From Herpetosiphonaceae bacterium (GTDB lineage Bacteria > Chloroflexota > Chloroflexia > Chloroflexales > Herpetosiphonaceae): 64,000 nt of DNA. The position numbers and the translations under genes were made by a program. Positions 1 through 64,000 of the stretch are shown here, piece by piece; the stretch's first letter is position 1, and the number at the start of each line of letters is the position of its first letter. The notes below the pieces were generated by a model. The model was not told the DNA's origin, did not search any database, and saw only the letters and a program-made list of their open reading frames with translations. The stretch spans positions 1 to 64,000 of the forward strand of contig JABXJS010000079.1 in the NCBI GenBank assembly GCA_013538855.1, in the 5' to 3' direction.

Positions 1-73
1 AGCGCAGGCGCTTGGAGCACAGCGCTGGATGCACCACGGCGCTAGTCATCAACACCAGCCAGCAAACCAATGG

Positions 74-1555
74 CTACACCACCGCCGCAGGAGCCGCCAG
101 ATCAAACCAGTCGCCGATTGGCAGCGCGTTATCGGCACGGTGCACAAACTCATTGCGCTCGGCGCAGTAGCTGTAGTCGGCGGCCCAGGCATCGGCCGAG
201 CGGGCGACAGAGCGAATCGCGTCGAGGATGTAGTCCAGCTCAGCGTCGGTGGTGGTGGGATGCAGCGACAGGCGCACCCAGCCCGGCTTAACCGAGAGAT
301 CGCCCTCGTCGATGCGCGAGGTGATCGAGTGTGAGTGCTGCCAGTCGATGTGCAGCAGGTAGTGGCCGTAGGTGCCAGCACACGAGCAGCCGCCGCGCAC
401 CTGAATGCCAAAGCGATCGTTGAGCAGCCGGACCACCAGATTGTAGTGCACCTTATCGATATAGAACGAGAGGATCGGCAGGCGCTCCTCGACGTGATTG
501 GCCATTACGCGCAGGTTGGGGATAGCGCGCAGCTCGCGGAAGGCCGTCTGAACCAGCTGGTGCTCGCGCGCACGGATACGCTCGACGCCCATGGCCTCTT
601 TGAGCTGGATCGCCAACGCGGCCTTGATGGTCTGCAGAAAGCCGGGCGTGCCGCCGTCCTCGCGCAGCTCGATATCATTGACGAAGCGATGCTCGTGCCA
701 GGGATTGGTCCAGGTGACAGTGCCACCGCCGGGCTGGTCGGGCACGCGATTGTGGTAGAGCTGCTGATCGAAGACCAGGACGCCGGGGGAGCCGGGGCCG
801 CCGAGGAACTTATGCGGCGAGAAGTAGATCGCATCGAGCTTGGCGGCGGGATCGGCGGGGTGCATATCGATCTGGACATAGGGCGCGGAGGCCGAGAAGT
901 CCACAAAGCACCAGCCGCCGACAGAATGCATGAGGCGAGCCAGCTCGTAGTAGGGCGGCATAATGCCAGTCACATTGGAGCAGGCGGTGAAGGCCCCGAT
1001 CTTGAGCGGGCGGTTGGCGTAGCGCGGCAGCAGATCGGCGAGGTGCTGCGGATCGACGAGGCCGTGGGCATCGGGGGGCACAATAACAACCTCGGCGAGC
1101 GTCTCGACCCACGAGGTATGGTTCGAGTGGTGCTCCATGTGGGTGACGAACACAACCGGGCGCTCGTCGGGCGCAAGGCGGATCACATCGGCGAACTGCT
1201 CGGGAACACGCAGGCCGAGCAAGCGCTGGAGCTTATTGACGACGGTGGTCATGCCTGCGCCAGCGGTGATGAGCACATCAGTCTCAGCGGCATTGACGTG
1301 CTGCTTGATCAGATGCTGCGCGTGGTGGTAGGCCTGGGTCATGGTCGAGCCAGTGATGCTGGACTCGGAGTGAGTGTTGCCGACGAGGGGGCCAAACAGC
1401 GTGAGCAGCGCGTGCTCGATCGGGGCATACAGGCGACCGCTGGCGGTCCAGTCGGCGTAAATCAGTGCTTGGCGACCGTAGGGGGACATGAAGGTGTGGT
1501 CGATGCCGACGATCTGGCGACGAAACGGCGCAAAGAACGATTGAAGCGTATCCAC
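74..1555 (-). CDS. PLP-dependent class V aminotransferase (cysteine desulfurase-like)
   Basis: Fold type I PLP enzyme of the class V aminotransferase/cysteine desulfurase superfamily, about 493 residues. The PLP lysine is visible in SPHKFLGGPGSPG, after an FVDFSASAP stretch that corresponds to the cofactor-binding Asp region. Towards the C-terminus RGGCSCAGTYGHYLL holds two cysteines where SufS/CsdA enzymes carry the persulfide cysteine. I chose a GTG start at 1555 because AAAGGAG lies six bases upstream; an in-frame ATG at 1597 has no such site. It is longer than SufS (about 410 residues), with a C-terminal extension. It is the last gene on the dcw strand but lies behind the ftsZ hairpin, so it is probably transcribed separately. 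No suf or isc partners are nearby, so the substrate is unknown; a selenocysteine lyase-like or other C-S/C-N lyase role is possible. Confidence 0.8.
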   Translation of the reverse strand: MDTLQSFFAPFRRQIVGIDHTFMSPYGRQALIYADWTASGRLYAPIEHALLTLFGPLVGNTHSESSITGSTMTQAYHHAQHLIKQHVNAAETDVLITAGAGMTTVVNKLQRLLGLRVPEQFADVIRLAPDERPVVFVTHMEHHSNHTSWVETLAEVVIVPPDAHGLVDPQHLADLLPRYANRPLKIGAFTACSNVTGIMPPYYELARLMHSVGGWCFVDFSASAPYVQIDMHPADPAAKLDAIYFSPHKFLGGPGSPGVLVFDQQLYHNRVPDQPGGGTVTWTNPWHEHRFVNDIELREDGGTPGFLQTIKAALAIQLKEAMGVERIRAREHQLVQTAFRELRAIPNLRVMANHVEERLPILSFYIDKVHYNLVVRLLNDRFGIQVRGGCSCAGTYGHYLLHIDWQHSHSITSRIDEGDLSVKPGWVRLSLHPTTTDAELDYILDAIRSVARSADAWAADYSYCAERNEFVHRADNALPIGDWFDLAAPAAVV

Positions 1556-1624
1556 GGCGCACTCCTTTGTGGCGATACAGCTAGAAGACAACCTCATTTT
1601 AACCGAGCGGTCTAGATTAACAAT

Positions 1625-1657
1625 AAAGCCCCCGCCTAGTTCGAGACTGGGCGGGGG
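1625..1657 (-). terminator. Hairpin terminator after ftsZ
   Basis: A 12-bp stem with one G-U pair (arms 1629-1640 and 1646-1657, CCCCCGCCTAGT against ACTGGGCGGGGG) is followed on the minus strand by a short CTTTATTG tail. It lies 21 bases beyond the ftsZ stop and probably ends the dcw transcript. The U-tract is short, so termination may be partial. Confidence 0.65.
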
Positions 1658-1678
1658 TGCAGGTGCAGCGGCACGGTG

Positions 1679-2821
1679 CTACTTGCGGCGCTCGCGATTG
1701 CGCAAGAACGGCGGAATATCGAGATCGTCGTTGGAGTTGAACGAGGGCGGCAGGGGGCGCTGCTGCGGCGCGGGCTGGCGCTGCGGCGCGGGCTGGGCCG
1801 GGGCCTGATTGGCCGGCTGCGACTGAGCCGCCGGGAACGAGCGCGAGCGCCCCTGCTGCGGGCGCACCTGATCGAAGCCGGTGGCGATGAGCGTAATTTT
1901 GACCTCATCGGCGGGCATGGTTGGATCGATCTTCGCACCGAAGATAATATTGGCGTCGGGATCGGCGGCGCGGGCGATCAGATCGGCGGCCTCGTTGACC
2001 TCCAGCAGGCCGAGGTCTTCGCCGCCGGTGACATTGAAGAGCACGCCTTTCGCGCCGTCGATGGAGATCTCGAGCAGCGGCGAGGAGATGGCCATATTGG
2101 CGGCATCGACCATACGATTATCGCCGGAGCCATAGCCGATGGCCATGAGCGCCGTGCCCTGCTGCGACATAATTGTCTTGACATCGGCGAAGTCGAGGTT
2201 GATGAGGCCGCGGTTGGTGATCAGATCGGAGATACCCTGAATACCTTGGCGCAGGACATCATCGGCCATGCGGAAGGCCTCGTGCATCTTCGTGTTTTTC
2301 GAGGCGATCTGAAGCAGGCGATCGTTGGGCACAACGATGAGCGCATCGACGCTGGGCTTGAGCTGCTCGATGCCGGCCTCGGCGACCTTGCGGCGATGGT
2401 TGCCCTCGAACATAAACGGGCGTGTGACCACGCCGACGGTGAGCGCGCCGGCCTCCTGGGCGAGGCCAGCGATGACTGGCGAAGCGCCAGTGCCGGTGCC
2501 GCCGCCCATGCCAGCGGTGATAAAGACCATATCGGCGCCCTTGAGCACATCCTGAAGCTCGTCCATGGTCTCCTCAGCGGCCTTCTGGCCGATGATGGGG
2601 TTGCCGCCGGAGCCGAGGCCGCGGGTGAGCTTATCGCCGATGCGAACGCGGATAGTGGCCGGGGAGTGTAGCAGGGCCTGCGCGTCGGTATTGACCGTAA
2701 CGAACTCGACGCCCTCGACGCCAGCCTCGATCATGCGATCAACCGCGTTTGAGCCACCGCCACCGACACCGATCACCTTGATTTGAGCAAAATTTTCCAA
2801 AAGATTATTGCCGAAGTCCAT
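1679..2821 (-). CDS. ftsZ: Cell division protein FtsZ
   Basis: Tubulin-like GTPase that polymerises into the Z ring at midcell. The 380-residue protein has the GTP-binding signature GGGTGTG at about residues 106-112 and the synergy-loop NLDFAD motif at about 208-213. A linker rich in Gln/Pro/Ala (about 320-360) leads to the conserved C-terminal peptide [13 protein letters not shown], which binds FtsA and other partners. The start at 2821 (MDFGNN) follows GGAGGG with a six-base spacer; a longer in-frame start at 2866 has no better site. It lies directly after ftsA, the usual order, and is probably co-transcribed with it from the consensus promoter at 4197-4225. Confidence 0.97.
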
Positions 2822-2895
2822 GTATATCCCTCCGTGAGGTATTCCGACCAGCGGCTCGATAGACAACCCGCCGCCAGGATTGTTAGCGCTAAGTG

Positions 2896-4140
2896 CTAGG
2901 GTAAAAATTCACGCAGCCACATCTTGAAGCGATCGTAGGTTTGGCGCCAGTTATGCTGGGCCTGCTGCGGCCCAGACTGACTAACGGCGAGACCGTGGCG
3001 CAGGCCCCAGCGCACCAGACCAACAGCAGTGGCGTAGGGCGGCGAGTCGATGGCCTCGGCCAGACCAGAGAGGTTGGTGGGCACGCCCAGGCGCACAGGC
3101 ATGCCGAGCATATCGCGGGTCAGCTCTTCGAGGCCCGGCAGCTGCGCCGAGCCGCCGGTGAGGACGATGCCAGCGGGCAGCAGGCCCTCGTAGCCCGAGC
3201 GCCGAATTTCGGCTCCGATCATCTCGACGAGCTGTTCAGCGCGCGACTGGAGAATCTCGTTGAGCAGCTGGCGCGACACCTGCTGGCGCTCGCCAGGTGA
3301 GAACGTATCCGTGTCGATTGTGTCATCGTCTGGGTCGAGTGGCTCCGCAGGATAATCGACCGAGCCATACTTCAGCTTAAGGTACTCGGCGGTATTGTGG
3401 GGTGTATGCAGCACATACACGAGATCGTTGGTAAAGTGCGAGCCGCCGATGGGCAGCACCACCGTGTGCCAGATGCCGCCGCCGATGAAGATAGCGATGT
3501 CGGTCGTACCGCCGCCAATATCAACGAGCACCACCCCCCGGTTTTTATCTTCTTCAGTGAGCACGGCTGCGCCGGAAGCCAGCGGCTGCAGCACGAGATC
3601 GTCAATACCAACCCCAGCGCGCTCGACGCTTTTGATTAAGTTTTGGATCGCCATCACCTCGCCGGTGACAATATGCGTCTCGACCTCAAGGCGGTAGCCG
3701 GCCATGCCGACCGGGTCGCGGATGCCCTCGTGGCCATCGACGATGTAGGCGCGCGGAATAACGTGGATAACCTCGCGCTGCGTTGGAATAGCGATCGCCT
3801 GCGCCGCCTCGACGGCGCGCGCCACATCGGTGCGGGTGATCTCGTGATCTGGCCGTGAGATCGCTACCACGCCGCGGCTGTTGAGCGACGAGATATGGCG
3901 ACCGGCGATGCCCACAAATGCGGTGCCGATACGATAGCCAGAGAGGCGCTCGGCCTTCTCGAGCGATGTGGCGATTGCACCGACGGCCTCGTCGATGTTG
4001 ACAACGACGCCGCGGTCGAGGCCCTTGGACGGGGTCAGGCCCACGCCGAGAATATTAACTTTGCCGGTATCATGAACTTCGGCGACAAGTGTGCAAATTT
4101 TCGTTGTGCCAACGTCGATGCCGACGATCGTGCGGTTCAT
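2896..4140 (-). CDS. ftsA: Cell division protein FtsA
   Basis: Actin-like ATPase that tethers FtsZ filaments to the membrane. The 414-residue protein begins with the actin-fold phosphate-1 motif ([17 protein letters not shown]), has the SHS2/1C domain early, and carries phosphate-2 ([15 protein letters not shown], about residues 205-220) and the adenosine motif ([13 protein letters not shown]). The C-terminus ([13 protein letters not shown]) is an amphipathic helix typical of the FtsA membrane-targeting sequence. AAAGGGG precedes the ATG. It is followed after 74 bases by ftsZ. It has its own strong promoter just upstream, so ftsA-ftsZ can be expressed apart from the rest of the dcw operon. 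Confidence 0.96.
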
Positions 4141-4196
4141 AGCAGCCCCTTTAGGAGACGTAATTCAGCGTCCCATCTGTCCCAGGGTTGCGGGCG

Positions 4197-4225
4197 ATTA
4201 TACGGGATGGCCTATCGCTTTGCAA
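4197..4225 (-). promoter_or_regulatory. Sigma-70-type promoter for ftsA-ftsZ
   Basis: Minus strand: -35 TTGCAA (4220-4225), a 17-bp spacer and a perfect -10 TATAAT (4197-4202), predicting a transcript start near 4190 and a leader of about 50 bases before ftsA. It sits in a 167-bp gap between sbp and ftsA, the largest gap within the lower half of the dcw cluster. Confidence 0.75.
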
Positions 4226-4307
4226 CCAAGGTTCATGACAATTCGATGAGTGCGCCATAGCGCTGCGCGGCGGCGACGGGGCCACCGACACAGCGCGCCC
4301 AGCTCCA

Positions 4308-4649
4308 TCACAACAAGCGTTGCTGTATCTTCGATACATTGTTAAACAACCGAATACCAAATGCTACCACTGCTGCTACATACAAGTCGCTACCTAAACG
4401 ATCGCCCAGATATGTTAATAATAAGGCCAGAAATGTATTCCCAAATAAGCCTGAGACAAAGACACGATTGCTATAGGTACCGTCGAGTGTAGCACGGGTT
4501 GCGCCAAGCATTGAGTCGAGCGCCGCCAAGACTGCCACCGCTGTGTAGCGGGCAAACTGTGGCGGCACCGTCCAAGGCGACCACAACCCTAACACGATTC
4601 CGATTGTTAAGCCAACCAGCGGCAACCACATACCTCGATGTTCGCGCAC
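4308..4649 (-). CDS. sbp: Small basic protein (Sbp/DUF1290) membrane protein
   Basis: A 113-residue membrane protein with about three hydrophobic segments and a basic C-terminus (NNVSKIQQRLL). The GIVLGLWSPWTVP start and the ALDSMLGATRATLDGTY and FVSGLFGNT stretches match the small basic protein family found beside ftsZ/ftsA in Firmicutes, Actinobacteria and Chloroflexota. Function is unknown; the constant position beside ftsA suggests a division or envelope role. I took the GTG at 4649; GGGGGAG is only two bases away, so the ATG at 4631 is an alternative. It lies 24 bases after ftsQ. Confidence 0.8.
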   Translation of the reverse strand: MREHRGMWLPLVGLTIGIVLGLWSPWTVPPQFARYTAVAVLAALDSMLGATRATLDGTYSNRVFVSGLFGNTFLALLLTYLGDRLGSDLYVAAVVAFGIRLFNNVSKIQQRLL

Positions 4650-4673
4650 ATCTCCCCCGCGATCTAAACAGCG

Positions 4674-5543
4674 TTATGGCTCTGGTGTAGGCGTTGGCGT
4701 GACCGCCCCACGGTAGTACGGCTTGGTCGAACGAACATCCAAAAAGATCCAGCTTGTATCGTTATCCAACGAGTCAACAACCGCCAGCTTGGTATCGAGG
4801 GGCATGCGCTCATCGGCCATGCGCCCCAGGGCGATTTTACGCTCGCCGTTGTAGATCATGATGCCGTAGTATGGGTCCCACTCGTAGCGGCTCGGCGTCC
4901 AGCCAAGCTCCGCCGGGATCCGCAGCTGCAGCGTTTGCACCAGCTCCAGCGCGTCGGAGTCGATCTGATCGCCAGCGCTCAGCGGCGTCTGGCGCGTATC
5001 GTAGACGACCAGCGCCGACGTAAGCGCAGCCGTGTTGGTGATGCGCGCCGTGCCAAGCACGCGGCCATCGGCGGTGACCTCGTAGTTGGTGCCCTGGCTG
5101 CTCCACAGAATGGCGGCCTCGCGCTCCTGCACGCGAATGAGTACGCGATCCGGCAGCAGCACCGTCACGGGAGCAGTGACAACATAGGTGCTAGAGGCCA
5201 CGCGCGCTGCAACAGCAGCAGGATCGATGCGCCAGATCGACTGCTCATCGACCGCCGCCAGCTCGCGAATCTCCGCGCTGCTCAGCGAGCGGTTGCCGCT
5301 GATCTCGACCGAGTGCACCACGAAGCGCTCTGAGCGAAACACATACCAGATCGCCCACAGACCAAACAGCACCAGGATGAGCGCGCCGAGCTTGCCGTTG
5401 CGCACCATCATGCGCACAATTAGCGTGAAGCTCGGCCGCACCATGGGATCGCGGCGGCGCAGCTGGCCGACGGTGGAGCGTGGGCGCGCGCCACGACCAG
5501 CGAAGCGCGAGCGCGTTTTACGTGGTGATGTGTCAGAACTCAT
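4674..5543 (-). CDS. ftsQ: Cell division protein FtsQ/DivIB
   Basis: Bitopic divisome protein that recruits FtsL, FtsB/DivIC and the septal synthase. The 289-residue sequence has a basic cytoplasmic N-terminus (about 1-50), one membrane segment (about 52-70), a POTRA domain beginning at VHSVEISGNRSLSS (about 77-145) and a beta domain. The C-terminal tail is TPTPTPEP, a Pro/Thr linker-like ending. The ATG overlaps the murB stop by four bases (ATGA), which indicates translational coupling. The family is poorly conserved; the call rests on POTRA, topology and position. Confidence 0.88.
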   Translation of the reverse strand: MSSDTSPRKTRSRFAGRGARPRSTVGQLRRRDPMVRPSFTLIVRMMVRNGKLGALILVLFGLWAIWYVFRSERFVVHSVEISGNRSLSSAEIRELAAVDEQSIWRIDPAAVAARVASSTYVVTAPVTVLLPDRVLIRVQEREAAILWSSQGTNYEVTADGRVLGTARITNTAALTSALVVYDTRQTPLSAGDQIDSDALELVQTLQLRIPAELGWTPSRYEWDPYYGIMIYNGERKIALGRMADERMPLDTKLAVVDSLDNDTSWIFLDVRSTKPYYRGAVTPTPTPEP

Positions 5544-6475
5544 AGGGTTTGTCCGTGCTGCTGCAAGGAAACGGTCGCATCAGCGCCAATCACGCGCACC
5601 TCTAGCTCTAGCTCCACGCCTAGCTGGCGCAGCACCTCGCTGCGCATGATCTCGGCCAGGCGCAGCACATCGGCGGCGGTGGCCCCGCCAACATTGATGA
5701 TATAGTTGGCGTGCTTCGCGGCCACCTGCGCGCCGCCGACGCGGCGGCCTTTCAGCCCGGCCTGATCCAGCAGGAAGCCGGCCGTAGATCCAGGCGGGTT
5801 TTTAAATACCGAGCCGCACGATGAGCCAGCTGGTGTGCGGCTCTTCCGCGCCGCAGCGATCTCGGCGATGCGAGCGGCCAAGCGCTGTGGATCATCGCGC
5901 TGGAGGCGCAGCGTTCCAGCCAGCACCAGCGGCAGCGGCTGACCGCTGCTATGCAGCTGCTTGAGGCGACTCGTGCGATAGCCAAACGCCAGCTGCTCCG
6001 GCGTCCACAGCTCAACTGCGCCGTTAGGCATCAGCATGGTCGCCTCGGCGAGCACCGCCGCCGTCTCGCCGCCGTAGCAGCCAGCATTGCCATAGACCGC
6101 GCCGCCCAGTGTGCCAGGCAGACCCTCGGCCCACTCCAGCCCAGCCCAGCCCTGAGCGGCGACCTTGCGCGCGGTGCCAGCCATGGGCGCGCCTGCACCG
6201 AGCTGGAGCAGCGCCGTGTCGCCAGCGACCGTGAGGTGCTGGGCGTTGGCACGGTAGCGCACGACCAGGCCCGGCCAGCCAGCATCGCTCATCAACAAGT
6301 TGGAGCCGCCGCCAAGCACAAACAACGGCTGATCATGCTGCTGTGCCCAGCGCCAAGCGCGGCGCAGCTCATCGGGGGAGGTGGCGGTAGCGAACCAGCG
6401 CGCCGGGCCACCGATGCGCCAGGCAGTGTAGGGAGCCAGCGGCTCGTGCTCTTGCAGAATCAGTTCAGCGCTCAC
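5540..6475 (-). CDS. murB: UDP-N-acetylenolpyruvoylglucosamine reductase MurB
   Basis: FAD enzyme that reduces UDP-GlcNAc-enolpyruvate to UDP-MurNAc with NADPH, in the cytoplasm. The 311-residue protein shows the FAD-binding VLGGGSNLL (about residues 53-61), GLPGTLGGAVYGNAGCYGGE (118-137), the catalytic serine in SCGSVFKNP (about 219-227) and the AKHANYIIN stretch of type II MurB. A glutamate in LEVRVIG near the C-terminus is a candidate for the second proton donor. It overlaps the preceding TPR gene and the following ftsQ by four bases each, so the three are translationally coupled. Confidence 0.96.
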   Translation of the reverse strand: MSAELILQEHEPLAPYTAWRIGGPARWFATATSPDELRRAWRWAQQHDQPLFVLGGGSNLLMSDAGWPGLVVRYRANAQHLTVAGDTALLQLGAGAPMAGTARKVAAQGWAGLEWAEGLPGTLGGAVYGNAGCYGGETAAVLAEATMLMPNGAVELWTPEQLAFGYRTSRLKQLHSSGQPLPLVLAGTLRLQRDDPQRLAARIAEIAAARKSRTPAGSSCGSVFKNPPGSTAGFLLDQAGLKGRRVGGAQVAAKHANYIINVGGATAADVLRLAEIMRSEVLRQLGVELELEVRVIGADATVSLQQHGQTL

Positions 6476-7749
6476 GCCTGACCTCCTAGATCATTGAGCT
6501 GGCGGCGCAGGCGCTGCTGCTCCTCGTAGTGGCCCAGCTGCTGCCGAATAGCCAGGGCAGCGCTCCAATGCTGCTGGGCAGCGTGGAGATCATTCCAGTC
6601 ATGGGCCAGCGTTCCTAAGCGTTCGTAGATCAAAGCAATCCCTAACTGATCATTGAGCTGCCGGGCATAGTCAAGCGCCTGCGCGTAGTGGTTGCTCGCC
6701 TCGCCATAGTTGCCCAGCTGCTTATAGACATCGCCAAGGCGATTGTGCACCGAGGTTAGCCCGTGCACATTTTGTAGCGAGCGCTCCAGCTGCAGCGCCT
6801 GGCCATAGGCGTCGATGGCGGTTTGCGTATCGCCGCGCACCGTATGGATCATGCCCAGCACTGTGTAGGCGCGGGCCATGCCGACGTTATCGTTGGCTTG
6901 CTGGCGCAGCAGCAGGCTTTCGGCCTGGCAGCGCAGCGCTTTTTCATACTCGCCAAACTCAATATAGGAGAGCGCGAGCTTCTCCTGCACAATCGCAATG
7001 CCGAGAATACCCGGCAGATGCTCTTCGATTTCTAGCGCGCGCTCGTAGTGCGCGGCCGCCCGCTTGCCTGCGCCCAGAATGCGGTAGACATCGCCGATGC
7101 TGGTGATGATCTTCGCGATCGTCAGGCGATCATCGACGACGACCCCTTTCTCGTGGGCAGCATTGTAGTGCTGGATGGCCTCCATATGCCGCCCCTGCAT
7201 CTGCTGTATTTTGCCGAGATGAAACAGCGCCTCGGCCTCCAACAAGAGCAGCTCGTGCTGGCGGGCAATATCAAGGGCGTGCTGCAGCGACTGCTCGGCA
7301 GCGGCAAAGTCAAACAGCGCCCGCTGCGAGCGTCCGAGGGCCAGCCAAGCTGCGCCCTCGGCAGTTGGTCGCTGGGTCTCGTGGGCCAGCACCTGCAGGC
7401 GCTGCGCATAGTAGAGCGCTTCTTCGTGTTGGCCGCCGAAGTCCAGCACAGTCCAGGCCAAGCTATAGGTGCGCAGCGCAAACTGGGCCTGCTCAGCCAG
7501 ACTCAGGCGGCTTAAGTGCTCGAGCGCACGCTCGCACCAAAAGCGCGCCTCGTAGATATTTTGCTGCGCGATGCGCTCCTCTGCCTCATTGAGGGCTGCA
7601 TCGATCGCCTCGGGCCATGATCGTGCCAGCGCCCAATGCCAAGCCAGCACCCCGTAAAATCCCTCGGGCAGCGCCCCGCCCTTGTAGCGCGCCTGGAGCT
7701 GCTCGGCGGCATCGCGGTGGAACTGGCGGTAGGGCTCATCTGCAATCAT
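6472..7749 (-). CDS. Tetratricopeptide-repeat protein inside the mur cluster
   Basis: A 425-residue soluble protein made almost entirely of TPR units; at least eight are readable (for example YNAAHEKGVVVDDRLT, AAAHYERALEIEEHLPG, AIDAYGQALQLERSL and ASNHYAQALDYARQL). There is no signal peptide or catalytic domain. The repeats resemble those of the C-terminal halves of Chloroflexota LuxR/AAA regulators and LGN-like adaptors. It overlaps murC upstream and murB downstream by four bases, so it is made together with these essential enzymes. A scaffold role for the Mur enzymes is possible but is only inferred from position. Confidence 0.85.
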   Translation of the reverse strand: MIADEPYRQFHRDAAEQLQARYKGGALPEGFYGVLAWHWALARSWPEAIDAALNEAEERIAQQNIYEARFWCERALEHLSRLSLAEQAQFALRTYSLAWTVLDFGGQHEEALYYAQRLQVLAHETQRPTAEGAAWLALGRSQRALFDFAAAEQSLQHALDIARQHELLLLEAEALFHLGKIQQMQGRHMEAIQHYNAAHEKGVVVDDRLTIAKIITSIGDVYRILGAGKRAAAHYERALEIEEHLPGILGIAIVQEKLALSYIEFGEYEKALRCQAESLLLRQQANDNVGMARAYTVLGMIHTVRGDTQTAIDAYGQALQLERSLQNVHGLTSVHNRLGDVYKQLGNYGEASNHYAQALDYARQLNDQLGIALIYERLGTLAHDWNDLHAAQQHWSAALAIRQQLGHYEEQQRLRRQLNDLGGQA

Positions 7750-9089
7750 GGCTCCTCCGTGGCTCCCAGGATGCGCTCACCAACGCGCACACCATCGCCA
7801 GCGCCGAGCGTCAGCAGTACGTCGCCAGGCCGCAGCAGGCTGCGCAGGTGCGCAACCGCACTGGTAAGATCGCCCACCGCCTGCACATCCGGGTGCTGCA
7901 TCGTCGCCACAAGCGTCTGGGTGGGATCAGCGGCGGCCGTCTCACGTGCGCCATAGACTTGGCCGATGCGCACCACATCGGCGTCAACAAACGCGGTGCG
8001 AAAATCAGCAGCAAAGGCCTGCAAGCGGCTAAACGTATGTGGCTGAAAGTATACCACCAGCCGTCGATCACCGAAGCACTGCCGCGCCGCAGCCAAGGTT
8101 GCGCGCACCTCGGCAGGATGATGGGCGTAGTCATCGACAACGGTGACACCATCACGCTCGCCCTTTAGCTCGAAGCGGCGCGCCGAGCCGGTGAAGTCCG
8201 CCAGCCCCGCGATGGCGGCGGCGATTGGCACATCGAGCGCGGCACACGCGGCAAGGGCGAGCAAGGCATTGCGCACATTGTGCTCGCCAAACACCCCGAG
8301 CTGAACGTGGCCGACAGCCACGCCGCGATGCAGCAAGGTAAACTGCGCGCCACGGCTGGTGACGCCGATATCGCTGGCGCGCCACTCGTTGTCAGCGCCC
8401 AGCCCGCACCAGACAGCGGGCAGATCAGCGCACACCCGCCGCAGGCCCGGATCATCGCCGCACAGCACTAGCGCGCTGAGGCTGGGGCCAGTGGCGAACT
8501 CGCGGAAGGCCGCATCGTAGTCGGCCTGTGACGGATAGATATCGACATGATCCCAGTCGAGGTTGGTGATCACCGCAATCGCTGGCGTCAGCGCGAGAAA
8601 GGTGCGGGCGTACTCATCGGCCTCCAGCACCAGCACATCCTGGCCCCAGCGCGCGTTGCCGCCGAGCGCTGGCACGCGCGCGCCGATCACAAAGCCTGGC
8701 GCACGACCAGCGCGATCCAAAATCACCGCCGCCATGGCGGTCGTGGTGGTCTTGCCGTGCGTGCCGGTGACGGCCAGCGTTGGGCGTGCGGCGCTCCACT
8801 CGCGCCAGATATCGTGGCGGGTGAGGATGGGAATAGCGCGGGCTTGGGCCGCCAGTAGCTCAGGGTGGGTCGCGGGCAGCGCCGAGGTGACCAGCAGACG
8901 ATCCACACCCTCAAGGTGGGCGGCGCTGTGGCCAACAAAGGTGGTGATGCCCTGGTCGGCAGCAGCAACAAGCGCTGCCGAGCTAGCGCGATCACAGCCA
9001 GAGACCACCTCGCCGCACTCGTGGAGCAAGGTGGCGATTGGGTTCATCCCGGCACCGCCGAGGCCAATAATGTGTGTATGACGGCTCAT
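7746..9089 (-). CDS. murC: UDP-N-acetylmuramate--L-alanine ligase MurC
   Basis: Adds L-Ala to UDP-MurNAc using ATP, the first Mur ligase step, in the cytoplasm. The 447-residue protein has the N-terminal Rossmann motif HIIGLGGAGMNPIA, the intact Mur ligase P-loop GTHGKTTT (about residues 109-116), the central EADEYARTFLAL and ITNLDWDHVDIYP motifs, the GEHNVRNALLALA signature and DDYAHHPAEV. All signature residues are present, in contrast to the MurF-like protein of this cluster. ATGA overlaps join it to the CvpA-like gene upstream and the TPR gene downstream. Confidence 0.97.
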   Translation of the reverse strand: MSRHTHIIGLGGAGMNPIATLLHECGEVVSGCDRASSAALVAAADQGITTFVGHSAAHLEGVDRLLVTSALPATHPELLAAQARAIPILTRHDIWREWSAARPTLAVTGTHGKTTTTAMAAVILDRAGRAPGFVIGARVPALGGNARWGQDVLVLEADEYARTFLALTPAIAVITNLDWDHVDIYPSQADYDAAFREFATGPSLSALVLCGDDPGLRRVCADLPAVWCGLGADNEWRASDIGVTSRGAQFTLLHRGVAVGHVQLGVFGEHNVRNALLALAACAALDVPIAAAIAGLADFTGSARRFELKGERDGVTVVDDYAHHPAEVRATLAAARQCFGDRRLVVYFQPHTFSRLQAFAADFRTAFVDADVVRIGQVYGARETAAADPTQTLVATMQHPDVQAVGDLTSAVAHLRSLLRPGDVLLTLGAGDGVRVGERILGATEEP

Positions 9090-9718
9090 TGTCGCATCTT
9101 CGGTAAGCGGAAAAAGGTTACAACCAGCACAACTAAAAAGAGCAGGGTGAAGATCGTGGGCAGATTGGCGCGCAGCTCGTTGCTCTGCGGTATTGGCGAG
9201 ACAATAATCTGCGCGCCGTCGTCGAAGGGCAGATTAGCGCCGGCGCGATCGCTGGCGACCCAAAAGTCCAGCAGCTTCGACAGCACCAGATAGGCGTTGA
9301 ACATGCCCACCACAACGCCAAAAACGCGCCCGGTGCGTGGTAGCCCCGAGCGGCGGCCAATCGCCGAGCCGACGATGTAGGATAAAAAAGCGCCAACAAT
9401 AAACGCGATCGTCTGATACGTGCTAAAGTTCTCGGCGGTGATGAACGCGCTTGGATCGGAGCGCTCGCCGCCAAACAGCGCATTCAGAAACACGCCAAAC
9501 GCCACAACAATGCGGTTGATCAAACTTGCGATATTGGTTGCCACCGTCTCGTTGGAAAAAAGCAGCAGCGTAAACACCAGCCCAACCGTTGTGATCGCTT
9601 CCTCGCGCCACCCGCGCCGCCAGCCGTAGAAGCCAGCGATCAGGAACACCGGGATCATCAACAACTGCATAAAGTTGAGTTGGATGATCTGTTGCATGAT
9701 GACCAGCCGTTCAAGCAT
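9086..9718 (-). CDS. CvpA-like multi-pass membrane protein
   Basis: A 210-residue integral membrane protein with about four hydrophobic segments, the first near residues 19-30 followed by GFYGWRRGWREEAI, which resembles the start of the CvpA/colicin V production family. Later segments are near 40-55, 100-120, 125-150 and at the C-terminus (TLLFLVVLVVTFF). The short C-terminal tail is basic. GAGGAGG lies upstream of the ATG, inside the end of murG. It is coupled to murC by an ATGA overlap. Function is not known; the CvpA assignment is tentative. Confidence 0.6.
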   Translation of the reverse strand: MLERLVIMQQIIQLNFMQLLMIPVFLIAGFYGWRRGWREEAITTVGLVFTLLLFSNETVATNIASLINRIVVAFGVFLNALFGGERSDPSAFITAENFSTYQTIAFIVGAFLSYIVGSAIGRRSGLPRTGRVFGVVVGMFNAYLVLSKLLDFWVASDRAGANLPFDDGAQIIVSPIPQSNELRANLPTIFTLLFLVVLVVTFFRLPKMRQ

Positions 9719-9722
9719 GAAC

Positions 9723-11015
9723 TCATCCTCCTCGCGCTAACGCCCACCATGCTGCAGCCAAGCGCTGCCGTGAATCCGGCTGCGCCAAGCGGGCGCTATT
9801 GGCGGCCAAGGTCTCGCGGGCCTGTTGATCGGTAAGTAGGCGCTTTAGCTCGCGGCCAAGCGGGCCATCGATCGGCGCTGCCGTGCCCAGCAGCGTATCG
9901 TTATCGAGGCTGATAGCAGCACCACGCCGCACCAGGGCTTGCGCATTGTGCTCCTGCTTGACCGCTGTCAGTGGGATCAAAATAGCCCCCAGCCCAGCGG
10001 CGGGAAGCTCCGCTAGCGTTGAGGCCCCAGCGCGGCAAACAGCCAGATCGGCAGCCCCAAAGGCAGCCGTCATCGAGCGCGAGGAGTCAGCATGCAGGTA
10101 TGGAAACACCTGGTAGCGCGCGGCCAGCGCCGGATCGAGCTGATCACGGGCTGTAGTGAGCCAAGTTTCGTCGCCTTCACGACCACAGACGTGTAGAATA
10201 TGCGCCCATTGTACCAGATGCGGCAAGATTGCTGCGATGGCGCGGTTGATGCTGCGTGCGCCGCGACTGCCGCCGTACACCAGCACCACCGGCAGGTCGT
10301 CGGCGATGCCGAAGGCGGCGCGGCTGGCCTGCCGATCAACGTTGAAGAACTCTGGCCGCACAGGGTAGCCTGTCTCGATCACCTTGTGCGCTGGCAGGTA
10401 CTTTTTTGAGTCGTCGTAGGTCACGCCGATCTGGGTGGCGAGGCGCGCTAGCACCCGCCCAGCCCAGCCGGGCACAATATCCGGCAGGTACAGCAGCGTC
10501 GGCACATGCTCCAGCGCCGCCGCCACAAACAGCGGCACGCAGACATAGCCGCCAGTGCCCAGAATCGCCGCCGGCCGCTCCTGACGAATCAAACGGCGCG
10601 CTGCGCGCACACCACGCAGCAGCGTCAGGCTGTTGCGCGCCATCGCCAGCGGGCCGCGCCCGCGCATCGCCGCAGCAGGCAGCGCAACAAATGGCAGCTG
10701 GGCCTCGCGGGCTACAAGGTCGCCCTCCATGCCCCCAATCGAGCCAACATACAGCAGCCGCACATCAGCGGCGCTCAGAGCGGCGCGGTCGTTCGCTGCG
10801 GCGGGTGGCGCGCTGCTTCTGCGACTCGATGCGCTTGCGCCATGTTCCGCTGAATGAACTGCCGACAGCGAGGCTGCTGGGGAGATCACGCTCGGCAGCG
10901 CGCTCGCCACTGCTAGCGCGGGATACACGTGTCCGCCGGTGCCACCGCCGCATAGCATCAGCAGCGGCGATGACCTGCGGCCGGAGCTGGCCGATGGGGG
11001 GGAGGCTTGCTTCAT
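9723..11015 (-). CDS. murG: UDP-GlcNAc transferase MurG, start embedded in ftsW
   Basis: Peripheral membrane GT28 enzyme that adds GlcNAc to lipid I to make lipid II. The 430-residue protein has the glycine-rich loop GGGTGGHVYPALAVA (about residues 23-37), the second-domain VYGGSRGARSIN motif and the sugar-nucleotide region CRAGASTLAELPAAGLGAILIP. The ATG at 11015 has GAGGAAA eight bases upstream. Between the first helix and the strand VRLLYVG (about 85-91) lies an extra Ala/Ser-rich segment of about 40 residues not found in usual MurG. The first 251 bases overlap the 3' end of ftsW in another frame, and the ftsW stop lies at codon 83-84, at the end of that extra segment. An ATG at 10958 is an alternative start but would still overlap by 194 bp. 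Confidence 0.95.
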   Translation of the reverse strand: MKQASPPSASSGRRSSPLLMLCGGGTGGHVYPALAVASALPSVISPAASLSAVHSAEHGASASSRRSSAPPAAANDRAALSAADVRLLYVGSIGGMEGDLVAREAQLPFVALPAAAMRGRGPLAMARNSLTLLRGVRAARRLIRQERPAAILGTGGYVCVPLFVAAALEHVPTLLYLPDIVPGWAGRVLARLATQIGVTYDDSKKYLPAHKVIETGYPVRPEFFNVDRQASRAAFGIADDLPVVLVYGGSRGARSINRAIAAILPHLVQWAHILHVCGREGDETWLTTARDQLDPALAARYQVFPYLHADSSRSMTAAFGAADLAVCRAGASTLAELPAAGLGAILIPLTAVKQEHNAQALVRRGAAISLDNDTLLGTAAPIDGPLGRELKRLLTDQQARETLAANSARLAQPDSRQRLAAAWWALARGG

Positions 11016-12141
11016 GGGCGATTTCCTCGGCTTGTTTCTGCGGCGCATACCGCGAAACGCTGAGCAACAGGCCCGCCGCAATCATCGTCATCAGCAGCGA
11101 CGAGCCACCATAGGAGATAAACGGGAGCGTGATGCCAGTAAATGGAATCAGGGTACAAACAACGGCGATATTGACCAGCGCCTGCACCACCAGCCAGGTT
11201 GTCACGCCAATGGCGATCAGCGCGCCAAACGGGTCGGTGGAGCGCGCCGCGATGCGGTAGCCACGAATCGCGATCAGAATAAACGCGCCTAGAATGAGCA
11301 GGGCGGCCAAAAAGCCCATCTCCTCGCCGATCACGGCCAGGATGGCATCGGTGTGCGCAAACGGCAGCCAGTTGAATTTTTGGCGGCTCTGGCCAAGGCC
11401 CACGCCAGTCCAGCCGCCAGAGCCAAGCGCATACAGGGCGTGGATCGGCTGATAGCCGCCCTCAAGCGCGTAGTCCCACGGGTTCTGCCAGACCAGCAGG
11501 CGCTGCACACGGTAGCCCGCCGAGTTGATCGCGGCCCAGCCTACCAGCGTAGTCAGCAGCGATGCCACGCCAAGGTGCGTGAGGCTTGCGCCCGATGTAA
11601 ACAAAATAGCGGTGCTAATCACAATCAGCACCACGGTGGTGCCCATGTCTGGCTCCATCAGGACCAGGCCAGCCAGCAGACCAAGCATAATACCAAACGG
11701 CATCAGCCCTGTGACCAAGCGCCGAATCTTCGAGCCACGCCGCGAGAGCCAGTCCGCAAAGTAGATGATCGCGGCAAACTTGGCCACCTCGCTCGGCTGC
11801 AGGCCAACCGGGCCAAGGTAGATCCAGCGCGAGGCACCGTTGGCGTGGGTCAGGCTCTTGGGCAAGATCAGCACAAGCAGCAGCAGCGCAAGCGTGCCCA
11901 GCATCAGCGGGATGGAAAAGCGGCGCAGGTTGCGATAGTCGAAGCGCATCGTCACCAGCAGGCCGATCACGCCGAGCACCGCCCACATTGCCTGGCGCAG
12001 CACCCAGTATGTCGATGAGCCATAGTCAATGTAGGCCACCACAAACGAGGCGCTATACACCATCACGAGGCCAAAGGCGACCAGCCCACCAATCGTGGCA
12101 ATTAATACTTGATCTGGCTTGCGCACATTGCGTTCGTTCAT
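10765..12141 (-). CDS. ftsW: FtsW lipid II polymerase with basic C-terminal extension
   Basis: SEDS-family peptidoglycan glycosyltransferase of the divisome, partner of FtsI. The 458-residue protein has about ten membrane segments, the SEDS signatures GASRWIYLGPVGLQPSE and AHTDAILAVIGEEMGF, and the terminal ITLPFISYGGSSLL. The SEDS core ends near residue 375. The remaining ~82 residues are rich in Arg, Ser and Glu, look disordered, and are encoded wholly inside the 5' part of murG. GGGAGG precedes the ATG. A RodA role cannot be excluded from sequence, but the place beside murG, murD and ftsQ favours FtsW. Confidence 0.93.
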   Translation of the reverse strand: MNERNVRKPDQVLIATIGGLVAFGLVMVYSASFVVAYIDYGSSTYWVLRQAMWAVLGVIGLLVTMRFDYRNLRRFSIPLMLGTLALLLLVLILPKSLTHANGASRWIYLGPVGLQPSEVAKFAAIIYFADWLSRRGSKIRRLVTGLMPFGIMLGLLAGLVLMEPDMGTTVVLIVISTAILFTSGASLTHLGVASLLTTLVGWAAINSAGYRVQRLLVWQNPWDYALEGGYQPIHALYALGSGGWTGVGLGQSRQKFNWLPFAHTDAILAVIGEEMGFLAALLILGAFILIAIRGYRIAARSTDPFGALIAIGVTTWLVVQALVNIAVVCTLIPFTGITLPFISYGGSSLLMTMIAAGLLLSVSRYAPQKQAEEIAHEASLPPIGQLRPQVIAAADAMRRWHRRTRVSRASSGERAAERDLPSSLAVGSSFSGTWRKRIESQKQRATRRSERPRRSERR

Positions 12142-12178
12142 CAGCCACCTCCCGTGGGCGTGTGAGTTCTGTTCGTTG

Positions 12179-13030
12179 CTATGCAGTGAGCAGTCTAAGC
12201 TCGTTCAGGTACTCTTGGCGCAAATTGCGCATCTCAAACAGCACCTGCGGATCAGCCAAACGCTGCTGGTGGACAAACCACGCGCCAGCCAGCGCCACGG
12301 CGACCACCACCACCACGCCAAGCCAGCGCCACGACGGCGCATAGTCCGCCACAATCTGCCGATTCCAGCCATCGGAGACGAGCCGCAGCTGCGGAGCCAG
12401 CAGCAGGCCAATCAGCACACCGCCGGTCAGGCCACCGATATGCGCTAAGTTGTCGATGCCGCCAATCGAAAAGCCGATAAATAAGTTCAGCACCGCCAGC
12501 ACCACGATCTGGCGCAGATTGCGGCGCGCAAAATCGCCAAGCACCGAGCGCGCATTGAACGAGAAGGCTCCGAGCGCGCCCATCAATCCAAATATAGCCC
12601 CAGAAGCGCCAATCGCTGGCGACTGAATCAACCCAAACATATACGAGGCGACCGAGCCGACCAAGCCTGCGCCAAGGTAGATCGCCAAAAAGCGCAGCGT
12701 GCCAAACAGCCGCTCCACCTCTGGCCCCAAAATGTACAAGGCGTAGGAGTTAAAGGCGAGGTGGATCAGGCCGCCGTGCAAGATCATCGCTGTGAGCAGT
12801 CGCCACCACTGGTTGTCAAGATCAATCAGCGGCGAGAACTTCGCCCCAAGCCGAATGAGGATAATCACATCGTCGATGCTGCTGCCCATCAGCGAAAAAC
12901 CCAGCAGCAGCGAGCCTAAGAAGACCAGAATATTCAGGCCAAAGATGCCCCAGGCCAGCCACACCCGCGGGTGCAAAAAGTTCAGGCGGATCGGCGGCGG
13001 TGCCGAATACATTGGCGGCTGCTCAATCAT
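12179..13030 (-). CDS. Rhomboid-family intramembrane serine protease
   Basis: A 283-residue membrane protein of the rhomboid family, which cleaves peptide bonds within membranes. The catalytic Ser is in GASGAIFG (Ser143) and the catalytic His in [11 protein letters not shown] (His197). The L1-loop [20 protein letters not shown], with the HxxxN arrangement, is present. There are six or seven membrane segments, plus a C-terminal membrane helix (about 225-250) and a charged tail. It overlaps the murD stop by four bases and precedes ftsW by 37, so it belongs to the dcw operon. This is an unusual place for a rhomboid; the substrate is unknown. Confidence 0.9.
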
Positions 13031-14331
13031 AATTCACTCACTATGCGACGAAATTCCTCTCCGCGATGAAACTCGTTGCGAAACATTCCAAACGAGGCCG
13101 CCCCTGGCGAGAGCAGCACGGTATCTCCAGGCTGTGCTTGGCTCGCGGCCGCCTGCACTGCTGCGGCAAAGTCAGCGTAGACGCTGGCTGGCGTATCAAG
13201 CTGCGCCTGTAGCTCGGCGGTGGCGGTGCCGTCCAGCAGCACCAGCCCGCGCAGGCGCTGCTCGGCGCGCGCTGCCTTGAGCGCAGCGACCAGCGGCTCC
13301 CAAGCGAGCTTCTTATCAGCACCGCCAGCGATCAAGATGAGCGGCGCGGCGAGCGAGCGCACAGCGGCGGCAGCAGCGGTGGGCGTGGTGGCGGCGGTAT
13401 CGTTGATGAAGCGCACGCCGTTTAGCTCGCGCACCAGCTCCATGCGGTGCTCAACGCCGGTAAAGCTGCGCAGCGCACGCTCGATGGCTGCGCGCGGCGC
13501 ACCAAAGCTTGTGGCCAGCGCCGCCGCCGCCGCAATGTTCGCAGCGTTGTGGCTGCCGATCAGCGCGCTTGGCGGCCACTGCGCGGCATCAGCGGCGCTA
13601 AACCACACAACCTGGCCAGGCGCAAGCGGTGCCCAGGTGCTGACAATCGGATCGTGGCGCGGCAGCACCACCAGGCCGTCGGCGTTTTGATGCACAAAAA
13701 TCTGCTGCTTGGCCGCGCCGTACTCCTCCATAGAGGCATAGCGATCCAGATGATCCGGCGACAGATTGGTCACGCAGGCGTACTGCGGGCTGAGGCCAGC
13801 CGCGCCCACGCCCTCCAGCTGCCACGATGATAGCTCAAGCACAACTGGTGTTGTCGGCGTGATGCGCGGCAGCTGCTCCAGCGCGGACACGCGCAGATTG
13901 CCCGCCACAACGGTGTCAGGCCAGTGCTCGCGCAGCATCGCCCCCGTCAGCAGCGTCGTCGTGGTCTTGCCTTTGGTGCCAGTGATGCCGATGATCGGGC
14001 CAGGGCACAGCCGAAAGAAGAGCGTCATCTCCATCTCGATCTGGGCACCAGCCTGGCGGGCGAGCTGCAGAAAGCGCGACTCACGCGGCACGCCTGGGTT
14101 GCGCACCACGATGTCCGCATCCGTAAAATCTTGCTCGCGGTGCTCGCCGAGCACAAAGGTGATCGGGTACTCACGCAGCGCATCGAGCGATGGCTGGAGC
14201 TGCTCGGCGCTACGGAGATCGGTCACGGTGACGATCGCATCGTGCTGCGCCAGAAACCGCGCCACGCCCAGGCCGCCGCCGTGCACGCCGAGGCCCATCA
14301 CCGTCACCCGCTTCCCCTGAAGATTAAGCAT
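13027..14331 (-). CDS. murD: UDP-N-acetylmuramoyl-L-alanine--D-glutamate ligase MurD
   Basis: Adds D-Glu to UDP-MurNAc-L-Ala. The 434-residue protein has the N-terminal [10 protein letters not shown] loop, the intact P-loop GTKGKTTT (about residues 118-125), [18 protein letters not shown] with the metal-binding His, [15 protein letters not shown] and the C-terminal GVEHRMELV and [13 protein letters not shown] motifs, ending with [22 protein letters not shown]. It shares one base with the mraY stop upstream and overlaps the rhomboid gene downstream. Confidence 0.97.
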
Positions 14332-15488
14332 CAGCGGCCCTCCTGCGTTGGCGTTACAATCACCGTCGGCGTCAGCTGATCATCGGATGAGCTGAAGGGC
14401 TGGTTGTTTGTCGACAGCTCCAGGCCCTGCTTGGCTGGCAGCGGCGGATTGAGCGCCAGCGACACGCCGACCATCGCAGCAATAATGCCGACCATCACAA
14501 AACGCTGCACCACCTGCATCTCCGACCAGCCCTTGAGCTCGAAGTGGTTGTGCAGCGGGGCCATGCGAAAAACACGCTTGCCAGTGCCAGTCTTGATGCG
14601 CGTATACTTGAAGTAGTAGCGCTGAATGACCACTGCGGCGGCCTCGGCCACAAAGACAACGCCTACCACCGGTAGCAATAACCAAGCCTGCGAAATCAGC
14701 GCCACAATTGCCAGCGTTGCACCGAGCGCCAGCGCGCCTGTATCGCCCATGAACACCTGTGCCGGATGGGCGTTGAACCACAGAAAGGCCACGCACGCGC
14801 CACAGGCGGTGAACGAGTAGGTCACGAGGTAGTCGAAGCCATAGACAAAGGCGATCACGCCAAAGGCGGCAAAGGCGATCGCCAGCGTCCAGCCCGCCAG
14901 GCCATCGAGGCCGTCGGTGAAGTTGACCGCATTGGCCATGGCGACGATGAGGAAGGTGGCGATTGGAATATACCAGTAGCCGATATCGACCACGCCATAG
15001 AACGGCACAATCACGTCGCCGCTGTTCTGCAGGCCATAGGGCTTGGGCAGATACAGGCCCAGCGAGAGCAGCAGCGCCAGCATCACCAGCCAGAACATCT
15101 TGGCGCGCTCGGTCATGCCGAAGGTCGCCGAGCGCACTTTGGTCAGCGAGAGGAAATCATCGAAGCTGCCGAGGATGCCGTAGCCGATCAGCGCCGCCAG
15201 CGGCAGCAGCATCGAGAGGCGGCCAACAAGATTGAATACGACGGTCAGCACCACAATCGAGAAGATGATCATCACGCCGCCCATCGTCGGCGTGCCAGTT
15301 TTGACCTGATGCGTCTGCGGGCCATCGACGCGAATCGACTTGCCGATGTTGTGGTCGCGCAGCCAGCGAATCCAGCGCCGCCCGATCACGAGCGTGAGGA
15401 TAAACGCGGCAGCAGCCAGCAGCAGCGCCTCGGCTAGCTTGAGCACCAGTGCCCGCTGAATGTCAATAACAACCTGCTGCTCGTTCAC
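14331..15488 (-). CDS. mraY: Phospho-N-acetylmuramoyl-pentapeptide transferase MraY
   Basis: Integral membrane enzyme that transfers phospho-MurNAc-pentapeptide to undecaprenyl phosphate to form lipid I. The 385-residue protein has ten predicted membrane segments, [10 protein letters not shown], the Mg-binding [11 protein letters not shown], the [10 protein letters not shown] loop and [14 protein letters not shown], where the common HHH motif reads HNH. The last ~40 residues after the final helix are polar and extra. GTG start with GGAGGGG upstream; GTGA overlaps the stop of the MurF-like gene. Confidence 0.96.
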
Positions 15489-16951
15489 GCGCGCCCCTCC
15501 TGGTCGCTAGTTTGTACGCGCTCCACCACCGAGCGCAGCAGCGCCGAGCGCACACCTTTGATCAGTACATAGTCGTCTGGGCCAACGGTCGCCTTGAGCT
15601 GGGCCAGCAGCTCATCGGCGCTGGCGCTGAAATGAACGTGATCAACGGCCATTCCACGCTCAAGCGCTTCGAGGCCAATCCAGCGCGCTGGCTCACCGAG
15701 CACGAACACGTGGTCGAGAACATCGGCCGCGCGCGCCCCAACCGCCCGATAGGACTCCTCTTGCAGCTCAGCGTCCAGCGCGCCAAAAATAGCGCAATGC
15801 CCGCCGCTCAGCTCAGAGAGCAGCGTCAGCGCCGCAATGCTCGACATCAGCGATGCGCTGTAGGTATCCTCAATCAGTGTCGCACCGCCGATCATGGGGT
15901 ACGAGAGCAGGCGCAGCTGCGCGCTTGTGCGCAGCCCTTCGATCAGCGAGTCCCAGTCAAGGCCCTGAACCAGGCCCACCGCCGCCGCCGCCAGCGCGGT
16001 ATGCACGCTATGCAGGCCGATCAGCGGCAGCTTGACGTGCGAGGTCTGCTGACGGTAGTGCACATCGAAGGTGATACCATCGAGGCCGCGGCTCTCGATA
16101 TTGTTGGCCCACAGATCGGCGCTCGGATCGAGTCCATAGGTGAACACCTGGGGCACAGCCTGCTCAGCCAAGCGCTGCACGCGCTCATCATCGCGGTTGA
16201 GGATCAGCCATGCATCGGCTGGCAGCTGCTGTACAAACGCGTGCTGCGCCTGCCAGACAGCCTCCAGCGAGGCGTGCGGCTCCAGATGCAGCGGCCCAAT
16301 CTGGGTCACGATAACGATCTGTGGCTGCGCCATCGCATAGAGAAGCTGGGCATCCTCCTGCGCATCGACGCGCAGCTCCAGCAGCGCATTTTGCTGCTGG
16401 GTGCTGAGGCCGAGGATCGCCACCGGCAGGCTGCGCAGGGTGCCGGTGCCGCGTGGCGCTTTGTAGGTGCGCAGCGTTGGCGACAGCATGGCCGCCAGCA
16501 CCTCCTGCGTGGCAGCCTTGCCCACCGTGCCCAGCACGGCCACCAGGACCAGATCAAAGCGCTGCCGCTGGCGCAGCGCCAACCGCTGTAGCGCCGCCAA
16601 TGGTTCATCGACGCTGATCAAAAACACGGCGTCGGCTGGCGCATGGGTGGGCCAGATACCTTGCTCGGGGTCAATATCAACACAGGGGCGATCAAGCCCA
16701 AGGCTGCCGTGGTCGGCGACACGGCCACGCTGCACCAAGGCGGCCCGCGCCCCCCGCGCTGCGGCGGCGGCAATAAACGCATGGCCATCGCCGCGCTCGC
16801 TCGGCAGGGCGACGTACAGACAGTCGAGCGTGGCCTCGCGCGAGTCGATACATGCGCCGCTTAGGCGCACAGACGCAAGGGTACTCGGCAGCTGGTGCGC
16901 CGCCGTTAGCTCCAATTGAACACCAACGATAATCTGTTCAAGACTAATCAC
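15485..16951 (-). CDS. MurF-like Mur ligase homologue with altered active site
   Basis: A 488-residue protein with the length and three-domain layout of MurF, which adds D-Ala-D-Ala to the UDP-MurNAc-tripeptide. However, key residues differ. The P-loop reads GTVGKAATQE (about 141-150): the lysine remains but the Mg-binding Thr/Ser next to it is Ala. The usual NIGEAHLE motif reads QIGPLHLE (about 217-224), HNVxNAxAA reads HSVHTALAA (314-322), and DSYNANPxS reads DTYSASLMS (362-370). The C-terminal VLIKGVRSALLRSVVE still resembles the MurF KGSR motif. I checked the P-loop codons directly. GTG start with GGAGGAA. It is the only gene between ftsI and mraY, where murE-murF normally lie. It may be inactive, structural or changed in mechanism. 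Confidence 0.75.
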   Translation of the reverse strand: MISLEQIIVGVQLELTAAHQLPSTLASVRLSGACIDSREATLDCLYVALPSERGDGHAFIAAAAARGARAALVQRGRVADHGSLGLDRPCVDIDPEQGIWPTHAPADAVFLISVDEPLAALQRLALRQRQRFDLVLVAVLGTVGKAATQEVLAAMLSPTLRTYKAPRGTGTLRSLPVAILGLSTQQQNALLELRVDAQEDAQLLYAMAQPQIVIVTQIGPLHLEPHASLEAVWQAQHAFVQQLPADAWLILNRDDERVQRLAEQAVPQVFTYGLDPSADLWANNIESRGLDGITFDVHYRQQTSHVKLPLIGLHSVHTALAAAAVGLVQGLDWDSLIEGLRTSAQLRLLSYPMIGGATLIEDTYSASLMSSIAALTLLSELSGGHCAIFGALDAELQEESYRAVGARAADVLDHVFVLGEPARWIGLEALERGMAVDHVHFSASADELLAQLKATVGPDDYVLIKGVRSALLRSVVERVQTSDQEGRA

Positions 16952-17000
16952 ACTGTTCCTCCGCCATCACGTACAGGCGGCGGTATTTTAACAGAAATAT

Positions 17001-17028
17001 CGGTGTTTCCCCGTGAGGTGAAACACCG
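17001..17028 (-). other. Hairpin between ftsI and the murF-like gene
   Basis: Nine-base arms (CGGTGTTTC at 17001-17009 and GAAACACCG at 17020-17028) lie 9 bases after the ftsI stop. The following minus-strand sequence ATATTTCTGTTAAAAT is AU-rich but not a clean U-tract. It may act as a partial terminator or mRNA-processing/stability element within the dcw transcript. Confidence 0.5.
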
Positions 17029-17037
17029 CTGCATCAA

Positions 17038-18843
17038 TCACCGCTGACAATCAGCGATCAGGCTGGGGTCGGGCGGGATGTGGTAGTGGGTCAGCAGCCG
17101 CTCCATCACATGGGCATAGACCGGGATAGCCAGCGATCCCCAGACATCAGACGGCCGATCAAGCTTGACCAGCACGGCGAACTTTGGCTCCTCGACCGGC
17201 CCAAAGCCAATCACCGAGCCGATTGTTGCGTTCTCGTAGCCGCCATTGCCATCAGGGATCGAGCTCGTGCCGGTCTTGGCGGCAACATTGTAGCCAGGCA
17301 CAAGCGCAACGCCGCCGCTGTTGCCGTTTGGATCATAGTAGCCCTCGTAGAGGCACTTTTCCCACATGCCCTGCGCGAAGGCATAGCTGTTGTTGGCGGT
17401 GCGCACCATCATCGGCTTGATCAGCTCTGAGACCTCCGGGTCGATCACTTGGCGGATGACCTTTGGCTCGATGGTGTGGCACTCTTCGCCCTCGCACCAC
17501 TGCTTAATCAGATAGGGCTGCATCAGCTTGCCGCCGTTGGCCACCGCCGCAATCGCCCGCAGGTGCTGGAGCGGCGTCACCGAGATGCCCTGGCCATAGC
17601 CATTCGTCGAGAGGACAATCGGCCGCCAGTCCTCGGTGCTATCGGGCCACTGGACCATGCCTGCGCCCTCGCCGTTGATCTCGATGCCGGTCGGCTCGCC
17701 ATAGCCAAAGTCATGGACGCCCTGGTAGAAGTGCTCTGCTCCGGTCATTTCAGCAAACTGGAGTGCGCCCACGTTCGATGAGTGCAGCAGTACATTGGCC
17801 GGATTCATCGGCGCGTGGCCGGCACCGTTCCAGTTGGAGCAGCAGCCGGGGGCGCGGGCGATATAGCCAGGATCATCGACCACCGTGTCAGGGGTAAAGG
17901 CGTGGTTCTGAAAGCCGATGGCCAGGTTGATCACCTTGAACGTCGAGCCAGGCTCGTACTGATCGCTCACCGCTGGATTGCGGTTGTACACCTCGGGCGA
18001 GTACTCGGTATAGCGATTGGGGTCGTAGAACGGCCAGCTAGCCATGCCGAGCACAGCGCCGGTTTGCGGATCGAGCACCAGGATTGTGCCGCCGCTGGCG
18101 CTCTTGGCACCGATCGCCTGCGCCAGCTCCTCCTCGATGATGCGCTGCACGCCAGGGTCGATGGTCAGCGTAATTGCTGCGCCATCGCGGGGGGCCTGCA
18201 CCTCGGGCGGGTCGATCCAGATGGGATTGGCGGCGGAGTCGATCTCGGCCTCCATCGAGCCGGGGACCCCGCTGAGCAGCGCGTTGGCATAGCCCTCGAC
18301 ACCGCTGATGCCGACATTCTCGTGGTTGGCCACGCCGACGATGCTAGAGGCGAAGGTGCCGTGCGGATAGACACGGATCGGCTCAGGGGTGAGCACCAGG
18401 GCCGACTCGTCGAGCTGGCGCACCTGCTCGCTGGCCTCAGGCGTCAGGCGGCGGCCCAGCACCACATACTCGCGGGTCGTATCGGTGAGCAGCTGCTTGA
18501 CCTCGCTTGGCTGACGGCCAACCAGCGGAGCCAGCACCAGCGCTAGCGTATCGACGCGCTCAGGATCGATCAGGCGCGGCGTCACGCCCAGGGTGTCGCG
18601 ATCAACATTCATCGCCAGCACACCGCCATCGCTGTCGCGGATGATTCCGCGCTGCGGCAGCAAGGTGCGCTTTGATTGCACCTCGGTGGCGGCCAAGCCC
18701 GAAAGCTCAGCGTGGCGCACCACCTGCACATCAAATAATTTTCGGCCATTCGCCAGCGCCAACACCAAACACGCCAGCAATATCATATTGATACGCCAGC
18801 GCGCCAGCGGCGGCGCTGCCGGAGGAGCAGTCCGAGTCGCCAT
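17038..18843 (-). CDS. ftsI: Septal peptidoglycan transpeptidase FtsI/PBP2
   Basis: Class B penicillin-binding protein that cross-links septal peptidoglycan together with FtsW. The 601-residue protein has an N-terminal membrane anchor (about residues 18-33), a dimerisation/pedestal domain, and a transpeptidase domain with SxxK as STFK (about 300-303), SxN as SSN (355-357) and KTGT (523-526). The extracytoplasmic part has several cysteines, including adjacent Cys334-Cys335 and Cys450, Cys455 and Cys497. No PASTA domains are present. GGAGG precedes the ATG. It lies 16 bases after the FtsL-like gene. Confidence 0.95.
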   Translation of the reverse strand: MATRTAPPAAPPLARWRINMILLACLVLALANGRKLFDVQVVRHAELSGLAATEVQSKRTLLPQRGIIRDSDGGVLAMNVDRDTLGVTPRLIDPERVDTLALVLAPLVGRQPSEVKQLLTDTTREYVVLGRRLTPEASEQVRQLDESALVLTPEPIRVYPHGTFASSIVGVANHENVGISGVEGYANALLSGVPGSMEAEIDSAANPIWIDPPEVQAPRDGAAITLTIDPGVQRIIEEELAQAIGAKSASGGTILVLDPQTGAVLGMASWPFYDPNRYTEYSPEVYNRNPAVSDQYEPGSTFKVINLAIGFQNHAFTPDTVVDDPGYIARAPGCCSNWNGAGHAPMNPANVLLHSSNVGALQFAEMTGAEHFYQGVHDFGYGEPTGIEINGEGAGMVQWPDSTEDWRPIVLSTNGYGQGISVTPLQHLRAIAAVANGGKLMQPYLIKQWCEGEECHTIEPKVIRQVIDPEVSELIKPMMVRTANNSYAFAQGMWEKCLYEGYYDPNGNSGGVALVPGYNVAAKTGTSSIPDGNGGYENATIGSVIGFGPVEEPKFAVLVKLDRPSDVWGSLAIPVYAHVMERLLTHYHIPPDPSLIADCQR

Positions 18844-18859
18844 ACAAGCGCCTCCAGAG

Positions 18860-19231
18860 CTAACGAGCTTCAGCAGTCCAGCGGGAGTCAGGATGGATTT
18901 TAATTGTCAGGTAGCGCGTCTGATCCGGGCGGATCGGCTGCATGCCCAGGGCGAGTGCGCGCTGGCGCACCGCATCGAGCGACTGGGCCTGTTCGATCTC
19001 ATACATCAGCTGCTGGTTGGTACGCTCCAGCTGGGTGCGCTTGTAGCTCAGCTGTTCGAGCTGATAGCCCTGGGTGGAGACGCGCCCGACCTGCACCAAG
19101 TACAGCAGGCTCATCAAGGCCGCCACGACCGCGAGAGTCACCAGCAGGTTAGCCCGCTGTGGACGGGGTGCGGCGGTTGCTGCTGCCTTAGATCGGCTCC
19201 AGCCGGAGAGAGGGCGCGAATACACAGCCAT
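18860..19231 (-). CDS. ftsL: FtsL-like septum formation protein
   Basis: A 123-residue bitopic protein: a short basic N-terminus, one membrane segment (about residues 27-47) and a coiled coil rich in Gln, Leu and Glu (LEQLSYKRTQLERTNQQLMYEIEQ region split over about 57-82), then a short conserved-looking tail with ALGMQPIRP. This is the FtsL/DivIC layout and the usual place between rsmH and ftsI. The start at 19231 follows AAGAGG by five bases; longer in-frame starts would overlap rsmH. FtsL families are recognised mainly by layout, so the call rests on topology and context. Confidence 0.8.
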   Translation of the reverse strand: MAVYSRPLSGWSRSKAAATAAPRPQRANLLVTLAVVAALMSLLYLVQVGRVSTQGYQLEQLSYKRTQLERTNQQLMYEIEQAQSLDAVRQRALALGMQPIRPDQTRYLTIKIHPDSRWTAEAR

Positions 19232-19241
19232 AACGTACCTC

Positions 19242-20243
19242 TTAAAGTTTTGCAGCGACCCGCAGTTTTGCAGATCGAGATCGGACATTCCGAGCGACTT
19301 CTGCGCTTGTCGCTTCGATGGGCTTTTTGGTGATCGGCTGCAAGCTGGGAGCGTAGTTGCAGCTGCGACCAACCGGGTAGATGCATGGCCTAGGCCCAGG
19401 CAGGTCTGGGGCCAGGATGTGCGGGCAGGCCAGAATTTCTAGTTTGGCCGGCAGCAAACATGGGCTGCTGGCCCTGCGAAACCACTCTTTGACGATGCGA
19501 TCCTCAAGCGAGTGGAAGGTGATAACAGCGAGGCGTCCGCCAGGGCGCAGCAGATCAGTCGCAGCGTGCAGCCCTTCCTCAAGCGCCTTCAGCTCATCGT
19601 TGACAGCAATGCGCAGCGCCTGAAACGTGCGCGTTGCTGGGTGGGTTGGGCCGCGCTTCCCACCAAGGGCGCGGCTGACGATCTCGGCCAGCTCGCTGGT
19701 GCGCGTGAGCGGACGGGTCCGGCGCTGCTGCACAATGCGCTGCGCGATGCGCCGCGACTGGCGCTCCTCGCCGTAGGTGTAGATCAGATCGGCCAGCTCA
19801 TTCTCTGGCAGGGTATTGACGAGGTCGGCGGCGGTCAGCGGCTGCTGCTGATCCATGCGCATATCTAAAGGTGCATCGGCCTGGAACGAGAAGCCGCGCT
19901 CAGCTGTGTCGAGCTGCGGCGAGGAGACGCCGATATCGAGTAAAATACCATCGACCGCCTCCCAGCCTTGGGCGCTGGCGAGCATGCGTAGCTGGCGGTA
20001 GTTGCCATAGACGATCGTCGCACGGTCGCCAAAGGGCGCGAGGCGCTCACGGGCCGCCTCCAGCGCCATAGCATCTTGGTCGATGCCGAGCAGCTGCCCA
20101 TCAGGCGCGGCGTGCTCTAGGATGCCAGCGCTGTGGCCGCCCCAACCGAGGGTGCCGTCGATGTAGCGCCCGCCTGCGCGAATAGCGAGGGCCTCAAGCA
20201 CCTCGGAGTATAGGACTGGAATGTGCGGGGTGGTATCGGTCAT
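19242..20243 (-). CDS. rsmH: 16S rRNA (cytosine1402-N4)-methyltransferase RsmH/MraW
   Basis: SAM-dependent methyltransferase that modifies C1402 of 16S rRNA. The 333-residue protein begins with [15 protein letters not shown], the SAM motif [49 protein letters not shown] and the C-terminal [19 protein letters not shown] chose the ATG at 20243 directly after a possible GTG at 20246; AAGG lies about 12 bases upstream, so the site is weak. It follows mraZ by 60 bases, the standard dcw start. Confidence 0.96.
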
Positions 20244-20303
20244 CACGCTGGCTCGCCTTGTGTGCTGCGAGTATGGCGCTAGGCGCTAGCGGGCGGCGCG
20301 CTG

Positions 20304-20735
20304 CTAGATGCCTAGCGCGGCCACTTGCTCGGCAATCTCAGGGCCTTGCTCGGGGAAACTGTCGATCACGGCCTGCCAGCGCTCGCTCGACCAAATTTCG
20401 ATGAACGAGTCCATGCCTGCGACAACAGCATCGGTCTCGATACCGGCGTACTGGCGCAGGTTGGCTGGCAGCAGAATGCGCCCCTGTTTATCGAGCTCCA
20501 AGTCAGCAGCGCTGGCGAAGAGCAGGCGGCGCAGGTTGCGCGTAGCAGGCTGGCTCATCGGCAGCGCGTTGACGCGCTCGGCCAGCTCCTTCCATACGCT
20601 CATCGGATAGACCAAGAGGTTCTGGTCGAAGCCGCGCGTTACCACAAGGCCCTCTTCTAGCTCCGAGCGAAATTTCGCCGGGATCGCTACGCGGCCTTTG
20701 GTATCGACTGTATGTTCGTACTCGCCCAGAAACAT
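20304..20735 (-). CDS. mraZ: Transcriptional regulator MraZ
   Basis: First gene of the dcw cluster; AbrB-fold DNA-binding protein that represses the operon by binding TGGGN repeats. The 143-residue protein starts MFLGEYEHTVDTKGRVAIPAKF-like sequence split as the first SpoVT/AbrB half, with RRLLFASAADLELDKQGRIL as the second half, followed by LPANLRQYAGIE. GGAG lies five bases before the ATG. The promoter and three TGGGG repeats just upstream support autoregulation. Confidence 0.97.
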   Translation of the reverse strand: MFLGEYEHTVDTKGRVAIPAKFRSELEEGLVVTRGFDQNLLVYPMSVWKELAERVNALPMSQPATRNLRRLLFASAADLELDKQGRILLPANLRQYAGIETDAVVAGMDSFIEIWSSERWQAVIDSFPEQGPEIAEQVAALGI

Positions 20736-20813
20736 TGGTACTCCAGTGTCAAACCTTTTAGAACATTGGTTCTATAGATGGGTGGGCTTTTAGGGAAAGA
20801 TCTCTGTGTTTTT

Positions 20814-20838
20814 CCCCACTTTCCCCCACTTATCCCCA
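20814..20838 (-). promoter_or_regulatory. MraZ operator: three TGGGG boxes at 10-bp period
   Basis: On the minus strand TGGGG occurs at 20838-20834, 20828-20824 and 20818-20814, each separated by exactly five bases, the known layout of MraZ-binding sites. The array starts a few bases beyond the predicted transcript start and lies about 79 bases before mraZ, so bound MraZ could block early transcription. Confidence 0.88.
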
Positions 20839-20849
20839 CCGTTGTCGCT

Positions 20850-20878
20850 ATTATATGTCATGCTGTAGGTTTTTACAA
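20850..20878 (-). promoter_or_regulatory. dcw operon promoter
   Basis: Minus strand: -35 TTGTAA (20873-20878), 17-bp spacer and perfect -10 TATAAT (20850-20855). The predicted start is near 20843, immediately before the MraZ boxes. Confidence 0.8.
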
Positions 20879-21021
20879 CCTAGAAGGGCAGCATCATGAC
20901 TGTCTGAAGCCTGTGCTGCTCTGCTATCGCCAGGCGTATAAATCATAAACTATTGACACTTTTCGCAGCATGTGGGCTACCTGATCGTCATAGATTGTTA
21001 AGCTTGCGCGGCTGATTTAGC

Positions 21022-21049
21022 TTGACGCTAGCATGAGCCTAGCTATAGA
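21022..21049 (+). promoter_or_regulatory. Promoter of the hybrid histidine kinase gene
   Basis: -35 TTGACG (21022-21027), 16-bp spacer, -10 TATAGA (21044-21049), 38 bases before the kinase ATG. The rest of the gap between this and the dcw promoter (20880-21020) shows no gene. Confidence 0.6.
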
Positions 21050-21087
21050 ATGACCTTGCACGACATCCGACAGAGAGGCACAGCAGT

Positions 21088-24000
21088 ATGGCGCGCGGGA
21101 TTTTCCTGAGCATATGGAGCGCTGTTGTCACCACGGCCCTACTGTGGGCAGGCCTTGTGCTGCACGTTCCAGCGGTTTGGTTAATCGCCTTGGGCGTCGT
21201 ACAGGTTGGGTTAATGTGGTGGCAAGAACCATGGGCCGTGGGCAGCATGCTTGGCAGCATTATCTTTGGGGCCATTAACCACTGGTCTGGTCTTCAGATA
21301 GGTCTGCTGGGCGCGCTGTTGCTGCTCCAGGGCTGGCTGCCGATGGTTGTATTTCGCGGGCGCAAGCTGGCCTACGATCTGTGTCGTGACACAGCACTGA
21401 GCGCATTTCTGGCGCTCGGTGTCTTGCTTAACAGTGGGCTGAGCGCACTGTGTGGCACACTTGTATGGTGGCTACAAAACCAGCGCGACGAGCTGCCAGT
21501 GACGATCGCTATGCTCTGGCTCGCCCACAGCATGATCGCGCTGGTTGTGGTGATGCCCACCCTGCGCTTCGGCACCCATAAGCTGCCTAACCGCGGGCGA
21601 TTTAGCTCCCTAGCCGCCAGACAGCGCAGCATCCAGGCACCCAGCCTAACGTGGTCAGATATCGGCCTGCTGCTGCTGATGCTGGTTATGATTGCAACCC
21701 TCACGGTGGCGATCAACTCGGTAACGAGCATACCGCCACAGCTCACCAACGTCTTATTTTTGATCCCCATCGTCGTGCTAATGATCCAGCGCGGCTTTGA
21801 TGGCGCGCTGCTCTCTGCCGCGCTCAGCCTGATTGTGGCCACCACTGTTGCGAACTACATCCTGCCAGCACGCAATCCAGGCGCGACCATCGAGCGGCTG
21901 CAGATCGTCACGATTGTGTTTGAGATGGGCATCTATTACTTAATCAGCATTGTGGTCGGCCTGCTGCTCGATGCGCAGCGCCTGGAGCGCAAACGGCTAG
22001 CGACGCTGCTTAACCTTGATCGCTCAATCGTCACAGCAAGCAGCGATCAAGAGCTGAGCGACCGCTTGGCCCAGGCCGTTCACCAGGCCACCGATCAGGC
22101 GACATGCGTGATCTGGCGCTACGATGCCAGCAGCAGACAGCTGCTCCCGCTCAGTCGTGTACCGCGCTATCTGGGCCGCGACCTGCTGAGTCAGCCACTC
22201 CAGCTGGAGCAGTTCCCGATTCTGCAGCAGCCACTCAGCACCAACACCGCCCGCATTCTGCATAGCAGCAACCTCGATCTGCCGCCAAGCACCAGTGCGC
22301 TGTGGCTTGAGACTGGCTACATCGCGGCGATGCTGATACCGCTGCCGGGCACAGAAGCACCAATCGGCATGGTGGGGGTGTTTGATCTGCGCCCAGAGCG
22401 CCATTTTACAGCGCAGGAGATGCGCTTGATCGAGGTTATGAGCAGCCAAGCCGCCGCAGCGCTCGAGCAGCACCGGCTGATCACCGCGCTGCGCTCGCAA
22501 ACCCACCAGCTCAACGCAGTCACGCAGATCACGGCCACGCTGAATACAACCCTTGATCTTGACCTCGTGTGCAGCAAAATCATCACCACGATCGGGCAGG
22601 TACAGCCCTACGATTGGGCACTCGTGGCGCTGATGCGACAGGATGCGCAGGCCGCCCGCGTGCAAACGATCACGCCCTGGCAGTCGTCACCGCTTGAGGT
22701 TGGCAGCGAGATCAGCTTCGAGGAGCGGCTGGTGACGATCTTTCAGCATCAAACCGAGCCGATTACGCTTAATCTCAGCACAAACACAGCAGCCTGGTGC
22801 CAACAGCTGCACCAGCATCATCTCCAGAGCGCGCTGCTGCTGCCGCTGCGCCGTGAAGGCAAGTGCCTCGCCGTCGTGCTGCTCTGTAGCACCACACCCC
22901 ACGATTTCATTACGATCAATCAGCAGGTGCTCGTGGTGCTCGCACGGCACATGGCACTGGCGATCTCAAATGCACAGTTCTACGCTGAGCTAGCGCGCGC
23001 CTACCGTGCCCAAGAGGACGCCCAAGATGCGCTGCTGCAAACCGAGCGCTTTAGAGCCTTAGGCGAGTTAGCCAGCGGCATCGCCCACGATTTCAACAAC
23101 TTGCTCGCCGGCATCTTGGGCCACACGCAGCTCCTGCTGCTGGACGCACCACCAAGCAGCAGCGAAACATTAAGCGTCATTGAGCAAGCTGCGCGCGATG
23201 GCACGCATATGATTCAGCGCATCCAGCAGTTTGCCGGGTCACGCGGCGGCCATATCAACGAAGAGATCGACATCCACCGGCTCATCCACGATGTGATCGA
23301 ATTTACGCGCCCGCGCTGGAAGCAGACCCAGGCCCCAATCCAGCCTGTGTTGGATCTCCAGCCGGTACCAAATTTCTGGGGATCGCCGCACGAGCTACGT
23401 CAAGTGCTCGTAAACCTGGTCATCAATGCCATTGATGCGATGGCCGCAGGTGGCACGCTGACAATCCACACAACACGCAGCGCCAGCGACCTGATCATTC
23501 AAGTCTGCGACACTGGCATCGGCATGAGCGAAGCAACGGTCGCCGCTATGTGGACGCCATTTTTCACCACCAAGGGCGAGCGCGGCACCGGCCTAGGTAT
23601 GACCATGGTGCACTCGATTGTTGTCCAGCAGCATGGCGGGCGCATCGACGTCAACAGCCATGAGGGCCAAGGCACATGTATCAGCCTCTATCTACCCTAT
23701 AGCCACGAGGATCAAGAGCCGCGCAGCGCGCCAGCCAGCAGCGATGCGGCGCAGGTAACATCCGGGCTGATTCTGGTTGTCGAGCATGATGTGCGCGTGC
23801 AGTCCGCCCTCAAGCAGCTGCTCACCAGCTGGGGCCATGCGGTTGTGTGCGTCACAATGGGCAGTGCAGCGCTCGCGGAGCTAGCAGCGAGCAGCTTTGA
23901 TCTCATCATCATCGATGGCAGCCTGATCGACATGAGCGCTTGGGCGCTGGCAGCGCAGGCAAAGCAGCAGCATAGTCGACTCGCCGTGGTGCTGCTGACA

Positions 24001-24138
24001 TTTTGGCTGGGCTTTAACGATAATGAGCAGCGGCACAATGTTTTCGATGCCGTGCTACCCAAGCCATTCGAGTCGCAGCAGCTATACAGCACGATCAGCG
24101 AGCTAATGTATCAAAAACGAACAGTCGAGCACTTATGA
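21088..24138 (+). CDS. Hybrid sensor histidine kinase, MASE1-like, two GAF, receiver
   Basis: A 1016-residue membrane sensor. An N-terminal multi-pass region (about residues 1-165, MASE1-like) and a second hydrophobic block (about 185-295) precede two GAF-like domains (about 310-460 and 475-635). The kinase core has the phospho-accepting His667 in GIAHDFNNLLA, N-box NLVINAIDAMAAGGTL, G1 DTGIGMS, FFTTK and G2 GTGLGM. The C-terminus is a receiver domain with Asp943 in LIIIDGS and the Lys of LPKPF. The start has GAGAGG upstream. It shares four bases with the DUF2231 gene. No cognate response regulator or DNA-binding domain is nearby, so the target is unknown; the oxidase operon downstream is a possible but unproven link. 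Confidence 0.9.
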   Translation: MARGIFLSIWSAVVTTALLWAGLVLHVPAVWLIALGVVQVGLMWWQEPWAVGSMLGSIIFGAINHWSGLQIGLLGALLLLQGWLPMVVFRGRKLAYDLCRDTALSAFLALGVLLNSGLSALCGTLVWWLQNQRDELPVTIAMLWLAHSMIALVVVMPTLRFGTHKLPNRGRFSSLAARQRSIQAPSLTWSDIGLLLLMLVMIATLTVAINSVTSIPPQLTNVLFLIPIVVLMIQRGFDGALLSAALSLIVATTVANYILPARNPGATIERLQIVTIVFEMGIYYLISIVVGLLLDAQRLERKRLATLLNLDRSIVTASSDQELSDRLAQAVHQATDQATCVIWRYDASSRQLLPLSRVPRYLGRDLLSQPLQLEQFPILQQPLSTNTARILHSSNLDLPPSTSALWLETGYIAAMLIPLPGTEAPIGMVGVFDLRPERHFTAQEMRLIEVMSSQAAAALEQHRLITALRSQTHQLNAVTQITATLNTTLDLDLVCSKIITTIGQVQPYDWALVALMRQDAQAARVQTITPWQSSPLEVGSEISFEERLVTIFQHQTEPITLNLSTNTAAWCQQLHQHHLQSALLLPLRREGKCLAVVLLCSTTPHDFITINQQVLVVLARHMALAISNAQFYAELARAYRAQEDAQDALLQTERFRALGELASGIAHDFNNLLAGILGHTQLLLLDAPPSSSETLSVIEQAARDGTHMIQRIQQFAGSRGGHINEEIDIHRLIHDVIEFTRPRWKQTQAPIQPVLDLQPVPNFWGSPHELRQVLVNLVINAIDAMAAGGTLTIHTTRSASDLIIQVCDTGIGMSEATVAAMWTPFFTTKGERGTGLGMTMVHSIVVQQHGGRIDVNSHEGQGTCISLYLPYSHEDQEPRSAPASSDAAQVTSGLILVVEHDVRVQSALKQLLTSWGHAVVCVTMGSAALAELAASSFDLIIIDGSLIDMSAWALAAQAKQQHSRLAVVLLTFWLGFNDNEQRHNVFDAVLPKPFESQQLYSTISELMYQKRTVEHL

Positions 24139-24521
24139 GTTTTCTGCTACACCCGCCGACCGTCCATTTCCCAATCGCCCTGCTGCTCATCGGCTCACTC
24201 ATCGAGCTTGGTGGCGCACGCTGGCCGAGCTGGCAGGCCAGTGGCCAGCTTATGCAGCGCATCGGTCTCTGGAGTGCGCTGCTCGCCATTCTGACCGGAT
24301 TCATCAGCGTTGCGCTGGCCTTTGCCGCACTGCAGCCCCACCTTGGTTGGCTCAACGCCCATGCGGCACTCGGGCTGGGCATCACAGCGCTCTACTGGCG
24401 CTTAGTCATGGGGCGCACAGCGCTATCATGGCAGGCACGGCGGCGCTGGCTGATTCTTGGCTGCGCCCTGATCGTGCTGAGCGGGTGGATGGGCGGCAAA
24501 CTCACACTGTGGATTCATTAA
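24135..24521 (+). CDS. DUF2231 membrane protein
   Basis: A 128-residue protein with four hydrophobic segments, beginning LLHPPTVHFPIALLLIGSLI, which carries the HP..VHFPIA signature of the DUF2231 family. Several polar residues lie at the membrane edges (two histidines near residues 6 and 11; HAALG near 76), a pattern seen in small cofactor-binding or redox-linked membrane proteins. Its function is unknown. The ATGA overlap with the histidine kinase suggests co-translation, and it lies upstream of the oxidase operon, which has its own promoter. Confidence 0.8.
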   Translation: MSFLLHPPTVHFPIALLLIGSLIELGGARWPSWQASGQLMQRIGLWSALLAILTGFISVALAFAALQPHLGWLNAHAALGLGITALYWRLVMGRTALSWQARRRWLILGCALIVLSGWMGGKLTLWIH

Positions 24522-24593
24522 CATCCTTTAGACATCTTCCCCATCATTTGATACTATTCAGCAGGGACCCGCCTCTACAATAGCTATGTCAAC

Positions 24594-24621
24594 TTGTTGC
24601 ATTCGTAATTCAGTGTACAAT
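24594..24621 (+). promoter_or_regulatory. Probable promoter of the caa3 oxidase operon
   Basis: -35 TTGTTG (24594-24599), 16-bp spacer, -10 TACAAT (24616-24621). A leader of about 160 bases follows before coxB. The -35 is weak, and this is the best match in the 267-bp gap. Confidence 0.5.
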
Positions 24622-24788
24622 AAGCTCGGTCAGCCCCTCTCTGGCGCAATCTAACTAGCGTTGCCGTTCATGTCGAAGGGCAACACCACAGTATGCGCTG
24701 CGATAGGGGCGTAGCAATGTAAAGGCATCGGTGGGGCGTGATGGCTCCCCGGGTTTTTCGCGTTTTGGTCTCACCGAAGGAGGCATCA

Positions 24789-25880
24789 ATGCCGTATCGT
24801 CGGCCAACCAAGGCCCTAGGACGGATCGGGTTGCTGTTGATCGCCGCAACAATGTTGGTGGCATGCGGCCAAGCAACTCCCCAGACAATGCTCGACCCAC
24901 AGTCCGACAGCACACGCACGATTTTCAATCTGGCGGTGCTGCTGTTCTGGCTGGGTGTGGGCGTGTTCGTGATTGTCCAAACATGGCTGATCGTATCTGT
25001 GTTCAAGTACCGCCACAAGTACAACGATCAGCTGCCAGCTCAGATTCACGGGAACACCAAGGTCGAGATCGCCTGGACGATTGTGCCAGCGATTATTGCG
25101 ATCTTCATCTTTGTGTTGACATTTCAGGCGATCCAAAAGATCGAGGTCAAGCCCAGCGTGGCTAGCGCCGATGAAGTGCACATTCAGGTGATCGGACACC
25201 AGTGGTGGTGGGAGTTCCGCTACCCTGACATCACCACCGCCGACGGCAAGGTGCTTGTCACCGCCAACGAGATGTGGATTCCCGCAGGCAAGGTGATCGA
25301 TCTCACGGTCACATCGGCGGACGTAATCCACGACTTCTGGATTCCGGCGCTCTCTGGTAAGCGCGACGCCCTGCCAGTGCACGAGACCAAGATCTGGTTC
25401 AAAGCCGACGACGTGCCCGATGGCGAGCCAAAGGTCTACTGGGGCCAGTGCGCCGAGTACTGCGGCACCGAGCACGCCTACATGAAGATGCGCGTTGTGG
25501 CCGCCAGCCCCAACGACTTTCAGACGTGGGTGACGGAGCAGAGCGGCCCGGCCGTCAACGCCGATCTACCGGCAGACTTCACTGCGGCAGGCTGTATCGG
25601 CTGTCATGTTATTCGCGGCACCGATGCGGCCAACGGTGGTCAAATCGGCCCCGACCTGACCCACTTCGGCTCGCGCATGACGATTGCTGCTGGCACGCTG
25701 GACAACAACCGCGATAACCTGCATCGCTGGCTCGACAGCCCAGATGCAGTCAAGCCTGGCAATATTATGACGCAAGTCATCAAGGACGATACGCTAAGCC
25801 CGGAGCAACTTAATACCCTGACTGACTACCTGATCAGCCTTGACCCGGGAATTGATGCCAAAGAACAGGCCGCTAAATAG
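24789..25880 (+). CDS. coxB: Cytochrome c oxidase subunit II fused to cytochrome c
   Basis: Subunit II of a caa3-type heme-copper oxidase, which takes electrons at the CuA site. From the start at 24789 (AAGGAGG upstream) the 363-residue protein has a lipoprotein signal with the lipobox Cys26 (MLVACGQ), two membrane helices (about 42-65 and 88-110), HQWWWEFRYPDI, and the CuA ligands in VIHDFWIP and GQCAEYCGTEHAYMKM. A C-terminal cytochrome c domain carries CIGCH and a distal Met region (PGNIMTQ). The fused heme domain defines the caa3 type. First gene of coxBACD-ctaG. Confidence 0.96.
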   Translation: MPYRRPTKALGRIGLLLIAATMLVACGQATPQTMLDPQSDSTRTIFNLAVLLFWLGVGVFVIVQTWLIVSVFKYRHKYNDQLPAQIHGNTKVEIAWTIVPAIIAIFIFVLTFQAIQKIEVKPSVASADEVHIQVIGHQWWWEFRYPDITTADGKVLVTANEMWIPAGKVIDLTVTSADVIHDFWIPALSGKRDALPVHETKIWFKADDVPDGEPKVYWGQCAEYCGTEHAYMKMRVVAASPNDFQTWVTEQSGPAVNADLPADFTAAGCIGCHVIRGTDAANGGQIGPDLTHFGSRMTIAAGTLDNNRDNLHRWLDSPDAVKPGNIMTQVIKDDTLSPEQLNTLTDYLISLDPGIDAKEQAAK

Positions 25881-25891
25881 GAGGAGCCTCT

Positions 25892-27739
25892 ATGGCAACT
25901 GATGTTCAAGCTCTTCACGCGCCAGAGGTCAAGCCCAAGGGAGGCTGGCTCTCATGGCTCGTGACCGTTGACCACAAGAAAATCGGCATCATGTATTTGG
26001 TGACCGCGTTTGTCTTCTTTCTGATTGGCGGCCTGGAAGCCCTGATGATCCGGGTGCAACTTGGCACGCCAGAGAACTCGTTTTTGACGCCGCAGGCCTA
26101 CAATCAGATCTTCACCATGCACGGCACGACCATGGTGTTCTTGGCGATTATGCCGCTGAACGCCGGGTTTATGAACTACTTCGTGCCGCTGATGATTGGT
26201 GCTGGCGATATGGCCTACCCGCGCATGAATGCCATGAGCTACTGGCTGCTGCTCTTCGGCGGCCTGGTCATGTACGTCAGCTTCATCTCTGGCGGCAACG
26301 CGCCCGACGCTGGCTGGTTCGCCTATGCGCCGCTAACCGAGAAGATCTATTCGACCACACGAGGCATGGACTTCTGGGTATTAGGCTTACAGCTCTTAGG
26401 TGTATCATCGCTAGCAGGCTCGGTCAATATTATTGTGACGATTATTCGGCTGCGTGCGCCGGGCATGCGCTTCAACCGTATGCCGCTGTTTGTCTGGATG
26501 AGCATGATCACCTCGTTCTTGCTGATCTTCGCACTGCCCAGCATCACGGTCGGCATCACGCTGCTGTTCTTCGATCGCAACTTCCAGACCAACTTCTTCC
26601 TGCCGGCAGCAGGCGGCGACCCGCTGCTGTGGCAGCACTTGTTCTGGTTCTTTGGCCACCCCGAGGTGTACATCATGATCCTGCCGGCCTTCGGCATGAT
26701 CTCGGAGATTCTACCTGTCTTCTCGCGCAAGCCCATCTTCGGCTATGAGTTTGTGGCCTACTCGGGCGTCGCGATCGGCTTCCTGGGCTTTGCCGTGTGG
26801 GCACACCACATGTTTGCAACCGGCCTCGGCACCGTCGCTGACACCTTCTTCTCGGCGGCCTCGATGCTCATCTCGGTGCCAACCGGCGTGAAGATCTTCA
26901 ACTGGCTCGCGACGATGTGGCGCGGCGATCTGCGCTTCAAGACACCGATGTACTTTGCCGTTGGCTTTATCGCCATGTTCGTCATCGGCGGCATCAGCGG
27001 CGTGTCGCTGGCGGCACCGCCCTTCGACCTGCAGGTGACCGATAGCTACTACGTGGTGGCGCACTTCCACTATGTGCTGTTCGGCGGCGCAGCCTTTGCG
27101 CTGTTCGGCGGGGCCTACTACTGGCTGCCGAAGATCACTGGGCGCATGCTCGATGAGCGGCTGGGCAAGTTTAACTTCTGGATGATCTTCCTCGGCTTCA
27201 ACTTGACCTTCTTCCCCCAGCACATCCTGGGCATCGAGGGCATGCCACGCCGTATCTGGACCTACCAAGACAACCAGGGGTGGAACCTCTACAACTTGCT
27301 GTCGAGCATCGGTGCCTTCCTCATCGCCTTTGGCGCGCTCATCTTTGTGGTCAACCTCATCCTGAGCCTGCGCCGCGGGGAGCCTGCTGGCAACGACCCG
27401 TGGGATGCAGCCACGCTTGAGTGGGCCACCACCTCGCCGCCGCCGGCGCACAACTTCGACGCCGAGATCATCGTCAATAGCCGCCGCCCACTCTGGGACA
27501 ATAAGTACAGCGGCGAAGACCGCGGCATGACGCTCAACCACGACTGGCATCCGCACCTGCCGCCGCCGTCGAGCGCGCCCCTGATCTTCTCGTCGGGCCT
27601 GTTCGTGCTGGCCTTCGGGATGTTCTTCTTGGGCAGCACGCCAGTCCTTGGTATTCCGATTATCTTGGTCGCGCTGGCCATCGCCGGCTTTGGCATGAGT
27701 CGCTGGGTTGGCGAGATCGCCGAAGATCCAGTGTTGTAA
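25892..27739 (+). CDS. coxA: Cytochrome c oxidase subunit I
   Basis: Catalytic subunit with low-spin heme and heme-CuB centre that reduces oxygen and pumps protons. The 615-residue protein has twelve or more membrane helices, the heme ligand in TMHGTTMVFL, the CuB/Tyr motif FWFFGHPEVYIMILPAFG with its His-Tyr pair (type A), and the C-terminal VVAHFHYVLFGG with heme/CuB histidines. A hydrophobic C-terminal extension with two more helices (about 555-600) follows. AGGAGG upstream of ATG, 11 bases after coxB. Confidence 0.97.
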   Translation: MATDVQALHAPEVKPKGGWLSWLVTVDHKKIGIMYLVTAFVFFLIGGLEALMIRVQLGTPENSFLTPQAYNQIFTMHGTTMVFLAIMPLNAGFMNYFVPLMIGAGDMAYPRMNAMSYWLLLFGGLVMYVSFISGGNAPDAGWFAYAPLTEKIYSTTRGMDFWVLGLQLLGVSSLAGSVNIIVTIIRLRAPGMRFNRMPLFVWMSMITSFLLIFALPSITVGITLLFFDRNFQTNFFLPAAGGDPLLWQHLFWFFGHPEVYIMILPAFGMISEILPVFSRKPIFGYEFVAYSGVAIGFLGFAVWAHHMFATGLGTVADTFFSAASMLISVPTGVKIFNWLATMWRGDLRFKTPMYFAVGFIAMFVIGGISGVSLAAPPFDLQVTDSYYVVAHFHYVLFGGAAFALFGGAYYWLPKITGRMLDERLGKFNFWMIFLGFNLTFFPQHILGIEGMPRRIWTYQDNQGWNLYNLLSSIGAFLIAFGALIFVVNLILSLRRGEPAGNDPWDAATLEWATTSPPPAHNFDAEIIVNSRRPLWDNKYSGEDRGMTLNHDWHPHLPPPSSAPLIFSSGLFVLAFGMFFLGSTPVLGIPIILVALAIAGFGMSRWVGEIAEDPVL

Positions 27740-27744
27740 TCCAC

Positions 27745-27794
27745 GTACCCTTGCGTGCGCTGCGAGCGTAGCTGCACAGCGCACGCATAGGTAC
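27745..27794 (+). other. Intercistronic hairpin between coxA and coxC
   Basis: GTACC (27745-27749) plus TGCGTGCGCTG (27752-27762) pair with CAGCGCACGCA (27777-27787) plus GGTAC (27790-27794), giving a stem of up to 16 bp. There is no U-tract; the coxC ribosome-binding site follows directly. It probably affects mRNA stability or subunit ratio rather than termination. Confidence 0.7.
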
Positions 27795-27808
27795 CCAGAG
27801 GAGTTTCT

Positions 27809-28435
27809 ATGGCACAGGCGGTACGCACTGAAACGACCAAGACCGATCCAGGGCGCGGTCTTGATCTTCGTAAACTGGGAATGTGGACCTTTCTTGGGTC
27901 GGAAGTGTTCTTTTTTGGTGCCCTGATCGTGACCCATATGGCGATGCGCGGCGTCGAGCCGCTGTCAAGCTCGTTCAAGTCGATGAACGTTGAGGCTGTG
28001 CGCGAGCTGTTCGGCTACAACGTCATCACCTCAGTCTTGGCCTTCATCTTGTTGATGAGTAGCCTGACAATGGTGCTTGCGCTCGACGGCGTGAAGACCA
28101 ACAATCCCAAGCGATTTCGCTTCTGGCTTGGAGCCACGATCTTCTGTGGTCTATGCTTCTTAGGCGGCCAGGTGTATGAGTTCACGCACATCATTCACGA
28201 AGGTGTGACGATCCGCAACAGCATGTTTGGCTCGACCTTCTTCACGCTCACCGGCTTCCACGGCACGCACGTGTTCGTCGGCGTGGTGTGGCTGACATCG
28301 CTGCTGATCTCATCGCTGCGCCATCCCAACCGCTATAACGGTCAGAACTTCATGGCGGTTGAGATGGCCGGTTTGTACTGGCACTTCGTGGACCTGGTGT
28401 GGGTCGGCATCTTTACCTTGGTCTATCTGATCTAG
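27809..28435 (+). CDS. coxC: Cytochrome c oxidase subunit III
   Basis: A 208-residue membrane protein of the CtaE/CoxC family with five predicted helices. The signatures are KLGMWTFLGSEVFFFGAL near the start, GQVYEFTH in the middle and TGFHGTHVFVGVVWL with the family histidines, ending GLYWHFVDLVWVGIFTLVYL. AGGAG lies before the ATG. It stabilises subunit I and helps oxygen delivery. Confidence 0.95.
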   Translation: MAQAVRTETTKTDPGRGLDLRKLGMWTFLGSEVFFFGALIVTHMAMRGVEPLSSSFKSMNVEAVRELFGYNVITSVLAFILLMSSLTMVLALDGVKTNNPKRFRFWLGATIFCGLCFLGGQVYEFTHIIHEGVTIRNSMFGSTFFTLTGFHGTHVFVGVVWLTSLLISSLRHPNRYNGQNFMAVEMAGLYWHFVDLVWVGIFTLVYLI

Positions 28436-28457
28436 TCTTGGCTGCGAGGAGGCCGCA

Positions 28458-28808
28458 ATGGCACACGTGCATAAAACCGAAGCGGTGCAGGAGTACCATG
28501 AAGAACAGATGCAGCACCACAGCCACACCAAGCTCTATGTGCTGATCTTCTTCGTGCTCTTTGCTGTCACTGCGCTTGAGATTGCGATCCCGATTTTACG
28601 CGAGGAGGGCATGCTGCCCATCGCCAAGATCCCCGAGGTGCTGGCGCTGCTCACGCTGATGACGGCCAAGGGTGCGATGGTCATTATGTTCTATATGCAC
28701 CTCAAAGGTGATCGGCGCATGTACGGCTCACTCTTTGTGTTCCCGCTGATCATCGTTGTGGTGATGTTCTTGGGCTTTATCTGGCTGTTCCAGCCAACAC
28801 TATGGTGA
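28458..28808 (+). CDS. coxD: Cytochrome c oxidase subunit IV (prokaryotic type)
   Basis: A 116-residue membrane protein with three helices, preceded by a His-rich N-terminus (EEQMQHHSHTKLY). The middle TLMTAKGAMVIMFYMHLKGDR matches the prokaryotic COX4 family. AGGAGG precedes the ATG. Small accessory subunit placed in the usual order after coxC. Confidence 0.88.
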   Translation: MAHVHKTEAVQEYHEEQMQHHSHTKLYVLIFFVLFAVTALEIAIPILREEGMLPIAKIPEVLALLTLMTAKGAMVIMFYMHLKGDRRMYGSLFVFPLIIVVVMFLGFIWLFQPTLW

Positions 28809-28811
28809 TCT

Positions 28812-29612
28812 ATGGGCGGTTCTTGGACCATTGATTGGCCGCTTTTATGTGGGCTAATCACGCTGGTCGGAGCATACGTGTGGGCCGTTGGCCCCGCCCG
28901 CTCACGCTTCGGCGGCCCGACGGCCTTCCCTCGTGGGAAGGCCATCGCGTTTTTGAGCGGCCTGCTGGTGATCGGGCTAGCGATTATGTCGCCGATTGGC
29001 GAGCTTGCCGACCGCTATTTGTTTGCGCTGCACATGACCCAGCATCTGCTGCTGACCGTCGTGTCTGCGCCGCTGCTGCTCTGGGGCACCCCGGAGTGGC
29101 TGGCCCGCTGGCTGATCGATTTGGTGCCAGGCGTCTACACGCTGGTGCGCTGGCTAACCAACCCGATCGTGGCTTTTTTGGCGTTCAATATTACGTTCAG
29201 TGGCTGGCACCTGCCACAGCTCTACGATCTGGCGCTGCGCAATAGCCTTGTGCATATCTTCGAGCATCAGACGATGACCGGCACGGCCCTGCTGCTCTGG
29301 TGCCCAGCTATGTGTCCGCTGCCAGAGCTGCGGGCCAGCTATCCGGCACAGATCGCCTATTTCTTTCTCAACTCGGTTGTGCCCACCGTGCTCGGCGCAC
29401 TGATCACCTTTGCTGGGCAGGTGTTGTACCCAACCTATGCCCTAGCTCCGCGCCGCGTCTGGGGGCTTAGTCCACTGTCGGATCAAAAAATCGGGGCCTT
29501 GATTATGTGGGTGCCCGGTGGTCTCGTCTTTCTGATCGCCGTCACCGTGGCATTTTTCCGCTGGATGGGCCAGGAAGAGGATGATGAGTGGATTGCGTCG
29601 CCTGGGCACTAG
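28812..29612 (+). CDS. ctaG: Cytochrome c oxidase assembly factor CtaG (caa3 type)
   Basis: A 266-residue membrane protein with seven helices. The family features are SPIGELADRYLFALHMTQHLLLT split over residues about 61-83, LLLWGTPEWLARWL, and several conserved histidines (HMTQHLL, FEHQTM). It belongs to the caa3_CtaG group, thought to act in copper insertion. It begins three bases after coxD. The stop is one base from the stop of the convergent amino-acid kinase gene, with no terminator between. No heme A synthase genes are in the window. Confidence 0.9.
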   Translation: MGGSWTIDWPLLCGLITLVGAYVWAVGPARSRFGGPTAFPRGKAIAFLSGLLVIGLAIMSPIGELADRYLFALHMTQHLLLTVVSAPLLLWGTPEWLARWLIDLVPGVYTLVRWLTNPIVAFLAFNITFSGWHLPQLYDLALRNSLVHIFEHQTMTGTALLLWCPAMCPLPELRASYPAQIAYFFLNSVVPTVLGALITFAGQVLYPTYALAPRRVWGLSPLSDQKIGALIMWVPGGLVFLIAVTVAFFRWMGQEEDDEWIASPGH

Positions 29613-29613
29613 C

Positions 29614-30294
29614 TCAGGCGACCACCACCGTCTCTGCCCCGCTGAACAGGTTGCCAATATTGGTGATGCGCACAGTGCGCACATAGGGGGCCGCCTCTGC
29701 GGCCGCCTGCACCACCGATGTGTACGTCGCATCGATCACGCCCTGCTTAATGTAGCGATCGGACTGGCGCGCCGAGATGCCGCTCACCCGCTTGCCACCA
29801 GAGAACACCCCCGGCGTATTCACCAAAAACGTTAGCTCATCGGCACCAAGCCCGCTGGCGATCATCTGCGCTGCCCGATCAGCATTCAGCACGATGCCGC
29901 GCTTGGCGGCTAGATCAAGCGCGAGCGGGGCCACCACCGGCAGCCACGCCTGATCGAGCAGATATTTCAACACCTCAAAGCGCACAATTGGCTCAGTCGC
30001 CCGCAGTGGAATGTACATCAGCTCTAGATCGATGCCGCTCAGGCCAATCGCCTGAATCCCACGCTCGACCAGGGCGGCGACAAGCTGCGGATTGATGCCA
30101 CCGCGCAGCGCCATCGCGGCGACCTCGGGCACAGTTTGGCGATTATGCATCTGCTGCAGCGCACGCGGCAGAATGCTCCCGCCGCCGTGGATCAGCACCA
30201 CCTGGCCAGTCAAGCCCGTCACAATATCCACTAAGCTTTGCAGGGCGCTAGGCTGATCAAGCTCATAGCCGCTGATTTTTATTACATGCGTCAT
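29614..30294 (-). CDS. Amino-acid kinase family protein, acetylglutamate-kinase-like, degenerate
   Basis: A 226-residue protein with the amino-acid kinase fold, closest in appearance to N-acetylglutamate kinase (ArgB), which phosphorylates N-acetylglutamate. HVIKISGYEL holds the first lysine (Lys6), VVLIHGGGS the substrate loop and GIVLNADRAAQMIA the NxD nucleotide motif. The conserved GGMxxK near the C-terminus, which supplies the catalytic lysine in ArgB, reads ATYTSV (after GVID), a change I verified in the codons. It is also shorter than ArgB (about 260-300). AGGAG precedes the ATG. No other arginine genes are near. It may be a divergent kinase with another substrate or an inactive relative. 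Confidence 0.7.
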   Translation of the reverse strand: MTHVIKISGYELDQPSALQSLVDIVTGLTGQVVLIHGGGSILPRALQQMHNRQTVPEVAAMALRGGINPQLVAALVERGIQAIGLSGIDLELMYIPLRATEPIVRFEVLKYLLDQAWLPVVAPLALDLAAKRGIVLNADRAAQMIASGLGADELTFLVNTPGVFSGGKRVSGISARQSDRYIKQGVIDATYTSVVQAAAEAAPYVRTVRITNIGNLFSGAETVVVA

Positions 30295-30380
30295 AGGGAC
30301 TGCTCCTGTGATAGTCTGCTACCGAGTCTAGCGAGCAGTCAGGGGAAATACAATCTGAGCGGATGACGGTCTGGTGACAG

Positions 30381-30896
30381 TTAGCGCGGGTGTGACACAA
30401 CCCAAGGAGCCTCGTACCAGCCAACGTGGTCGGTGGCGCGCTGCGTGAGCTGGTGCAAGATCAGCGTATGAAATGGCGCGAGCGGCGGCAGCTGATCGTG
30501 GCTAAACCAGCCCATCTCGCTCACCTCAGCGGACGGGGTAAACGTGCCGCCGACAACACGTGCGCCGACCACAAACTCTAGCTTGGGACGATCCGGCGTT
30601 GTCCCAACCAGCAGCAGACGCTCTGACCGCACCTGGAGGCCGGACTCCTCGCGCACCTCGCGCTCGAGCGCCTGCAGCGGCGACTCGCTGCGCTCCATCC
30701 AGCCGCCAGGCGTGCCCCATGGATGCGAGCGGCGATAGGTGTGCTTGAACAGCAGCAGTCGATCGGCGTCATCGGTAATGATGCCAGCGACACCAAGCAG
30801 AAACCGCGCGTTGACAACACGCGCTAGGTGCCAGTGGAGGCGTGGTGGAATGCGGACCCGCTGCAGCAGAGGGTAGATAAAATCAGGCAGGTTCAT
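30381..30896 (-). CDS. Nudix hydrolase
   Basis: A 171-residue protein with a complete Nudix box, GGWMERSESPLQ followed by ALEREVREESGL (about residues 73-96), matching Gx5Ex7REUxEExGU. Nudix enzymes hydrolyse nucleoside diphosphates linked to another group; the substrate is not evident. The N-terminal RLHWHLARVVNARFLLGVAGII and VVGARVVGGTF resemble ADP-ribose/NDP-sugar-type enzymes, but I cannot assign one. It lies between the amino-acid kinase and the STAS protein on the same strand. Confidence 0.88.
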   Translation of the reverse strand: MNLPDFIYPLLQRVRIPPRLHWHLARVVNARFLLGVAGIITDDADRLLLFKHTYRRSHPWGTPGGWMERSESPLQALEREVREESGLQVRSERLLLVGTTPDRPKLEFVVGARVVGGTFTPSAEVSEMGWFSHDQLPPLAPFHTLILHQLTQRATDHVGWYEAPWVVSHPR

Positions 30897-30925
30897 ACAG
30901 CAACCTCGCTTCAGACGCTGGCACC

Positions 30926-32014
30926 CTAAGCCATTGGCACCACAGCGCTGCTATGGATACTCAAGCGCTGACGAACAATATCAGTTAAGCGCTGCGTGCG
31001 CTTGAGCAATGCCGAGCGGGGGTTGAGCGCTACCATTTCAGCTAGCTCGGCGCTTAATCCAGTAACAGCAACCTCGCAGCCAAGCAGTAGCACCGTCTCG
31101 ATCAGCGCCTCTAGCTCGAGCATGCTGTGCTGATTGGCCACCACCGCGCCGGTCATATCCAGCACCAGCAGTTCAGCGCGCAGCGCGTGGATCTGATCGG
31201 GAACGATGCCGCCGAGGTGCTCCAGCCGTGCGGCATCGAGCTGACCAACCAGTGGCAGCAGGACCAAGCCCGCGCCTAAGTTGATCATGGGCGAGCCAAG
31301 CTTCTGCACCTGCTCATTGAGCAGCGCTTGGTCCTGCAGCGCCTGCTCGAGCTGCTGGTTCGCCGACTGGGCCTCGGTGTAGGTACGCTTGAGGGTGGTG
31401 TTGGTCTCGGCTAAGGTTTGCAGCGTTGCGCTGGTGCGGCGCAGGGCGCGCTGCTCGTCGCGGCCAACAATGGCGATAATCAGCAGCAGAATGATATTGG
31501 TGATCAGCAGCACGAGCCAGTTCAAGATCAGATTCTCGCGTGGCGAGAGCAGCTCGACCGCCAGCACGCCGTTGAACTCCAGCAGCGGGATACACACAAG
31601 CAGGCCGACCTCGAGCACAGAAAGCAGCACAAAGCGGCGCATGCTGCGCAGCACCAGCAGCGCCACCGGCGGCCACACCAGCAACAGTGGCCATGAGGAG
31701 CCGGAGAGCGTGCCATCGAGTGGATCAACCGCAGCAACAACCAGCACGGTGAGCACAAGATCCCAGAAGGCCACGCGTACCCGCCAGCGCGGATCGCGCA
31801 GCAGCAGCAGCGCAATGGGTATCAGGCTAACAACGGCCATGCTTATCGTCGAGATCGTGGCCGTTTGGGTATTATCGATGGCCGTCCAGGTTACGATCAG
31901 CAGCAGCCCAATCATCACAAGCTGGATCACAGCAAACAAACGGATGCGTGCGTCGACCATGGCTTGCAGATTAACCTCAGGGAGGATCACCGAAGAGGAG
32001 GTCTCGCGTTGCAT
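30926..32014 (-). CDS. Membrane protein with coiled coil and RsbR-type STAS domain
   Basis: A 362-residue protein: six or so membrane segments (about residues 28-185), a coiled coil (about 188-240, rich in Gln, Thr and Leu) and a C-terminal STAS domain (about 245-345). The STAS core has LVLLPLVGQLDAAR and VLDMTGAVVAN, with a Thr at the place of the phosphorylated Thr/Ser of RsbR/RsbS. This suggests a membrane-bound stressosome-like sensor. No RsbT kinase or RsbS gene is adjacent, so the partner is unknown. AAGGATA lies before the ATG and a TATAAT at 32056-32061 (minus) is the likely -10. Confidence 0.8.
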   Translation of the reverse strand: MQRETSSSVILPEVNLQAMVDARIRLFAVIQLVMIGLLLIVTWTAIDNTQTATISTISMAVVSLIPIALLLLRDPRWRVRVAFWDLVLTVLVVAAVDPLDGTLSGSSWPLLLVWPPVALLVLRSMRRFVLLSVLEVGLLVCIPLLEFNGVLAVELLSPRENLILNWLVLLITNIILLLIIAIVGRDEQRALRRTSATLQTLAETNTTLKRTYTEAQSANQQLEQALQDQALLNEQVQKLGSPMINLGAGLVLLPLVGQLDAARLEHLGGIVPDQIHALRAELLVLDMTGAVVANQHSMLELEALIETVLLLGCEVAVTGLSAELAEMVALNPRSALLKRTQRLTDIVRQRLSIHSSAVVPMA

Positions 32015-32055
32015 GGGTTCTATCCTTAAAGTAGATACGCCAACTGGATGCGCTG

Positions 32056-32061
32056 ATTATA
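32056..32061 (-). promoter_or_regulatory. Probable -10 of the STAS-protein gene
   Basis: Perfect TATAAT on the minus strand, 42 bases before the start codon. No good -35 is seen at the usual distance; the best is TGTTTA with a 16-bp spacer. Confidence 0.4.
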
Positions 32062-32143
32062 CCAGACCTGATCTGCTTAAACACAGGGGCTGGCGGTGCA
32101 TAGACCGCCAGCCCGACAGCTGAACAATGCTGGGATATGCGCG

Positions 32144-32716
32144 CTAGCTCAAAATAAACATGATCGCCATAATCGCCACGAAGACGAGAAGGATCGCGAA
32201 CAGCAGCGATGCCATCGCCTGACTTTGCTCTGGGGTCATAGACTGGCGCTGGCGATTGATAAGCTGCTTGCGCATATCATCGGAGACCTTGAGGGGCTTG
32301 CGCTTGCCCTGCTCTGCAATGGCGGCCTGCTCCTCGGCGCTAAGCTCAATATCCTCATAGCGCACACGGGCGCGCTCGATATAGTGGCGGAGATCATCGG
32401 GTTTAAGTGACTCGTCGATGCGCGGCGCTTGCTCAATCCATGTATCAGCCGTGCCGATCGGAGCGATATTGCGCTCAATTAGTGGCGCAGGACGTGCACG
32501 TCCACCGTGCGTATATGCCGTGCGCTCTAGCTGATCAATGCGCTGCTGGAGCTGTTGAAGCTGCGCGGGGTACGCGCCAAGCTGTTGGCGCAGCTGCGTA
32601 ACCTCGTGAAGCAGCAAGGTGATCGCGGTTGTTTGCAGCTGATTCAGCTCGGTGGGCGTCAACAGCGCCGCTTGCTCTAGGCGCTGCAGCAGGTTTGGCA
32701 ACGTTTGGGATGACAT
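32144..32716 (-). CDS. Tail-anchored coiled-coil protein of unknown function
   Basis: A 190-residue protein not assigned to a family. The start at 32716 has GAGGTTGC upstream; an in-frame ATG at 32761 lacks a site. Residues about 5-75 form a Leu/Gln-rich coiled coil, then a charged acidic-basic stretch (DESLKPDDLRHYIERARVRY), and the last ~23 residues are a single membrane helix (LLFAILLVFVAIMAIMFIL) with only a short tail. This is a tail-anchored layout with the bulk in the cytoplasm. It reads in the same direction as the STAS membrane protein. Confidence 0.75.
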   Translation of the reverse strand: MSSQTLPNLLQRLEQAALLTPTELNQLQTTAITLLLHEVTQLRQQLGAYPAQLQQLQQRIDQLERTAYTHGGRARPAPLIERNIAPIGTADTWIEQAPRIDESLKPDDLRHYIERARVRYEDIELSAEEQAAIAEQGKRKPLKVSDDMRKQLINRQRQSMTPEQSQAMASLLFAILLVFVAIMAIMFILS

Positions 32717-32816
32717 AGCAACCTCACAAAGTTCTTCACTCGCTAGGATGTACGCGCTCATTGGTTTGAATGTTGCCAGATGTTACAGAGTTCTGATTAA
32801 TCGCTCGGGCGCGGCG

Positions 32817-32846
32817 TTGGTTGTCGCAAGAAAAAGGATGTATAAT
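32817..32846 (+). promoter_or_regulatory. Promoter of asd
   Basis: Perfect -10 TATAAT (32841-32846) with TTGGTT at 32817-32822 and an 18-bp spacer, about 50 bases before the start codon. Confidence 0.6.
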
Positions 32847-32901
32847 CCCACGCAACTTTGCTGCACAATGGCGTGCCCAACTCAACTACCTGGAGGTTCT
32901 G

Positions 32902-33978
32902 ATGGAAAAAATACCCGTTGGTGTCCTTGGCGCGACCGGCACGGTCGGGCAACGGTTTCTACAGCTATTGGAAGAACACCCCTGGTTTGATGTTGTGATG
33001 GTAGCCGCCTCCGACCGCTCCGCTGGGCGCAAACTTGGCGAGATTGGGCGCTGGCATCTAAGCGGCGCGATGCCTGAGCGCTATGCGGCCATGACCGTGC
33101 AGTCGATCGATCAGATCGGCGACATTCCGCTGGTGTTCAGCGCGCTGCCTGGCGATGTTGCTGGCGAGACAGAGATTGCCTGGGCCAAAGCCGGGTCGAT
33201 TGTGTGCTCAAACGCGAGCGCCCACCGCCGCGACCCGCTCGTCCCACTGCTGGTGCCAGAGGTCAACCCTGATCATATTGGCCTGCTTGAGCTTCAGCGC
33301 AAGGAGCGCGGCTGGAGCGGCGGCATTTTAACCAACCCCAACTGCACCACAACCCATGCCATCCTGCCGATGCGTGCGCTCCACGACACGTACGGCCTCA
33401 GCCAAGTGTTGCTGGTAAGCATGCAGGCGATCTCCGGCGCAGGTTATCCTGGCGTGCCGAGCCTGGATATTATCGACAACGTGGTGCCCTACATTGGCGG
33501 CGAGGAAGATAAAGTCGAGTGGGAGCCGCGCAAGCTGCTCGGTCTCTTCCGCGATGGCGTATTCATTGAGGCCGATATTGCGATCAGCGCCCACTGCAAC
33601 CGCGTAGCAGTAATCGATGCGCACACCGAGTGTCTCTCGATCAAGTTCGCGCATCCGCCGCAGTCGGTGGACGAGATCACCGCAACGCTGCGCGAGTTCC
33701 GTGCGCTGCCACAGGCACTTGAGCTGCCAAGTGCGCCGCCAGAGCCAATTCTGGTGACCGAGGCCGTTGACGGGCCGCAGCCGCGCCGAGACCGCGATGT
33801 CGCCAACGGCATGGCCACCATTGTTGGCCGCGTGCGGCCATGCCCGATCTTGGACTACAAGCTGGTGCTGCTAGGGCACAACACGATTCGCGGCGCAGCT
33901 GGTGGATCGCTGCTAAACGCCGAGCTGCTGGCGGCGCAGGGGCACATCCCTGGCTTTGCAGCGCTCCGCGATCTCTAA
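32902..33978 (+). CDS. asd: Aspartate-semialdehyde dehydrogenase
   Basis: NADPH-dependent enzyme that turns aspartyl phosphate into aspartate semialdehyde for lysine/DAP, threonine and methionine. The 358-residue protein begins VGVLGATGTVGQRFL, has the active-site Cys148 in TNPNCTT, and QAISGAGYPGVPS. The sequence is of the archaeal/fungal-like short-type Asd class, ending DYKLVLLGHNTIRGAAGGSLL split around residues 320-345. GGAGG before the ATG at 32902 decides the start over an upstream in-frame codon. It stands alone, with no lysine-pathway neighbours; its stop is two bases from a convergent gene. Confidence 0.95.
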   Translation: MEKIPVGVLGATGTVGQRFLQLLEEHPWFDVVMVAASDRSAGRKLGEIGRWHLSGAMPERYAAMTVQSIDQIGDIPLVFSALPGDVAGETEIAWAKAGSIVCSNASAHRRDPLVPLLVPEVNPDHIGLLELQRKERGWSGGILTNPNCTTTHAILPMRALHDTYGLSQVLLVSMQAISGAGYPGVPSLDIIDNVVPYIGGEEDKVEWEPRKLLGLFRDGVFIEADIAISAHCNRVAVIDAHTECLSIKFAHPPQSVDEITATLREFRALPQALELPSAPPEPILVTEAVDGPQPRRDRDVANGMATIVGRVRPCPILDYKLVLLGHNTIRGAAGGSLLNAELLAAQGHIPGFAALRDL

Positions 33979-33980
33979 CA

Positions 33981-34766
33981 CTAACGGCCAAACCACCAGC
34001 GCCGTGGGCGCTTAGTCTGAACTGGCGATGGCTCAGCAGGCGGTAGCGGATCATCGTGCAGCAGTGCATACGGGGTGATCTCGACCAACTGCTGGGCCAT
34101 TGGTGCGCCTTGCAGCATGCGCACCTTCTCGACTGCGGCGGCCATAAACGGCGCGCGCACACCCTGGGCCGCGTGGGCATCACTAGCGATCAGCTGGACC
34201 ATGCCGTGGCTCAGCAGCTGGAGGGCCGTGGCCTGCAGGCGCTCGCCATGGGAGCCGACGATGCTTGCGGCCGTAACTTGCATCTGCACCCCGCGCTCCA
34301 CGAGTGGCAGCAGGGTATTTGGATCATGCTGGACGCTGCGGATGCGCTCCGGGTGCGCTAGCACCACACGGTAGCCAGCAACTTGCAGCTGATAGATGAT
34401 CGTTTCAAGCGCTTCTGGGATAAAATCGTTGGGGCTTTCGAGCAAGACAGCGCGACTGGAGCCATAGCCAAGCAGCGTGCCTGCTTTGATCTGCTCGACC
34501 AGGCCAACGTCAAACGCGATCTCAGTGCCCAGGACGACCTGAAGGCTAATTTTCGCACGCTGAAGCTGCTCGCGCAGGCGCATCACACTGCTGCGCAGCG
34601 CGGCGATGTCGTAGGATTGCGACTGGCTAGAGGCAGGGCTATGCGGCGTGGCCCCAACCGTCGTCACACCCTCGGCAACCAGCGTGCGCGCCAGCTCCAG
34701 AGCAGCCTCCCAGGAAGCGGGGCCATCATCGTAGCCAGGGAGAATATGGCAGTGCAGATCGTACAT
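33981..34766 (-). CDS. PHP-type tyrosine-protein phosphatase, CpsB/YwqE-like
   Basis: A 261-residue metal-dependent phosphatase of the PHP superfamily, which removes phosphate from capsule BY-kinases. The motifs are YDLHCHILPGYDDGP (N-terminal HxH), VTTVGATPHS, VLAHPERI and IASDAHAAQG, the four metal-binding stretches of CpsB/YwqE. The start at 34766 was preferred to 34778 because AGGATGG lies at a useful distance. It is downstream of, and on the same strand as, the BY-kinase gene (44-bp gap), its expected partner. Confidence 0.9.
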   Translation of the reverse strand: MYDLHCHILPGYDDGPASWEAALELARTLVAEGVTTVGATPHSPASSQSQSYDIAALRSSVMRLREQLQRAKISLQVVLGTEIAFDVGLVEQIKAGTLLGYGSSRAVLLESPNDFIPEALETIIYQLQVAGYRVVLAHPERIRSVQHDPNTLLPLVERGVQMQVTAASIVGSHGERLQATALQLLSHGMVQLIASDAHAAQGVRAPFMAAAVEKVRMLQGAPMAQQLVEITPYALLHDDPLPPAEPSPVQTKRPRRWWFGR

Positions 34767-34810
34767 AGGGCAGTCCATCCTTTGTAGTCAGGGGACCGCC
34801 GGACGTCCCC

Positions 34811-35464
34811 TTAGGAATATGCCGAATACGCAGCATGCTCGGCGCGGGTATTGGTGAGCACCACACCCAGCACATGTGCGTTTACCTTCTGCAGCAGCTG
34901 CACCGCTTCGCGAGCGCGATCGCGGCGCGTCTTGCCACTTTTGGCGGCCAGGACCACTCCATCAACTTTCGTTGCCAGCACAGCGGCATCGGTGACCGAC
35001 ACAACTGGCGGTGCATCGAACAGGATCAAATCTGCTTGACTGCGCAGGCGGGCGATCAGCGCATCCATGCGCCGCGAGCCGATTAAGTCTGCCGGTCGCG
35101 GCGGCAGCGGACCGCTTGGCAGCACCAGCAGCCCATCAACCTCGGTGGCAGCAAGCGGCAGGTCGGCAGTCTCAGCGAGCAGGGCGCTGGTTAGGCCGTG
35201 CTCATTGCTGATGCCAAACACCGTGTGCAGCGTTGGGCGGCGCAGATCACAGTCGACCACAATCACTCGCTGCTCCGCCTGGGCCAGGGTGACCGCCAAA
35301 TTTGCCAGCAGCGTGCTCTTGCCCTCATCGGGCGAGCTGCTGGTGATCAACAAGGTGTGGATCGGATGATCCAGGCTGCTAAACTGCAAGTTTGTGCGCA
35401 GCGTTCGATAGGCCTCTGCAGCGGGAGAGCGCGGATCGCGCAAAGTAATCAATTCAGTCGTCAC
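34811..35464 (-). CDS. Tyrosine-protein kinase, CpsD/CapB type (BY-kinase)
   Basis: Cytoplasmic P-loop BY-kinase that controls polysaccharide export. The 217-residue protein has Walker A SSPDEGKSTLLANLAVTLAQ (about residues 43-62), Walker A' VIVVDCDLRRPTLH (67-80) and Walker B LILFDAPPV. The C-terminus ends AAYSAYS, a small tyrosine cluster for autophosphorylation. The activating membrane part is a separate gene directly upstream, as in Firmicutes rather than as in Wzc fusions. Eight bases separate the two genes. Confidence 0.93.
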   Translation of the reverse strand: MTTELITLRDPRSPAAEAYRTLRTNLQFSSLDHPIHTLLITSSSPDEGKSTLLANLAVTLAQAEQRVIVVDCDLRRPTLHTVFGISNEHGLTSALLAETADLPLAATEVDGLLVLPSGPLPPRPADLIGSRRMDALIARLRSQADLILFDAPPVVSVTDAAVLATKVDGVVLAAKSGKTRRDRAREAVQLLQKVNAHVLGVVLTNTRAEHAAYSAYS

Positions 35465-35472
35465 GCCAACCT

Positions 35473-36132
35473 CTATACAGATTCATTGGCTGGGATCGTC
35501 CCCAGCGTCGGCAAGCCAGTCCAGCGTTCGATATCAGCGCCGGTCTTGAGCGTATCATCAAGGTACTCAAGGCCAAAGGCGACCAGGAGGCCGATCACGC
35601 CGCCCAAGATGCCGCCAGCTAGGACATTGATCTTCGTCTTGGGCTGTGACAGCTCGAGAAACTTGGCCGGCTGCTGCACGCGAATGTTGATTGCATCGGT
35701 GCTCAGGCGCAGGTTATTCAGCGCCGCCACCTCGCGCTTAAGCGTCTCGCCAACGGCGTCAGCCAAGCGCACGGCCGTCTCGGCATTGGGGTAGTCGACC
35801 TGAATAATCAGCAGCAGGTTGCCTGGCTGGGGCTGAATAGCAACATACTTGCGCAAGTAGTCTGGCGAGCGATCAAGCTGGAGCTGATCGCTGATCTCCT
35901 GCAGGCGGGCATCGGTAAGCTGGCCGGACCAGTTGTTCATCACATTGGGCAGCTGATTGATCAGCCCCTGATCCCAGCGGCTGGTAATCACGTCGTAGGT
36001 AGCTTGTGCGCGAAACAGCGGCGTTTGCAGCTTGCTCACACCGTAGGCGGCAGCGGCGGCAACCAGGGCGATCAGCACAATCAGCCACCAGCGCCGCAGC
36101 AGCACGTTAAAATAGTCGCGAGCTTGCAGCAT
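35473..36132 (-). CDS. Wzz-type chain-length regulator, CapA-like
   Basis: A 219-residue inner-membrane protein with two membrane helices (about residues 17-33 and 165-188) around an extracytoplasmic segment of Wzz type; NVLLRRWWLIVLIALV starts the first. The C-terminal cytoplasmic tail (KTGADIERWTGLPTLGTIP) is the activator tail that contacts the BY-kinase. It is placed directly upstream of the kinase gene, five bases after the second Wzz-like gene. Confidence 0.85.
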   Translation of the reverse strand: MLQARDYFNVLLRRWWLIVLIALVAAAAAYGVSKLQTPLFRAQATYDVITSRWDQGLINQLPNVMNNWSGQLTDARLQEISDQLQLDRSPDYLRKYVAIQPQPGNLLLIIQVDYPNAETAVRLADAVGETLKREVAALNNLRLSTDAINIRVQQPAKFLELSQPKTKINVLAGGILGGVIGLLVAFGLEYLDDTLKTGADIERWTGLPTLGTIPANESV

Positions 36133-36137
36133 CGGCT

Positions 36138-36827
36138 CTACTCCTTTGGAATACTGACCAGCAGCGGCACGCCAAGCTGCGCCAAATCGGCGCGCTCGCG
36201 GACTGTGCGATCAAGATAGTGGCGCAGAAAGGCCAGGCCCAGGCCAGCCACAACGCCGAGCATCAAACGCAGGGCCAAGCGGGTGATTGGCTGCGGCCAG
36301 CGGCTCAGCGCCCCCGCCGTCTCGGGCACATCGAGCACCCCAACCGCCAGACCGCCAGGCGATGAGCGCTGCCAGAACTGCAGCGGATCAGCTTGTAAAA
36401 CGGCGACGCTGGCGTTGGCGATCGCCAGCGCCGTCTCAGCGCTAGGCGCATTCACAATAATCGACAAGATGCGGTGCTCACGCTCGACATCAAAGGTACC
36501 CTGGATCATGCCAGGGTCGAGCGTAAGGCTCTGGGTGCGCTGGGCCTGTGCCGCCACCGCCTCGGCAAAGCGGCGCGTGCGAATAATCACCGGCAAGTCA
36601 TCGATCACATATTGAGAGCTTTGCCACGAATTGTAGGTATCAAACGCAGGCAGCGCCGAGTCAGGCGCGGCGGGATCGGCCTCCGTAACGACAACTTTGG
36701 CCACCACACGGTAGCGCTCAGGATCTGGGCGCAGCATGGGCAGCGATACCAGCAGCACCAGCAGCGGCACGCCGAGCACAAGCCACCAAGCACGTTGAAC
36801 AATTGCAGCGTAGCGTCGCAGTTCCAT
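36138..36827 (-). CDS. Second Wzz-like polysaccharide chain-length protein
   Basis: A 229-residue protein with the same two-helix layout: first helix about residues 15-32 (AWWLVLGVPLLVLLVSLPML) and second about 188-205, ending in HYLDRTVRERADLAQLGVP and VSIPKE, a short activator-like tail. The sequence between differs clearly from its neighbour, so this is not a simple recent duplication. Two Wzz-like proteins with one BY-kinase suggest a hetero-oligomeric co-polymerase. Confidence 0.8.
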   Translation of the reverse strand: MELRRYAAIVQRAWWLVLGVPLLVLLVSLPMLRPDPERYRVVAKVVVTEADPAAPDSALPAFDTYNSWQSSQYVIDDLPVIIRTRRFAEAVAAQAQRTQSLTLDPGMIQGTFDVEREHRILSIIVNAPSAETALAIANASVAVLQADPLQFWQRSSPGGLAVGVLDVPETAGALSRWPQPITRLALRLMLGVVAGLGLAFLRHYLDRTVRERADLAQLGVPLLVSIPKE

Positions 36828-36836
36828 CGCTCTTCC

Positions 36837-37934
36837 TTAATTATTGATCCCGGCCTGCTCCAGCGCCGCAGCGATCACCGCCTGCACACGCTGCATAAAG
36901 ACAGGGCGCGCAAAGGACTCGGCGTGCTGGCGGATCAGCGCGGGATCGTACACATCGTGTTGAAACGCCCGCAGCGCTGCGGTCAGCGACGACACTGTCG
37001 GAGCATCAAAAAAGCGCCCGGTCACGCCCTCCACAACTGTATCGAGTGCGCCACCAGCGCGCAGCGCAATCACCGGGCGGCCGGCCCCCATTGCCTCCAG
37101 CGGCTGGATGCCGGCATCTTCCTCGCCTGGCATCAGGTAGGCGCGGCAGCGTGCGTATAAGTTCTGCAGCATCGCACTGGACACTTTGCCCACAAACTGA
37201 ACAGTTGGCCCGGCGATGCGCTCCAGCTCGGCGCGATCACGGCCGTCACCAAAGACGACGAGCCGCAGGCCCAGCTCACTACATGCGCGCACGGCGAGAT
37301 CAAGCCGCTTGTAGGGCACCAGCCGACCACCGGCCAGGAAAAAGTCCTCGGCGCTAGCGGGCTGCCATGCCGCAAGCTCCACCGGCGGCGTGATCACCGT
37401 GGCCGAACGGCTGTAGAAGTGCTTGATGCGGGCAGCGACTGTTTGGGAGTTGGCAATAAACACCTGCACACGCTGGGCAGTTTGCACATCCCACAGTCTA
37501 ACATACGTCAAGAACAGCGGCAAAATCGCCTTGAACATGCCGCCGATCTGCTCACGCTCGACATAGTCGGCGGAGCGCCAGGCAAAGCGCATAGGTGTGT
37601 GGCAGTAGCACACGTGCACCGCGCCAGGCCGCGTGATCACGCCTTTGGCGTAGGCGCTCGATGAGCTAAGCACAAGATCATAGGCGCTGAGATCAAAGCT
37701 CTCGAAAGCGCTCGGATAGAGCAGAAAATATTTACGAAAGTGCTTGCGCCAGCCAGGCAGCCGCTGCATAAACGAGGTGCGAATATCCCATGAGCGATAC
37801 GCGGCAGGCAGCGCGCTTGGATCATAGATCGAGGTGTAGATCGGGGCGCTTGGATAGAGCGCGTGGAGCACCTCCAGCACGCGCTCGGCCCCACCATACT
37901 GGTTTAAGTAGTCGTGAACTAAGGCAACCTTCAT
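36837..37934 (-). CDS. Glycosyltransferase family 4 (GT-B)
   Basis: A 365-residue GT-B glycosyltransferase. VALVHDYLNQYGGAERVLE is the N-terminal acceptor-domain start and EEDAGIQPLEAMGAGRPV (about residues 265-283) holds the EX7E motif of GT4 nucleotide-sugar binding. LVPYKRLDLAV and VVFGDGRDRAELE are further family features. It likely adds a sugar to the exopolysaccharide controlled by the downstream Wzz and BY-kinase proteins. I chose the ATG at 37934 over a TTG at 37946; GGAACAG is a weak ribosome site. TATAAT at 37967-37972 (minus) is the probable -10. Confidence 0.88.
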   Translation of the reverse strand: MKVALVHDYLNQYGGAERVLEVLHALYPSAPIYTSIYDPSALPAAYRSWDIRTSFMQRLPGWRKHFRKYFLLYPSAFESFDLSAYDLVLSSSSAYAKGVITRPGAVHVCYCHTPMRFAWRSADYVEREQIGGMFKAILPLFLTYVRLWDVQTAQRVQVFIANSQTVAARIKHFYSRSATVITPPVELAAWQPASAEDFFLAGGRLVPYKRLDLAVRACSELGLRLVVFGDGRDRAELERIAGPTVQFVGKVSSAMLQNLYARCRAYLMPGEEDAGIQPLEAMGAGRPVIALRAGGALDTVVEGVTGRFFDAPTVSSLTAALRAFQHDVYDPALIRQHAESFARPVFMQRVQAVIAAALEQAGINN

Positions 37935-37966
37935 GATCTGTTCCAAATACCAATAATACTCGGCGG

Positions 37967-37972
37967 ATTATA
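37967..37972 (-). promoter_or_regulatory. Probable -10 of the polysaccharide operon
   Basis: TATAAT on the minus strand, 32 bases before the glycosyltransferase ATG. No convincing -35 is present at 16-18 bp. Confidence 0.4.
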
Positions 37973-38007
37973 CCAGATGTGGCGCTGGCAGCGATGCAGG
38001 CGCGTAT

Positions 38008-38036
38008 TTGTCAAGCATGGTAAAGATGTGTAGCAT
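38008..38036 (+). promoter_or_regulatory. Promoter of the M20/M28 hydrolase pair
   Basis: -35 TTGTCA (38008-38013), 17-bp spacer, -10 TAGCAT (38031-38036), 53 bases before the start codon; AAGGAG lies just before the ATG. Confidence 0.55.
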
Positions 38037-38089
38037 GACAGCGGAACCGCATATTCTGCTATGTATCCACGACTTTCAAGGAGAATATC

Positions 38090-39289
38090 ATGAGCCGACC
38101 AGACTTCCATGTTGTGGCCCATGCGTTACAAGAACAGCTGATTGAAGACCGCCGTGATCTGCATATGCACCCTGAGCTAGGCTTTCAGGAACACCGCACG
38201 GCAGGCATCATCGCCAAGCGCCTGCGCAGCCTAGGCTACGAGGTCACCGAGGGCCTGGCCGAGACTGGTGTGACCGGCGTGATCCCGCCGCGCAACGGCG
38301 GCAAGCTGGTGATGCTGCGCTTCGATATGGACTGCCTGCCGATCAAGGAGCAGAACGAGGTGGACTACCGCTCGCTCACCGAGGGCAACATGCACGCCTG
38401 CGGCCACGACGGCCATGTGGCGATCGGCCTCGGCGTCGCCGCAGCACTGGCCGAAAACCGCGCGGCCCTGGGCGATGGCGGCGTGAAGCTGCTCTTCCAG
38501 CCCGCCGAGGAGGGCGGCGGCGGCGCACAGCGCATGGTCGAGGCTGGGGCCATGGACAATCCACGGCCTGATCTTTCGCTGGGCATGCATATTTGGGCCG
38601 ATCTGCCACTGGGCATCGCCAATGTGCGCTCAGGCCCGATTATGTCATCGGCCGACGAGTTTAAGCTCACCATCACTGGCAAGGGCGGCCACGGCGCACA
38701 GCCGCACACCACCGTCGATGCCGTGCTCGTCGCCGCACAGACGGTGATCGCGCTGCACACGATTATCAGCCGCAATGTCAACCCCGAGCAGCCCGCCGTG
38801 CTCACTGTTGGCTCGATTCACGCTGGCACAACCCACAATGTGATCGCCCAGACCGCCAGCTTAAACGGCACCATTCGCACCTACGACCCGGCTGTGCGCG
38901 ACACCGTGCGCCAGCGCTTGTTCGAGGTTGCCTCTGGTGTGGCCGCAACATATGGGGCGAGCGTCGATATTCAGTACTTCGATACCTGCCCAGCGGTGAT
39001 CTGCTCCGATGATGCAACCGCGCTTGTGCACCGCGCCGCCACCAAAGTGCTTGGGGCCGAGAACGTCATCAACAGCGAGCGCTCGATGGGATCAGAGGAT
39101 ATGTCGGTGCTCTTGAATGCAGTGCCTGGCTGCTACTTCTTCCTCGGAGCCAAAAGCCAAGCGCGCGAGCTAGGCGTGTACCCACACCACCACCCGCGCT
39201 TTGACTTCGATGAGGGCGTGCTGCCGCTTGGTGTTGCTATCTTATGTGAAGCAGTGACCAGCTATCTAAACGGAGAAACCCATGGCTAA
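38090..39289 (+). CDS. M20D amidohydrolase/peptidase
   Basis: A 399-residue zinc/manganese amidohydrolase of the M20D (IAA-amino acid hydrolase/N-acyl amino acid amidohydrolase) group. The motifs are HMHPELGFQEHRTA at the start, the metal site NMHACGHDGHVAIGLG (about residues 99-113), PAEEGGGGAQRMVEAG, GMHIWADLPLG and the dimerisation-domain GKGGHGAQPHTTVD. No signal peptide, so cytoplasmic. The exact substrate (N-acetyl amino acid, hippurate or N-acetyl-DAP) cannot be told. Its stop overlaps the start of the M28 gene by eight bases. Confidence 0.92.
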   Translation: MSRPDFHVVAHALQEQLIEDRRDLHMHPELGFQEHRTAGIIAKRLRSLGYEVTEGLAETGVTGVIPPRNGGKLVMLRFDMDCLPIKEQNEVDYRSLTEGNMHACGHDGHVAIGLGVAAALAENRAALGDGGVKLLFQPAEEGGGGAQRMVEAGAMDNPRPDLSLGMHIWADLPLGIANVRSGPIMSSADEFKLTITGKGGHGAQPHTTVDAVLVAAQTVIALHTIISRNVNPEQPAVLTVGSIHAGTTHNVIAQTASLNGTIRTYDPAVRDTVRQRLFEVASGVAATYGASVDIQYFDTCPAVICSDDATALVHRAATKVLGAENVINSERSMGSEDMSVLLNAVPGCYFFLGAKSQARELGVYPHHHPRFDFDEGVLPLGVAILCEAVTSYLNGETHG

Positions 39290-40268
39290 GCACTCCTTGG
39301 CCCAACGCTGTAGCCTGATTGGCCTGCTGCTGATTGTGCTCAGCGCCTGTGGCGGCGGCGCAGCCACCACAGCGCCGCAGTCAACCGCCACAGCAGCGGC
39401 AGACGCACCGAGTCCAACGCCGCTGATCTCGTTTGAGATCGAGCCGACGGCAACCCAGGCCCCAAGCGACCTCCCGGCCAATTTCAGCGGCCAGCATGCG
39501 CTGGAGCTGGCCACGCAGCAGATGCAGTGGGTGCCGCGCGACACCGGCAGCGAAGGCTGGCAGGCCACCGGCGACTGGATCATTGCAACGCTCACCGGCT
39601 ACGGCTGGGATGTTGAAGAGCAGTACTTCCCGGTGCCGGAGGGCAAGCAGGGCCGCAACATCATCGCCAAGCGCGGCACCGGCCCGCTGAAGATCATTGG
39701 CGCACATTACGACGCACGTCGCTATGCCGATCAAGACCCTGATCCAGCCAAGCGCCAGCAGCCTGTGCCCGCCGCCAACGACGGGGCCAGCGGCGTGGCC
39801 GTGCTGCTCGAGCTTGCGCGCGTGCTGCAGCCAGACACGCTCAATGAAGAAGTCTGGCTGGTGTTCTTCGATGCCGAGGACAACGGCGATATTGGCGACT
39901 GGGGCTGGACGCTCGGCTCCGCTGATCTAGCACCGAAGCTGCCGCGCGCCCCCGAGGCGGTGGTCGTGGTCGATATGGTTGGCGATGCCGATCAGCAGCT
40001 CTACTACGAGATGAACTCAACGCCAGCACTGCGCGAGCAGATCTGGAAGGTGGCCGCCGATCTCGGCTATACCTCGTTCATCGCCGAGCCAAAAACCTCT
40101 GTGCTCGATGATCACACGGCGTTTATCGCCCAGGGCTATCCAGCGGTTGACATTATCGACTTCGACTACCCTGTGTGGCATACCACCGCCGACACCATCG
40201 ACAAGCTGAGCGCGCAGTCGCTAGAAACTGTAGGGCGCACGCTAGAGACCTGGCTCACACAGCAGTAA
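39282..40268 (+). CDS. Lipoprotein M28-family aminopeptidase
   Basis: A 328-residue M28 metallopeptidase on the outer face of the membrane. The lipobox Cys23 (VLSACGGG) is followed by a Thr/Ala/Pro-rich linker (about 24-60). Metal ligands are seen in IIGAHYDARR (His, Asp), AANDGASGVAVLLELARVL, FFDAEDNGDIGDWGW, VVVDMVGDAD and PVWHTTADTID. The fold resembles glutaminyl-cyclase-like/aminopeptidase S types. The eight-base overlap with the M20D gene implies a joint role in peptide or acyl-amino acid use, one extracellular and one cytoplasmic. Confidence 0.9.
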   Translation: MAKHSLAQRCSLIGLLLIVLSACGGGAATTAPQSTATAAADAPSPTPLISFEIEPTATQAPSDLPANFSGQHALELATQQMQWVPRDTGSEGWQATGDWIIATLTGYGWDVEEQYFPVPEGKQGRNIIAKRGTGPLKIIGAHYDARRYADQDPDPAKRQQPVPAANDGASGVAVLLELARVLQPDTLNEEVWLVFFDAEDNGDIGDWGWTLGSADLAPKLPRAPEAVVVVDMVGDADQQLYYEMNSTPALREQIWKVAADLGYTSFIAEPKTSVLDDHTAFIAQGYPAVDIIDFDYPVWHTTADTIDKLSAQSLETVGRTLETWLTQQ

Positions 40269-40288
40269 GCTGTTGGGCGACGCAGCCG

Positions 40289-40714
40289 CTAGGGCTGTGC
40301 GCCAACCGCGGCTGGATCAGCGCGGACCACCTGATCCAGCCGCACCTGCACAACACCGGCCTGCACCCGCGTTGGCAGCCAGTCGAGGCTGCGTGGGGCT
40401 GGCCCGAAGCGCCAGCGGCCAAAGCGATCAAAGGTTGTGCCATCGTGCCCGGCGACAAACAGCTGCTCATGCGGACTCCAGGCGATGCTACGCTCAGCAT
40501 TGCTTGGATCATGGTTCAGCAGCACACGATACTGCTGATCGGGCAGCTGCACCACAAAGACGGGCAGCCCCTGGACGCTGGTAACAAACGGCCAGTCCGC
40601 CCGCACATTCAGCACCGGCGTGACATCGACCCAGCGCTCACCGCCGCAGCCTCCCAGCAGAACCAGCAAAACCAGCAGAACTATTGCGACCCCAGACCAG
40701 TGCTTACAGCGCAT
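40289..40714 (-). CDS. Lipoprotein with a Rieske-like domain lacking cluster ligands
   Basis: A 141-residue lipoprotein (lipobox Cys23 in LLGGCGG). Residues about 45-128 follow the Rieske pattern: a VFVVQLPDQQYRVLLNHDP box I region, then FVAGHDGTTFDRFGRWRFGP and GPAPRSLDWL, which is the typical sequence after box II. But box I CxH reads LNH (residues 66-68) and box II CPCH reads AGHD (88-91), so both cluster cysteines are missing and the box II His is replaced. It therefore cannot bind a normal 2Fe-2S cluster. The homology is my reading from motif order and spacing. It is convergent with the M28 gene, 20 bases apart. Confidence 0.65.
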   Translation of the reverse strand: MRCKHWSGVAIVLLVLLVLLGGCGGERWVDVTPVLNVRADWPFVTSVQGLPVFVVQLPDQQYRVLLNHDPSNAERSIAWSPHEQLFVAGHDGTTFDRFGRWRFGPAPRSLDWLPTRVQAGVVQVRLDQVVRADPAAVGAQP

Positions 40715-40924
40715 ACTCTAGCCTCCTCGTATCGCTGTCACATTAAAAATACCACCATCCTACCAACGCACCTGCGAGCGGGTGCAGGGGACAACCCTGC
40801 CCGGGCGTGGGACTACGTCCCAAACCGCCGCACAATGCTGGATGGCCAATGTGAATTGGCAGGATGCAGCCAAGCTGCATGCTGGAGCGTAGTCAGCACA
40901 CATAAGGCCACGAGCTGCACGCAA
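40715..40924. repeat. Gene-free stretch rich in short palindromes
   Basis: About 210 bases with no credible gene. It holds several short inverted repeats: GCAGGG-CCCTGC (40784-40800), TGGGAC-GTCCCA (about 40808-40822), GCCAAT-ATTGGC (about 40845-40860) and GCAGC-GCTGC (about 40866-40878). The ACAACCCTGCC word recurs as GCAACCCTGCC at about 47711. Confidence 0.5.
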
Positions 40925-40954
40925 CAAAAAAACAGCGTGGAGACAATCCACGCT
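40925..40954 (-). terminator. Rho-independent terminator of dnaA
   Basis: Perfect 8-bp stem AGCGTGGA/TCCACGCT (40934-40941 and 40947-40954) with a five-base loop, followed on the minus strand by G and a run of seven U (40926-40932). Confidence 0.88.
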
Positions 40955-40986
40955 GATCGCAGTGCTGATGCTGGTGATCGTAGCGC

Positions 40987-42411
40987 CTAGGGCACATTTT
41001 CGCCGTACAAACGCTGGCGCAGCGTCATAATATCGTTGCGCAGGCGGGTATCGGTGCTGATCTCCTCGCTGATCTTCTGATAGCCGTGCATGACCGTGGT
41101 GTGATCGCGCCCGAGCAGCGCGCCAATTTCAACGAGCGACGCCTCGGTCTCCTCGCGCAGCAGATACATCACCACCTGGCGTGGCAGCACCACATTGCGT
41201 GAGCGCCCGCGGCCTTTGATCGCCCGCTGATCGACGCTGTAGTGCTGCGCCACCTCGCGGAAGATATCCTCGTGCGTCACGCGCTTGCGGCGGCTGGTGT
41301 CGAGCAGATCGGCCAGCGCCGCCGAGGCGACCTCGATCGTCAGCGGCTGACGGTGCAGATTGGCGTAGGCCACCACACGGTTCAGGCAGCCCTCAAGCTC
41401 GCGAATGTTGCTCTGGATACGGTGGGCCAGAAAGTCGATCACATCGGACGCGACGGGCACCTGCAGGGCATCACCCTTGGCGCGCAAAATCGCGGTACGG
41501 GTCTCTAGATCGGGATTTTGCACATCAACGATCAGGCCCCACTCGAAGCGCGAGCGCAGCCGCTCCTCAAGGGTGAGGATGGCCTTCGGTGGCCGATCTG
41601 AGCTGATGACGATCTGCTTGCCAGCGCCGTGGAGCGTGTTGAAGGTGTGGAAGAACTCTTCCTGCGTGCCCTCTTTGCCAGCGATAAACTGAATATCGTC
41701 GATCAGCAGGATGTCGATGTTGCGGTAGCGAATCCGAAACTCTTCGGTTTGCTGGCGGCGAATGGCGTTGATCAGATCGTTGGTGAACTTTTCTGATGAT
41801 ACGTAGAGCACATTGATCTCGCGATTGCGCTCTAGCGCATAGTTGCCGATTGCGTGCAGCAAGTGCGTCTTGCCCAGCCCAACGCCGCCGTACAGGAACA
41901 GTGGGTTGTACGCCTGCGCTGGATGCTCGGCCACCGCCACACAGGCCGCATGGGCCAGCCGGTTCGAGCTGCCAACAATAAACGAGGAGAAGGTGTAGCG
42001 CGGATTCAGCACCGACGAGCGGCCTGGATCGCCGAGCAGCACGCCGTTGCCAAAGCTGCTGCCAATGCTAAAGTCTGTGTCGGCAGCGATAGCCGCAGGC
42101 GGTGCTGGCGGCGGCTCGGGCTGCGGGTCAAGCGGCTTGACCACCACCTCGCTGGCCGCCGGGCTGCTGGTGTGCATGATGACGCGCACATTCACAGGGT
42201 AGCCCAAGACCTCGCCGAGCGTTCGCTTCATGGCGCTGATAAACCGGTCTTCGATCATTTGTTTTGTGGCCACGTTCGGCGTGCCGAGCACAACCATGTC
42301 ATCATTCAGGCTGACAAGCGAGGTCGGCCTGAGCCATGTATCAAAATCCTGACGCACCGTCTGCGCTTGCAGGGCGCTGAGAACAGATTGCCAGATTTGC
42401 TTAAGATCCAA
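40987..42411 (-). CDS. dnaA: Chromosomal replication initiator DnaA
   Basis: AAA+ protein that binds DnaA boxes and opens oriC. The 474-residue protein has domain I (about 1-85), a Pro/Ala linker (about 90-115), the AAA+ domain with Walker [10 protein letters not shown] (about 175-183), Walker [10 protein letters not shown], and the domain IV signature [14 protein letters not shown] near the C-terminus. The start codon is TTG, six bases after AGGAGG. A near-consensus promoter lies upstream at 42536-42564, and the intergenic region beyond carries DnaA boxes, which fits autoregulation. Confidence 0.97.
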
Positions 42412-42443
42412 AAGGAGCCTCCTCAGAAGCGATGTGGAGCACC

Positions 42444-42460
42444 CTACTCATTGTGAGTAG
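42444..42460 (-). other. Small hairpin in the dnaA leader
   Basis: CTACTCA and TGAGTAG (7-bp arms, 3-base loop) lie between the dnaA promoter and the start codon. Role unknown; it may affect message folding. Confidence 0.35.
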
Positions 42461-42535
42461 ACTCAAATACACCGCCGCAAGGCGACGGATCAAGGAGTTC
42501 TATCGTTCCAGCAGGTGTGAAACCTCTGGCCCAGC

Positions 42536-42564
42536 ATGATAGTCGATTCAAATCGTGTTTTCAA
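42536..42564 (-). promoter_or_regulatory. dnaA promoter
   Basis: Minus strand: -35 TTGAAA (42559-42564), 17-bp spacer, -10 TATCAT (42536-42541), each one mismatch from consensus. The leader is about 120 bases. Confidence 0.75.
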
Positions 42565-42790
42565 GTAGATACACTCCTTACTTCTATAAGTATCGCTTAT
42601 AGTTGAATGCACCACAGCATGAGTGTTCCTACTGTGACGAGCCGATTTGTTGGGGGAAATGTCGATAACTTTTTGCCATCGCTGTGGATAACTCTGCAAT
42701 GTTATCCACAGCGATGGCGGCGAACTGGCTCTGGGAGGGCCGCGAGGTGCTAGTGAGTGCGCTTGGACGCATTGTGGATAGCTCGTGGAC
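42565..42790. other. Putative chromosomal origin oriC
   Basis: This gap lies upstream of dnaA, between it and a small zinc-ribbon gene. It has perfect DnaA boxes TGTGGATAA (42683-42691) and TTATCCACA (42702-42710) facing each other, and a one-mismatch box TGTGGATAG (42773-42781). An AT-rich stretch at about 42541-42620, with CTATAAG-tatcg-CTTATAG (42584-42602), is a candidate unwinding element. Confidence 0.75.
42675..42718. repeat. Perfect 18-bp inverted repeat carrying two DnaA boxes
   Basis: Arms 42675-42692 and 42701-42718 are exact inverse copies (starting GCCATCGCTGTGGATAAC), with an eight-base loop. The symmetry extends seven bases outside each 9-mer DnaA box, so it is more than paired boxes. 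Confidence 0.9.
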
Positions 42791-42804
42791 GAGCGTGGGA
42801 CAGG

Positions 42805-43002
42805 TCAGGCAGCACTCCGGTTATTGCTGGCCGTAGCATCATGGACGGTGCGCTTGATCAACTTCTTCGAGCCGCAGCGTCCACAGGTCGCTTTCTTCGA
42901 CACCGGGCCAACAACGCGGGTCTCATGGCTGCATTTGGCACACACCAGGGCGGTCGTGGCAAAATCAGCGAGATCTTCATTAAAGGTCGTTGCAATACGC
43001 AT
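42805..43002 (-). CDS. Small zinc-ribbon protein beside oriC
   Basis: A 65-residue protein with two CxxC knuckles, VCAKCSHE (about residues 28-35) and TCGRCGSKK (about 46-54), which should bind one zinc. The ends are basic. The start at 43002 has AAGGAGG at six bases, far better than a longer in-frame start at 43029. Zinc ribbons of this size often act as RNA- or DNA-binding or adaptor proteins. I do not recognise a family. It is next to the putative origin and divergent from the membrane protein upstream. Confidence 0.7.
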   Translation of the reverse strand: MRIATTFNEDLADFATTALVCAKCSHETRVVGPVSKKATCGRCGSKKLIKRTVHDATASNNRSAA

Positions 43003-43205
43003 GATTGCCTCCTTGAACGTATTCATCAACAGAGCAGTAGAAGTTGGAACCTATCTACTTAGCACAGGTGCTTGTCTGTCTTTACTATAGAAGGCGCAGG
43101 CCATGAACACGAGGGTTTTAGATGACAAAACCCAAACAAGCGCGCTGCAACAAAGTTACCAAGCGCGGCGTCCGATCTACCAGCAACACCAACAAGGAGG
43201 ACACG

Positions 43206-43808
43206 ATGAACCAGCCATACAGCGAGTACGATACAGAGCAGGCCCGCCAGCGCGAAAAAAGCGCCCAGAATATGCCGGTGCCCACGCCACCAGCCTACCC
43301 AGGCTATCAAATGCCAGTTCAGCCACAGCCGTTTGAGCAAGGCCGCCGCAAGAATGCGCTGGCGATCGCACTCATCGGCGTCGGGGCGCTGATGCTCAGC
43401 GGGCGCGTGCTGCCTAACTTCGATGCGATTCAGCCAGGCATTATTTTGCTGACGATTTCGAGCTGTTTCTTCTTCTTCTCATTCTGGCAGCGCATCTTTG
43501 GGCTGATGATCCCTGGTGCAATTTTGGCCGGTCTCGGCATTGGCGTGCCGCTGGCCGAGCTAACCAATGGGGTGTCGGTGCTCTGGGGCTTGGCGGCAGC
43601 CTTTATCGCGATCGCCGTGCTCGGGCGCGGGATGTTCCGCGTCAATAGCTCGTGGGCCACTATTCCAGCCAGCATCTTGTTTGTTATCGGCGCAGTGGTG
43701 CTGGTTGCCAACCTGCCAGGAATGTTTATGCTTGGCGGGCTGGCCTTCCCCGCGCTGCTGGTGGGCCTTGGTCTGTGGCTCGGCTGGGGCCGCCGCGTCA
43801 CGCACTAG
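43206..43808 (+). CDS. Small multi-pass membrane protein (LiaF/LiaI-like layout)
   Basis: A 200-residue protein. Residues 1-50 are polar and Pro/Gln/Tyr-rich (TPPAYPGYQMPVQPQPF), then six short hydrophobic segments from about 55 to 195, rich in Gly, ending GLWLGWGRRVTH. It resembles DUF5668/LiaF-type transmembrane blocks without the soluble domain, but family assignment is uncertain. The start at 43206 has AAGGAGG; an in-frame upstream ATG at 43122 has none. A strong hairpin terminator follows. Confidence 0.75.
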   Translation: MNQPYSEYDTEQARQREKSAQNMPVPTPPAYPGYQMPVQPQPFEQGRRKNALAIALIGVGALMLSGRVLPNFDAIQPGIILLTISSCFFFFSFWQRIFGLMIPGAILAGLGIGVPLAELTNGVSVLWGLAAAFIAIAVLGRGMFRVNSSWATIPASILFVIGAVVLVANLPGMFMLGGLAFPALLVGLGLWLGWGRRVTH

Positions 43809-43828
43809 ACAAGCCGCTCCGCCACATG

Positions 43829-43890
43829 CACACCTAAACGGACAAGCGCGCCAGGATCGTTAAGCCTGGCGCGCTTGTGTTTTAGGTGTG
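43829..43890. terminator. Long bidirectional hairpin terminator
   Basis: Inner arms ACAAGCGCGCCAGG (43842-43855) and CCTGGCGCGCTTGT (43865-43878) form 14 perfect pairs. Outer arms CACACCTAAA (43829-43838) and TTTAGGTGTG (43881-43890) add ten more. GTTTT follows on the plus strand, so it ends the membrane-protein gene; it can also serve the convergent hydrolase gene. Confidence 0.88.
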
Positions 43891-43950
43891 TGCTAGCGCG
43901 CTCCATCAGCTGCACAGCGCGAGATGTCGCATGTGACCGACCAGTGGTGG

Positions 43951-44865
43951 CTACGTTTGCGCAGCCACCACCTGCCCACGCAGGGCATGATCAAAGAAGC
44001 GCTGCACACGGGCAACATAGGCGGCGCGATCAACAAAATATGCGCCACAGTGCGGCGCATCGGGCACAATCCATAGCTCCGCTGCGTCAGCGGTTGCTGC
44101 GTGTAGCTGATAGGCATGCTCGACAGGAATCATCGCATCGGCGGTGCCGTGGATCAGCAGCAGTGGCCGTGGCGCAATTGCCGCGATCTGATCGATCGGG
44201 CGCACGCTGTGGAAGCGATAGCCGTACAGCCGCTCCGTCCAGCGATCAGCTAGCTCAACCACCGCACGGGCGGGCAAGCGGCGGCTGGCCACGGCGTGAT
44301 TCACAACATCGCGCATGACCGCAAAAGAGCTGTCGGCAACCACAGCGGCGATCCTCGGCTCGTCCGCCGCAGCCAACAGCGCCACCGCCGCGCCCATGGA
44401 GTAGCCAACCACGCCGATCTGCGCGTTGGGGCAGCGGGTGCGGGCGTAGTCAACAGCGCCAAGCAGGTCGGCGACTTCGTGGTAGGCCAGCGAGCAGACC
44501 GAGGTAGCGCTTGAGCCGCGGCCACGAAAGTCGAAGAGCAGCACATTGTAGCCAGCGCGCCACAGCCCCGAGCCAATGCCCAGCAGATCGGCCTTTTTGC
44601 CCCGATGGCCGTGGCAGCCAATAATCACGTCTTGGCTGGCGGGGTTGGGCAGCCACCAGCCGCTCAGCGCTAGGCCGTCGCGCGCCGTAAACGTCAACGG
44701 CTCGTGCGGCACATTGGTCTCGAAGGGCGTGAAGATATAGGTTTCATCGCGACAGGCGGCAGGCGTTGGCCCGCTTAGGCGGCGAGCAGTGTAGGCCGCA
44801 GCGGCCCCAGCCAGCGCGCCAAGCACGCCTAAACCCGCACCAGCGCGCATGAGAGTCCGTGACAT
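43951..44865 (-). CDS. Alpha/beta hydrolase with N-terminal membrane anchor
   Basis: A 304-residue alpha/beta hydrolase. The start at 44865 has GAGGAAA upstream and lies 19 bases after the kinase stop. A hydrophobic Ala/Gly-rich segment (about 7-28) is an uncleaved anchor or signal. The nucleophile elbow is GVVGYSMGAAVALL (Ser about 148), with GHRGKKADLLGIG for the oxyanion loop region, LLIHGTADAMIPVEHA for the Asp and APHCGAYF for the His. The layout fits the BAAT/YqkD/esterase group of S9-like hydrolases with unknown substrate. It follows the kinase gene, probably in one transcript. Confidence 0.87.
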   Translation of the reverse strand: MSRTLMRAGAGLGVLGALAGAAAAYTARRLSGPTPAACRDETYIFTPFETNVPHEPLTFTARDGLALSGWWLPNPASQDVIIGCHGHRGKKADLLGIGSGLWRAGYNVLLFDFRGRGSSATSVCSLAYHEVADLLGAVDYARTRCPNAQIGVVGYSMGAAVALLAAADEPRIAAVVADSSFAVMRDVVNHAVASRRLPARAVVELADRWTERLYGYRFHSVRPIDQIAAIAPRPLLLIHGTADAMIPVEHAYQLHAATADAAELWIVPDAPHCGAYFVDRAAYVARVQRFFDHALRGQVVAAQT

Positions 44866-44884
44866 GGATTTCCTCGTGAGAGTG

Positions 44885-46336
44885 CTACTCAATACTAAAG
44901 ACCATCTCCACATCGCCGATGCGGATACGGTCGCCAGGGCGCAGCGTGTGGGGCTGATGCGCAGTCATCGGGATGCCATTGATGCTGGTGCCATTAACGC
45001 TGCCCTGATCGATTAACTGATATGCGCCACCGTTCTGCTGGATCACAGCATGGCGACGTGAGGCGATGCCGCGATCATGCTCGGCCAAGTCGATCTCCGG
45101 CAGATGGTTTTGCGCCGGATCACGGCGGCCGATGCGGCAGGGCATGTGCGTAAGCGGCATCTCCCACACAGCGCGCGGCGATGTGATCACGAGCTTGGCC
45201 GAGGGCCGCTTGAGCTTGTTGCCGCAGCCAGCGCAGAAGCGCGCCTCGGGCTTATTCAAGCGACCACACACCTCGCAGACTGGGCCACCAGGCTGCGGCG
45301 GCGGCATCCACTGTGGCTGGGCTGGCGGCGTCCACTGCTGAACCGGCGGCGGTGTCCACTGCGGCTGGGCCGGCGGTGGCGTCCACTGCGGCTGAGGCTT
45401 CGCCGCTGGCTGGGCCTGCGCTGCTGGCACTGGCGGCGGCATGAGCACAGGTGGTGCAGCCGGACGCGCTGGCACCGCCTGGGCCGCCTGGGTCGGCAGA
45501 TCAATCGGGCCGCTAGCGCAGGCGAGCAGCGCCTGCTCAAACTCCTCCATTGTCTGGTAGCGGGCGTTAAGATCAAGCGCCATCGCCTTGATAATCACCG
45601 CCTCTAGCTCAGGCGTTACCGACTGATTATGGCGGATGATCGAGCCAGGTTTCGGCGGCTGCAGCGGCACCGGTGGCAGGTTCGTCAGCAGGTGCAGCAG
45701 GGTTGCGCCAAGCGCGTACACATCGGCGCGCGCATCGGTCTGTTTTTTACCGTACTGCTCGGGAGGTGCATAGCCCGCTGAACCCATCGCCACGGTATCT
45801 TTGCTCTTTGACTGCTTGTATGTGCGTGCGACGCCAAAGTCGATCAGCTTGATCACTCCCTCGGGCGTGAGCATCACGTTCGGCGGCTTCATATCGCGAA
45901 AGATAATCGGTGGATTGCGCGTGTGCAGATAGTGCAGCACGCGCGCAATCTGCACGCCCCAGGCGATCACGTCGTGCTGAAAAAACGGGGCGTTGGTCTC
46001 GCGCTGCTTGTCCTCAAGCGTCTTGCCCTGGATATACTCCATCACGAGATAGGGCCGCCCGCCCTGCTCGAAGTAGTCGACGACCTTGGGCAGATTGGGG
46101 TGGTCTAGATTTTCGAGCAGCTGCGCCTCTTGGATGAACAGCTTGCGATTTTCGGCCACCTCCTCCGCCGTCGCCTCAAGCGGGGGGCGCATCTCCTTGA
46201 CGGCCCAGACAGAGGTGTCGCTCAGGCGCTCGCCGCGATAGACCGCGCCCATGCCGCCACGGCCAATCACACCGAGAATGCGATATTGATCGTTACGTCC
46301 TTGTAAGATGGTCCCATTTGCCAGCAGATCAAACAC
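44885..46336 (-). CDS. Ser/Thr protein kinase with zinc ribbon and FHA domain
   Basis: A 483-residue cytoplasmic Hanks-type kinase. The glycine loop is GRGGMG (25-30), the ATP lysine Lys47, the catalytic loop IIFRDMKPPN (144-153, with HRD as FRD) and DFG at 166-168. After the kinase domain comes a Pro-rich stretch (about 290-365) with repeated QWTPPP units, then a zinc ribbon VCEVCGRLNKPEARFCAGCG (about 370-390) and a C-terminal FHA domain (about 400-483) with SRRH and GSVNGT motifs. The FHA may bind its own or a partner's phosphothreonine. GTG start after GGTAGGAG; TATAAT at 46370-46375 is the likely -10. Confidence 0.92.
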   Translation of the reverse strand: MFDLLANGTILQGRNDQYRILGVIGRGGMGAVYRGERLSDTSVWAVKEMRPPLEATAEEVAENRKLFIQEAQLLENLDHPNLPKVVDYFEQGGRPYLVMEYIQGKTLEDKQRETNAPFFQHDVIAWGVQIARVLHYLHTRNPPIIFRDMKPPNVMLTPEGVIKLIDFGVARTYKQSKSKDTVAMGSAGYAPPEQYGKKQTDARADVYALGATLLHLLTNLPPVPLQPPKPGSIIRHNQSVTPELEAVIIKAMALDLNARYQTMEEFEQALLACASGPIDLPTQAAQAVPARPAAPPVLMPPPVPAAQAQPAAKPQPQWTPPPAQPQWTPPPVQQWTPPAQPQWMPPPQPGGPVCEVCGRLNKPEARFCAGCGNKLKRPSAKLVITSPRAVWEMPLTHMPCRIGRRDPAQNHLPEIDLAEHDRGIASRRHAVIQQNGGAYQLIDQGSVNGTSINGIPMTAHQPHTLRPGDRIRIGDVEMVFSIE

Positions 46337-46369
46337 GTTGCTCTCCTACCTTGCCGCAAGCTTTTGGGT

Positions 46370-46375
46370 ATTATA
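46370..46375 (-). promoter_or_regulatory. Probable -10 of the kinase gene
   Basis: Perfect TATAAT on the minus strand, 33 bases before the GTG start. The -35 is weak (GCGTTC at 17 bp). Confidence 0.4.
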
Positions 46376-46408
46376 ACAAGTTACGGAACAGTGAACGCTA
46401 TACGCGCA

Positions 46409-47293
46409 TCAGCCAGACTGCGCGGCGGCATGCTGACGCCGCATATACTCAAGCACCGCTGGGTCCAGCTTGGCTCCGGCAACCAGGCGCTCTTCAAGAT
46501 TCTCGACGCCGCTGTAGGCATCCAAGGCAGCGCGGGTCGCATCGTCATAGGTGGCGTTGAGCGGGCCAGTGTAGTAGCCAAGATCGCGCAGGATCGTCTG
46601 TAGCTCGCGGGCTAGGGTCGCATCAATCGTCAGCAGCGTGCTTGGGTCGGGGCGCGTCATGTAGAAGCGATGCAGCTTCAGCAGGCGCGCCAGCTCGGCG
46701 ACAGGCGCGGGGTGATCGTCGACGCGCAGGTCGATGTAGCGATCAAGCTCGCCGCCGTAGGCTCCGCCGGTGCGCACCACATAGAGCGCCGCCGACTGCC
46801 GCCCGCGCCGATCACCGCCAGCGGCATCGCCAGCGCTAAGGGCGGCCAATAGGCGCTCGGCCAGCTCGCCCTCGGCCTGCTCGAAGTGCTGAACCATCTG
46901 ATCAAGCACCTCGGGGCCGGAGAGGATGTTGCCCTGCACGGCCCAGCCTGGCCCGGTGCGGCTGCCGGCCCACTCCATGCAGCCAGCGCCAGTCCACGAG
47001 ATCGCGCGGCCAGCAGCATCGACGATGCCAACCTGGCGCTCATCGCGGCCCTCGTCGGCGGCCAGCAGCTCTTTGAGCACCTGGTCGGCGGGCTGGCCTT
47101 GGGCGAGCTTCTGCAGGCCAAGCGGGCCAAAGCTCAGGTTAGCCAGCGCCTGGGTGGCAACCGCGCCCACCTCGGCCTGCGCCCAGGCGACGACCGCGCC
47201 AACAGCTAAAAATTTTGAGGCCACAGCGATGCCAAGATCGCCATTACGGGCATCACGGGCGACAATCGAAAACGTGGCAACTAGCGGTTGCAT
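46409..47293 (-). CDS. DUF1028 family protein with peptidoglycan-binding-like tail
   Basis: A 294-residue protein of the DUF1028 (Ntn-hydrolase-like fold) family: TFSIVARDARNGDLGIAVAS at the start, VATQALANLSFGPLGL, RQVGIVDAAGRAISWTGAGC, WAVQGNILSGPEVL and GGDRRGRQSAALYVVR, then DLRVDDHPAPV. The last ~75 residues (ELQTILRDLGYYTGPLNATYDD) resemble a putative peptidoglycan-binding repeat often seen in this family. GAGGAGG lies four bases before the ATG at 47293, inside the end of the upstream gene. No signal peptide. Function is unknown. Confidence 0.88.
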   Translation of the reverse strand: MQPLVATFSIVARDARNGDLGIAVASKFLAVGAVVAWAQAEVGAVATQALANLSFGPLGLQKLAQGQPADQVLKELLAADEGRDERQVGIVDAAGRAISWTGAGCMEWAGSRTGPGWAVQGNILSGPEVLDQMVQHFEQAEGELAERLLAALSAGDAAGGDRRGRQSAALYVVRTGGAYGGELDRYIDLRVDDHPAPVAELARLLKLHRFYMTRPDPSTLLTIDATLARELQTILRDLGYYTGPLNATYDDATRAALDAYSGVENLEERLVAGAKLDPAVLEYMRRQHAAAQSG

Positions 47294-47580
47294 ACAGCCT
47301 CCTCGTAGGCGCGGCGCTTGGCCAGCAAAAACTCCTCGGCCTGACACGCCTGGGCATAGTCCCAGGCTTGGGCGGCAAGGTCGGACTCGGCGCTGGTGAG
47401 GAAGGCTTGGACGGCGGGCAGCAGCGCCTGGACGGCGGCGGCGATCTCGGGCTTGATGCGGGCGTGTGGATTGCGGGCGAGCAGGAGCGCGCCGTAGAGC
47501 ACGCGGCGATCGGCCTCGTGGGCGCGGTCGGCGGGGGAGCTGTCGCGCCGACACGGTGGCACATAGTCGGTGTTGGTCAT
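47281..47580 (-). CDS. Small helical protein of unknown function
   Basis: A 99-residue protein of charged and Ala-rich helices (for example AAAVQALLPAVQAFLTSAESD), with no signal peptide or family I can name. Its 3' end contains the ribosome-binding site and the first 13 bases of the DUF1028 gene, so the two are probably co-translated and functionally linked. The start has AAGAAAG upstream. Codon use looks like its neighbours. Confidence 0.7.
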   Translation of the reverse strand: MTNTDYVPPCRRDSSPADRAHEADRRVLYGALLLARNPHARIKPEIAAAVQALLPAVQAFLTSAESDLAAQAWDYAQACQAEEFLLAKRRAYEEAVCNR

Positions 47581-47751
47581 GATGATCTTTCTTGGGCATG
47601 ATCGCAGCGCTGATCACACCCACGCTCAAATCAACGTTCAAACACCATCATACCACCGCGTCGACGCCAACAGTATATTTGGGCCAATGCAGCTTCGCGC
47701 AGGCGCATGGTGCAACCCTGCCGGGGGGCGAGGCTGCCCCACGCCGTCTTA

Positions 47752-48186
47752 GCCATTGGTCTACGCATCTAGACCACGGCTGCGCGTGGCCAGCGCTCTG
47801 CTGCGTGAGCGCACACCGCCTGACTCTGCGGCGTGGCCAACGTCGATTGGCACACGAATCTGGGCGACGGCTGCCTGTGGCCGTCGCTCGACCAGGCGCG
47901 AGGCTGCGCAGCACGCTGTCCGGCGCTATGGCTGATCCAACGTCGATTGGCATACGCGCCTAGACCATGGCTGCGTGTGGCCAGCGCTCTGCTGCGTGAG
48001 CGCACGCCGCCTAGCTCTGCGGCTGATCCAACGTCGATTGGCCTACGCGCCTAGGCACGCTTGGTGTGGCCAGCGCTCTGCAGAGCGAGGCTGCGCCTCA
48101 CATCGCCATGTCGATTGGCCTACGCGCCTGGGCCACGGCTAGGTGTGGCCGTCGTTCGACGTTGCGGACAGAGCGCTGGCGTGGGA
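47752..48186. repeat. Five diverged tandem copies of a 76-100-bp GC-rich unit
   Basis: Copies begin near 47752, 47842, 47943, 48034 and 48111. Each starts with a TCGATTGGC-like word, then TACGCGCCT, a CCACGGCTGCGTGTGGCC-like core and, in several, CAGCGCTCTGCTGCGTGAGCG. Spacing is about 90, 100, 91, 77 and 76 bp. The array ends three bases before the CBS gene stop. The whole gap 47581-48188 has no credible gene; 47600-47750 is unique sequence with a GC-rich hairpin. Confidence 0.75.
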
Positions 48187-48188
48187 GC

Positions 48189-48617
48189 CTAGCGCTCTAC
48201 CAGCATCATGCCGCTGAGCTGGCGCACGATGTCGGTCTGCGAGATGACGCCGACGGGCCAGACACGGCCGTCGTTGCGCTCCTCGACGACAACGAGGCGG
48301 TGAATTTTGTGCTCGGTGAGCATGCTGGCGGCGCGGGTCATATCGACATGCGACATACAGGTGATAACGCTCTTGGTCATGAACTCGCCGACGGGGCTAG
48401 CCATGGACTGCTCGTAGTCGAGGCCCTGACGCCAGGCGCGCAGCGCGTCCGTCTGCGAGAAGACGCCGGCTAGGTAGCCTGGGCCTTCGACGACGACCAG
48501 CGCGTGGATACGATGTTGTTGGAGCATGTCGATGGCTTCACGCAGGGTGGTGTCGCTGGTACAAGAGATAACGTGGGGGTTCATGATCTCGCCGACAGTG
48601 GTTGGGTGGTCGCTCAT
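48189..48617 (-). CDS. CBS-domain pair protein
   Basis: A 142-residue protein made of two CBS domains, the usual adenosyl-ligand-binding regulatory module. The first begins VGEIMNPHVISCTSDTTLREA and the second VGEFMTKSVITCMSHVDMTRA, each followed by the MLQQHRIHALVVVE and MLTEHKIHRLVVVE strand. No fused catalytic domain. The start at 48617 has AAAGGAG; a longer in-frame start does not. TATACT (48669-48674, minus) with TTCCAT 17 bp upstream is a possible promoter. Target unknown. Confidence 0.92.
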   Translation of the reverse strand: MSDHPTTVGEIMNPHVISCTSDTTLREAIDMLQQHRIHALVVVEGPGYLAGVFSQTDALRAWRQGLDYEQSMASPVGEFMTKSVITCMSHVDMTRAASMLTEHKIHRLVVVEERNDGRVWPVGVISQTDIVRQLSGMMLVER

Positions 48618-48668
48618 GGGTTGCTCCTTTGCACCTGAGTTGCAGCTGAGGTTCACTCGTTGCAGTGT

Positions 48669-48697
48669 AGTATAGCATAACGCATCGCAGCATGGAA
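48669..48697 (-). promoter_or_regulatory. Possible promoter of the CBS gene
   Basis: Minus-strand -10 TATACT (48669-48674) with a weak -35 TTCCAT at a 17-bp spacer. Confidence 0.45.
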
Positions 48698-48941
48698 CAG
48701 CGAATTTTCGCCAAATAGGCTATTTTCTCTGGAAATCGACAGCTCTTGACAGCAATTGACAGTTGCCTACCACCTACGCCACGAATCGTGCCACTAGGCT
48801 GGGGCTGCGCCGCGCGCGCCAAGTCGCCCGCACGAGCGGGCTGGCCGCTAGCTGCGGCTACGGTTGAGCCGCAGACAGGCAGCCAACGACGATTCTTTTT
48901 CTAAAATACGCGCGCTTTTGGCAGCCTAGCGGCGCTGCGAG

Positions 48942-48970
48942 GCGACAAAAACGCCAGAGGCGGCTATACT
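48942..48970 (+). promoter_or_regulatory. Promoter of the shikimate kinase-dodecin pair
   Basis: -35 GCGACA (48942-48947), 17-bp spacer, -10 TATACT (48965-48970), 42 bases before the ATG. The rest of the gap 48700-48940 has an 8-bp hairpin CTGCGGCT/AGCCGCAG (48852-48874) and no gene. Confidence 0.6.
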
Positions 48971-49012
48971 TAGGGGCAGCGATCAACCCCCGCAGAGCAA
49001 AGGTAGGCGCAT

Positions 49013-49576
49013 ATGCAACACCCCAACATTATCCTCATCGGGATGCCTGGCGCAGGCAAGAGCACGCTCGGCGTCCTGCTGGCCAAGGCGCTTGGCTACA
49101 CATTTCTCGACAGCGACGTCGTGCTGCAAGCGCAGGAGGGTCGGCTGCTGCAGGAGATCATCGACGCCGACGGCGTGGCCGGTTTCTTGCGCATCGAAGA
49201 GCGCTGTCTGCTGAGCATCGACGTGCAGCACACCGTGATCGCCACCGGCGGCAGCGTTGTGTATAGCCCAGCGATCATGGAGCACCTGCGCGCCAACGGC
49301 GTGACCGTTTGGCTTGAGCTAGGCATCGAGGAGCTAGTGCAGCGCATCGAGAACTTTGACTCACGCGGGGTCGTGATGGCTGATGTCGACGGACAGATGA
49401 TCGAGGGCTGCGAGACGCTGGCCGAGCTGTACATACAGCGCGAGCCGCTCTATCGCCAGTACGCCGATGTGACGGTGCACTGCGGCCTACAAAGCCACGA
49501 GCGCAGCGTAGCCCAGATTATCGCGGCGGTGGAAAAGCAGACAGGCATAGAGTTTGTTCACAAGGAGGTGCTATGA
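49013..49576 (+). CDS. aroK: Shikimate kinase
   Basis: Phosphorylates shikimate with ATP in the aromatic amino-acid pathway. The 187-residue protein has Walker [10 protein letters not shown] (10-18), FLDSD (Asp33/Asp35 region), the shikimate-binding Arg in FLRIEER, and TGGS (as TGGSVVY, where GGG is usual) with [11 protein letters not shown] near the C-terminus. The lid contains [11 protein letters not shown]. No other aro genes are near; instead it overlaps a dodecin gene by four bases. It could be a shikimate kinase-like paralogue, but the substrate motifs are largely kept. Confidence 0.85.
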
Positions 49577-49797
49577 GCGACCACGTCTACAAGCTGATTG
49601 AGATCGTTGGGTCTTCGCCAAACTCGATTGAGGATGCTATTCAGAACGCAGTCACGCGGGCCGGCCAGAGCATTCGTAATCTGCGCTGGTTTCAGGTAAT
49701 TGAGACACGCGGGCACATCGACAACGGCAAAGTGGCGCACTACCAGGTAACGCTGAAGATCGGCTTTACGCTTGAGTCCGGCGATAAAGTCAGCTAG
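49573..49797 (+). CDS. Dodecin flavin-binding protein
   Basis: A 74-residue dodecin, a small protein that assembles into hollow dodecamers and stores riboflavin or FMN. The pattern [20 protein letters not shown], the flavin-stacking Trp39 in [11 protein letters not shown] and [14 protein letters not shown] are typical. The ATGA overlap couples it to shikimate kinase; a strong terminator follows. Confidence 0.93.
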
Positions 49798-49809
49798 ACT
49801 GGCGCACGC

Positions 49810-49846
49810 GCCCCGCTGCTCGCCTGAGCAGCGGGGCGTCTGTTTT
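49810..49846 (+). terminator. Rho-independent terminator after dodecin
   Basis: Perfect 12-bp stem GCCCCGCTGCTC/GAGCAGCGGGGC (49810-49821, 49826-49837) with a four-base loop, followed by GTCTGTTTT. Confidence 0.88.
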
Positions 49847-50231
49847 AGGCGTCGGGGTAGCGCGACAGCTCGATCAGATTGGCGTCGGGATCGCGCAGGT
49901 AGACGGATGTGACGGGGCCGCAGGCTCCGGTGCGCTCGACCGGGCCAAGCTCGATGGGCACGCCGCAGGCGGCGAGGTGCGCCACCACCGCGGCGATAGG
50001 CGCGCTGACGATCAGGCAGAGATCGGCGCTGCCGGGCGTTGGCGCGGCGGCGTGCGGCACGATCTCGTGATCGACGCGATGCAGGTTGATTTTTGATTGG
50101 CCGAAGTGCAAGGCGCGCCGATCGGCACCAAATATTTGCACGTGCATGCCCAAGACGCGGGCGTACCAGTCACAGGTGCGCTCAATATCGCGCACGGTGA
50201 GCACCAGATGGTCGATGCGCTCGATCTGCAT
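49845..50231 (-). CDS. VOC/glyoxalase-family protein
   Basis: A 128-residue single-domain VOC protein with the two beta-alpha-beta modules: IDHLVLTVRDIERTCDWYARVLGM at the N-terminus (His8, a metal ligand), INLHRVDHE in the middle and the C-terminal VYLRDPDANLIELSRY with the Glu ligand. It resembles the fosfomycin-resistance/VOC virulence-associated group, but no activity can be assigned. AGGAGGA precedes the ATG. It is divergent from the acyl-CoA dehydrogenase gene. Confidence 0.85.
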   Translation of the reverse strand: MQIERIDHLVLTVRDIERTCDWYARVLGMHVQIFGADRRALHFGQSKINLHRVDHEIVPHAAAPTPGSADLCLIVSAPIAAVVAHLAACGVPIELGPVERTGACGPVTSVYLRDPDANLIELSRYPDA

Positions 50232-50332
50232 AGCTTCCTCCTAGACAAAACTCCACCAGCGAGCTGTGTTAGCATACATTAAAGAAGATAGGTTGCCGAG
50301 GCGTGAGCCTTGGCGCTAGTGGAAGGAACCTC

Positions 50333-51523
50333 ATGCGCGATCCACTTATGTTAACCTTACCGGCGAGCGTGCGGCCGGAGCTGCTGACGACGGCGCAGGA
50401 GCTAGCGGCACAGTTCGCCCCGCGCGCCGCCGAGCACGACCGCAGCGGCGAATTTCCGCATGCGAACATCGACGCCCTGCGCGCGGCGGGCTACCTGGCG
50501 CTGACGGTGCCCAAGGCGCTTGGCGGCGCAGGGGCCAGCCTGCTGGAGACGGTACTGTGCCAAGAGGCGCTTGGGCGCGGCGACGGGCCGACGGCGCTGG
50601 TTGTTGATATGCCGCTGCACATTATTGGCGGAATTGCCGAGAGCAATGCCTGGCCCGCTGATGCCTTCGCGCGCGTGTGCCAGGCCGTGGTTGCCGAGGG
50701 CGCGCTGATCAACTCCGCCGCCAGCGAGCGCGAGATGGGCAGTCCCTCCCGCGGCGGCACCTTCGCCACCGTGGCGCGCCAGACCCCGAGCGGCTGGCGC
50801 ATCAGCGGGCGCAAAATCTACACCTCGGGCGCACCAGCGCTGACGCACGCGCTGATCAGCGCCGCGCTAGACACCGGCGCGGGGCCGGGCAGCACCTCCG
50901 GCGTGTTTCTGGTGCGCACCGATCTCGACGGCGTGCACGTGGAGCCGACCTGGCAGGGCACGGGCATGCGCGCGGCGCGCAACGACGACCTGGTGCTCAA
51001 CGACGTGCTGGTCGCGCCCGACGACCTGCTGCTGCGCCGCGAGCCAAACGCGCCCGACCCAACGCAGGGCAGCGGCAGCACGTGGTTTCAGCTGACCATC
51101 GCCGGGCTGTACCTGGGCATCGCCGAGGCGGCCTTGGCGGCGACGGTGGAGTTTGCGCGCAATCGACGGCCGACAGCACTGGGCGGCCAGGCGATCAGCG
51201 AGCTAGAAAGCATACAGCGCCAGCTCGGCGAGATCGAGGCGCGGCTGCTGCAAGCGCGCGCGCTGGTCTATCAGATCGCCCAGGCGTGGGATGCGCAGCC
51301 AGGGCAGCGCGGCATGCTCAAGCCGTATGTGGCGCACGCCAAGGCCAACGCCACCAGCCAGGCCGTCGATGTGGTCGAGCGCTGCATGGTGGTGGTCGGC
51401 GGCGCGTCGATGCAGCCGGACCTGCCGCTAGAGCGCCTAAGCCGCGACGTGCGCGCCGGCCTGTTCCACCCGCCCACACTCGACGCCAGCCTGGTTGGGC
51501 TAGGCCGGGCGCTCGGGCAGTAG
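50333..51523 (+). CDS. Acyl-CoA dehydrogenase family protein
   Basis: A 396-residue flavoprotein of the acyl-CoA dehydrogenase family. The N-terminal helical domain starts about residues 15-60 (GEFPHANIDALRAAGYLALT), the FAD/substrate middle domain has INSAASEREMGSPSRGG and WRISGRKIYTSGAPALTH, and the C-terminal domain ends VVGGASMQPDLPLERLSRDVRAG. I see no clear catalytic Glu at the usual C-terminal place. The layout resembles the short-chain/HsaA-DszC-like monooxygenase relatives. Start at 50333 has AAGGAA upstream. Next gene is an ATPase eight bases on. Confidence 0.85.
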   Translation: MRDPLMLTLPASVRPELLTTAQELAAQFAPRAAEHDRSGEFPHANIDALRAAGYLALTVPKALGGAGASLLETVLCQEALGRGDGPTALVVDMPLHIIGGIAESNAWPADAFARVCQAVVAEGALINSAASEREMGSPSRGGTFATVARQTPSGWRISGRKIYTSGAPALTHALISAALDTGAGPGSTSGVFLVRTDLDGVHVEPTWQGTGMRAARNDDLVLNDVLVAPDDLLLRREPNAPDPTQGSGSTWFQLTIAGLYLGIAEAALAATVEFARNRRPTALGGQAISELESIQRQLGEIEARLLQARALVYQIAQAWDAQPGQRGMLKPYVAHAKANATSQAVDVVERCMVVVGGASMQPDLPLERLSRDVRAGLFHPPTLDASLVGLGRALGQ

Positions 51524-51531
51524 GAGCGCAT

Positions 51532-52347
<816 letters not shown>

Positions 52348-52365
52348 GGCGGCAGCGCGTGCGTT

Positions 52366-52406
52366 AAAACGATCAAGCCCCGACATACACTGTCGGGGCT
52401 TGATCG
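52366..52406 (-). terminator. Terminator of groESL
   Basis: Perfect 16-bp stem CGATCAAGCCCCGACA/TGTCGGGGCTTGATCG (52370-52385, 52391-52406), followed on the minus strand by TTTT. It may also limit readthrough from the ATPase gene on the plus strand. Confidence 0.85.
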
Positions 52407-52425
52407 TAGGGAGGGAAGAAAGGAC

Positions 52426-54075
52426 TTAGAAGTCCATGCCGCCCATGCCGCCCATACCCGGAGCGCCGCCAACGGGAGCAGCCTCTTTCTCGGGGATGTC
52501 GGTGACCAGCGCATCGGTGGTGAGGATCATCGAGGCGATGGAGACCGCGTTCTGGATGGCAGAGCGGGTGACCTTGGCCGGGTCGATGATGCCCATCTTG
52601 ACCATTGAGCCGTACTCGCCGGTGATGACATTGTAGCCGATGGTCGGCTCGTCCTTCTCCTTCTGGAGGCGGCGAACCGTATCGATGATAACCGCGCCAT
52701 CCTCGCCGGCGTTGCGGGCCAGCTGGCGCATCGGCTCCTCGAGGGCGCGGCGCAGGATGTTGACCGCGACCTTCTCGTCGTCGTTAGCGGGTGAGATGCT
52801 ATCGAGGGCGTTCATCACGCTGAGCAGGGCGACGCCGCCGCCGGGGACGATGCCCTCTTCGACAGCCGCGCGGGCGGTCGAGAGCGCGTCCTCAACGCGG
52901 TGCTTGCGCTCCTTCAGCTCTGGCTCGGTGGCAGCGCCGATCTTGAGGACGGCCACACCGCCGGCGAGCTTGGCGAGGCGCTCCTGGAGCTTCTCACGGT
53001 CGAAGTCGCTGGTGGTCGTCTCGATCTGGGCGCGGATCTGCTCGATGCGGGCCTTGATAGCGCTCTCATCGCCGCGACCCTCGATGATGGTCGACTCGTC
53101 CTTGGTGGCGACGACGCGGCGAGCGCGGCCAAGGTCCTCGATGGTGGCGCTATCGAGCTTGCGGCCGATCTCCTCGCTGATGACGGTGCCGCCGGTGAGG
53201 ATGGCGATATCCTGGAGCATCGCTTTGCGGCGATCGCCGAAGCCAGGGGCCTTGATGGCGAGCGCGTTGATGGTACCGCGCAGCTTGTTGACGACGAGCG
53301 TGGCCAGGGCCTCGCTGTCGATATCCTCGGCGATGATCACCAGATTCTTGGTGACCTGCAGGGCCTTCTCGAGGACCGGCAGGACTTCCTGAATGGAGCT
53401 GATCTTCTTGTCGGTGATGAGGATGTAGGGATCGTCCAGCTCGGCCTCCATGCGGTCACTGTTGGTGACGAAGTAGGCGGAGATGTAGCCACGATCGAAC
53501 TGCATGCCCTCGGTGTACTCGGTCTCGTAGCCAAGGCCGCGGCCCTCTTCGACGGTGATGACGCCGTCTTTGCCGACCTTCTCCATCACCTCAGCGATGA
53601 GATCGCCGATGGTCTGGTCGGCGGCCGAGATGGCGGCGACGCTGGCGATGTCGTTGCGATCATTGATCGGCTTGGCCAGATCGCGAACGGCGTTGACGAG
53701 CACCTCGGTGCCCTTGTCGAGGCCGCGCTTGATCATCATCGCGTTGGCACCGGCGGCCACCTGGCGCAGGCCCTCGTGGACGATGGCCTGAGCGAGCACG
53801 GTGGCGGTGGTGGTGCCGTCGCCGGCGACATCGTTGGTCTTGGTAGCGGCCTCAACGAACAGGCGCGCGCCCATGTTCTCGTAGGGGTCTTTCAGCTCGA
53901 TCTCTTTGGCGACAGTCACGCCGTCGTGGGTAACGGTGGGCGAGCCGAACTTTTTATCGATGGCGACGTTGCGCCCGCGAGGGCCGAGGGTGGTCTTGAC
54001 CGCATCGGCGACGATATCGACGCCGCGCTTGAGCGCCCGACGGGCCTCTTCATTAAAAGCAACCTGCTTAGCCAT
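52426..54075 (-). CDS. groEL: Chaperonin GroEL
   Basis: The 549-residue 60-kDa chaperonin, which folds proteins in double-ring complexes with GroES. Hallmarks are [20 protein letters not shown], the ATP motif [27 protein letters not shown] and the Gly-Met C-terminal tail [21 protein letters not shown] precedes the ATG at 54075. It follows groES by 48 bases and is transcribed with it from the CIRCE-controlled promoter. Confidence 0.98.
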
Positions 54076-54123
54076 GAACTATTATCCTCCTCAGGATTCA
54101 AAGATGAGAATCGTGATCCGCGA

Positions 54124-54426
54124 TTACTCAGCGACGACGGCCAGGATGTCCTTCTCCGCCAGGATCAGGTAATCCACATCGTCGATCTTGATCTCGGTGC
54201 CGGCGTACTTCGCGAACAGCACCCGATCACCCGCCTTCACCGACATCGGCACGCGTTTGCCGTTGTCATCCAGCTTGCCCTCGCCAACAGCGACGATCAG
54301 GCCCTCCTGGGGCTTCTCTTTGCTGGCGGTATCGGGCAGAAACAGGCCGCCTTTGGTTTTTTCTTCCCGCTCGGCGGGCTTGATCACCACGCGATCTGCA
54401 AGCGGGCGAACACGGAAGTCAGACAT
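54124..54426 (-). CDS. groES: Co-chaperonin GroES
   Basis: The 100-residue lid of the GroEL chamber: [21 protein letters not shown] including the mobile loop ([17 protein letters not shown]), [18 protein letters not shown]. The start at 54426 has AAGGAGGAG; a longer in-frame start lacks a site. The promoter and operator lie just upstream. Confidence 0.97.
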
Positions 54427-54454
54427 TGATACTCCTCCTTGAATGCATTGAGTT

Positions 54455-54481
54455 TTAGCAGTCATAAACGACGAGTGCTAA
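54455..54481. promoter_or_regulatory. CIRCE operator of groESL
   Basis: TTAGCAGTC-N9-GAGTGCTAA (54455-54463, 54473-54481): one base from the CIRCE consensus TTAGCACTC-N9-GAGTGCTAA, the HrcA operator. It lies a few bases downstream of the predicted transcript start. Confidence 0.88.
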
Positions 54482-54492
54482 TTCCGCTGGGT

Positions 54493-54521
54493 AGTTTAAT
54501 CCGCTCAGCCACCTTTGTCAA
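54493..54521 (-). promoter_or_regulatory. groESL promoter
   Basis: Minus strand: perfect -35 TTGACA (54516-54521), 17-bp spacer, -10 TAAACT (54493-54498), with start near 54486, directly before the CIRCE site. Confidence 0.85.
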
Positions 54522-54633
54522 GGCGCTGTTCATCGGCGCATGGCGAACAATAGTGTAGCCACTTTTACCAGAAGAAAACGCCTAAAAATCTTTACACAGG
54601 AGCATTTTCAGGCTGTTAAGTGAACGTTAGAAT

Positions 54634-54660
54634 TTAGCAAAGTGGCGCAGCGAGTGCTAA
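54634..54660. promoter_or_regulatory. Second CIRCE-like element
   Basis: TTAGCAAAG-N9-GAGTGCTAA (54634-54642, 54652-54660). The right half is perfect, the left half has three mismatches. It lies between groES and the acetyltransferase gene, 154 bases beyond the main operator, and upstream of any plus-strand promoter for the latter (TTGTGC 54687-54692 with CACAAT 54710-54715 is a weak candidate). Confidence 0.6.
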
Positions 54661-54746
54661 ATCGAGCGTAGCGCAGATGGTGCAACTTGTGCACGCAATG
54701 AAATCTTGGCACAATGCGCAGGAGCAACTACTTTAGGAGGTAAGCC

Positions 54747-55577
54747 ATGGATGAGCGGCTATCGCCAACCCTACAAAGCGACGTGATGGACTATCTCGGC
54801 GTAGCAGCGGCGGAGCCAGCGCTTGCGCTGCTGACAGCGCTGGTCAGCGCCTACACGCGGCGGGTGCCCTGGGAGAGCGCGTCGCGGATCGTACGCTATG
54901 CCGAGGTGCCTGATGTAGACCAGCGCCCACGCGGCGCGCAAGGCTTTTGGGAGCAGGCGCTGGCGCAGGGGACAGGCGGCACGTGCTTTGAGAGCAACTG
55001 GGCCTGCGCGGCACTGCTGCGCGGGCTGGGCTTTGCGTGCGACCTGACGATCAACAATATGCACGAGCATGTCGGCTGCCACACAGCCCTGGTGGTGCAC
55101 CTCGATGGCCAGGACTGGCTGGTGGACATGGGCTACCCGCTGTATGTGCCAGTGCGCATCGACGCCACGCAGACGACCACAGCCGCCAGCCCGCAGATGG
55201 GCTACACGCTGACGCCAGCCGGGCCGCAGCGCTACACCGTGGAGCAGCAGCCGCACCCCAAGCCCTACGCCTTCACGCTCGACACCACGCCGGTTGACTC
55301 ACGCCCCTACTGGCGCGCCACCTGCGCCGACTACGACAGCCAGGGGCTGTTTCTCAACCGCGTGATCATCCACAAGATTGTCGACGAGCGCACATGGCGC
55401 TTCGACAGCCAGGAGCAGCCCTACTGTCTGCAAACGTTTGAGCATGGCACACGCACGGACCATGCGCTAGCCGCAGACCCGAGCGCGCAGCTGAGCGCCC
55501 ACTTCGGCATGGCGCGCAGCATCATCGCCAAGGCGCTCGCGTGCGTGGGCCAACAGCGCGCCGGAGAAAGCGCTTAG
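54747..55577 (+). CDS. nat: Arylamine N-acetyltransferase
   Basis: A 276-residue NAT, which moves acetyl from acetyl-CoA to arylamines or hydrazines. The catalytic triad is complete: Cys80 in GGTCFESN, His112 in VGCHTALVVHL and Asp127 in LVDMGYP. The N-terminal helical domain has RRVPWESASR, and the C-terminal part is beta-rich. AGGAGG precedes the ATG. Stop overlaps the convergent TPR-regulator stop by four bases. Physiological substrate unknown. Confidence 0.93.
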   Translation: MDERLSPTLQSDVMDYLGVAAAEPALALLTALVSAYTRRVPWESASRIVRYAEVPDVDQRPRGAQGFWEQALAQGTGGTCFESNWACAALLRGLGFACDLTINNMHEHVGCHTALVVHLDGQDWLVDMGYPLYVPVRIDATQTTTAASPQMGYTLTPAGPQRYTVEQQPHPKPYAFTLDTTPVDSRPYWRATCADYDSQGLFLNRVIIHKIVDERTWRFDSQEQPYCLQTFEHGTRTDHALAADPSAQLSAHFGMARSIIAKALACVGQQRAGESA

Positions 55578-57565
55578 GCGTCGCTGCCGCTGGCGAGGCG
55601 GTAGCTGGTGGCGCGGCCCTCGCCGATGCGCACGAGGATCTGGCGCTCGACGAGGTCGTTGAGGTCGCGGGCGGCCTGCTTGGGCGAGATGTTGGTGAGG
55701 TCGCGGTAGTCGCGGTTGGTGATCGATGGGTGATCTTTGAGGTAGTCGAAGACCTGCTGCTGGCGCTCGTTGAGGTTTGCCGCTGGCGGGTAGAGGCCAG
55801 GGTAGGCGTGGGCGAGGGTGCTCAGATCGTTGAGCAGGCGCTCGAGGCGGCCGGCGTGGGCCAGCGCCACAGCCTGATCGAAGTAGGCGCGCATTTGCTC
55901 GACCTGGCCTAGCTCGGCGTAAGCCTCGGCGAGGTCGTAGCAGGTGTTGGCGAGCCAGTTGCGATTCTGCATGGCGGTGAAGATCGCGTGGGCGCGGGCG
56001 TAGTGCTCGATGGCGCGCTCGTAGAGACCGAGCCAGAAAAAACACGCGCCGAGGCTCTTCTGGCACAGGCCCTCCATGCGGCGGTTGCCGTTCTCCTGGG
56101 CCAGCTCGGCGCTCTGGCGCAGGTAGAGCAGGGCCTGATCGTACTGGCGCAGGGCGACATAGTCGTTGCCGACATTGTGGGCCATGTGCGTCATCAGCAG
56201 GGCGTCCTGGGTCTCGTTGGCGGCGAGCCACGCCTCGCGGTGGTACTCGAGCGCGCCGCTGAAATCACCCTGGTGCGAGCGAAACATACCCCAGGCGTTG
56301 GTGAGCTCGGCCCAGGCGGCGCGATCGGTCGGGTCGATCAGCGCCTCGGCGCGCTGGAGGCTCGCCTCGGCCTTGGCCCAATCCTGGCGATCCTGAAAAA
56401 GCATCCAAGCTTGATCGAGGTAGACGCGATAGAGCAGCGGGTCGGTCGGCGCGTGCTGCTCCAGCAGCTTGATGCTGTAGGCAAAGTGCGCCTCGGCCTC
56501 GCCGGTGTGCTGCGAGCGGAAGGCGCGGCCGCGCTTGTAGTAAGCCTCGGCCTTGATGAGCAGCGACTCGGCGGCGAGAGCCTGCTGGTACTCGGCCAAG
56601 GCGGTGGGCACATCGTCCATGGTCATCGCGACATCGCCACTGACCAGCTTGAGGCGCGGCCAAAGGTGCGGCGCGTTGATCTCGGCGGCGCGAAAGCTCG
56701 CGAGCAGATCGCGCAGCTCCAGGCCCTGAAAGTTGTCGATGATCGCCTGGTGCTGGGCGATGATCACCTCGGCGGCGGCGGTATAGTCGCCAGCGGCGCG
56801 CAGGTGGCTAGCCGCAGCGAGGTAGCGCGCCTGCGCCAGGGCATCGCTGGCAATAATCGCGTGCCAGGTGCGCCGCTCCTGCGGCGGCAGAAGCGTGCGC
56901 AGGTACGGGATGAGCTTGGGCTGGAGCGCAAACTCCGAGCGGCTGGGGTTGGTCTGAAGCATACCGCTGCTGATCAGGGCCTGGAGATGCAGCTCCACAT
57001 CGGGCAGGTCAACAGCGCGGGCCAGATCATAGACGAGGTGCACCGGCAGTGGAGTGCTGGTGAGCGCGAGCAGGCGCAGCAGCGTCTGCTGGGGGCTAGG
57101 CAAGCTGGGATAGAGCGCCTGCAGCGCATAGTTGGGGCGCTCATCGGCGGGAGACGTCAGCTCCTCTTGCAGCAGGCGGGCGAGCGACGTCAGCGCCTGC
57201 GCGCGGATGGGGTAGACAGTCTGCTCGGCGACGGCCAGCAGCTCGGCCAGCTCGGCGATACGGCGGCCCTCGCAGTAGAAGCCGCGCAGCACATTGTAGG
57301 CGCGCCAGCTCAGCTGCGTCCAGCTATGCTCGCCGACAGGGCGCAGGCGCTCGATGAGCCACTCCAGCAGCGCCTGCAGCGCGCGCCCGCGCTCGGTGGA
57401 GCCGCGCGGCTCTGCGCCAACATACCAACTTGCCAGCAGCGGCACCTGCGCCAGCGGGGAGGCGGCGAGCGCCAGCAGATCGCCCTCGCGCACCATGCGC
57501 AGGGCGTCGCCAACCAGCTTCTCAAGATCGGTTAGGCCAAGACTTCGTTGGTGTTGCTGTTCCAT
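55574..57565 (-). CDS. TPR protein with C-terminal winged-helix DNA-binding domain
   Basis: A 663-residue soluble protein. The N-terminal ~200 residues hold two helix-turn-helix-like stretches (RAYNVLRGFYCEGRRIAELA and QTLLRLLALTSTPLPVHLVY). The middle (about 220-560) is TPR repeats of the type ALEYHREAWLAANETQDALL and AIEHYARAHAIFTAMQ. The C-terminus (about 590-655) is a winged helix: NERQQQVFDYLKDHPSITN, then RDYRDLTNISPKQAARDL and LVERQILVRIGEG. It looks like a ligand- or partner-sensing transcription regulator. I chose the ATG at 57565 (AGGTGG upstream) over GTG at 57577. It is divergent from the GEVED protein gene, with two direct repeats between. Confidence 0.82.
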   Translation of the reverse strand: MEQQHQRSLGLTDLEKLVGDALRMVREGDLLALAASPLAQVPLLASWYVGAEPRGSTERGRALQALLEWLIERLRPVGEHSWTQLSWRAYNVLRGFYCEGRRIAELAELLAVAEQTVYPIRAQALTSLARLLQEELTSPADERPNYALQALYPSLPSPQQTLLRLLALTSTPLPVHLVYDLARAVDLPDVELHLQALISSGMLQTNPSRSEFALQPKLIPYLRTLLPPQERRTWHAIIASDALAQARYLAAASHLRAAGDYTAAAEVIIAQHQAIIDNFQGLELRDLLASFRAAEINAPHLWPRLKLVSGDVAMTMDDVPTALAEYQQALAAESLLIKAEAYYKRGRAFRSQHTGEAEAHFAYSIKLLEQHAPTDPLLYRVYLDQAWMLFQDRQDWAKAEASLQRAEALIDPTDRAAWAELTNAWGMFRSHQGDFSGALEYHREAWLAANETQDALLMTHMAHNVGNDYVALRQYDQALLYLRQSAELAQENGNRRMEGLCQKSLGACFFWLGLYERAIEHYARAHAIFTAMQNRNWLANTCYDLAEAYAELGQVEQMRAYFDQAVALAHAGRLERLLNDLSTLAHAYPGLYPPAANLNERQQQVFDYLKDHPSITNRDYRDLTNISPKQAARDLNDLVERQILVRIGEGRATSYRLASGSDA

Positions 57566-57636
57566 GGATTGATCCACCTAGAGGCTCTTGCAGCCATTAT
57601 ACACTGTCGGCCAGCGCTACAGCAGACAATCGGCTT

Positions 57637-57679
57637 AATCGGGTCATGAACAGTGCTGAACCCTGGAAAAATCGGGTCA
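57637..57679. promoter_or_regulatory. Pair of direct repeats, candidate operator
   Basis: AATCGGGTCA occurs at 57637-57646 and 57670-57679, exactly 33 bp apart, about three DNA turns; a partial AATCGG is at 57628-57633. They lie between the divergent TPR/winged-helix gene and the GEVED gene, 20-63 bases upstream of the -35. Confidence 0.55.
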
Positions 57680-57699
57680 AAAGACCAGAGTGAATTTGA

Positions 57700-57728
57700 T
57701 TGTATGGGCTGCGCCAGTTTGGCATACT
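57700..57728 (+). promoter_or_regulatory. Possible promoter of the GEVED protein gene
   Basis: -35 TTGTAT (57700-57705), 17-bp spacer, -10 CATACT (57723-57728), 71 bases before the ATG. The match is moderate. Confidence 0.45.
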
Positions 57729-57799
57729 AAAAGCACACACACCCTACACTCAATCCCCCACTCATTGGCCTGTGACACAGTTGGAACAGGAGGAACAGC

Positions 57800-60700
57800 A
57801 TGCGCTACGTGATGCGACTCGGTATGGTCAGCCTGATTATTGCCATGAGTGGCCTGCTTTGGTTAAGCCAGAGCAGCGCCACCGCCATGCGCAGCAGCCA
57901 GGCGGAGCGATCCAAGTCCAACGACCTGAACGGTGGCAGCCTTGACCTAGGTGACGCGCCGGACAGCACCAACTCGTTTGGATTGGCGATGGATGCCTAT
58001 CCCAGCATCCCGGCAAAATTTCCCACCGTCTTTGATCCGACGACCGGCTATCCGCCTGGTCCGTCGCACATCAACCCGCAGGCGGTCTTTTTAGGCGACG
58101 CCGTGACGCTGGAGCTTGAGGCCGACGGCGGAGCAGACGCCGACGGTGTTAACAACCTCGACCCAGCCAACAACATCGCCAACCAAGATGGAGCCGACGA
58201 CGCCTTCTACGCTGGGCTGCCGCCGCTGAGCGACTTCGTGCCGTGCGTGCCGATGCAGCTCCAGTTTCGCGTGACCGTGAACACCATGGTCAGCGATCTG
58301 ATGTTCGTTAACCTCTGGTTCGACTGGAGCCACAACGGCCAGTGGGGCGAAGTGTTCGACTGCCCCGGCCAGAATTTCCCGTCACAGGAGTGGGCGGTGC
58401 AGAACCAGCCGGTCACCTTCAGCGGGCCAGGCGTCTACAACTTCACCACCACCGCCTTCCTACCCAATGGGACAGCGGCAGGGCAACTAGACACATGGAT
58501 GCGCATCACGCTGAGCGAGACGCAGGCGAGCAACGCCGATGGCCGCGGCCCGGACAACCGCTGGCAGTATGGCGAGACCGAGGACTACCTGCTGCGGGTG
58601 CAGCCAGAGCCAACCAGCACGCCCACGCCACGAGTCACCGAGACGCCCACGCCGACCGCCGTCGGCCAGCCGACCGACACGCCCACGCCGCGCATTACCG
58701 ACACCCCCACCCCGACACCTGCTGGACAAGTGACGAATACCCCAACGCCGATCAACGAGCTGATCGCTGATCTCGGCGACGCCCCCGACAGCACCAACTC
58801 ATCGGGCACCACCATGACGACCTATGCGGGTGCGATCCCGGCGCGCTTCCCAACCGTGTTCGGCCCTGGCAGCCCCGCCTTCGGCCCCATCCACCACGAC
58901 ATCCGGCTGTTCAACCTAGGCCCCGCTGTCACCGGCGAGACCGAGGCCGATACCGGCCCCGATGCTGACCCATCGAACAACATCATGCCTGCGTTCAACG
59001 CGCCAAACCGCGACCTAGCCGACGATGGCCTGGTGAAGCCCAACACGCTGGCAGGCTTCCCGCGCTGCCAGGAAGTACGCCTGACCTACACGGTAAACTA
59101 CAACGGACCAGGCATACGCGATGTGTACTTCAATATGTGGGCGGACTGGAACCGCAACGCCGCATGGGGCGGCTCCTACGATTGCCCAGGCGCGGTGGCC
59201 AACGAGTGGGCGGTGCAGAATCAGGTGATCACGCTCGCGCCTGGATTAAACACCTTCGTGAGCACCGGCTTCCTGCCATGGCATAGCTCGACCAGCTACG
59301 GCCCGTTCTGGATGCGCATGACGGTCTCTGAGTCGCCAGCGCTGAGCGATGATGGCAGCGGCACAGCCAACGGCTGGGAGTATGGCGAGACTGAGGACTA
59401 CTTCATCCACGGCGACACGCAGGAGCCAACCGCCACGCCGACCCTGCCGCCGCAAGAGACGATCTCCGACCTGGGCGACGCGCCGGACAGCTCTAACTCG
59501 ACCAACTCGTCGATGAACGCCTATCCCAGCGTGCTCGCGCGCTTCCCAACCGTGTTCGGCCCTGGCAGCCCGGCCTTCGGGCCGCTGCACCACGATGCAC
59601 GCCTCTTCTTCCTTGGGCGCAAGGTAACATTTGAAAAAGAGGCTGATGTTGGCCCGGACACCGATGTCATCAACAACATCAATCCGCCGGGCAACGTGCC
59701 CAACCAAGATGGAGCCGACGACGGTCTGCTGTCGCCGACCAGCCTTGGCGGCTATCCGCACTGCACGCCAACCTATCTGACCTACGCCGTGACCAACAAC
59801 GGCCCGCCGCGCGAGGTCTACTTCAACATGTGGGCGGACTGGAACCGCAACGGCAACTGGGGCGAGCGCATCGACTGCCCGACCGGCCTGCTCGCCGACG
59901 AGTGGGCGGTGCAGAACCAGGTCGTCAGCCTCGCACCGGGCCTGAACATCTTCACCACACCGGCGTTCACCCCCTGGCACAGCCCGAATCTGCCGCCAGC
60001 CTTCTGGATGCGCATCACCATCAGCGACACACCGGCCAGCGCCCCCGATGGCAGCGGCCCGAGCAGCGGCTGGCGCTTCGGCGAGACCGAGGACTACCTC
60101 ATTCGCGGCGAGCCAGCAACGCCAACGCCAACCAAGACGCCTGAGCCGTCGCTGACGCCGACGCCATCGCCAACCCCAACGCCGCCAGCAGAGCGCCGCT
60201 CGGACCTTGGCGACGCGCCCGATAGCTCCAACTCGTTCAACAACACGACGATGAGCGCCTACACCGGCGTGCAGGCACGCTTCCCAACCGTGTTCGGGCC
60301 TGGCAGCCCGGCCTTCGGCCCGCTGCACCGCGACATCCGGCTGTTCTATCTTGGCCGCCGTGTGACCAGCGAGGACGAGGCCGACACCGGCTTCGATGTG
60401 GACATCACCCACAACATCTCGCCAACCATGAACATCGCCGACCAGGATCGCGCCGACGACGGCCTGGTCAGCCCACGTCGCCTGATCGACATACCCAACT
60501 GCAAGCAGATCCAGGTCAAGTACACCGTGACCTACAACGGCGTCGCGCCGCGGCGCGTCTACTTCAACCTGTGGTCAGACTGGAACCGCAACGGTGCGTG
60601 GGGCGGCGCAGTCCAGTGCCCGAACGGCCTCGCCAACGAGTGGGCGGTGCAAAACCAGGTGATCACGCTCGCACCGGGCCTGAACACCTTCAGCACACCG

Positions 60701-62641
60701 CTGTTTATCGCCGCGCACCCGCAGCAGGCCCACGCCGACCTCTGGTTCCGCATGACGGTCAGCGAGACCCCGGCGGCCAACGACGACGGCAGCGGCCCGG
60801 CCACTGGCTGGGAGTACGGCGAGACCGAGGACTACTATCTGGCTCCCGATCTCGGCGACGCGCCCGACAGCCACAACTCGCAGCTGGCGGCGATGCCCGC
60901 CTACTGGTGGCCATTCATCCCGGCGCGCTTCCCAACGGTCTACAATCGCATTCCAGCGTTCATCGGGCGCGGCGCGCTGCACAACAACCTGGGGCTGCGC
61001 TACTTCCTGGGCAAGCAGATCACCGCTGAGCAGGAGGCCGACCAGGGTGCCGACTCCGACCCGACCAACAACCTAGTGCTCGCAGTCAAGAGCGGCAACC
61101 GTGATCTCGCCGACGATGCCTTCATCGGCGGGCCGCCGAGCACCACCAGCCTGCGCCACTGCACCCCGCAGGTGCTGCAGTACCAGGTGACCGTGCCGGC
61201 CAATATGCCGCCGACGCAGGCCTATGTCAACCTGTGGTTTGACTGGAACCGCAATGGCGAGTGGGGCGGCGTGCGCCACTGCAAGAGCTGGCTCTTCCCG
61301 TGGATCTCCAACGAGTGGGCGGTGCAGAATCAGGTGATTACACTGCAAGGCCCTGGCGTGTATAATTTCACCACGCCGGTCTTCTTCCCGTACCAGCCCA
61401 ACCCACTGCGGCCAGCCTGGATGCGCATCACCCTCAGCAACACACCGGCAACCTCGGCCAATGGCAGCGGCCCTGTTGGCGGCTGGGAGTACGGCGAGAC
61501 CGAGGACTATCTGCTGCGACCAAAGCTGGTGATCGGCCACGTCACAGGCACCGTGGTGACGGTTGACAACCACCCGCTGCCTGGATCCAGCGTGCTGCTG
61601 ATCACACGCACCGAGGACATCAGCGCCAGCAATCCGCTGCAGATCGTTGGCCGCACGCTAACTGACCAGATGGGCCACTACAGCTTCAGCGATGTGCCCA
61701 GCGGCGATTATCTGGTGCTGGCTGGACATGCAGGCTTCCAGCGACAGTGGTACGCAGATGCCAGCGAGCCAAGCGCAGCCACGCCGATTCACGTTGGCGA
61801 TAGCCTGGTGAGCGACATCGACTTCCATCTGCATCCAATCGTGCCGCCGCCAGTGCACGTGCACGGGCCGGGCAACGTCGCCTACGATCCCAACACCGGC
61901 CACTTTACCATCCGCACCAGCCGCCAGAACAACGGCGATACGCAGCTGATCATCTCCAGCGGCTGTATCACCTGTCCGAACGGCATCGTGCCCAGCAACG
62001 CCCACCTGGAGCTGCGCTACGTCGGCGATAGCACCGTGCTGCAGTCCTATCCGGTCACGTTCGACTCAAGCAGCAACACCTATGGCGCAACCATCACCGC
62101 TGGTGACCTGAACGCGCTGTTTGACCCGACCGGCGGCCACACCAGCATCGAGGTCTATCTGGTGTGGGACTGCGCAGGCGTGCGCATGGAGAAGTTCTTG
62201 GGCACGATCGAGATCTACGACCCAAGCGGCGTGATCACCGATCTGCACACCGGCCAGCCGATCGAAGGCGCAACAGTCGCCCTGTTCCACGTGCCCGACT
62301 GGGAGGCGCGCACCAGCCCGAGCGACACGGACCTCAGCTCGTGTGAGTCGAATCTGTCGCGCAATGGTCAGCCCTGGAGCCAGGAGGCCCCGACTGACCA
62401 GGGCATGGCGGCCGATCCCGACCTAAGCCTGATGTCACCGGCCGCGCCGGAGCAGATAACCGGCAGCGACGGCCACTACGGCTGGGATGTCGGACCAGGC
62501 TGCTGGTACGTCCAGGTCAGCGCGCCAGGCTATGCCACCAAGGTTAGCCCGGTCGTGGGCATCCCATCGGCGGTGACCGATCTCGACATGGCGCTGATCA
62601 GCACGCAGAACCAAATCTTCCTGCCGACGGTTCAGCGCTAA
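57800..62641 (+). CDS. Large secreted protein with five GEVED repeats and CarboxypepD-type modules
   Basis: A 1613-residue secreted protein. The signal peptide is about residues 1-30 (LGMVSLIIAMSGLLWLSQSS). Five modules each open with DLGDAPDS (near residues 49, 323, 557, 803 and 1017) and close with GETEDY (near 258, 530, 761, 1008 and 1233), the GEVED domain pattern, with inner MWADWNRN and NEWAVQNQVITL words. Pro/Thr linkers (TPTPTPR, TDTPTPTP) join the first modules; the fourth and fifth are joined by a short linker. After 1235 come two carboxypeptidase-regulatory/prealbumin-like modules (GHYSFSDVPSGDYLVLAG and GHYGWDVGPGCWYVQVSAPG). The end is IFLPTVQR, a tail I recall from many Chloroflexota exported proteins. 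GGAGG before the ATG. Likely an adhesin or surface-layer component; function is inferred only. Confidence 0.87.
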   Translation: MRYVMRLGMVSLIIAMSGLLWLSQSSATAMRSSQAERSKSNDLNGGSLDLGDAPDSTNSFGLAMDAYPSIPAKFPTVFDPTTGYPPGPSHINPQAVFLGDAVTLELEADGGADADGVNNLDPANNIANQDGADDAFYAGLPPLSDFVPCVPMQLQFRVTVNTMVSDLMFVNLWFDWSHNGQWGEVFDCPGQNFPSQEWAVQNQPVTFSGPGVYNFTTTAFLPNGTAAGQLDTWMRITLSETQASNADGRGPDNRWQYGETEDYLLRVQPEPTSTPTPRVTETPTPTAVGQPTDTPTPRITDTPTPTPAGQVTNTPTPINELIADLGDAPDSTNSSGTTMTTYAGAIPARFPTVFGPGSPAFGPIHHDIRLFNLGPAVTGETEADTGPDADPSNNIMPAFNAPNRDLADDGLVKPNTLAGFPRCQEVRLTYTVNYNGPGIRDVYFNMWADWNRNAAWGGSYDCPGAVANEWAVQNQVITLAPGLNTFVSTGFLPWHSSTSYGPFWMRMTVSESPALSDDGSGTANGWEYGETEDYFIHGDTQEPTATPTLPPQETISDLGDAPDSSNSTNSSMNAYPSVLARFPTVFGPGSPAFGPLHHDARLFFLGRKVTFEKEADVGPDTDVINNINPPGNVPNQDGADDGLLSPTSLGGYPHCTPTYLTYAVTNNGPPREVYFNMWADWNRNGNWGERIDCPTGLLADEWAVQNQVVSLAPGLNIFTTPAFTPWHSPNLPPAFWMRITISDTPASAPDGSGPSSGWRFGETEDYLIRGEPATPTPTKTPEPSLTPTPSPTPTPPAERRSDLGDAPDSSNSFNNTTMSAYTGVQARFPTVFGPGSPAFGPLHRDIRLFYLGRRVTSEDEADTGFDVDITHNISPTMNIADQDRADDGLVSPRRLIDIPNCKQIQVKYTVTYNGVAPRRVYFNLWSDWNRNGAWGGAVQCPNGLANEWAVQNQVITLAPGLNTFSTPLFIAAHPQQAHADLWFRMTVSETPAANDDGSGPATGWEYGETEDYYLAPDLGDAPDSHNSQLAAMPAYWWPFIPARFPTVYNRIPAFIGRGALHNNLGLRYFLGKQITAEQEADQGADSDPTNNLVLAVKSGNRDLADDAFIGGPPSTTSLRHCTPQVLQYQVTVPANMPPTQAYVNLWFDWNRNGEWGGVRHCKSWLFPWISNEWAVQNQVITLQGPGVYNFTTPVFFPYQPNPLRPAWMRITLSNTPATSANGSGPVGGWEYGETEDYLLRPKLVIGHVTGTVVTVDNHPLPGSSVLLITRTEDISASNPLQIVGRTLTDQMGHYSFSDVPSGDYLVLAGHAGFQRQWYADASEPSAATPIHVGDSLVSDIDFHLHPIVPPPVHVHGPGNVAYDPNTGHFTIRTSRQNNGDTQLIISSGCITCPNGIVPSNAHLELRYVGDSTVLQSYPVTFDSSSNTYGATITAGDLNALFDPTGGHTSIEVYLVWDCAGVRMEKFLGTIEIYDPSGVITDLHTGQPIEGATVALFHVPDWEARTSPSDTDLSSCESNLSRNGQPWSQEAPTDQGMAADPDLSLMSPAAPEQITGSDGHYGWDVGPGCWYVQVSAPGYATKVSPVVGIPSAVTDLDMALISTQNQIFLPTVQR

Positions 62642-62677
62642 ATTCATCGCTGAGCGTGCTCAGCAGTTGGCTGCTTG

Positions 62678-62716
62678 CGGTACCTGCCATCTCCTTGCGT
62701 GAGGTGGCAGGTACCG
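62678..62716 (+). other. Hairpin in the GEVED-C11 intergenic gap
   Basis: CGGTACCTGCCA (62678-62689) pairs perfectly with TGGCAGGTACCG (62705-62716), 15-base loop, no U-tract. A second palindrome GCTGAGC-gt-GCTCAGC lies at 62649-62664. They may be partial terminators or processing sites between two genes read in the same direction. Confidence 0.55.
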
Positions 62717-62736
62717 TGCGCAACGAGGAGGAATCT

Positions 62737-64000
62737 ATGCACCCCAAACTTCACCGCCGCTGGCGCTGGTGGTGGGCGTTTGGGCTGATCGTGGGGCTGT
62801 TGAGCAGCACGCCACGGGCATCTCAAACAACCAGCGCCGCGCCGCCGCCACCGAACAGCGTGGGACTGCTGTCCATCTATGTGCTGGCCTACGACAATCG
62901 CCCTGGCAGCTCGCTTGACCTGACACCACACTACAGCACAACGCTCAGCAGCCTTGTCAGCGCCAGCAGCGGCCATCCAGAGAAGCTAGCGGTGGTGCTC
63001 GCCGACCTGCATGGCCAGGGCGATACGCACATCCGCCTGATCTACGATGGCAGCATCACCACGGTGTTTGGGCTGCCGGATGCCAGCGGCGTGCTCAGCC
63101 CCACGCTCAACGAGTACGATGTCACCGATGCAGCCACCCTCGGCGGGTTTCTACGCTGGGTGCGCGCGCGCTTCCAGAGCGAGCGCACGACGCTGAGCTA
63201 CATCGGCCACGGCACGCCGCTAGTGCCAGAAACCGATCTGAGCCTGATCTTCGGGCCGAATCCGCTGCGCCCTGCCGCTGCGCTGCCGCCGCTGCCAACC
63301 AACATCGGGGCCAACCCCGACCTAACCGATAACCACACGCCGCCAGGCAGCCCGCTCAGCTATGGGGCGCTGACGCCCTATGCGCTCGCCCAGGCGCTCG
63401 CACTAGCGAGCGCGCTCAATCAGCCGCTCGATGTCATCGATGTGGTTATGTGCTTCGGCGCATCGGCCGAGGAGTTCACCGAGCTGGCCCCCTACACACG
63501 TATGCTGGTTGGCTCGCCGAACTACGAGTTCTTTGATCCCACCAGCCCTGGCGCGGTGTTAGCCAGCTGGAACCCAGCCATGACTCCGGATGCGATGGCG
63601 ATCAGCGCAGTCGATACCTACCACGCTATGCTGCCGAGCAGCCAGCACCCGCGCATCCTCATCGCCGTTGACGCACAGCAGATGCAAAGCGTCAAGGATG
63701 TCTGGGATGCCACGGCCCAGGCGCTCTATCAATTGCTGCAAGACCCTGGGCAGCGCGCCCCAACGCGCCAGAAGCTCATTCAAGCCTACCAAGCCAGCTA
63801 CAAGTATGATCTCGCCCAGTGCCCACCCCACGACTGGGAGCTAGCAGCGCCCGACGGTCTTGTTGATTTGCGCCATTTTGCCGATAATTTGCGCCAACAG
63901 TTTCAGGGCACAGCCGTCGCCACGTGGGCCGAGCAGACCGAGCTGCGCATCAGCGACCCGCTCTCCAGCACCGGCGCGATCATCCATCGCCGCAGCCTGA
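62737..64000 (+). CDS. Secreted clostripain-like (C11) cysteine peptidase, 3' truncated
   Basis: The first 421 residues of a gene running off the window. I translated it from the ATG at 62737 (GAGGAGG upstream). The N-terminus is basic then hydrophobic (WWWAFGLIVGLLSST), a signal peptide, followed by a Pro-rich mature start. The peptidase C11/caspase-like fold is suggested by SIYVLAYDNRPG, FLRWVRARF, the catalytic His158 in YIGHG and Cys239 in DVVMCFGASAEEFTEL, with the following MLVGSPNYEF. Spacing and the order His then Cys fit clan CD. It may cleave substrates after basic residues, but specificity is unknown. It shares direction with the GEVED gene and may be its processing enzyme. Confidence 0.8.
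   Translation, partial: MHPKLHRRWRWWWAFGLIVGLLSSTPRASQTTSAAPPPPNSVGLLSIYVLAYDNRPGSSLDLTPHYSTTLSSLVSASSGHPEKLAVVLADLHGQGDTHIRLIYDGSITTVFGLPDASGVLSPTLNEYDVTDAATLGGFLRWVRARFQSERTTLSYIGHGTPLVPETDLSLIFGPNPLRPAAALPPLPTNIGANPDLTDNHTPPGSPLSYGALTPYALAQALALASALNQPLDVIDVVMCFGASAEEFTELAPYTRMLVGSPNYEFFDPTSPGAVLASWNPAMTPDAMAISAVDTYHAMLPSSQHPRILIAVDAQQMQSVKDVWDATAQALYQLLQDPGQRAPTRQKLIQAYQASYKYDLAQCPPHDWELAAPDGLVDLRHFADNLRQQFQGTAVATWAEQTELRISDPLSSTGAIIHRRSL

Follow-up and report, generated by a model that had tools for sequence, protein, structure and literature searches.

The genes ftsW and murG, both essential in model bacteria, share DNA in the window (the whole 64,000-nt stretch of DNA analyzed here, from a Herpetosiphonaceae bacterium). 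A first-pass annotation had placed the end of ftsW over the start of murG in a different frame, for about 250 bp, and had proposed that overprinting produced both a tail on FtsW and an insert in MurG. The locus therefore raises the question of whether both frames are used in the shared DNA and which protein each part of it serves. Here, we report that FtsW very probably carries a basic tail of about 92 residues, about 82 of them encoded inside murG, which is selected as FtsW within the MurG insert, with MurG tolerating a floppy loop there.

Gene pair and shared DNA

The features used below are as follows (positions in the window).

9723 to 11015, minus strand: murG, 430 aa, with its ATG at 11015
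10765 to 12141, minus strand: ftsW, 458 aa, with its stop codon at 10765 to 10767 and its membrane domain in residues 1 to 366
10765 to 11015, minus strand: ftsW/murG out-of-frame overlap, 251 bp, in which FtsW codon position 1 is MurG position 3
11016 to 11043, minus strand: start of the FtsW cytoplasmic tail, ahead of the murG start (from domain ends and structure model)
11024 to 11028, minus strand: Shine-Dalgarno-like site of murG (GAGGA), inside ftsW, with a similar site and spacing in 9/9 family members
10887 to 10949, minus strand: MurG GGGTGGH loop and helix 1, within the overlap, with the MurG frame constrained by homology with six Herpetosiphon genomes
10764 to 10883, minus strand: extra Ala/Ser-rich MurG segment (residues ~45 to 84), predicted disordered, encoding the distal FtsW tail, with the FtsW frame constrained in Herpetosiphon
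10834 to 10848, minus strand: FtsW tail motif GTWRK (residues 432 to 436), of which GTWR is common to 9/9 family members

By family and fold, both genes are genuine. FtsW (SEDS glycosyltransferase) matched TIGR02614 (375.9 bits; cut-off, 337.5), and its predicted fold matched FtsW structures 8bh1 and 8p1u (Foldseek). MurG (GT28 lipid II synthase) matched Pfam PF03033 and PF04101 (GT28 N- and C-terminal domains), had 1f0k, 3s2u, and 1nlm as its best Foldseek matches, and scored 234.8 bits against TIGR01133, slightly below the cut-off of 250.25, with a match that begins only downstream of the insert. The ftsW gene run holds murF, mraY, murD, murG, murC, and murB and also ftsZ. Its remaining overlapping junctions (murB, murC, a rhomboid gene, murD, mraY, and murF) measure 1 to 4 nt each, so the 251-bp overlap stands out within its cluster. 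The stretch between murG and murC holds a small membrane-protein-like gene (9086 to 9718, minus strand), and that between murC and murB a gene for a TPR-like repeat protein (6472 to 7749, minus strand).

The murG frame opens at 11081; the ATG at 11015, 66 nt upstream of the GGGTGGH codons, is its best start. An ATG with a Shine-Dalgarno-like site stands at exactly −66 in 9/9 genomes of the window's family (f1); in the sister family (f2), the murG start is uncertain. Because FtsW translation terminates 251 nt further on, murG needs its own internal ribosome site; we infer separate murG initiation inside ftsW and translation of the FtsW tail in the window genome, too.

Pfam and TIGRFAM domains of FtsW stop at residue 365 or 366, leaving a tail of 92 residues, of which 82 or 83 are encoded over murG, in agreement with the earlier count of about 82. 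The tail is presumably cytoplasmic, given the known topology of FtsW. It is predicted to be unstructured (pLDDT, about 40 to 56; no usable fold) and has a net charge of +12 to +23 across f1 and f2. GTWR is present in the FtsW tails of all f1 genomes, and SGGTWRSR forms the FtsW C terminus in four f2 genomes (genus g10).

On the MurG side, the GGGTGGH loop (residues 23 to 29) lies inside the overlap, as the first-pass annotation had said. The structure model (mean pLDDT, 90.8) has a helix at residues 27 to 44 and a strand at 86 to 92, and the extra segment of about 40 residues sits between this helix 1 and strand 2, at a position where solved MurG structures have nearly nothing; its residues ~51 to 80 are predicted to be disordered (pLDDT, 47 to 49). 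The ftsW stop had been placed at the end of that segment, and it does coincide with MurG codons 83/84. It stands 10 codons ahead of the MurG GxE motif, just before strand 2, in the six Herpetosiphon genomes, the window genome (G000), G003, and G009, and 11 to 14 codons ahead in most other f2 genomes (21 in G024). In G001 (locus L042), FtsW continues beyond the GxE motif. FtsW reaches past the start of the MurG strand 2 region in both G001 and G269 (L154), in the latter without any MurG insert.

Openness of the FtsW frame

Such an overlap could be passive read-through, in which conserved MurG residues together with a high G+C content make stops scarce and the FtsW tail is functionless. MurG was reshuffled synonymously and scored for the FtsW frame staying open. 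All reshuffles stayed open in G028 (100% over its 56 nt), as did 81% in G027 (over its 83 nt); up to the observed stop, 13% did so in the window genome and about 1% for Herpetosiphon sequences. A stop in the FtsW frame requires a MurG codon ending in T and then a codon starting with AA, AG, or GA, and the MurG codons able to complete it are those of Lys, Asn, Ser, Arg, Asp, and Glu. Since GGGTGGHVYPALAV has none of these residues, FtsW should be unable to stop within it; this follows from the genetic code, and the synonymous reshuffles agree. Once the upstream stop was lost, FtsW would have had to continue into helix 1 or further.

Reading of the loop is in this sense automatic, and passive read-through probably accounts for the short overlaps found across most of the phylum, which would be largely passive because MurG loop residues cannot make an FtsW stop. 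As proof of coding, an open frame was rejected as too weak for the window genome, where 13% is the chance expectation, and the weight therefore rests on conservation and on the substitution pattern.

Constraint on the two frames

The six Herpetosiphon genomes gave a gap-free alignment across the region, in which MurG position 2 is FtsW position 3 (wobble). Variable sites at MurG positions 1/2/3 numbered 8/158/25 in FtsW-only DNA, 1/0/7 in the loop and helix 1 (7/8 at MurG wobble), 1/21/5 in the insert (5/1/21 by FtsW position; 21/27 at FtsW wobble), and 18/4/107 elsewhere in MurG. A comparison of MurG positions 2 and 3 showed a difference between the insert and the remainder of MurG (Fisher p = 2e-16) and none between the insert and FtsW-only DNA (p = 0.59). 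With its wobble at FtsW position 3, the insert therefore evolves as ordinary FtsW coding sequence, unlike MurG. Along Herpetosiphon in 60-nt windows, the favored frame was FtsW, then MurG (0 to 59 nt past the loop), then FtsW (60 to 239 nt), then MurG, and constraint switched ~60 to 78 nt past the loop, which is the end of the MurG helix at residues 27 to 44.

Rate ratios were computed with our own script, following the logic of OLGenie (PMC7531306). FtsW dNN/dSN in the insert was 0.06 (bootstrap, 0.00 to 0.15), and MurG dNN/dNS was 0.21 (0.00 to 0.77) in the loop and helix 1 and 0.26 (0.00 to 2.54) in the insert. The shift toward the FtsW frame recurred in three further pairs, G015-G018 (p = 4e-8) and G021-G024 (2e-4), both of f2, and the window genome with its nearest relative, G003 (1e-4), the f2 and between-genus alignments being gappier than that of Herpetosiphon. 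Amino acid identity of the insert between the window genome and G003 was similar whichever frame was read (0.45 and 0.41). The strongest codon signal comes from Herpetosiphon and not from the window's genus, of which one species was sampled.

Passive read-through fits the loop and helix 1, where substitutions follow MurG, but is contradicted for the insert, whose substitutions track FtsW codons in Herpetosiphon and in the three further pairs. Throughout f1, moreover, GTWR is kept in FtsW, though the MurG residue opposite its Thr codon varies. As an account of the long overlap, passive read-through is consequently unlikely.

Judged by its codons, then, this fixed-frame overlap is under FtsW selection in the insert (Herpetosiphon) and under MurG selection in the loop and helix. 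The earlier suggestion that two essential genes are dual coding here is borne out, with the substitution patterns indicating purifying selection in each frame within the shared DNA, in different segments and not in the same one. The FtsW tail appears to be translated and selected, and the MurG insert appears to be largely a passenger.

The reverse assignment, in which the MurG insert has a function of its own (e.g., contact with the membrane or a partner) and the overlap exists on its account, FtsW being the passenger, is less probable still. The ratio of 0.26 for MurG in the insert would suit it, though its bootstrap range is wide, and so would the MurG helix-1/strand-2 loop in several lineages, which is longer beyond the FtsW stop in G059 (L046; a Glu/Arg/Gly repeat), G196 (L172), G126 (L175), and G046 (L059). 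Because these four loops lengthen outside the FtsW overlap, the MurG loop tolerates insertions independently of FtsW. The idea that every MurG insert is due to the overlap is ruled out by the same inserts. Against a driving role for MurG, the segment is predicted to be disordered, and its MurG residues vary about seven times as often as those in the rest of the protein (23/62 versus 15/296 variable amino acids; p = 1.5e-10), whereas FtsW in the insert is not significantly above its core (7/62 versus 21/362; p = 0.16).

Distribution in the order and phylum

In 56/56 readable genomes of the order, FtsW extends beyond the MurG loop, with an identical frame offset between the two genes. Of 29 sampled families outside the order with ftsW adjoining murG, 19 have an FtsW that extends past the loop with that offset, and 10 have one that ends before it; over the phylum, it reads beyond the loop in 23/33 sampled families with ftsW next to murG (in f33, f56, and f57, the loop is spelled GGTAGH and was positioned by eye). 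In 30 loci retrieved from the remaining orders of the class (L089 to L118), ftsW was not found beside murG, in contrast to the window's order. The earlier proposal to compare ftsW-murG junctions in relatives thus yields two results: an overlap past the loop is conserved, extending 47 to 95 nt beyond it in most genomes, and the long form (185 to 254 nt) is mostly restricted to f1 and f2, which are sisters (SH-aLRT, 91). Parsimony required two short/long changes in the tree and put the second on the G048/G016 lineage. Most relatives lack the insert in FtsW and in MurG alike; over the loop and helix, the MurG frame is clearly the older one.

In G280, a genome of family f50 (L132; G280:C1:2440695-2443544), ftsW and murG form a single 757-aa open frame, probably a homopolymer error and not a real fusion, as a G run looks one base short when compared with three f50 genomes.

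That the overlap itself is false, through a sequencing or assembly frameshift or a miscalled murG start, is extremely improbable: a survey of 338 genomes that examined 968 overlaps of >60 bp accepted no real same-strand case and blamed such errors (PMC2478687), and the G280 frame looks like one of them, but the identical frame across the order excludes the frameshift that had been named as a possible refutation, and MurG needs GGGTGGH, where its frame is constrained, so that its start must precede the loop and even the latest possible ATG (10958) keeps 194 bp of overlap.

Origin and possible role

The claim that the FtsW tail and the MurG insert alike arose by overprinting holds in part. Within the insert, FtsW is the constrained frame and MurG follows. 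Over the loop and helix 1, FtsW runs through much older MurG-controlled sequence, across most of the phylum, and an insert needs no overprinting, since the same loop lengthens elsewhere outside the FtsW overlap.

The preferred reading, an FtsW tail selected within a tolerant MurG loop, suggests the following course. An ancestral ftsW stop would have been lost, so that FtsW ran through the stop-free MurG motif and came to an end in the variable loop that follows helix 1. Before f1 and f2 diverged, the MurG loop may then have grown in their ancestor by insertions in multiples of three, which would lengthen FtsW too. The lengthened tail would have become useful and then fixed, and MurG would carry the resulting insert as a floppy surface loop.

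For the tail itself, the role that we would put first, tentatively, is that of a membrane-surface or partner-docking segment. Docking on FtsZ by charge was considered and is not supported, as the FtsZ C-terminal region likewise has a net positive charge (about 10 K/R to 5 D/E) outside a conserved 11-residue peptide, and no clear difference in this region was seen between genomes with the long FtsW tail and families without it. Genomes of f1 and f2 with an ftsZ match have one copy; two or more ftsZ-like genes were seen in f3 (G010, G029, G033, G035, G037, and G039; adjacent) and in several f4 genomes. It is conceivable, though we hold it rather doubtful, that a loop of one essential enzyme hosts a selected domain of another, fixed since the two-family ancestor and inseparable without recoding, and that the tail acts on MurG, tying lipid II synthesis to its use.

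Comparison with known systems

A literature search, with subscription journals and preprints mostly outside its reach, found no prior report of an ftsW-murG overlap in Chloroflexi. The pair offers a natural, replicated long same-strand overlap in two core cell wall genes, with codon-level evidence, and a system for studying how dual coding begins, why it is kept, and whether enzyme loops are by-products of a neighbor's needs. In Chloroflexota, FtsW or MurG may be cut short by gene callers that bar long overlaps.

Asymmetric selection in overlapping prokaryotic genes, with one frame constrained and the other varying, was reportedly described by Rogozin in 2002. The situation here is similar but differs in that the constrained partner switches twice, constraint changing hands at structural boundaries of MurG. 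In stop-loss same-strand overlaps of prokaryotes (PMC3887535, PMC2542354), as here, an upstream gene without its stop enters the downstream gene out of frame; those overlaps are mostly of a few bases, whereas that of ftsW/murG spans 251 bp, keeps one frame across much of the phylum, and has codon support in both frames. The Thermus rnpA-rpmH pair (Feltens 2003, as described in PMC9841429) is a real same-strand overlap and likewise joins two housekeeping genes out of frame, both translated in Thermus, but is nested with one shared initiation site, whereas ftsW/murG is an end-in-start overlap with putatively separate initiation sites. Overprinted de novo overlapping genes in Escherichia coli (PMC2268670, PMC9927249) also place new coding over an older gene; there, the products are new genes, whereas at ftsW/murG an old gene has been extended on the same strand.

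Follow-up and report, generated by a model that had tools for sequence, protein, structure and literature searches.

A probably displaced MurF orthologue in the dcw cluster of a Herpetosiphonaceae bacterium has lost catalytic residues and probably persists in a role other than catalysis

The murF gene of the dcw cluster in the contig analyzed here (a stretch of 64,000 nucleotides, hereafter the window) encodes a protein that, judged by its sequence, has lost catalytic residues that its relatives keep, one of the marks of a pseudoenzyme. This dcw MurF is very likely inactive. Its features are best explained if a displaced, catalytically dead enzyme has been caught mid-way and is probably being kept as a non-catalytic protein. 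Retention for a non-catalytic role, which we favor moderately, is a role that we infer solely from constraint, and its simplest form is probably the binding of a UDP-linked precursor or of a dcw partner. MurF is normally essential, and the dcw cluster is one of the most conserved gene clusters in bacteria.

The cluster lies on the minus strand and comprises mraZ, rsmH, ftsL, ftsI, murF, mraY, murD, a rhomboid gene, ftsW, murG, a CvpA-like gene, murC, a TPR gene, murB and ftsQ. The features that define the setting of murF are as follows.

17038..18843, minus strand: ftsI, upstream neighbor of murF (open reading frame and synteny)
15485..16951, minus strand: degenerate dcw murF, 488 amino acids, GTG start (open reading frame, domain, profile and synteny evidence)
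14331..15488, minus strand: mraY, whose start overlaps the murF stop (GTGA) and whose Shine-Dalgarno sequence lies within the 3' end of murF
5540..5543, minus strand: murB/ftsQ ATGA junction, the site of ddl in relatives; ddl is absent from the dcw cluster here

As the earlier note on this DNA held, the frame is open for 488 codons and coupled to mraY: the TGA stop of murF overlaps the mraY GTG start, and the Shine-Dalgarno sequence inside murF reads AGGAGG. The murF start is preceded by a Shine-Dalgarno sequence of its own (GGCGGAGGAACAGTG). Between ftsI and murF (window positions 16951-17041, minus strand) there is a stable, attenuator-like hairpin, CGGTGTTTC/GGAAACACCG, followed by ATATTTCTGTT (z-score of -2.4). 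The genes for the rhomboid-like membrane protein (12179-13030, minus strand) and the TPR protein (6472-7749, minus strand) are recurrent dcw members in this bacterial order.

Gene arrangement around murF is the same in relatives from three families of the order, and the tree groups the window MurF with the dcw MurF of another genome, G043 (100/99). By these lines of evidence, dcw MurF is not a paralogue but is directly orthologous to the canonical MurF of the relatives' dcw clusters, and because synteny and tree both show orthology, "displaced orthologue" is the better name for it. The proposal that the gene is a paralogue, with the true MurF elsewhere, survives only in that the genome does hold other MurF-type genes.

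In position and in Mur ligase domain architecture, dcw MurF is like the MurF family (UDP-MurNAc-tripeptide--D-Ala-D-Ala ligase, TIGR01143), but it differs in falling below the cut-off and in having lost the P-loop Thr, the carbamoylated Lys and other positions invariant in relatives. It scores 236.9 bits on TIGR01143 against a curated cut-off of 288.6; full-length dcw MurF orthologues from the same bacterial family score 374-398 bits. The three-domain Mur ligase architecture is present, with PF08245 and PF02875 above their cut-offs and PF01225 at 18.0 bits, slightly below its cut-off of 21, and the best structure matches are MurF proteins (e.g., PDB 4cvk, 1gg4 and 4qdi). The parts of the protein discussed below are encoded at these positions.

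16610..16951, minus strand: UDP-binding domain at the N terminus, residues 1-114; no change in constraint on the window branch, DSR and DGHxF motifs kept
16508..16531, minus strand: P-loop GTVGKAAT, residues 141-148 (relatives, GSVGKTST)
16280..16303, minus strand: QIGPLHLE, residues 217-224 (relatives, N(V/I)GPSHLE); His kept
16244..16246, minus strand: K236Q, position of the carbamoylated Lys (alignment; role of the Lys, PMC3060825)
15878..16156, minus strand: residues 266-358, a well-conserved segment that includes the lineage-normal HS..T (identity and omega)
15848..15868, minus strand: DTYSASL, residues 362-368 (relatives, DTYNASP)

A search of 82 genomes supplied 64 orthologues from elsewhere in the order, which we aligned with dcw MurF. 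All 64 are canonical, having GSVGKTSTKE or a near variant of it along with the His, the Lys and DDxxNA, and the window copy alone carries GTVGKAATQE, QIGPLHLE, QAQHAF (for AKxEL) and EDTYSASL. The catalytic changes occur in no other aligned dcw MurF of the order. Substitutions on the window lineage include T140L, S142T, T146A, S147A, K149Q, N170G, G194R, N217Q, S221L, K236Q, D361E, N365S, P368L, D391A and E473R. Among them are the loss of the P-loop Thr (GKT to GKA) and, in the A-K-x-E region, the loss of the carbamoylated Lys (K236Q), a residue reported to be essential in MurD, MurE and MurF, although MurC functions without it (PMC3060825). P-loop Lys145, Glu192, His222, Arg347 and Asp362 are kept, and residual activity is possible on that account. 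The pattern goes beyond chance: ten relatives have 173 invariant columns in common, and the window copy departs from them in 45, mostly in the ATP and C-terminal regions. The N-terminal domain has 2 changes in 25 such columns, the central domain 26 in 89 and the C-terminal domain 17 in 59.

Comparison with relatives bears out the degenerate active site that had been noticed from the window alone: the motifs were quoted correctly (GTVGKAAT, QIGPLHLE, HSVHT and DTYSASL), the P-loop Thr is replaced by Ala, and invariant columns have changed. The reading of HS..T as a loss does not hold, as this is the standard form in orthologues (LIGLHSVHTAL) and thus lineage-normal. In DTYSASL, the DT and AS are likewise lineage-normal (DDTYNASP), and N365S and P368L are specific to the window. 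The list of losses was also incomplete, with K236Q overlooked.

Close relatives do carry a canonical MurF at this position, which had been named as grounds for suspecting assembly error. Such an error is not implied, because the substitutions are many, scattered and in frame within an otherwise normal operon. Although the genome is assembled in 285 contigs, a sequencing or assembly artifact or a contaminant contig is scarcely credible in view of dozens of in-frame substitutions, normal codon-position G+C (0.74/0.45/0.76) and flanking genes that have normal identity to relatives and normal order.

MurC and MurD of the same cluster are intact, as had been noted, and MurF alone is accelerated. 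On a tree built from mraY and murD, protein branch lengths for the window lineage are 0.73 for MurF, 0.17 for MraY and 0.21 for MurD, compared with 0.11, 0.10 and 0.20 for the relative G049, indicating an acceleration in this genome that affects MurF specifically.

Selection was assessed with a two-ratio codon model comparing the window branch with the background. Whole-gene omega is 0.29 on the window branch versus 0.089 in the background, values that are approximate in that synonymous change on this branch is near saturation. Neutrality (omega = 1) and equality with the background are each rejected, at 2dlnL of about 16. Omega on the window branch is 0.161 for residues 1-114 (background, 0.139), 0.424 for residues 115-265 (0.077), 0.125 for residues 266-358 (0.064, with the boundary of this segment set after viewing identity along the protein) and 0.464 for residues 359-488 (0.094). 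A common omega ratio across the four regions is worse by 23 log units (3 degrees of freedom), and the pattern persists within the confidence intervals, with three different branch lengths and under another topology. A plain three-domain split, with window omegas of 0.153, 0.300 and 0.371, agrees for the N-terminal domain. The models place the relaxation in the ATP and C-terminal parts, with the UDP-binding N-terminal domain at normal constraint. This domain-selective pattern speaks for purifying selection that would have continued after the catalytic loss, but it is seen on a single branch (one genome of the genus), and its timing relative to that loss is deduced. The claim that the gene is under selection thus holds for at least part of the protein.

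Coupling to the essential mraY could by itself hold open the frame of a displaced, functionless gene in early decay, and this account, which we consider rather unlikely, draws on the GTGA overlap, on the mraY Shine-Dalgarno sequence inside murF, on the elevated omega of murF and on three relatives that have no murF in the cluster. Coupling, however, requires an open frame and not the conservation of residues, and omega for residues 31-114 is 0.087 (confidence interval, 0.04 to 0.15), with the omega of the ATP region rejected there (2dlnL 39); murF also retains its own Shine-Dalgarno sequence. If the excess is read as neutral time, about 0.22-0.37 of the murF branch would have been neutral. With 2.1% of changes forming stops, ~7-10 stops are then expected, and the gene contains none. 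Because the UDP-binding domain and the central segment are under purifying selection, dcw MurF has probably been kept as a non-catalytic binder.

A Mur ligase middle domain occurs in nine other places in the genome, two of them MurF-like. The first, on contig C67, is a MurF-Alr fusion (PRK11930-type; 318 bits), whose MurF domain belongs to the clade nearest dcw MurF. Unlike dcw MurF, it is fused to Alr, has an intact P-loop (GSVGKTST), His and Lys, and is normally constrained (MurF-domain omega of 0.164, versus 0.158 in G049), a comparison on which decay of the fusion in this genome was rejected. It does lack the HN adenine motif. The second MurF-like protein, on contig C269, is membrane anchored (TM-MurF; 210.8 bits on TIGR01143). 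It shares with dcw MurF the Mur_ligase_M and Mur_ligase_C domains and a D-Ala-D-Ala pathway neighborhood, but it has hydrophobic segments for the UDP-binding domain and falls in a separate clade (100/100).

TM-MurF is encoded in an operon (loci L077/L222) between an alpha/beta-hydrolase and a Ddl, followed by an FAD oxidase (ThiO/DAO-like) and a VanX/DdpX-like M15 dipeptidase. Such an operon amounts to a self-contained module to make, attach and cleave D-Ala-D-Ala. Its Ddl is the only one above the family cut-off in the genome, and each of the other eight genomes of the bacterial family has a stronger Ddl. In the three of these genomes examined for it, ddl lies between murB and ftsQ; the window dcw cluster has no ddl, and its murB runs straight into ftsQ with an overlap. 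The cluster has thus been affected in both of its D-Ala-D-Ala genes, ddl being gone and murF degenerate. The absence of ddl and the additional operon for a membrane MurF and a Ddl together supply a reason for the decay of murF.

The closest relatives of the C269 operon lie in other families of the phylum, and its TM-MurF groups with those of families f41 and f10 (100/100). Three genomes of the same order as the window genome (G019, G022 and G023) have a similar operon of hydrolase, TM-MurF and Ddl, and in these there is no murF between ftsI and mraY and no ddl between murB and ftsQ. The tree suggests that the TM-MurF of the window genome and those of these three genomes were gained separately, by horizontal transfer; co-inheritance was rejected, given the placement with f41 and f10.

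TM-MurF has no PF01225 UDP-binding domain, and its first 180 residues include three or more strongly hydrophobic segments. Such segments replace the UDP-binding domain in the C269 protein but not in dcw MurF. A TIGR01143 match above the cut-off is present in 2 of the 38 genomes with TM-MurF (the window genome and G149), and both matches are of the MurF-Alr type, that in G149 as judged by the length of its open reading frame. In the phylum at large TM-MurF is often the only MurF: it is the sole match at E<=1e-35 in at least 22 of the genomes, some of them incomplete. The dcw cluster of family f10 runs murD, ftsW, murG, murC, murB, Ddl, the hydrolase, TM-MurF and ftsQ; at four f10 loci (L250-L253), the TM-MurF in the dcw cluster is the sole MurF-like gene found in the genomes concerned. 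A literature search, with most subscription journals outside its reach, returned no description of such a membrane MurF. TM-MurF may work on a lipid-linked substrate, by analogy with MurT, whose substrate lipid II has no uridine (PMC6085368).

The TM-MurF subfamily of f10, f41 and the window genome lacks the carbamoylated Lys, which, because it is absent, would be dispensable there if these proteins are working MurFs. We considered whether the C269 TM-MurF is dead for want of this Lys and rejected the idea, since the subfamily lacks it even where it provides the sole MurF-like match. That Lys-less TM-MurFs are the only MurF-like match in f10 genomes, that MurC functions without the Lys (PMC3060825) and that Lys145, Glu192, His222, Arg347 and Asp362 persist would also suit an active dcw MurF with altered chemistry or acceptor, which places MgATP without the Thr and the Lys and perhaps ligates another D-dipeptide. 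We regard this as highly improbable: N170, G194, N217 and D391, invariant in relatives, have changed alongside the Thr and the Lys, omega in the catalytic region is up about five-fold over broad stretches, as in relaxation, and the three relatives with a similar replacement operon have dropped murF.

If dcw MurF is a displaced, non-catalytic protein, the acquired operon of hydrolase, TM-MurF and Ddl would now make and attach D-Ala-D-Ala, and the MurF-Alr fusion could be another ligase. Of the resident dcw genes, ddl is gone outright and murF has lost the Thr and carbamoylated Lys that position MgATP, so that ligation would be gone or nearly so; murF still has its own ribosome site and its coupling to mraY. 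From the sequences we infer a loss of activity, a takeover by TM-MurF and/or MurF-Alr and a non-catalytic role; the working MurF would then be TM-MurF, without the carbamoylated Lys, and/or MurF-Alr, without the HN adenine motif. The UDP-binding domain missing from TM-MurF is precisely the one retained in dcw MurF, and one could imagine, as a quite improbable extension, that TM-MurF adds D-Ala-D-Ala to a lipid-linked tripeptide at the membrane and that the ATP-dead dcw MurF serves as a non-catalytic precursor-binding partner beside MraY. If true, the end of peptidoglycan precursor synthesis would be reordered. With a TM-MurF that is associated with Ddl, lacks the UDP-binding domain and is often the sole MurF-like gene, the order of the last precursor steps becomes testable. 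With some relatives keeping the gene intact and others lacking it altogether, this degenerate but partly conserved copy makes up a natural series for the replacement of an essential cell-wall step.

Among the structure matches of dcw MurF is the MurE-like subunit of the plant plastid-encoded RNA polymerase (PDB 8w9z chain N). This subunit places a Mur ligase fold in a structural setting outside peptidoglycan synthesis; unlike dcw MurF, it is eukaryotic, MurE-derived and of unrelated origin. MurT of MurT/GatD is a relative of the Mur ligases that has taken on a new task in peptidoglycan synthesis, but it is an active amidotransferase on lipid II (PMC6085368), and dcw MurF shows the reverse, with the UDP-binding domain kept and the ATP site lost. 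In Helicobacter pylori, MurF occurs in the Csd5/CcmA shape complex (PMC9507126), a precedent for MurF in envelope complexes, although it is there an active, essential precursor enzyme. A literature search for Mur ligase pseudoenzymes, with most subscription journals outside its reach, found none.

The MurF domain of MurF-Alr has decayed independently in several lineages whose dcw MurF remains canonical, the mirror image of the situation in the window. With MurF-Alr decayed in those lineages and dcw MurF here, decay runs in opposite directions between lineages. In genus g7 (L098, L099, L100 and L154-L158), MurF-Alr has lost the His/Lys region; in g32/g29, its His is replaced by Arg and its Lys by Phe or Tyr; and in g8, its Lys is replaced by Phe. 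In each of these groups, dcw MurF is intact. Within family f4, a decayed MurF-Alr MurF domain occurs at L088, L092, L142, L148, L149, L152 and L153.
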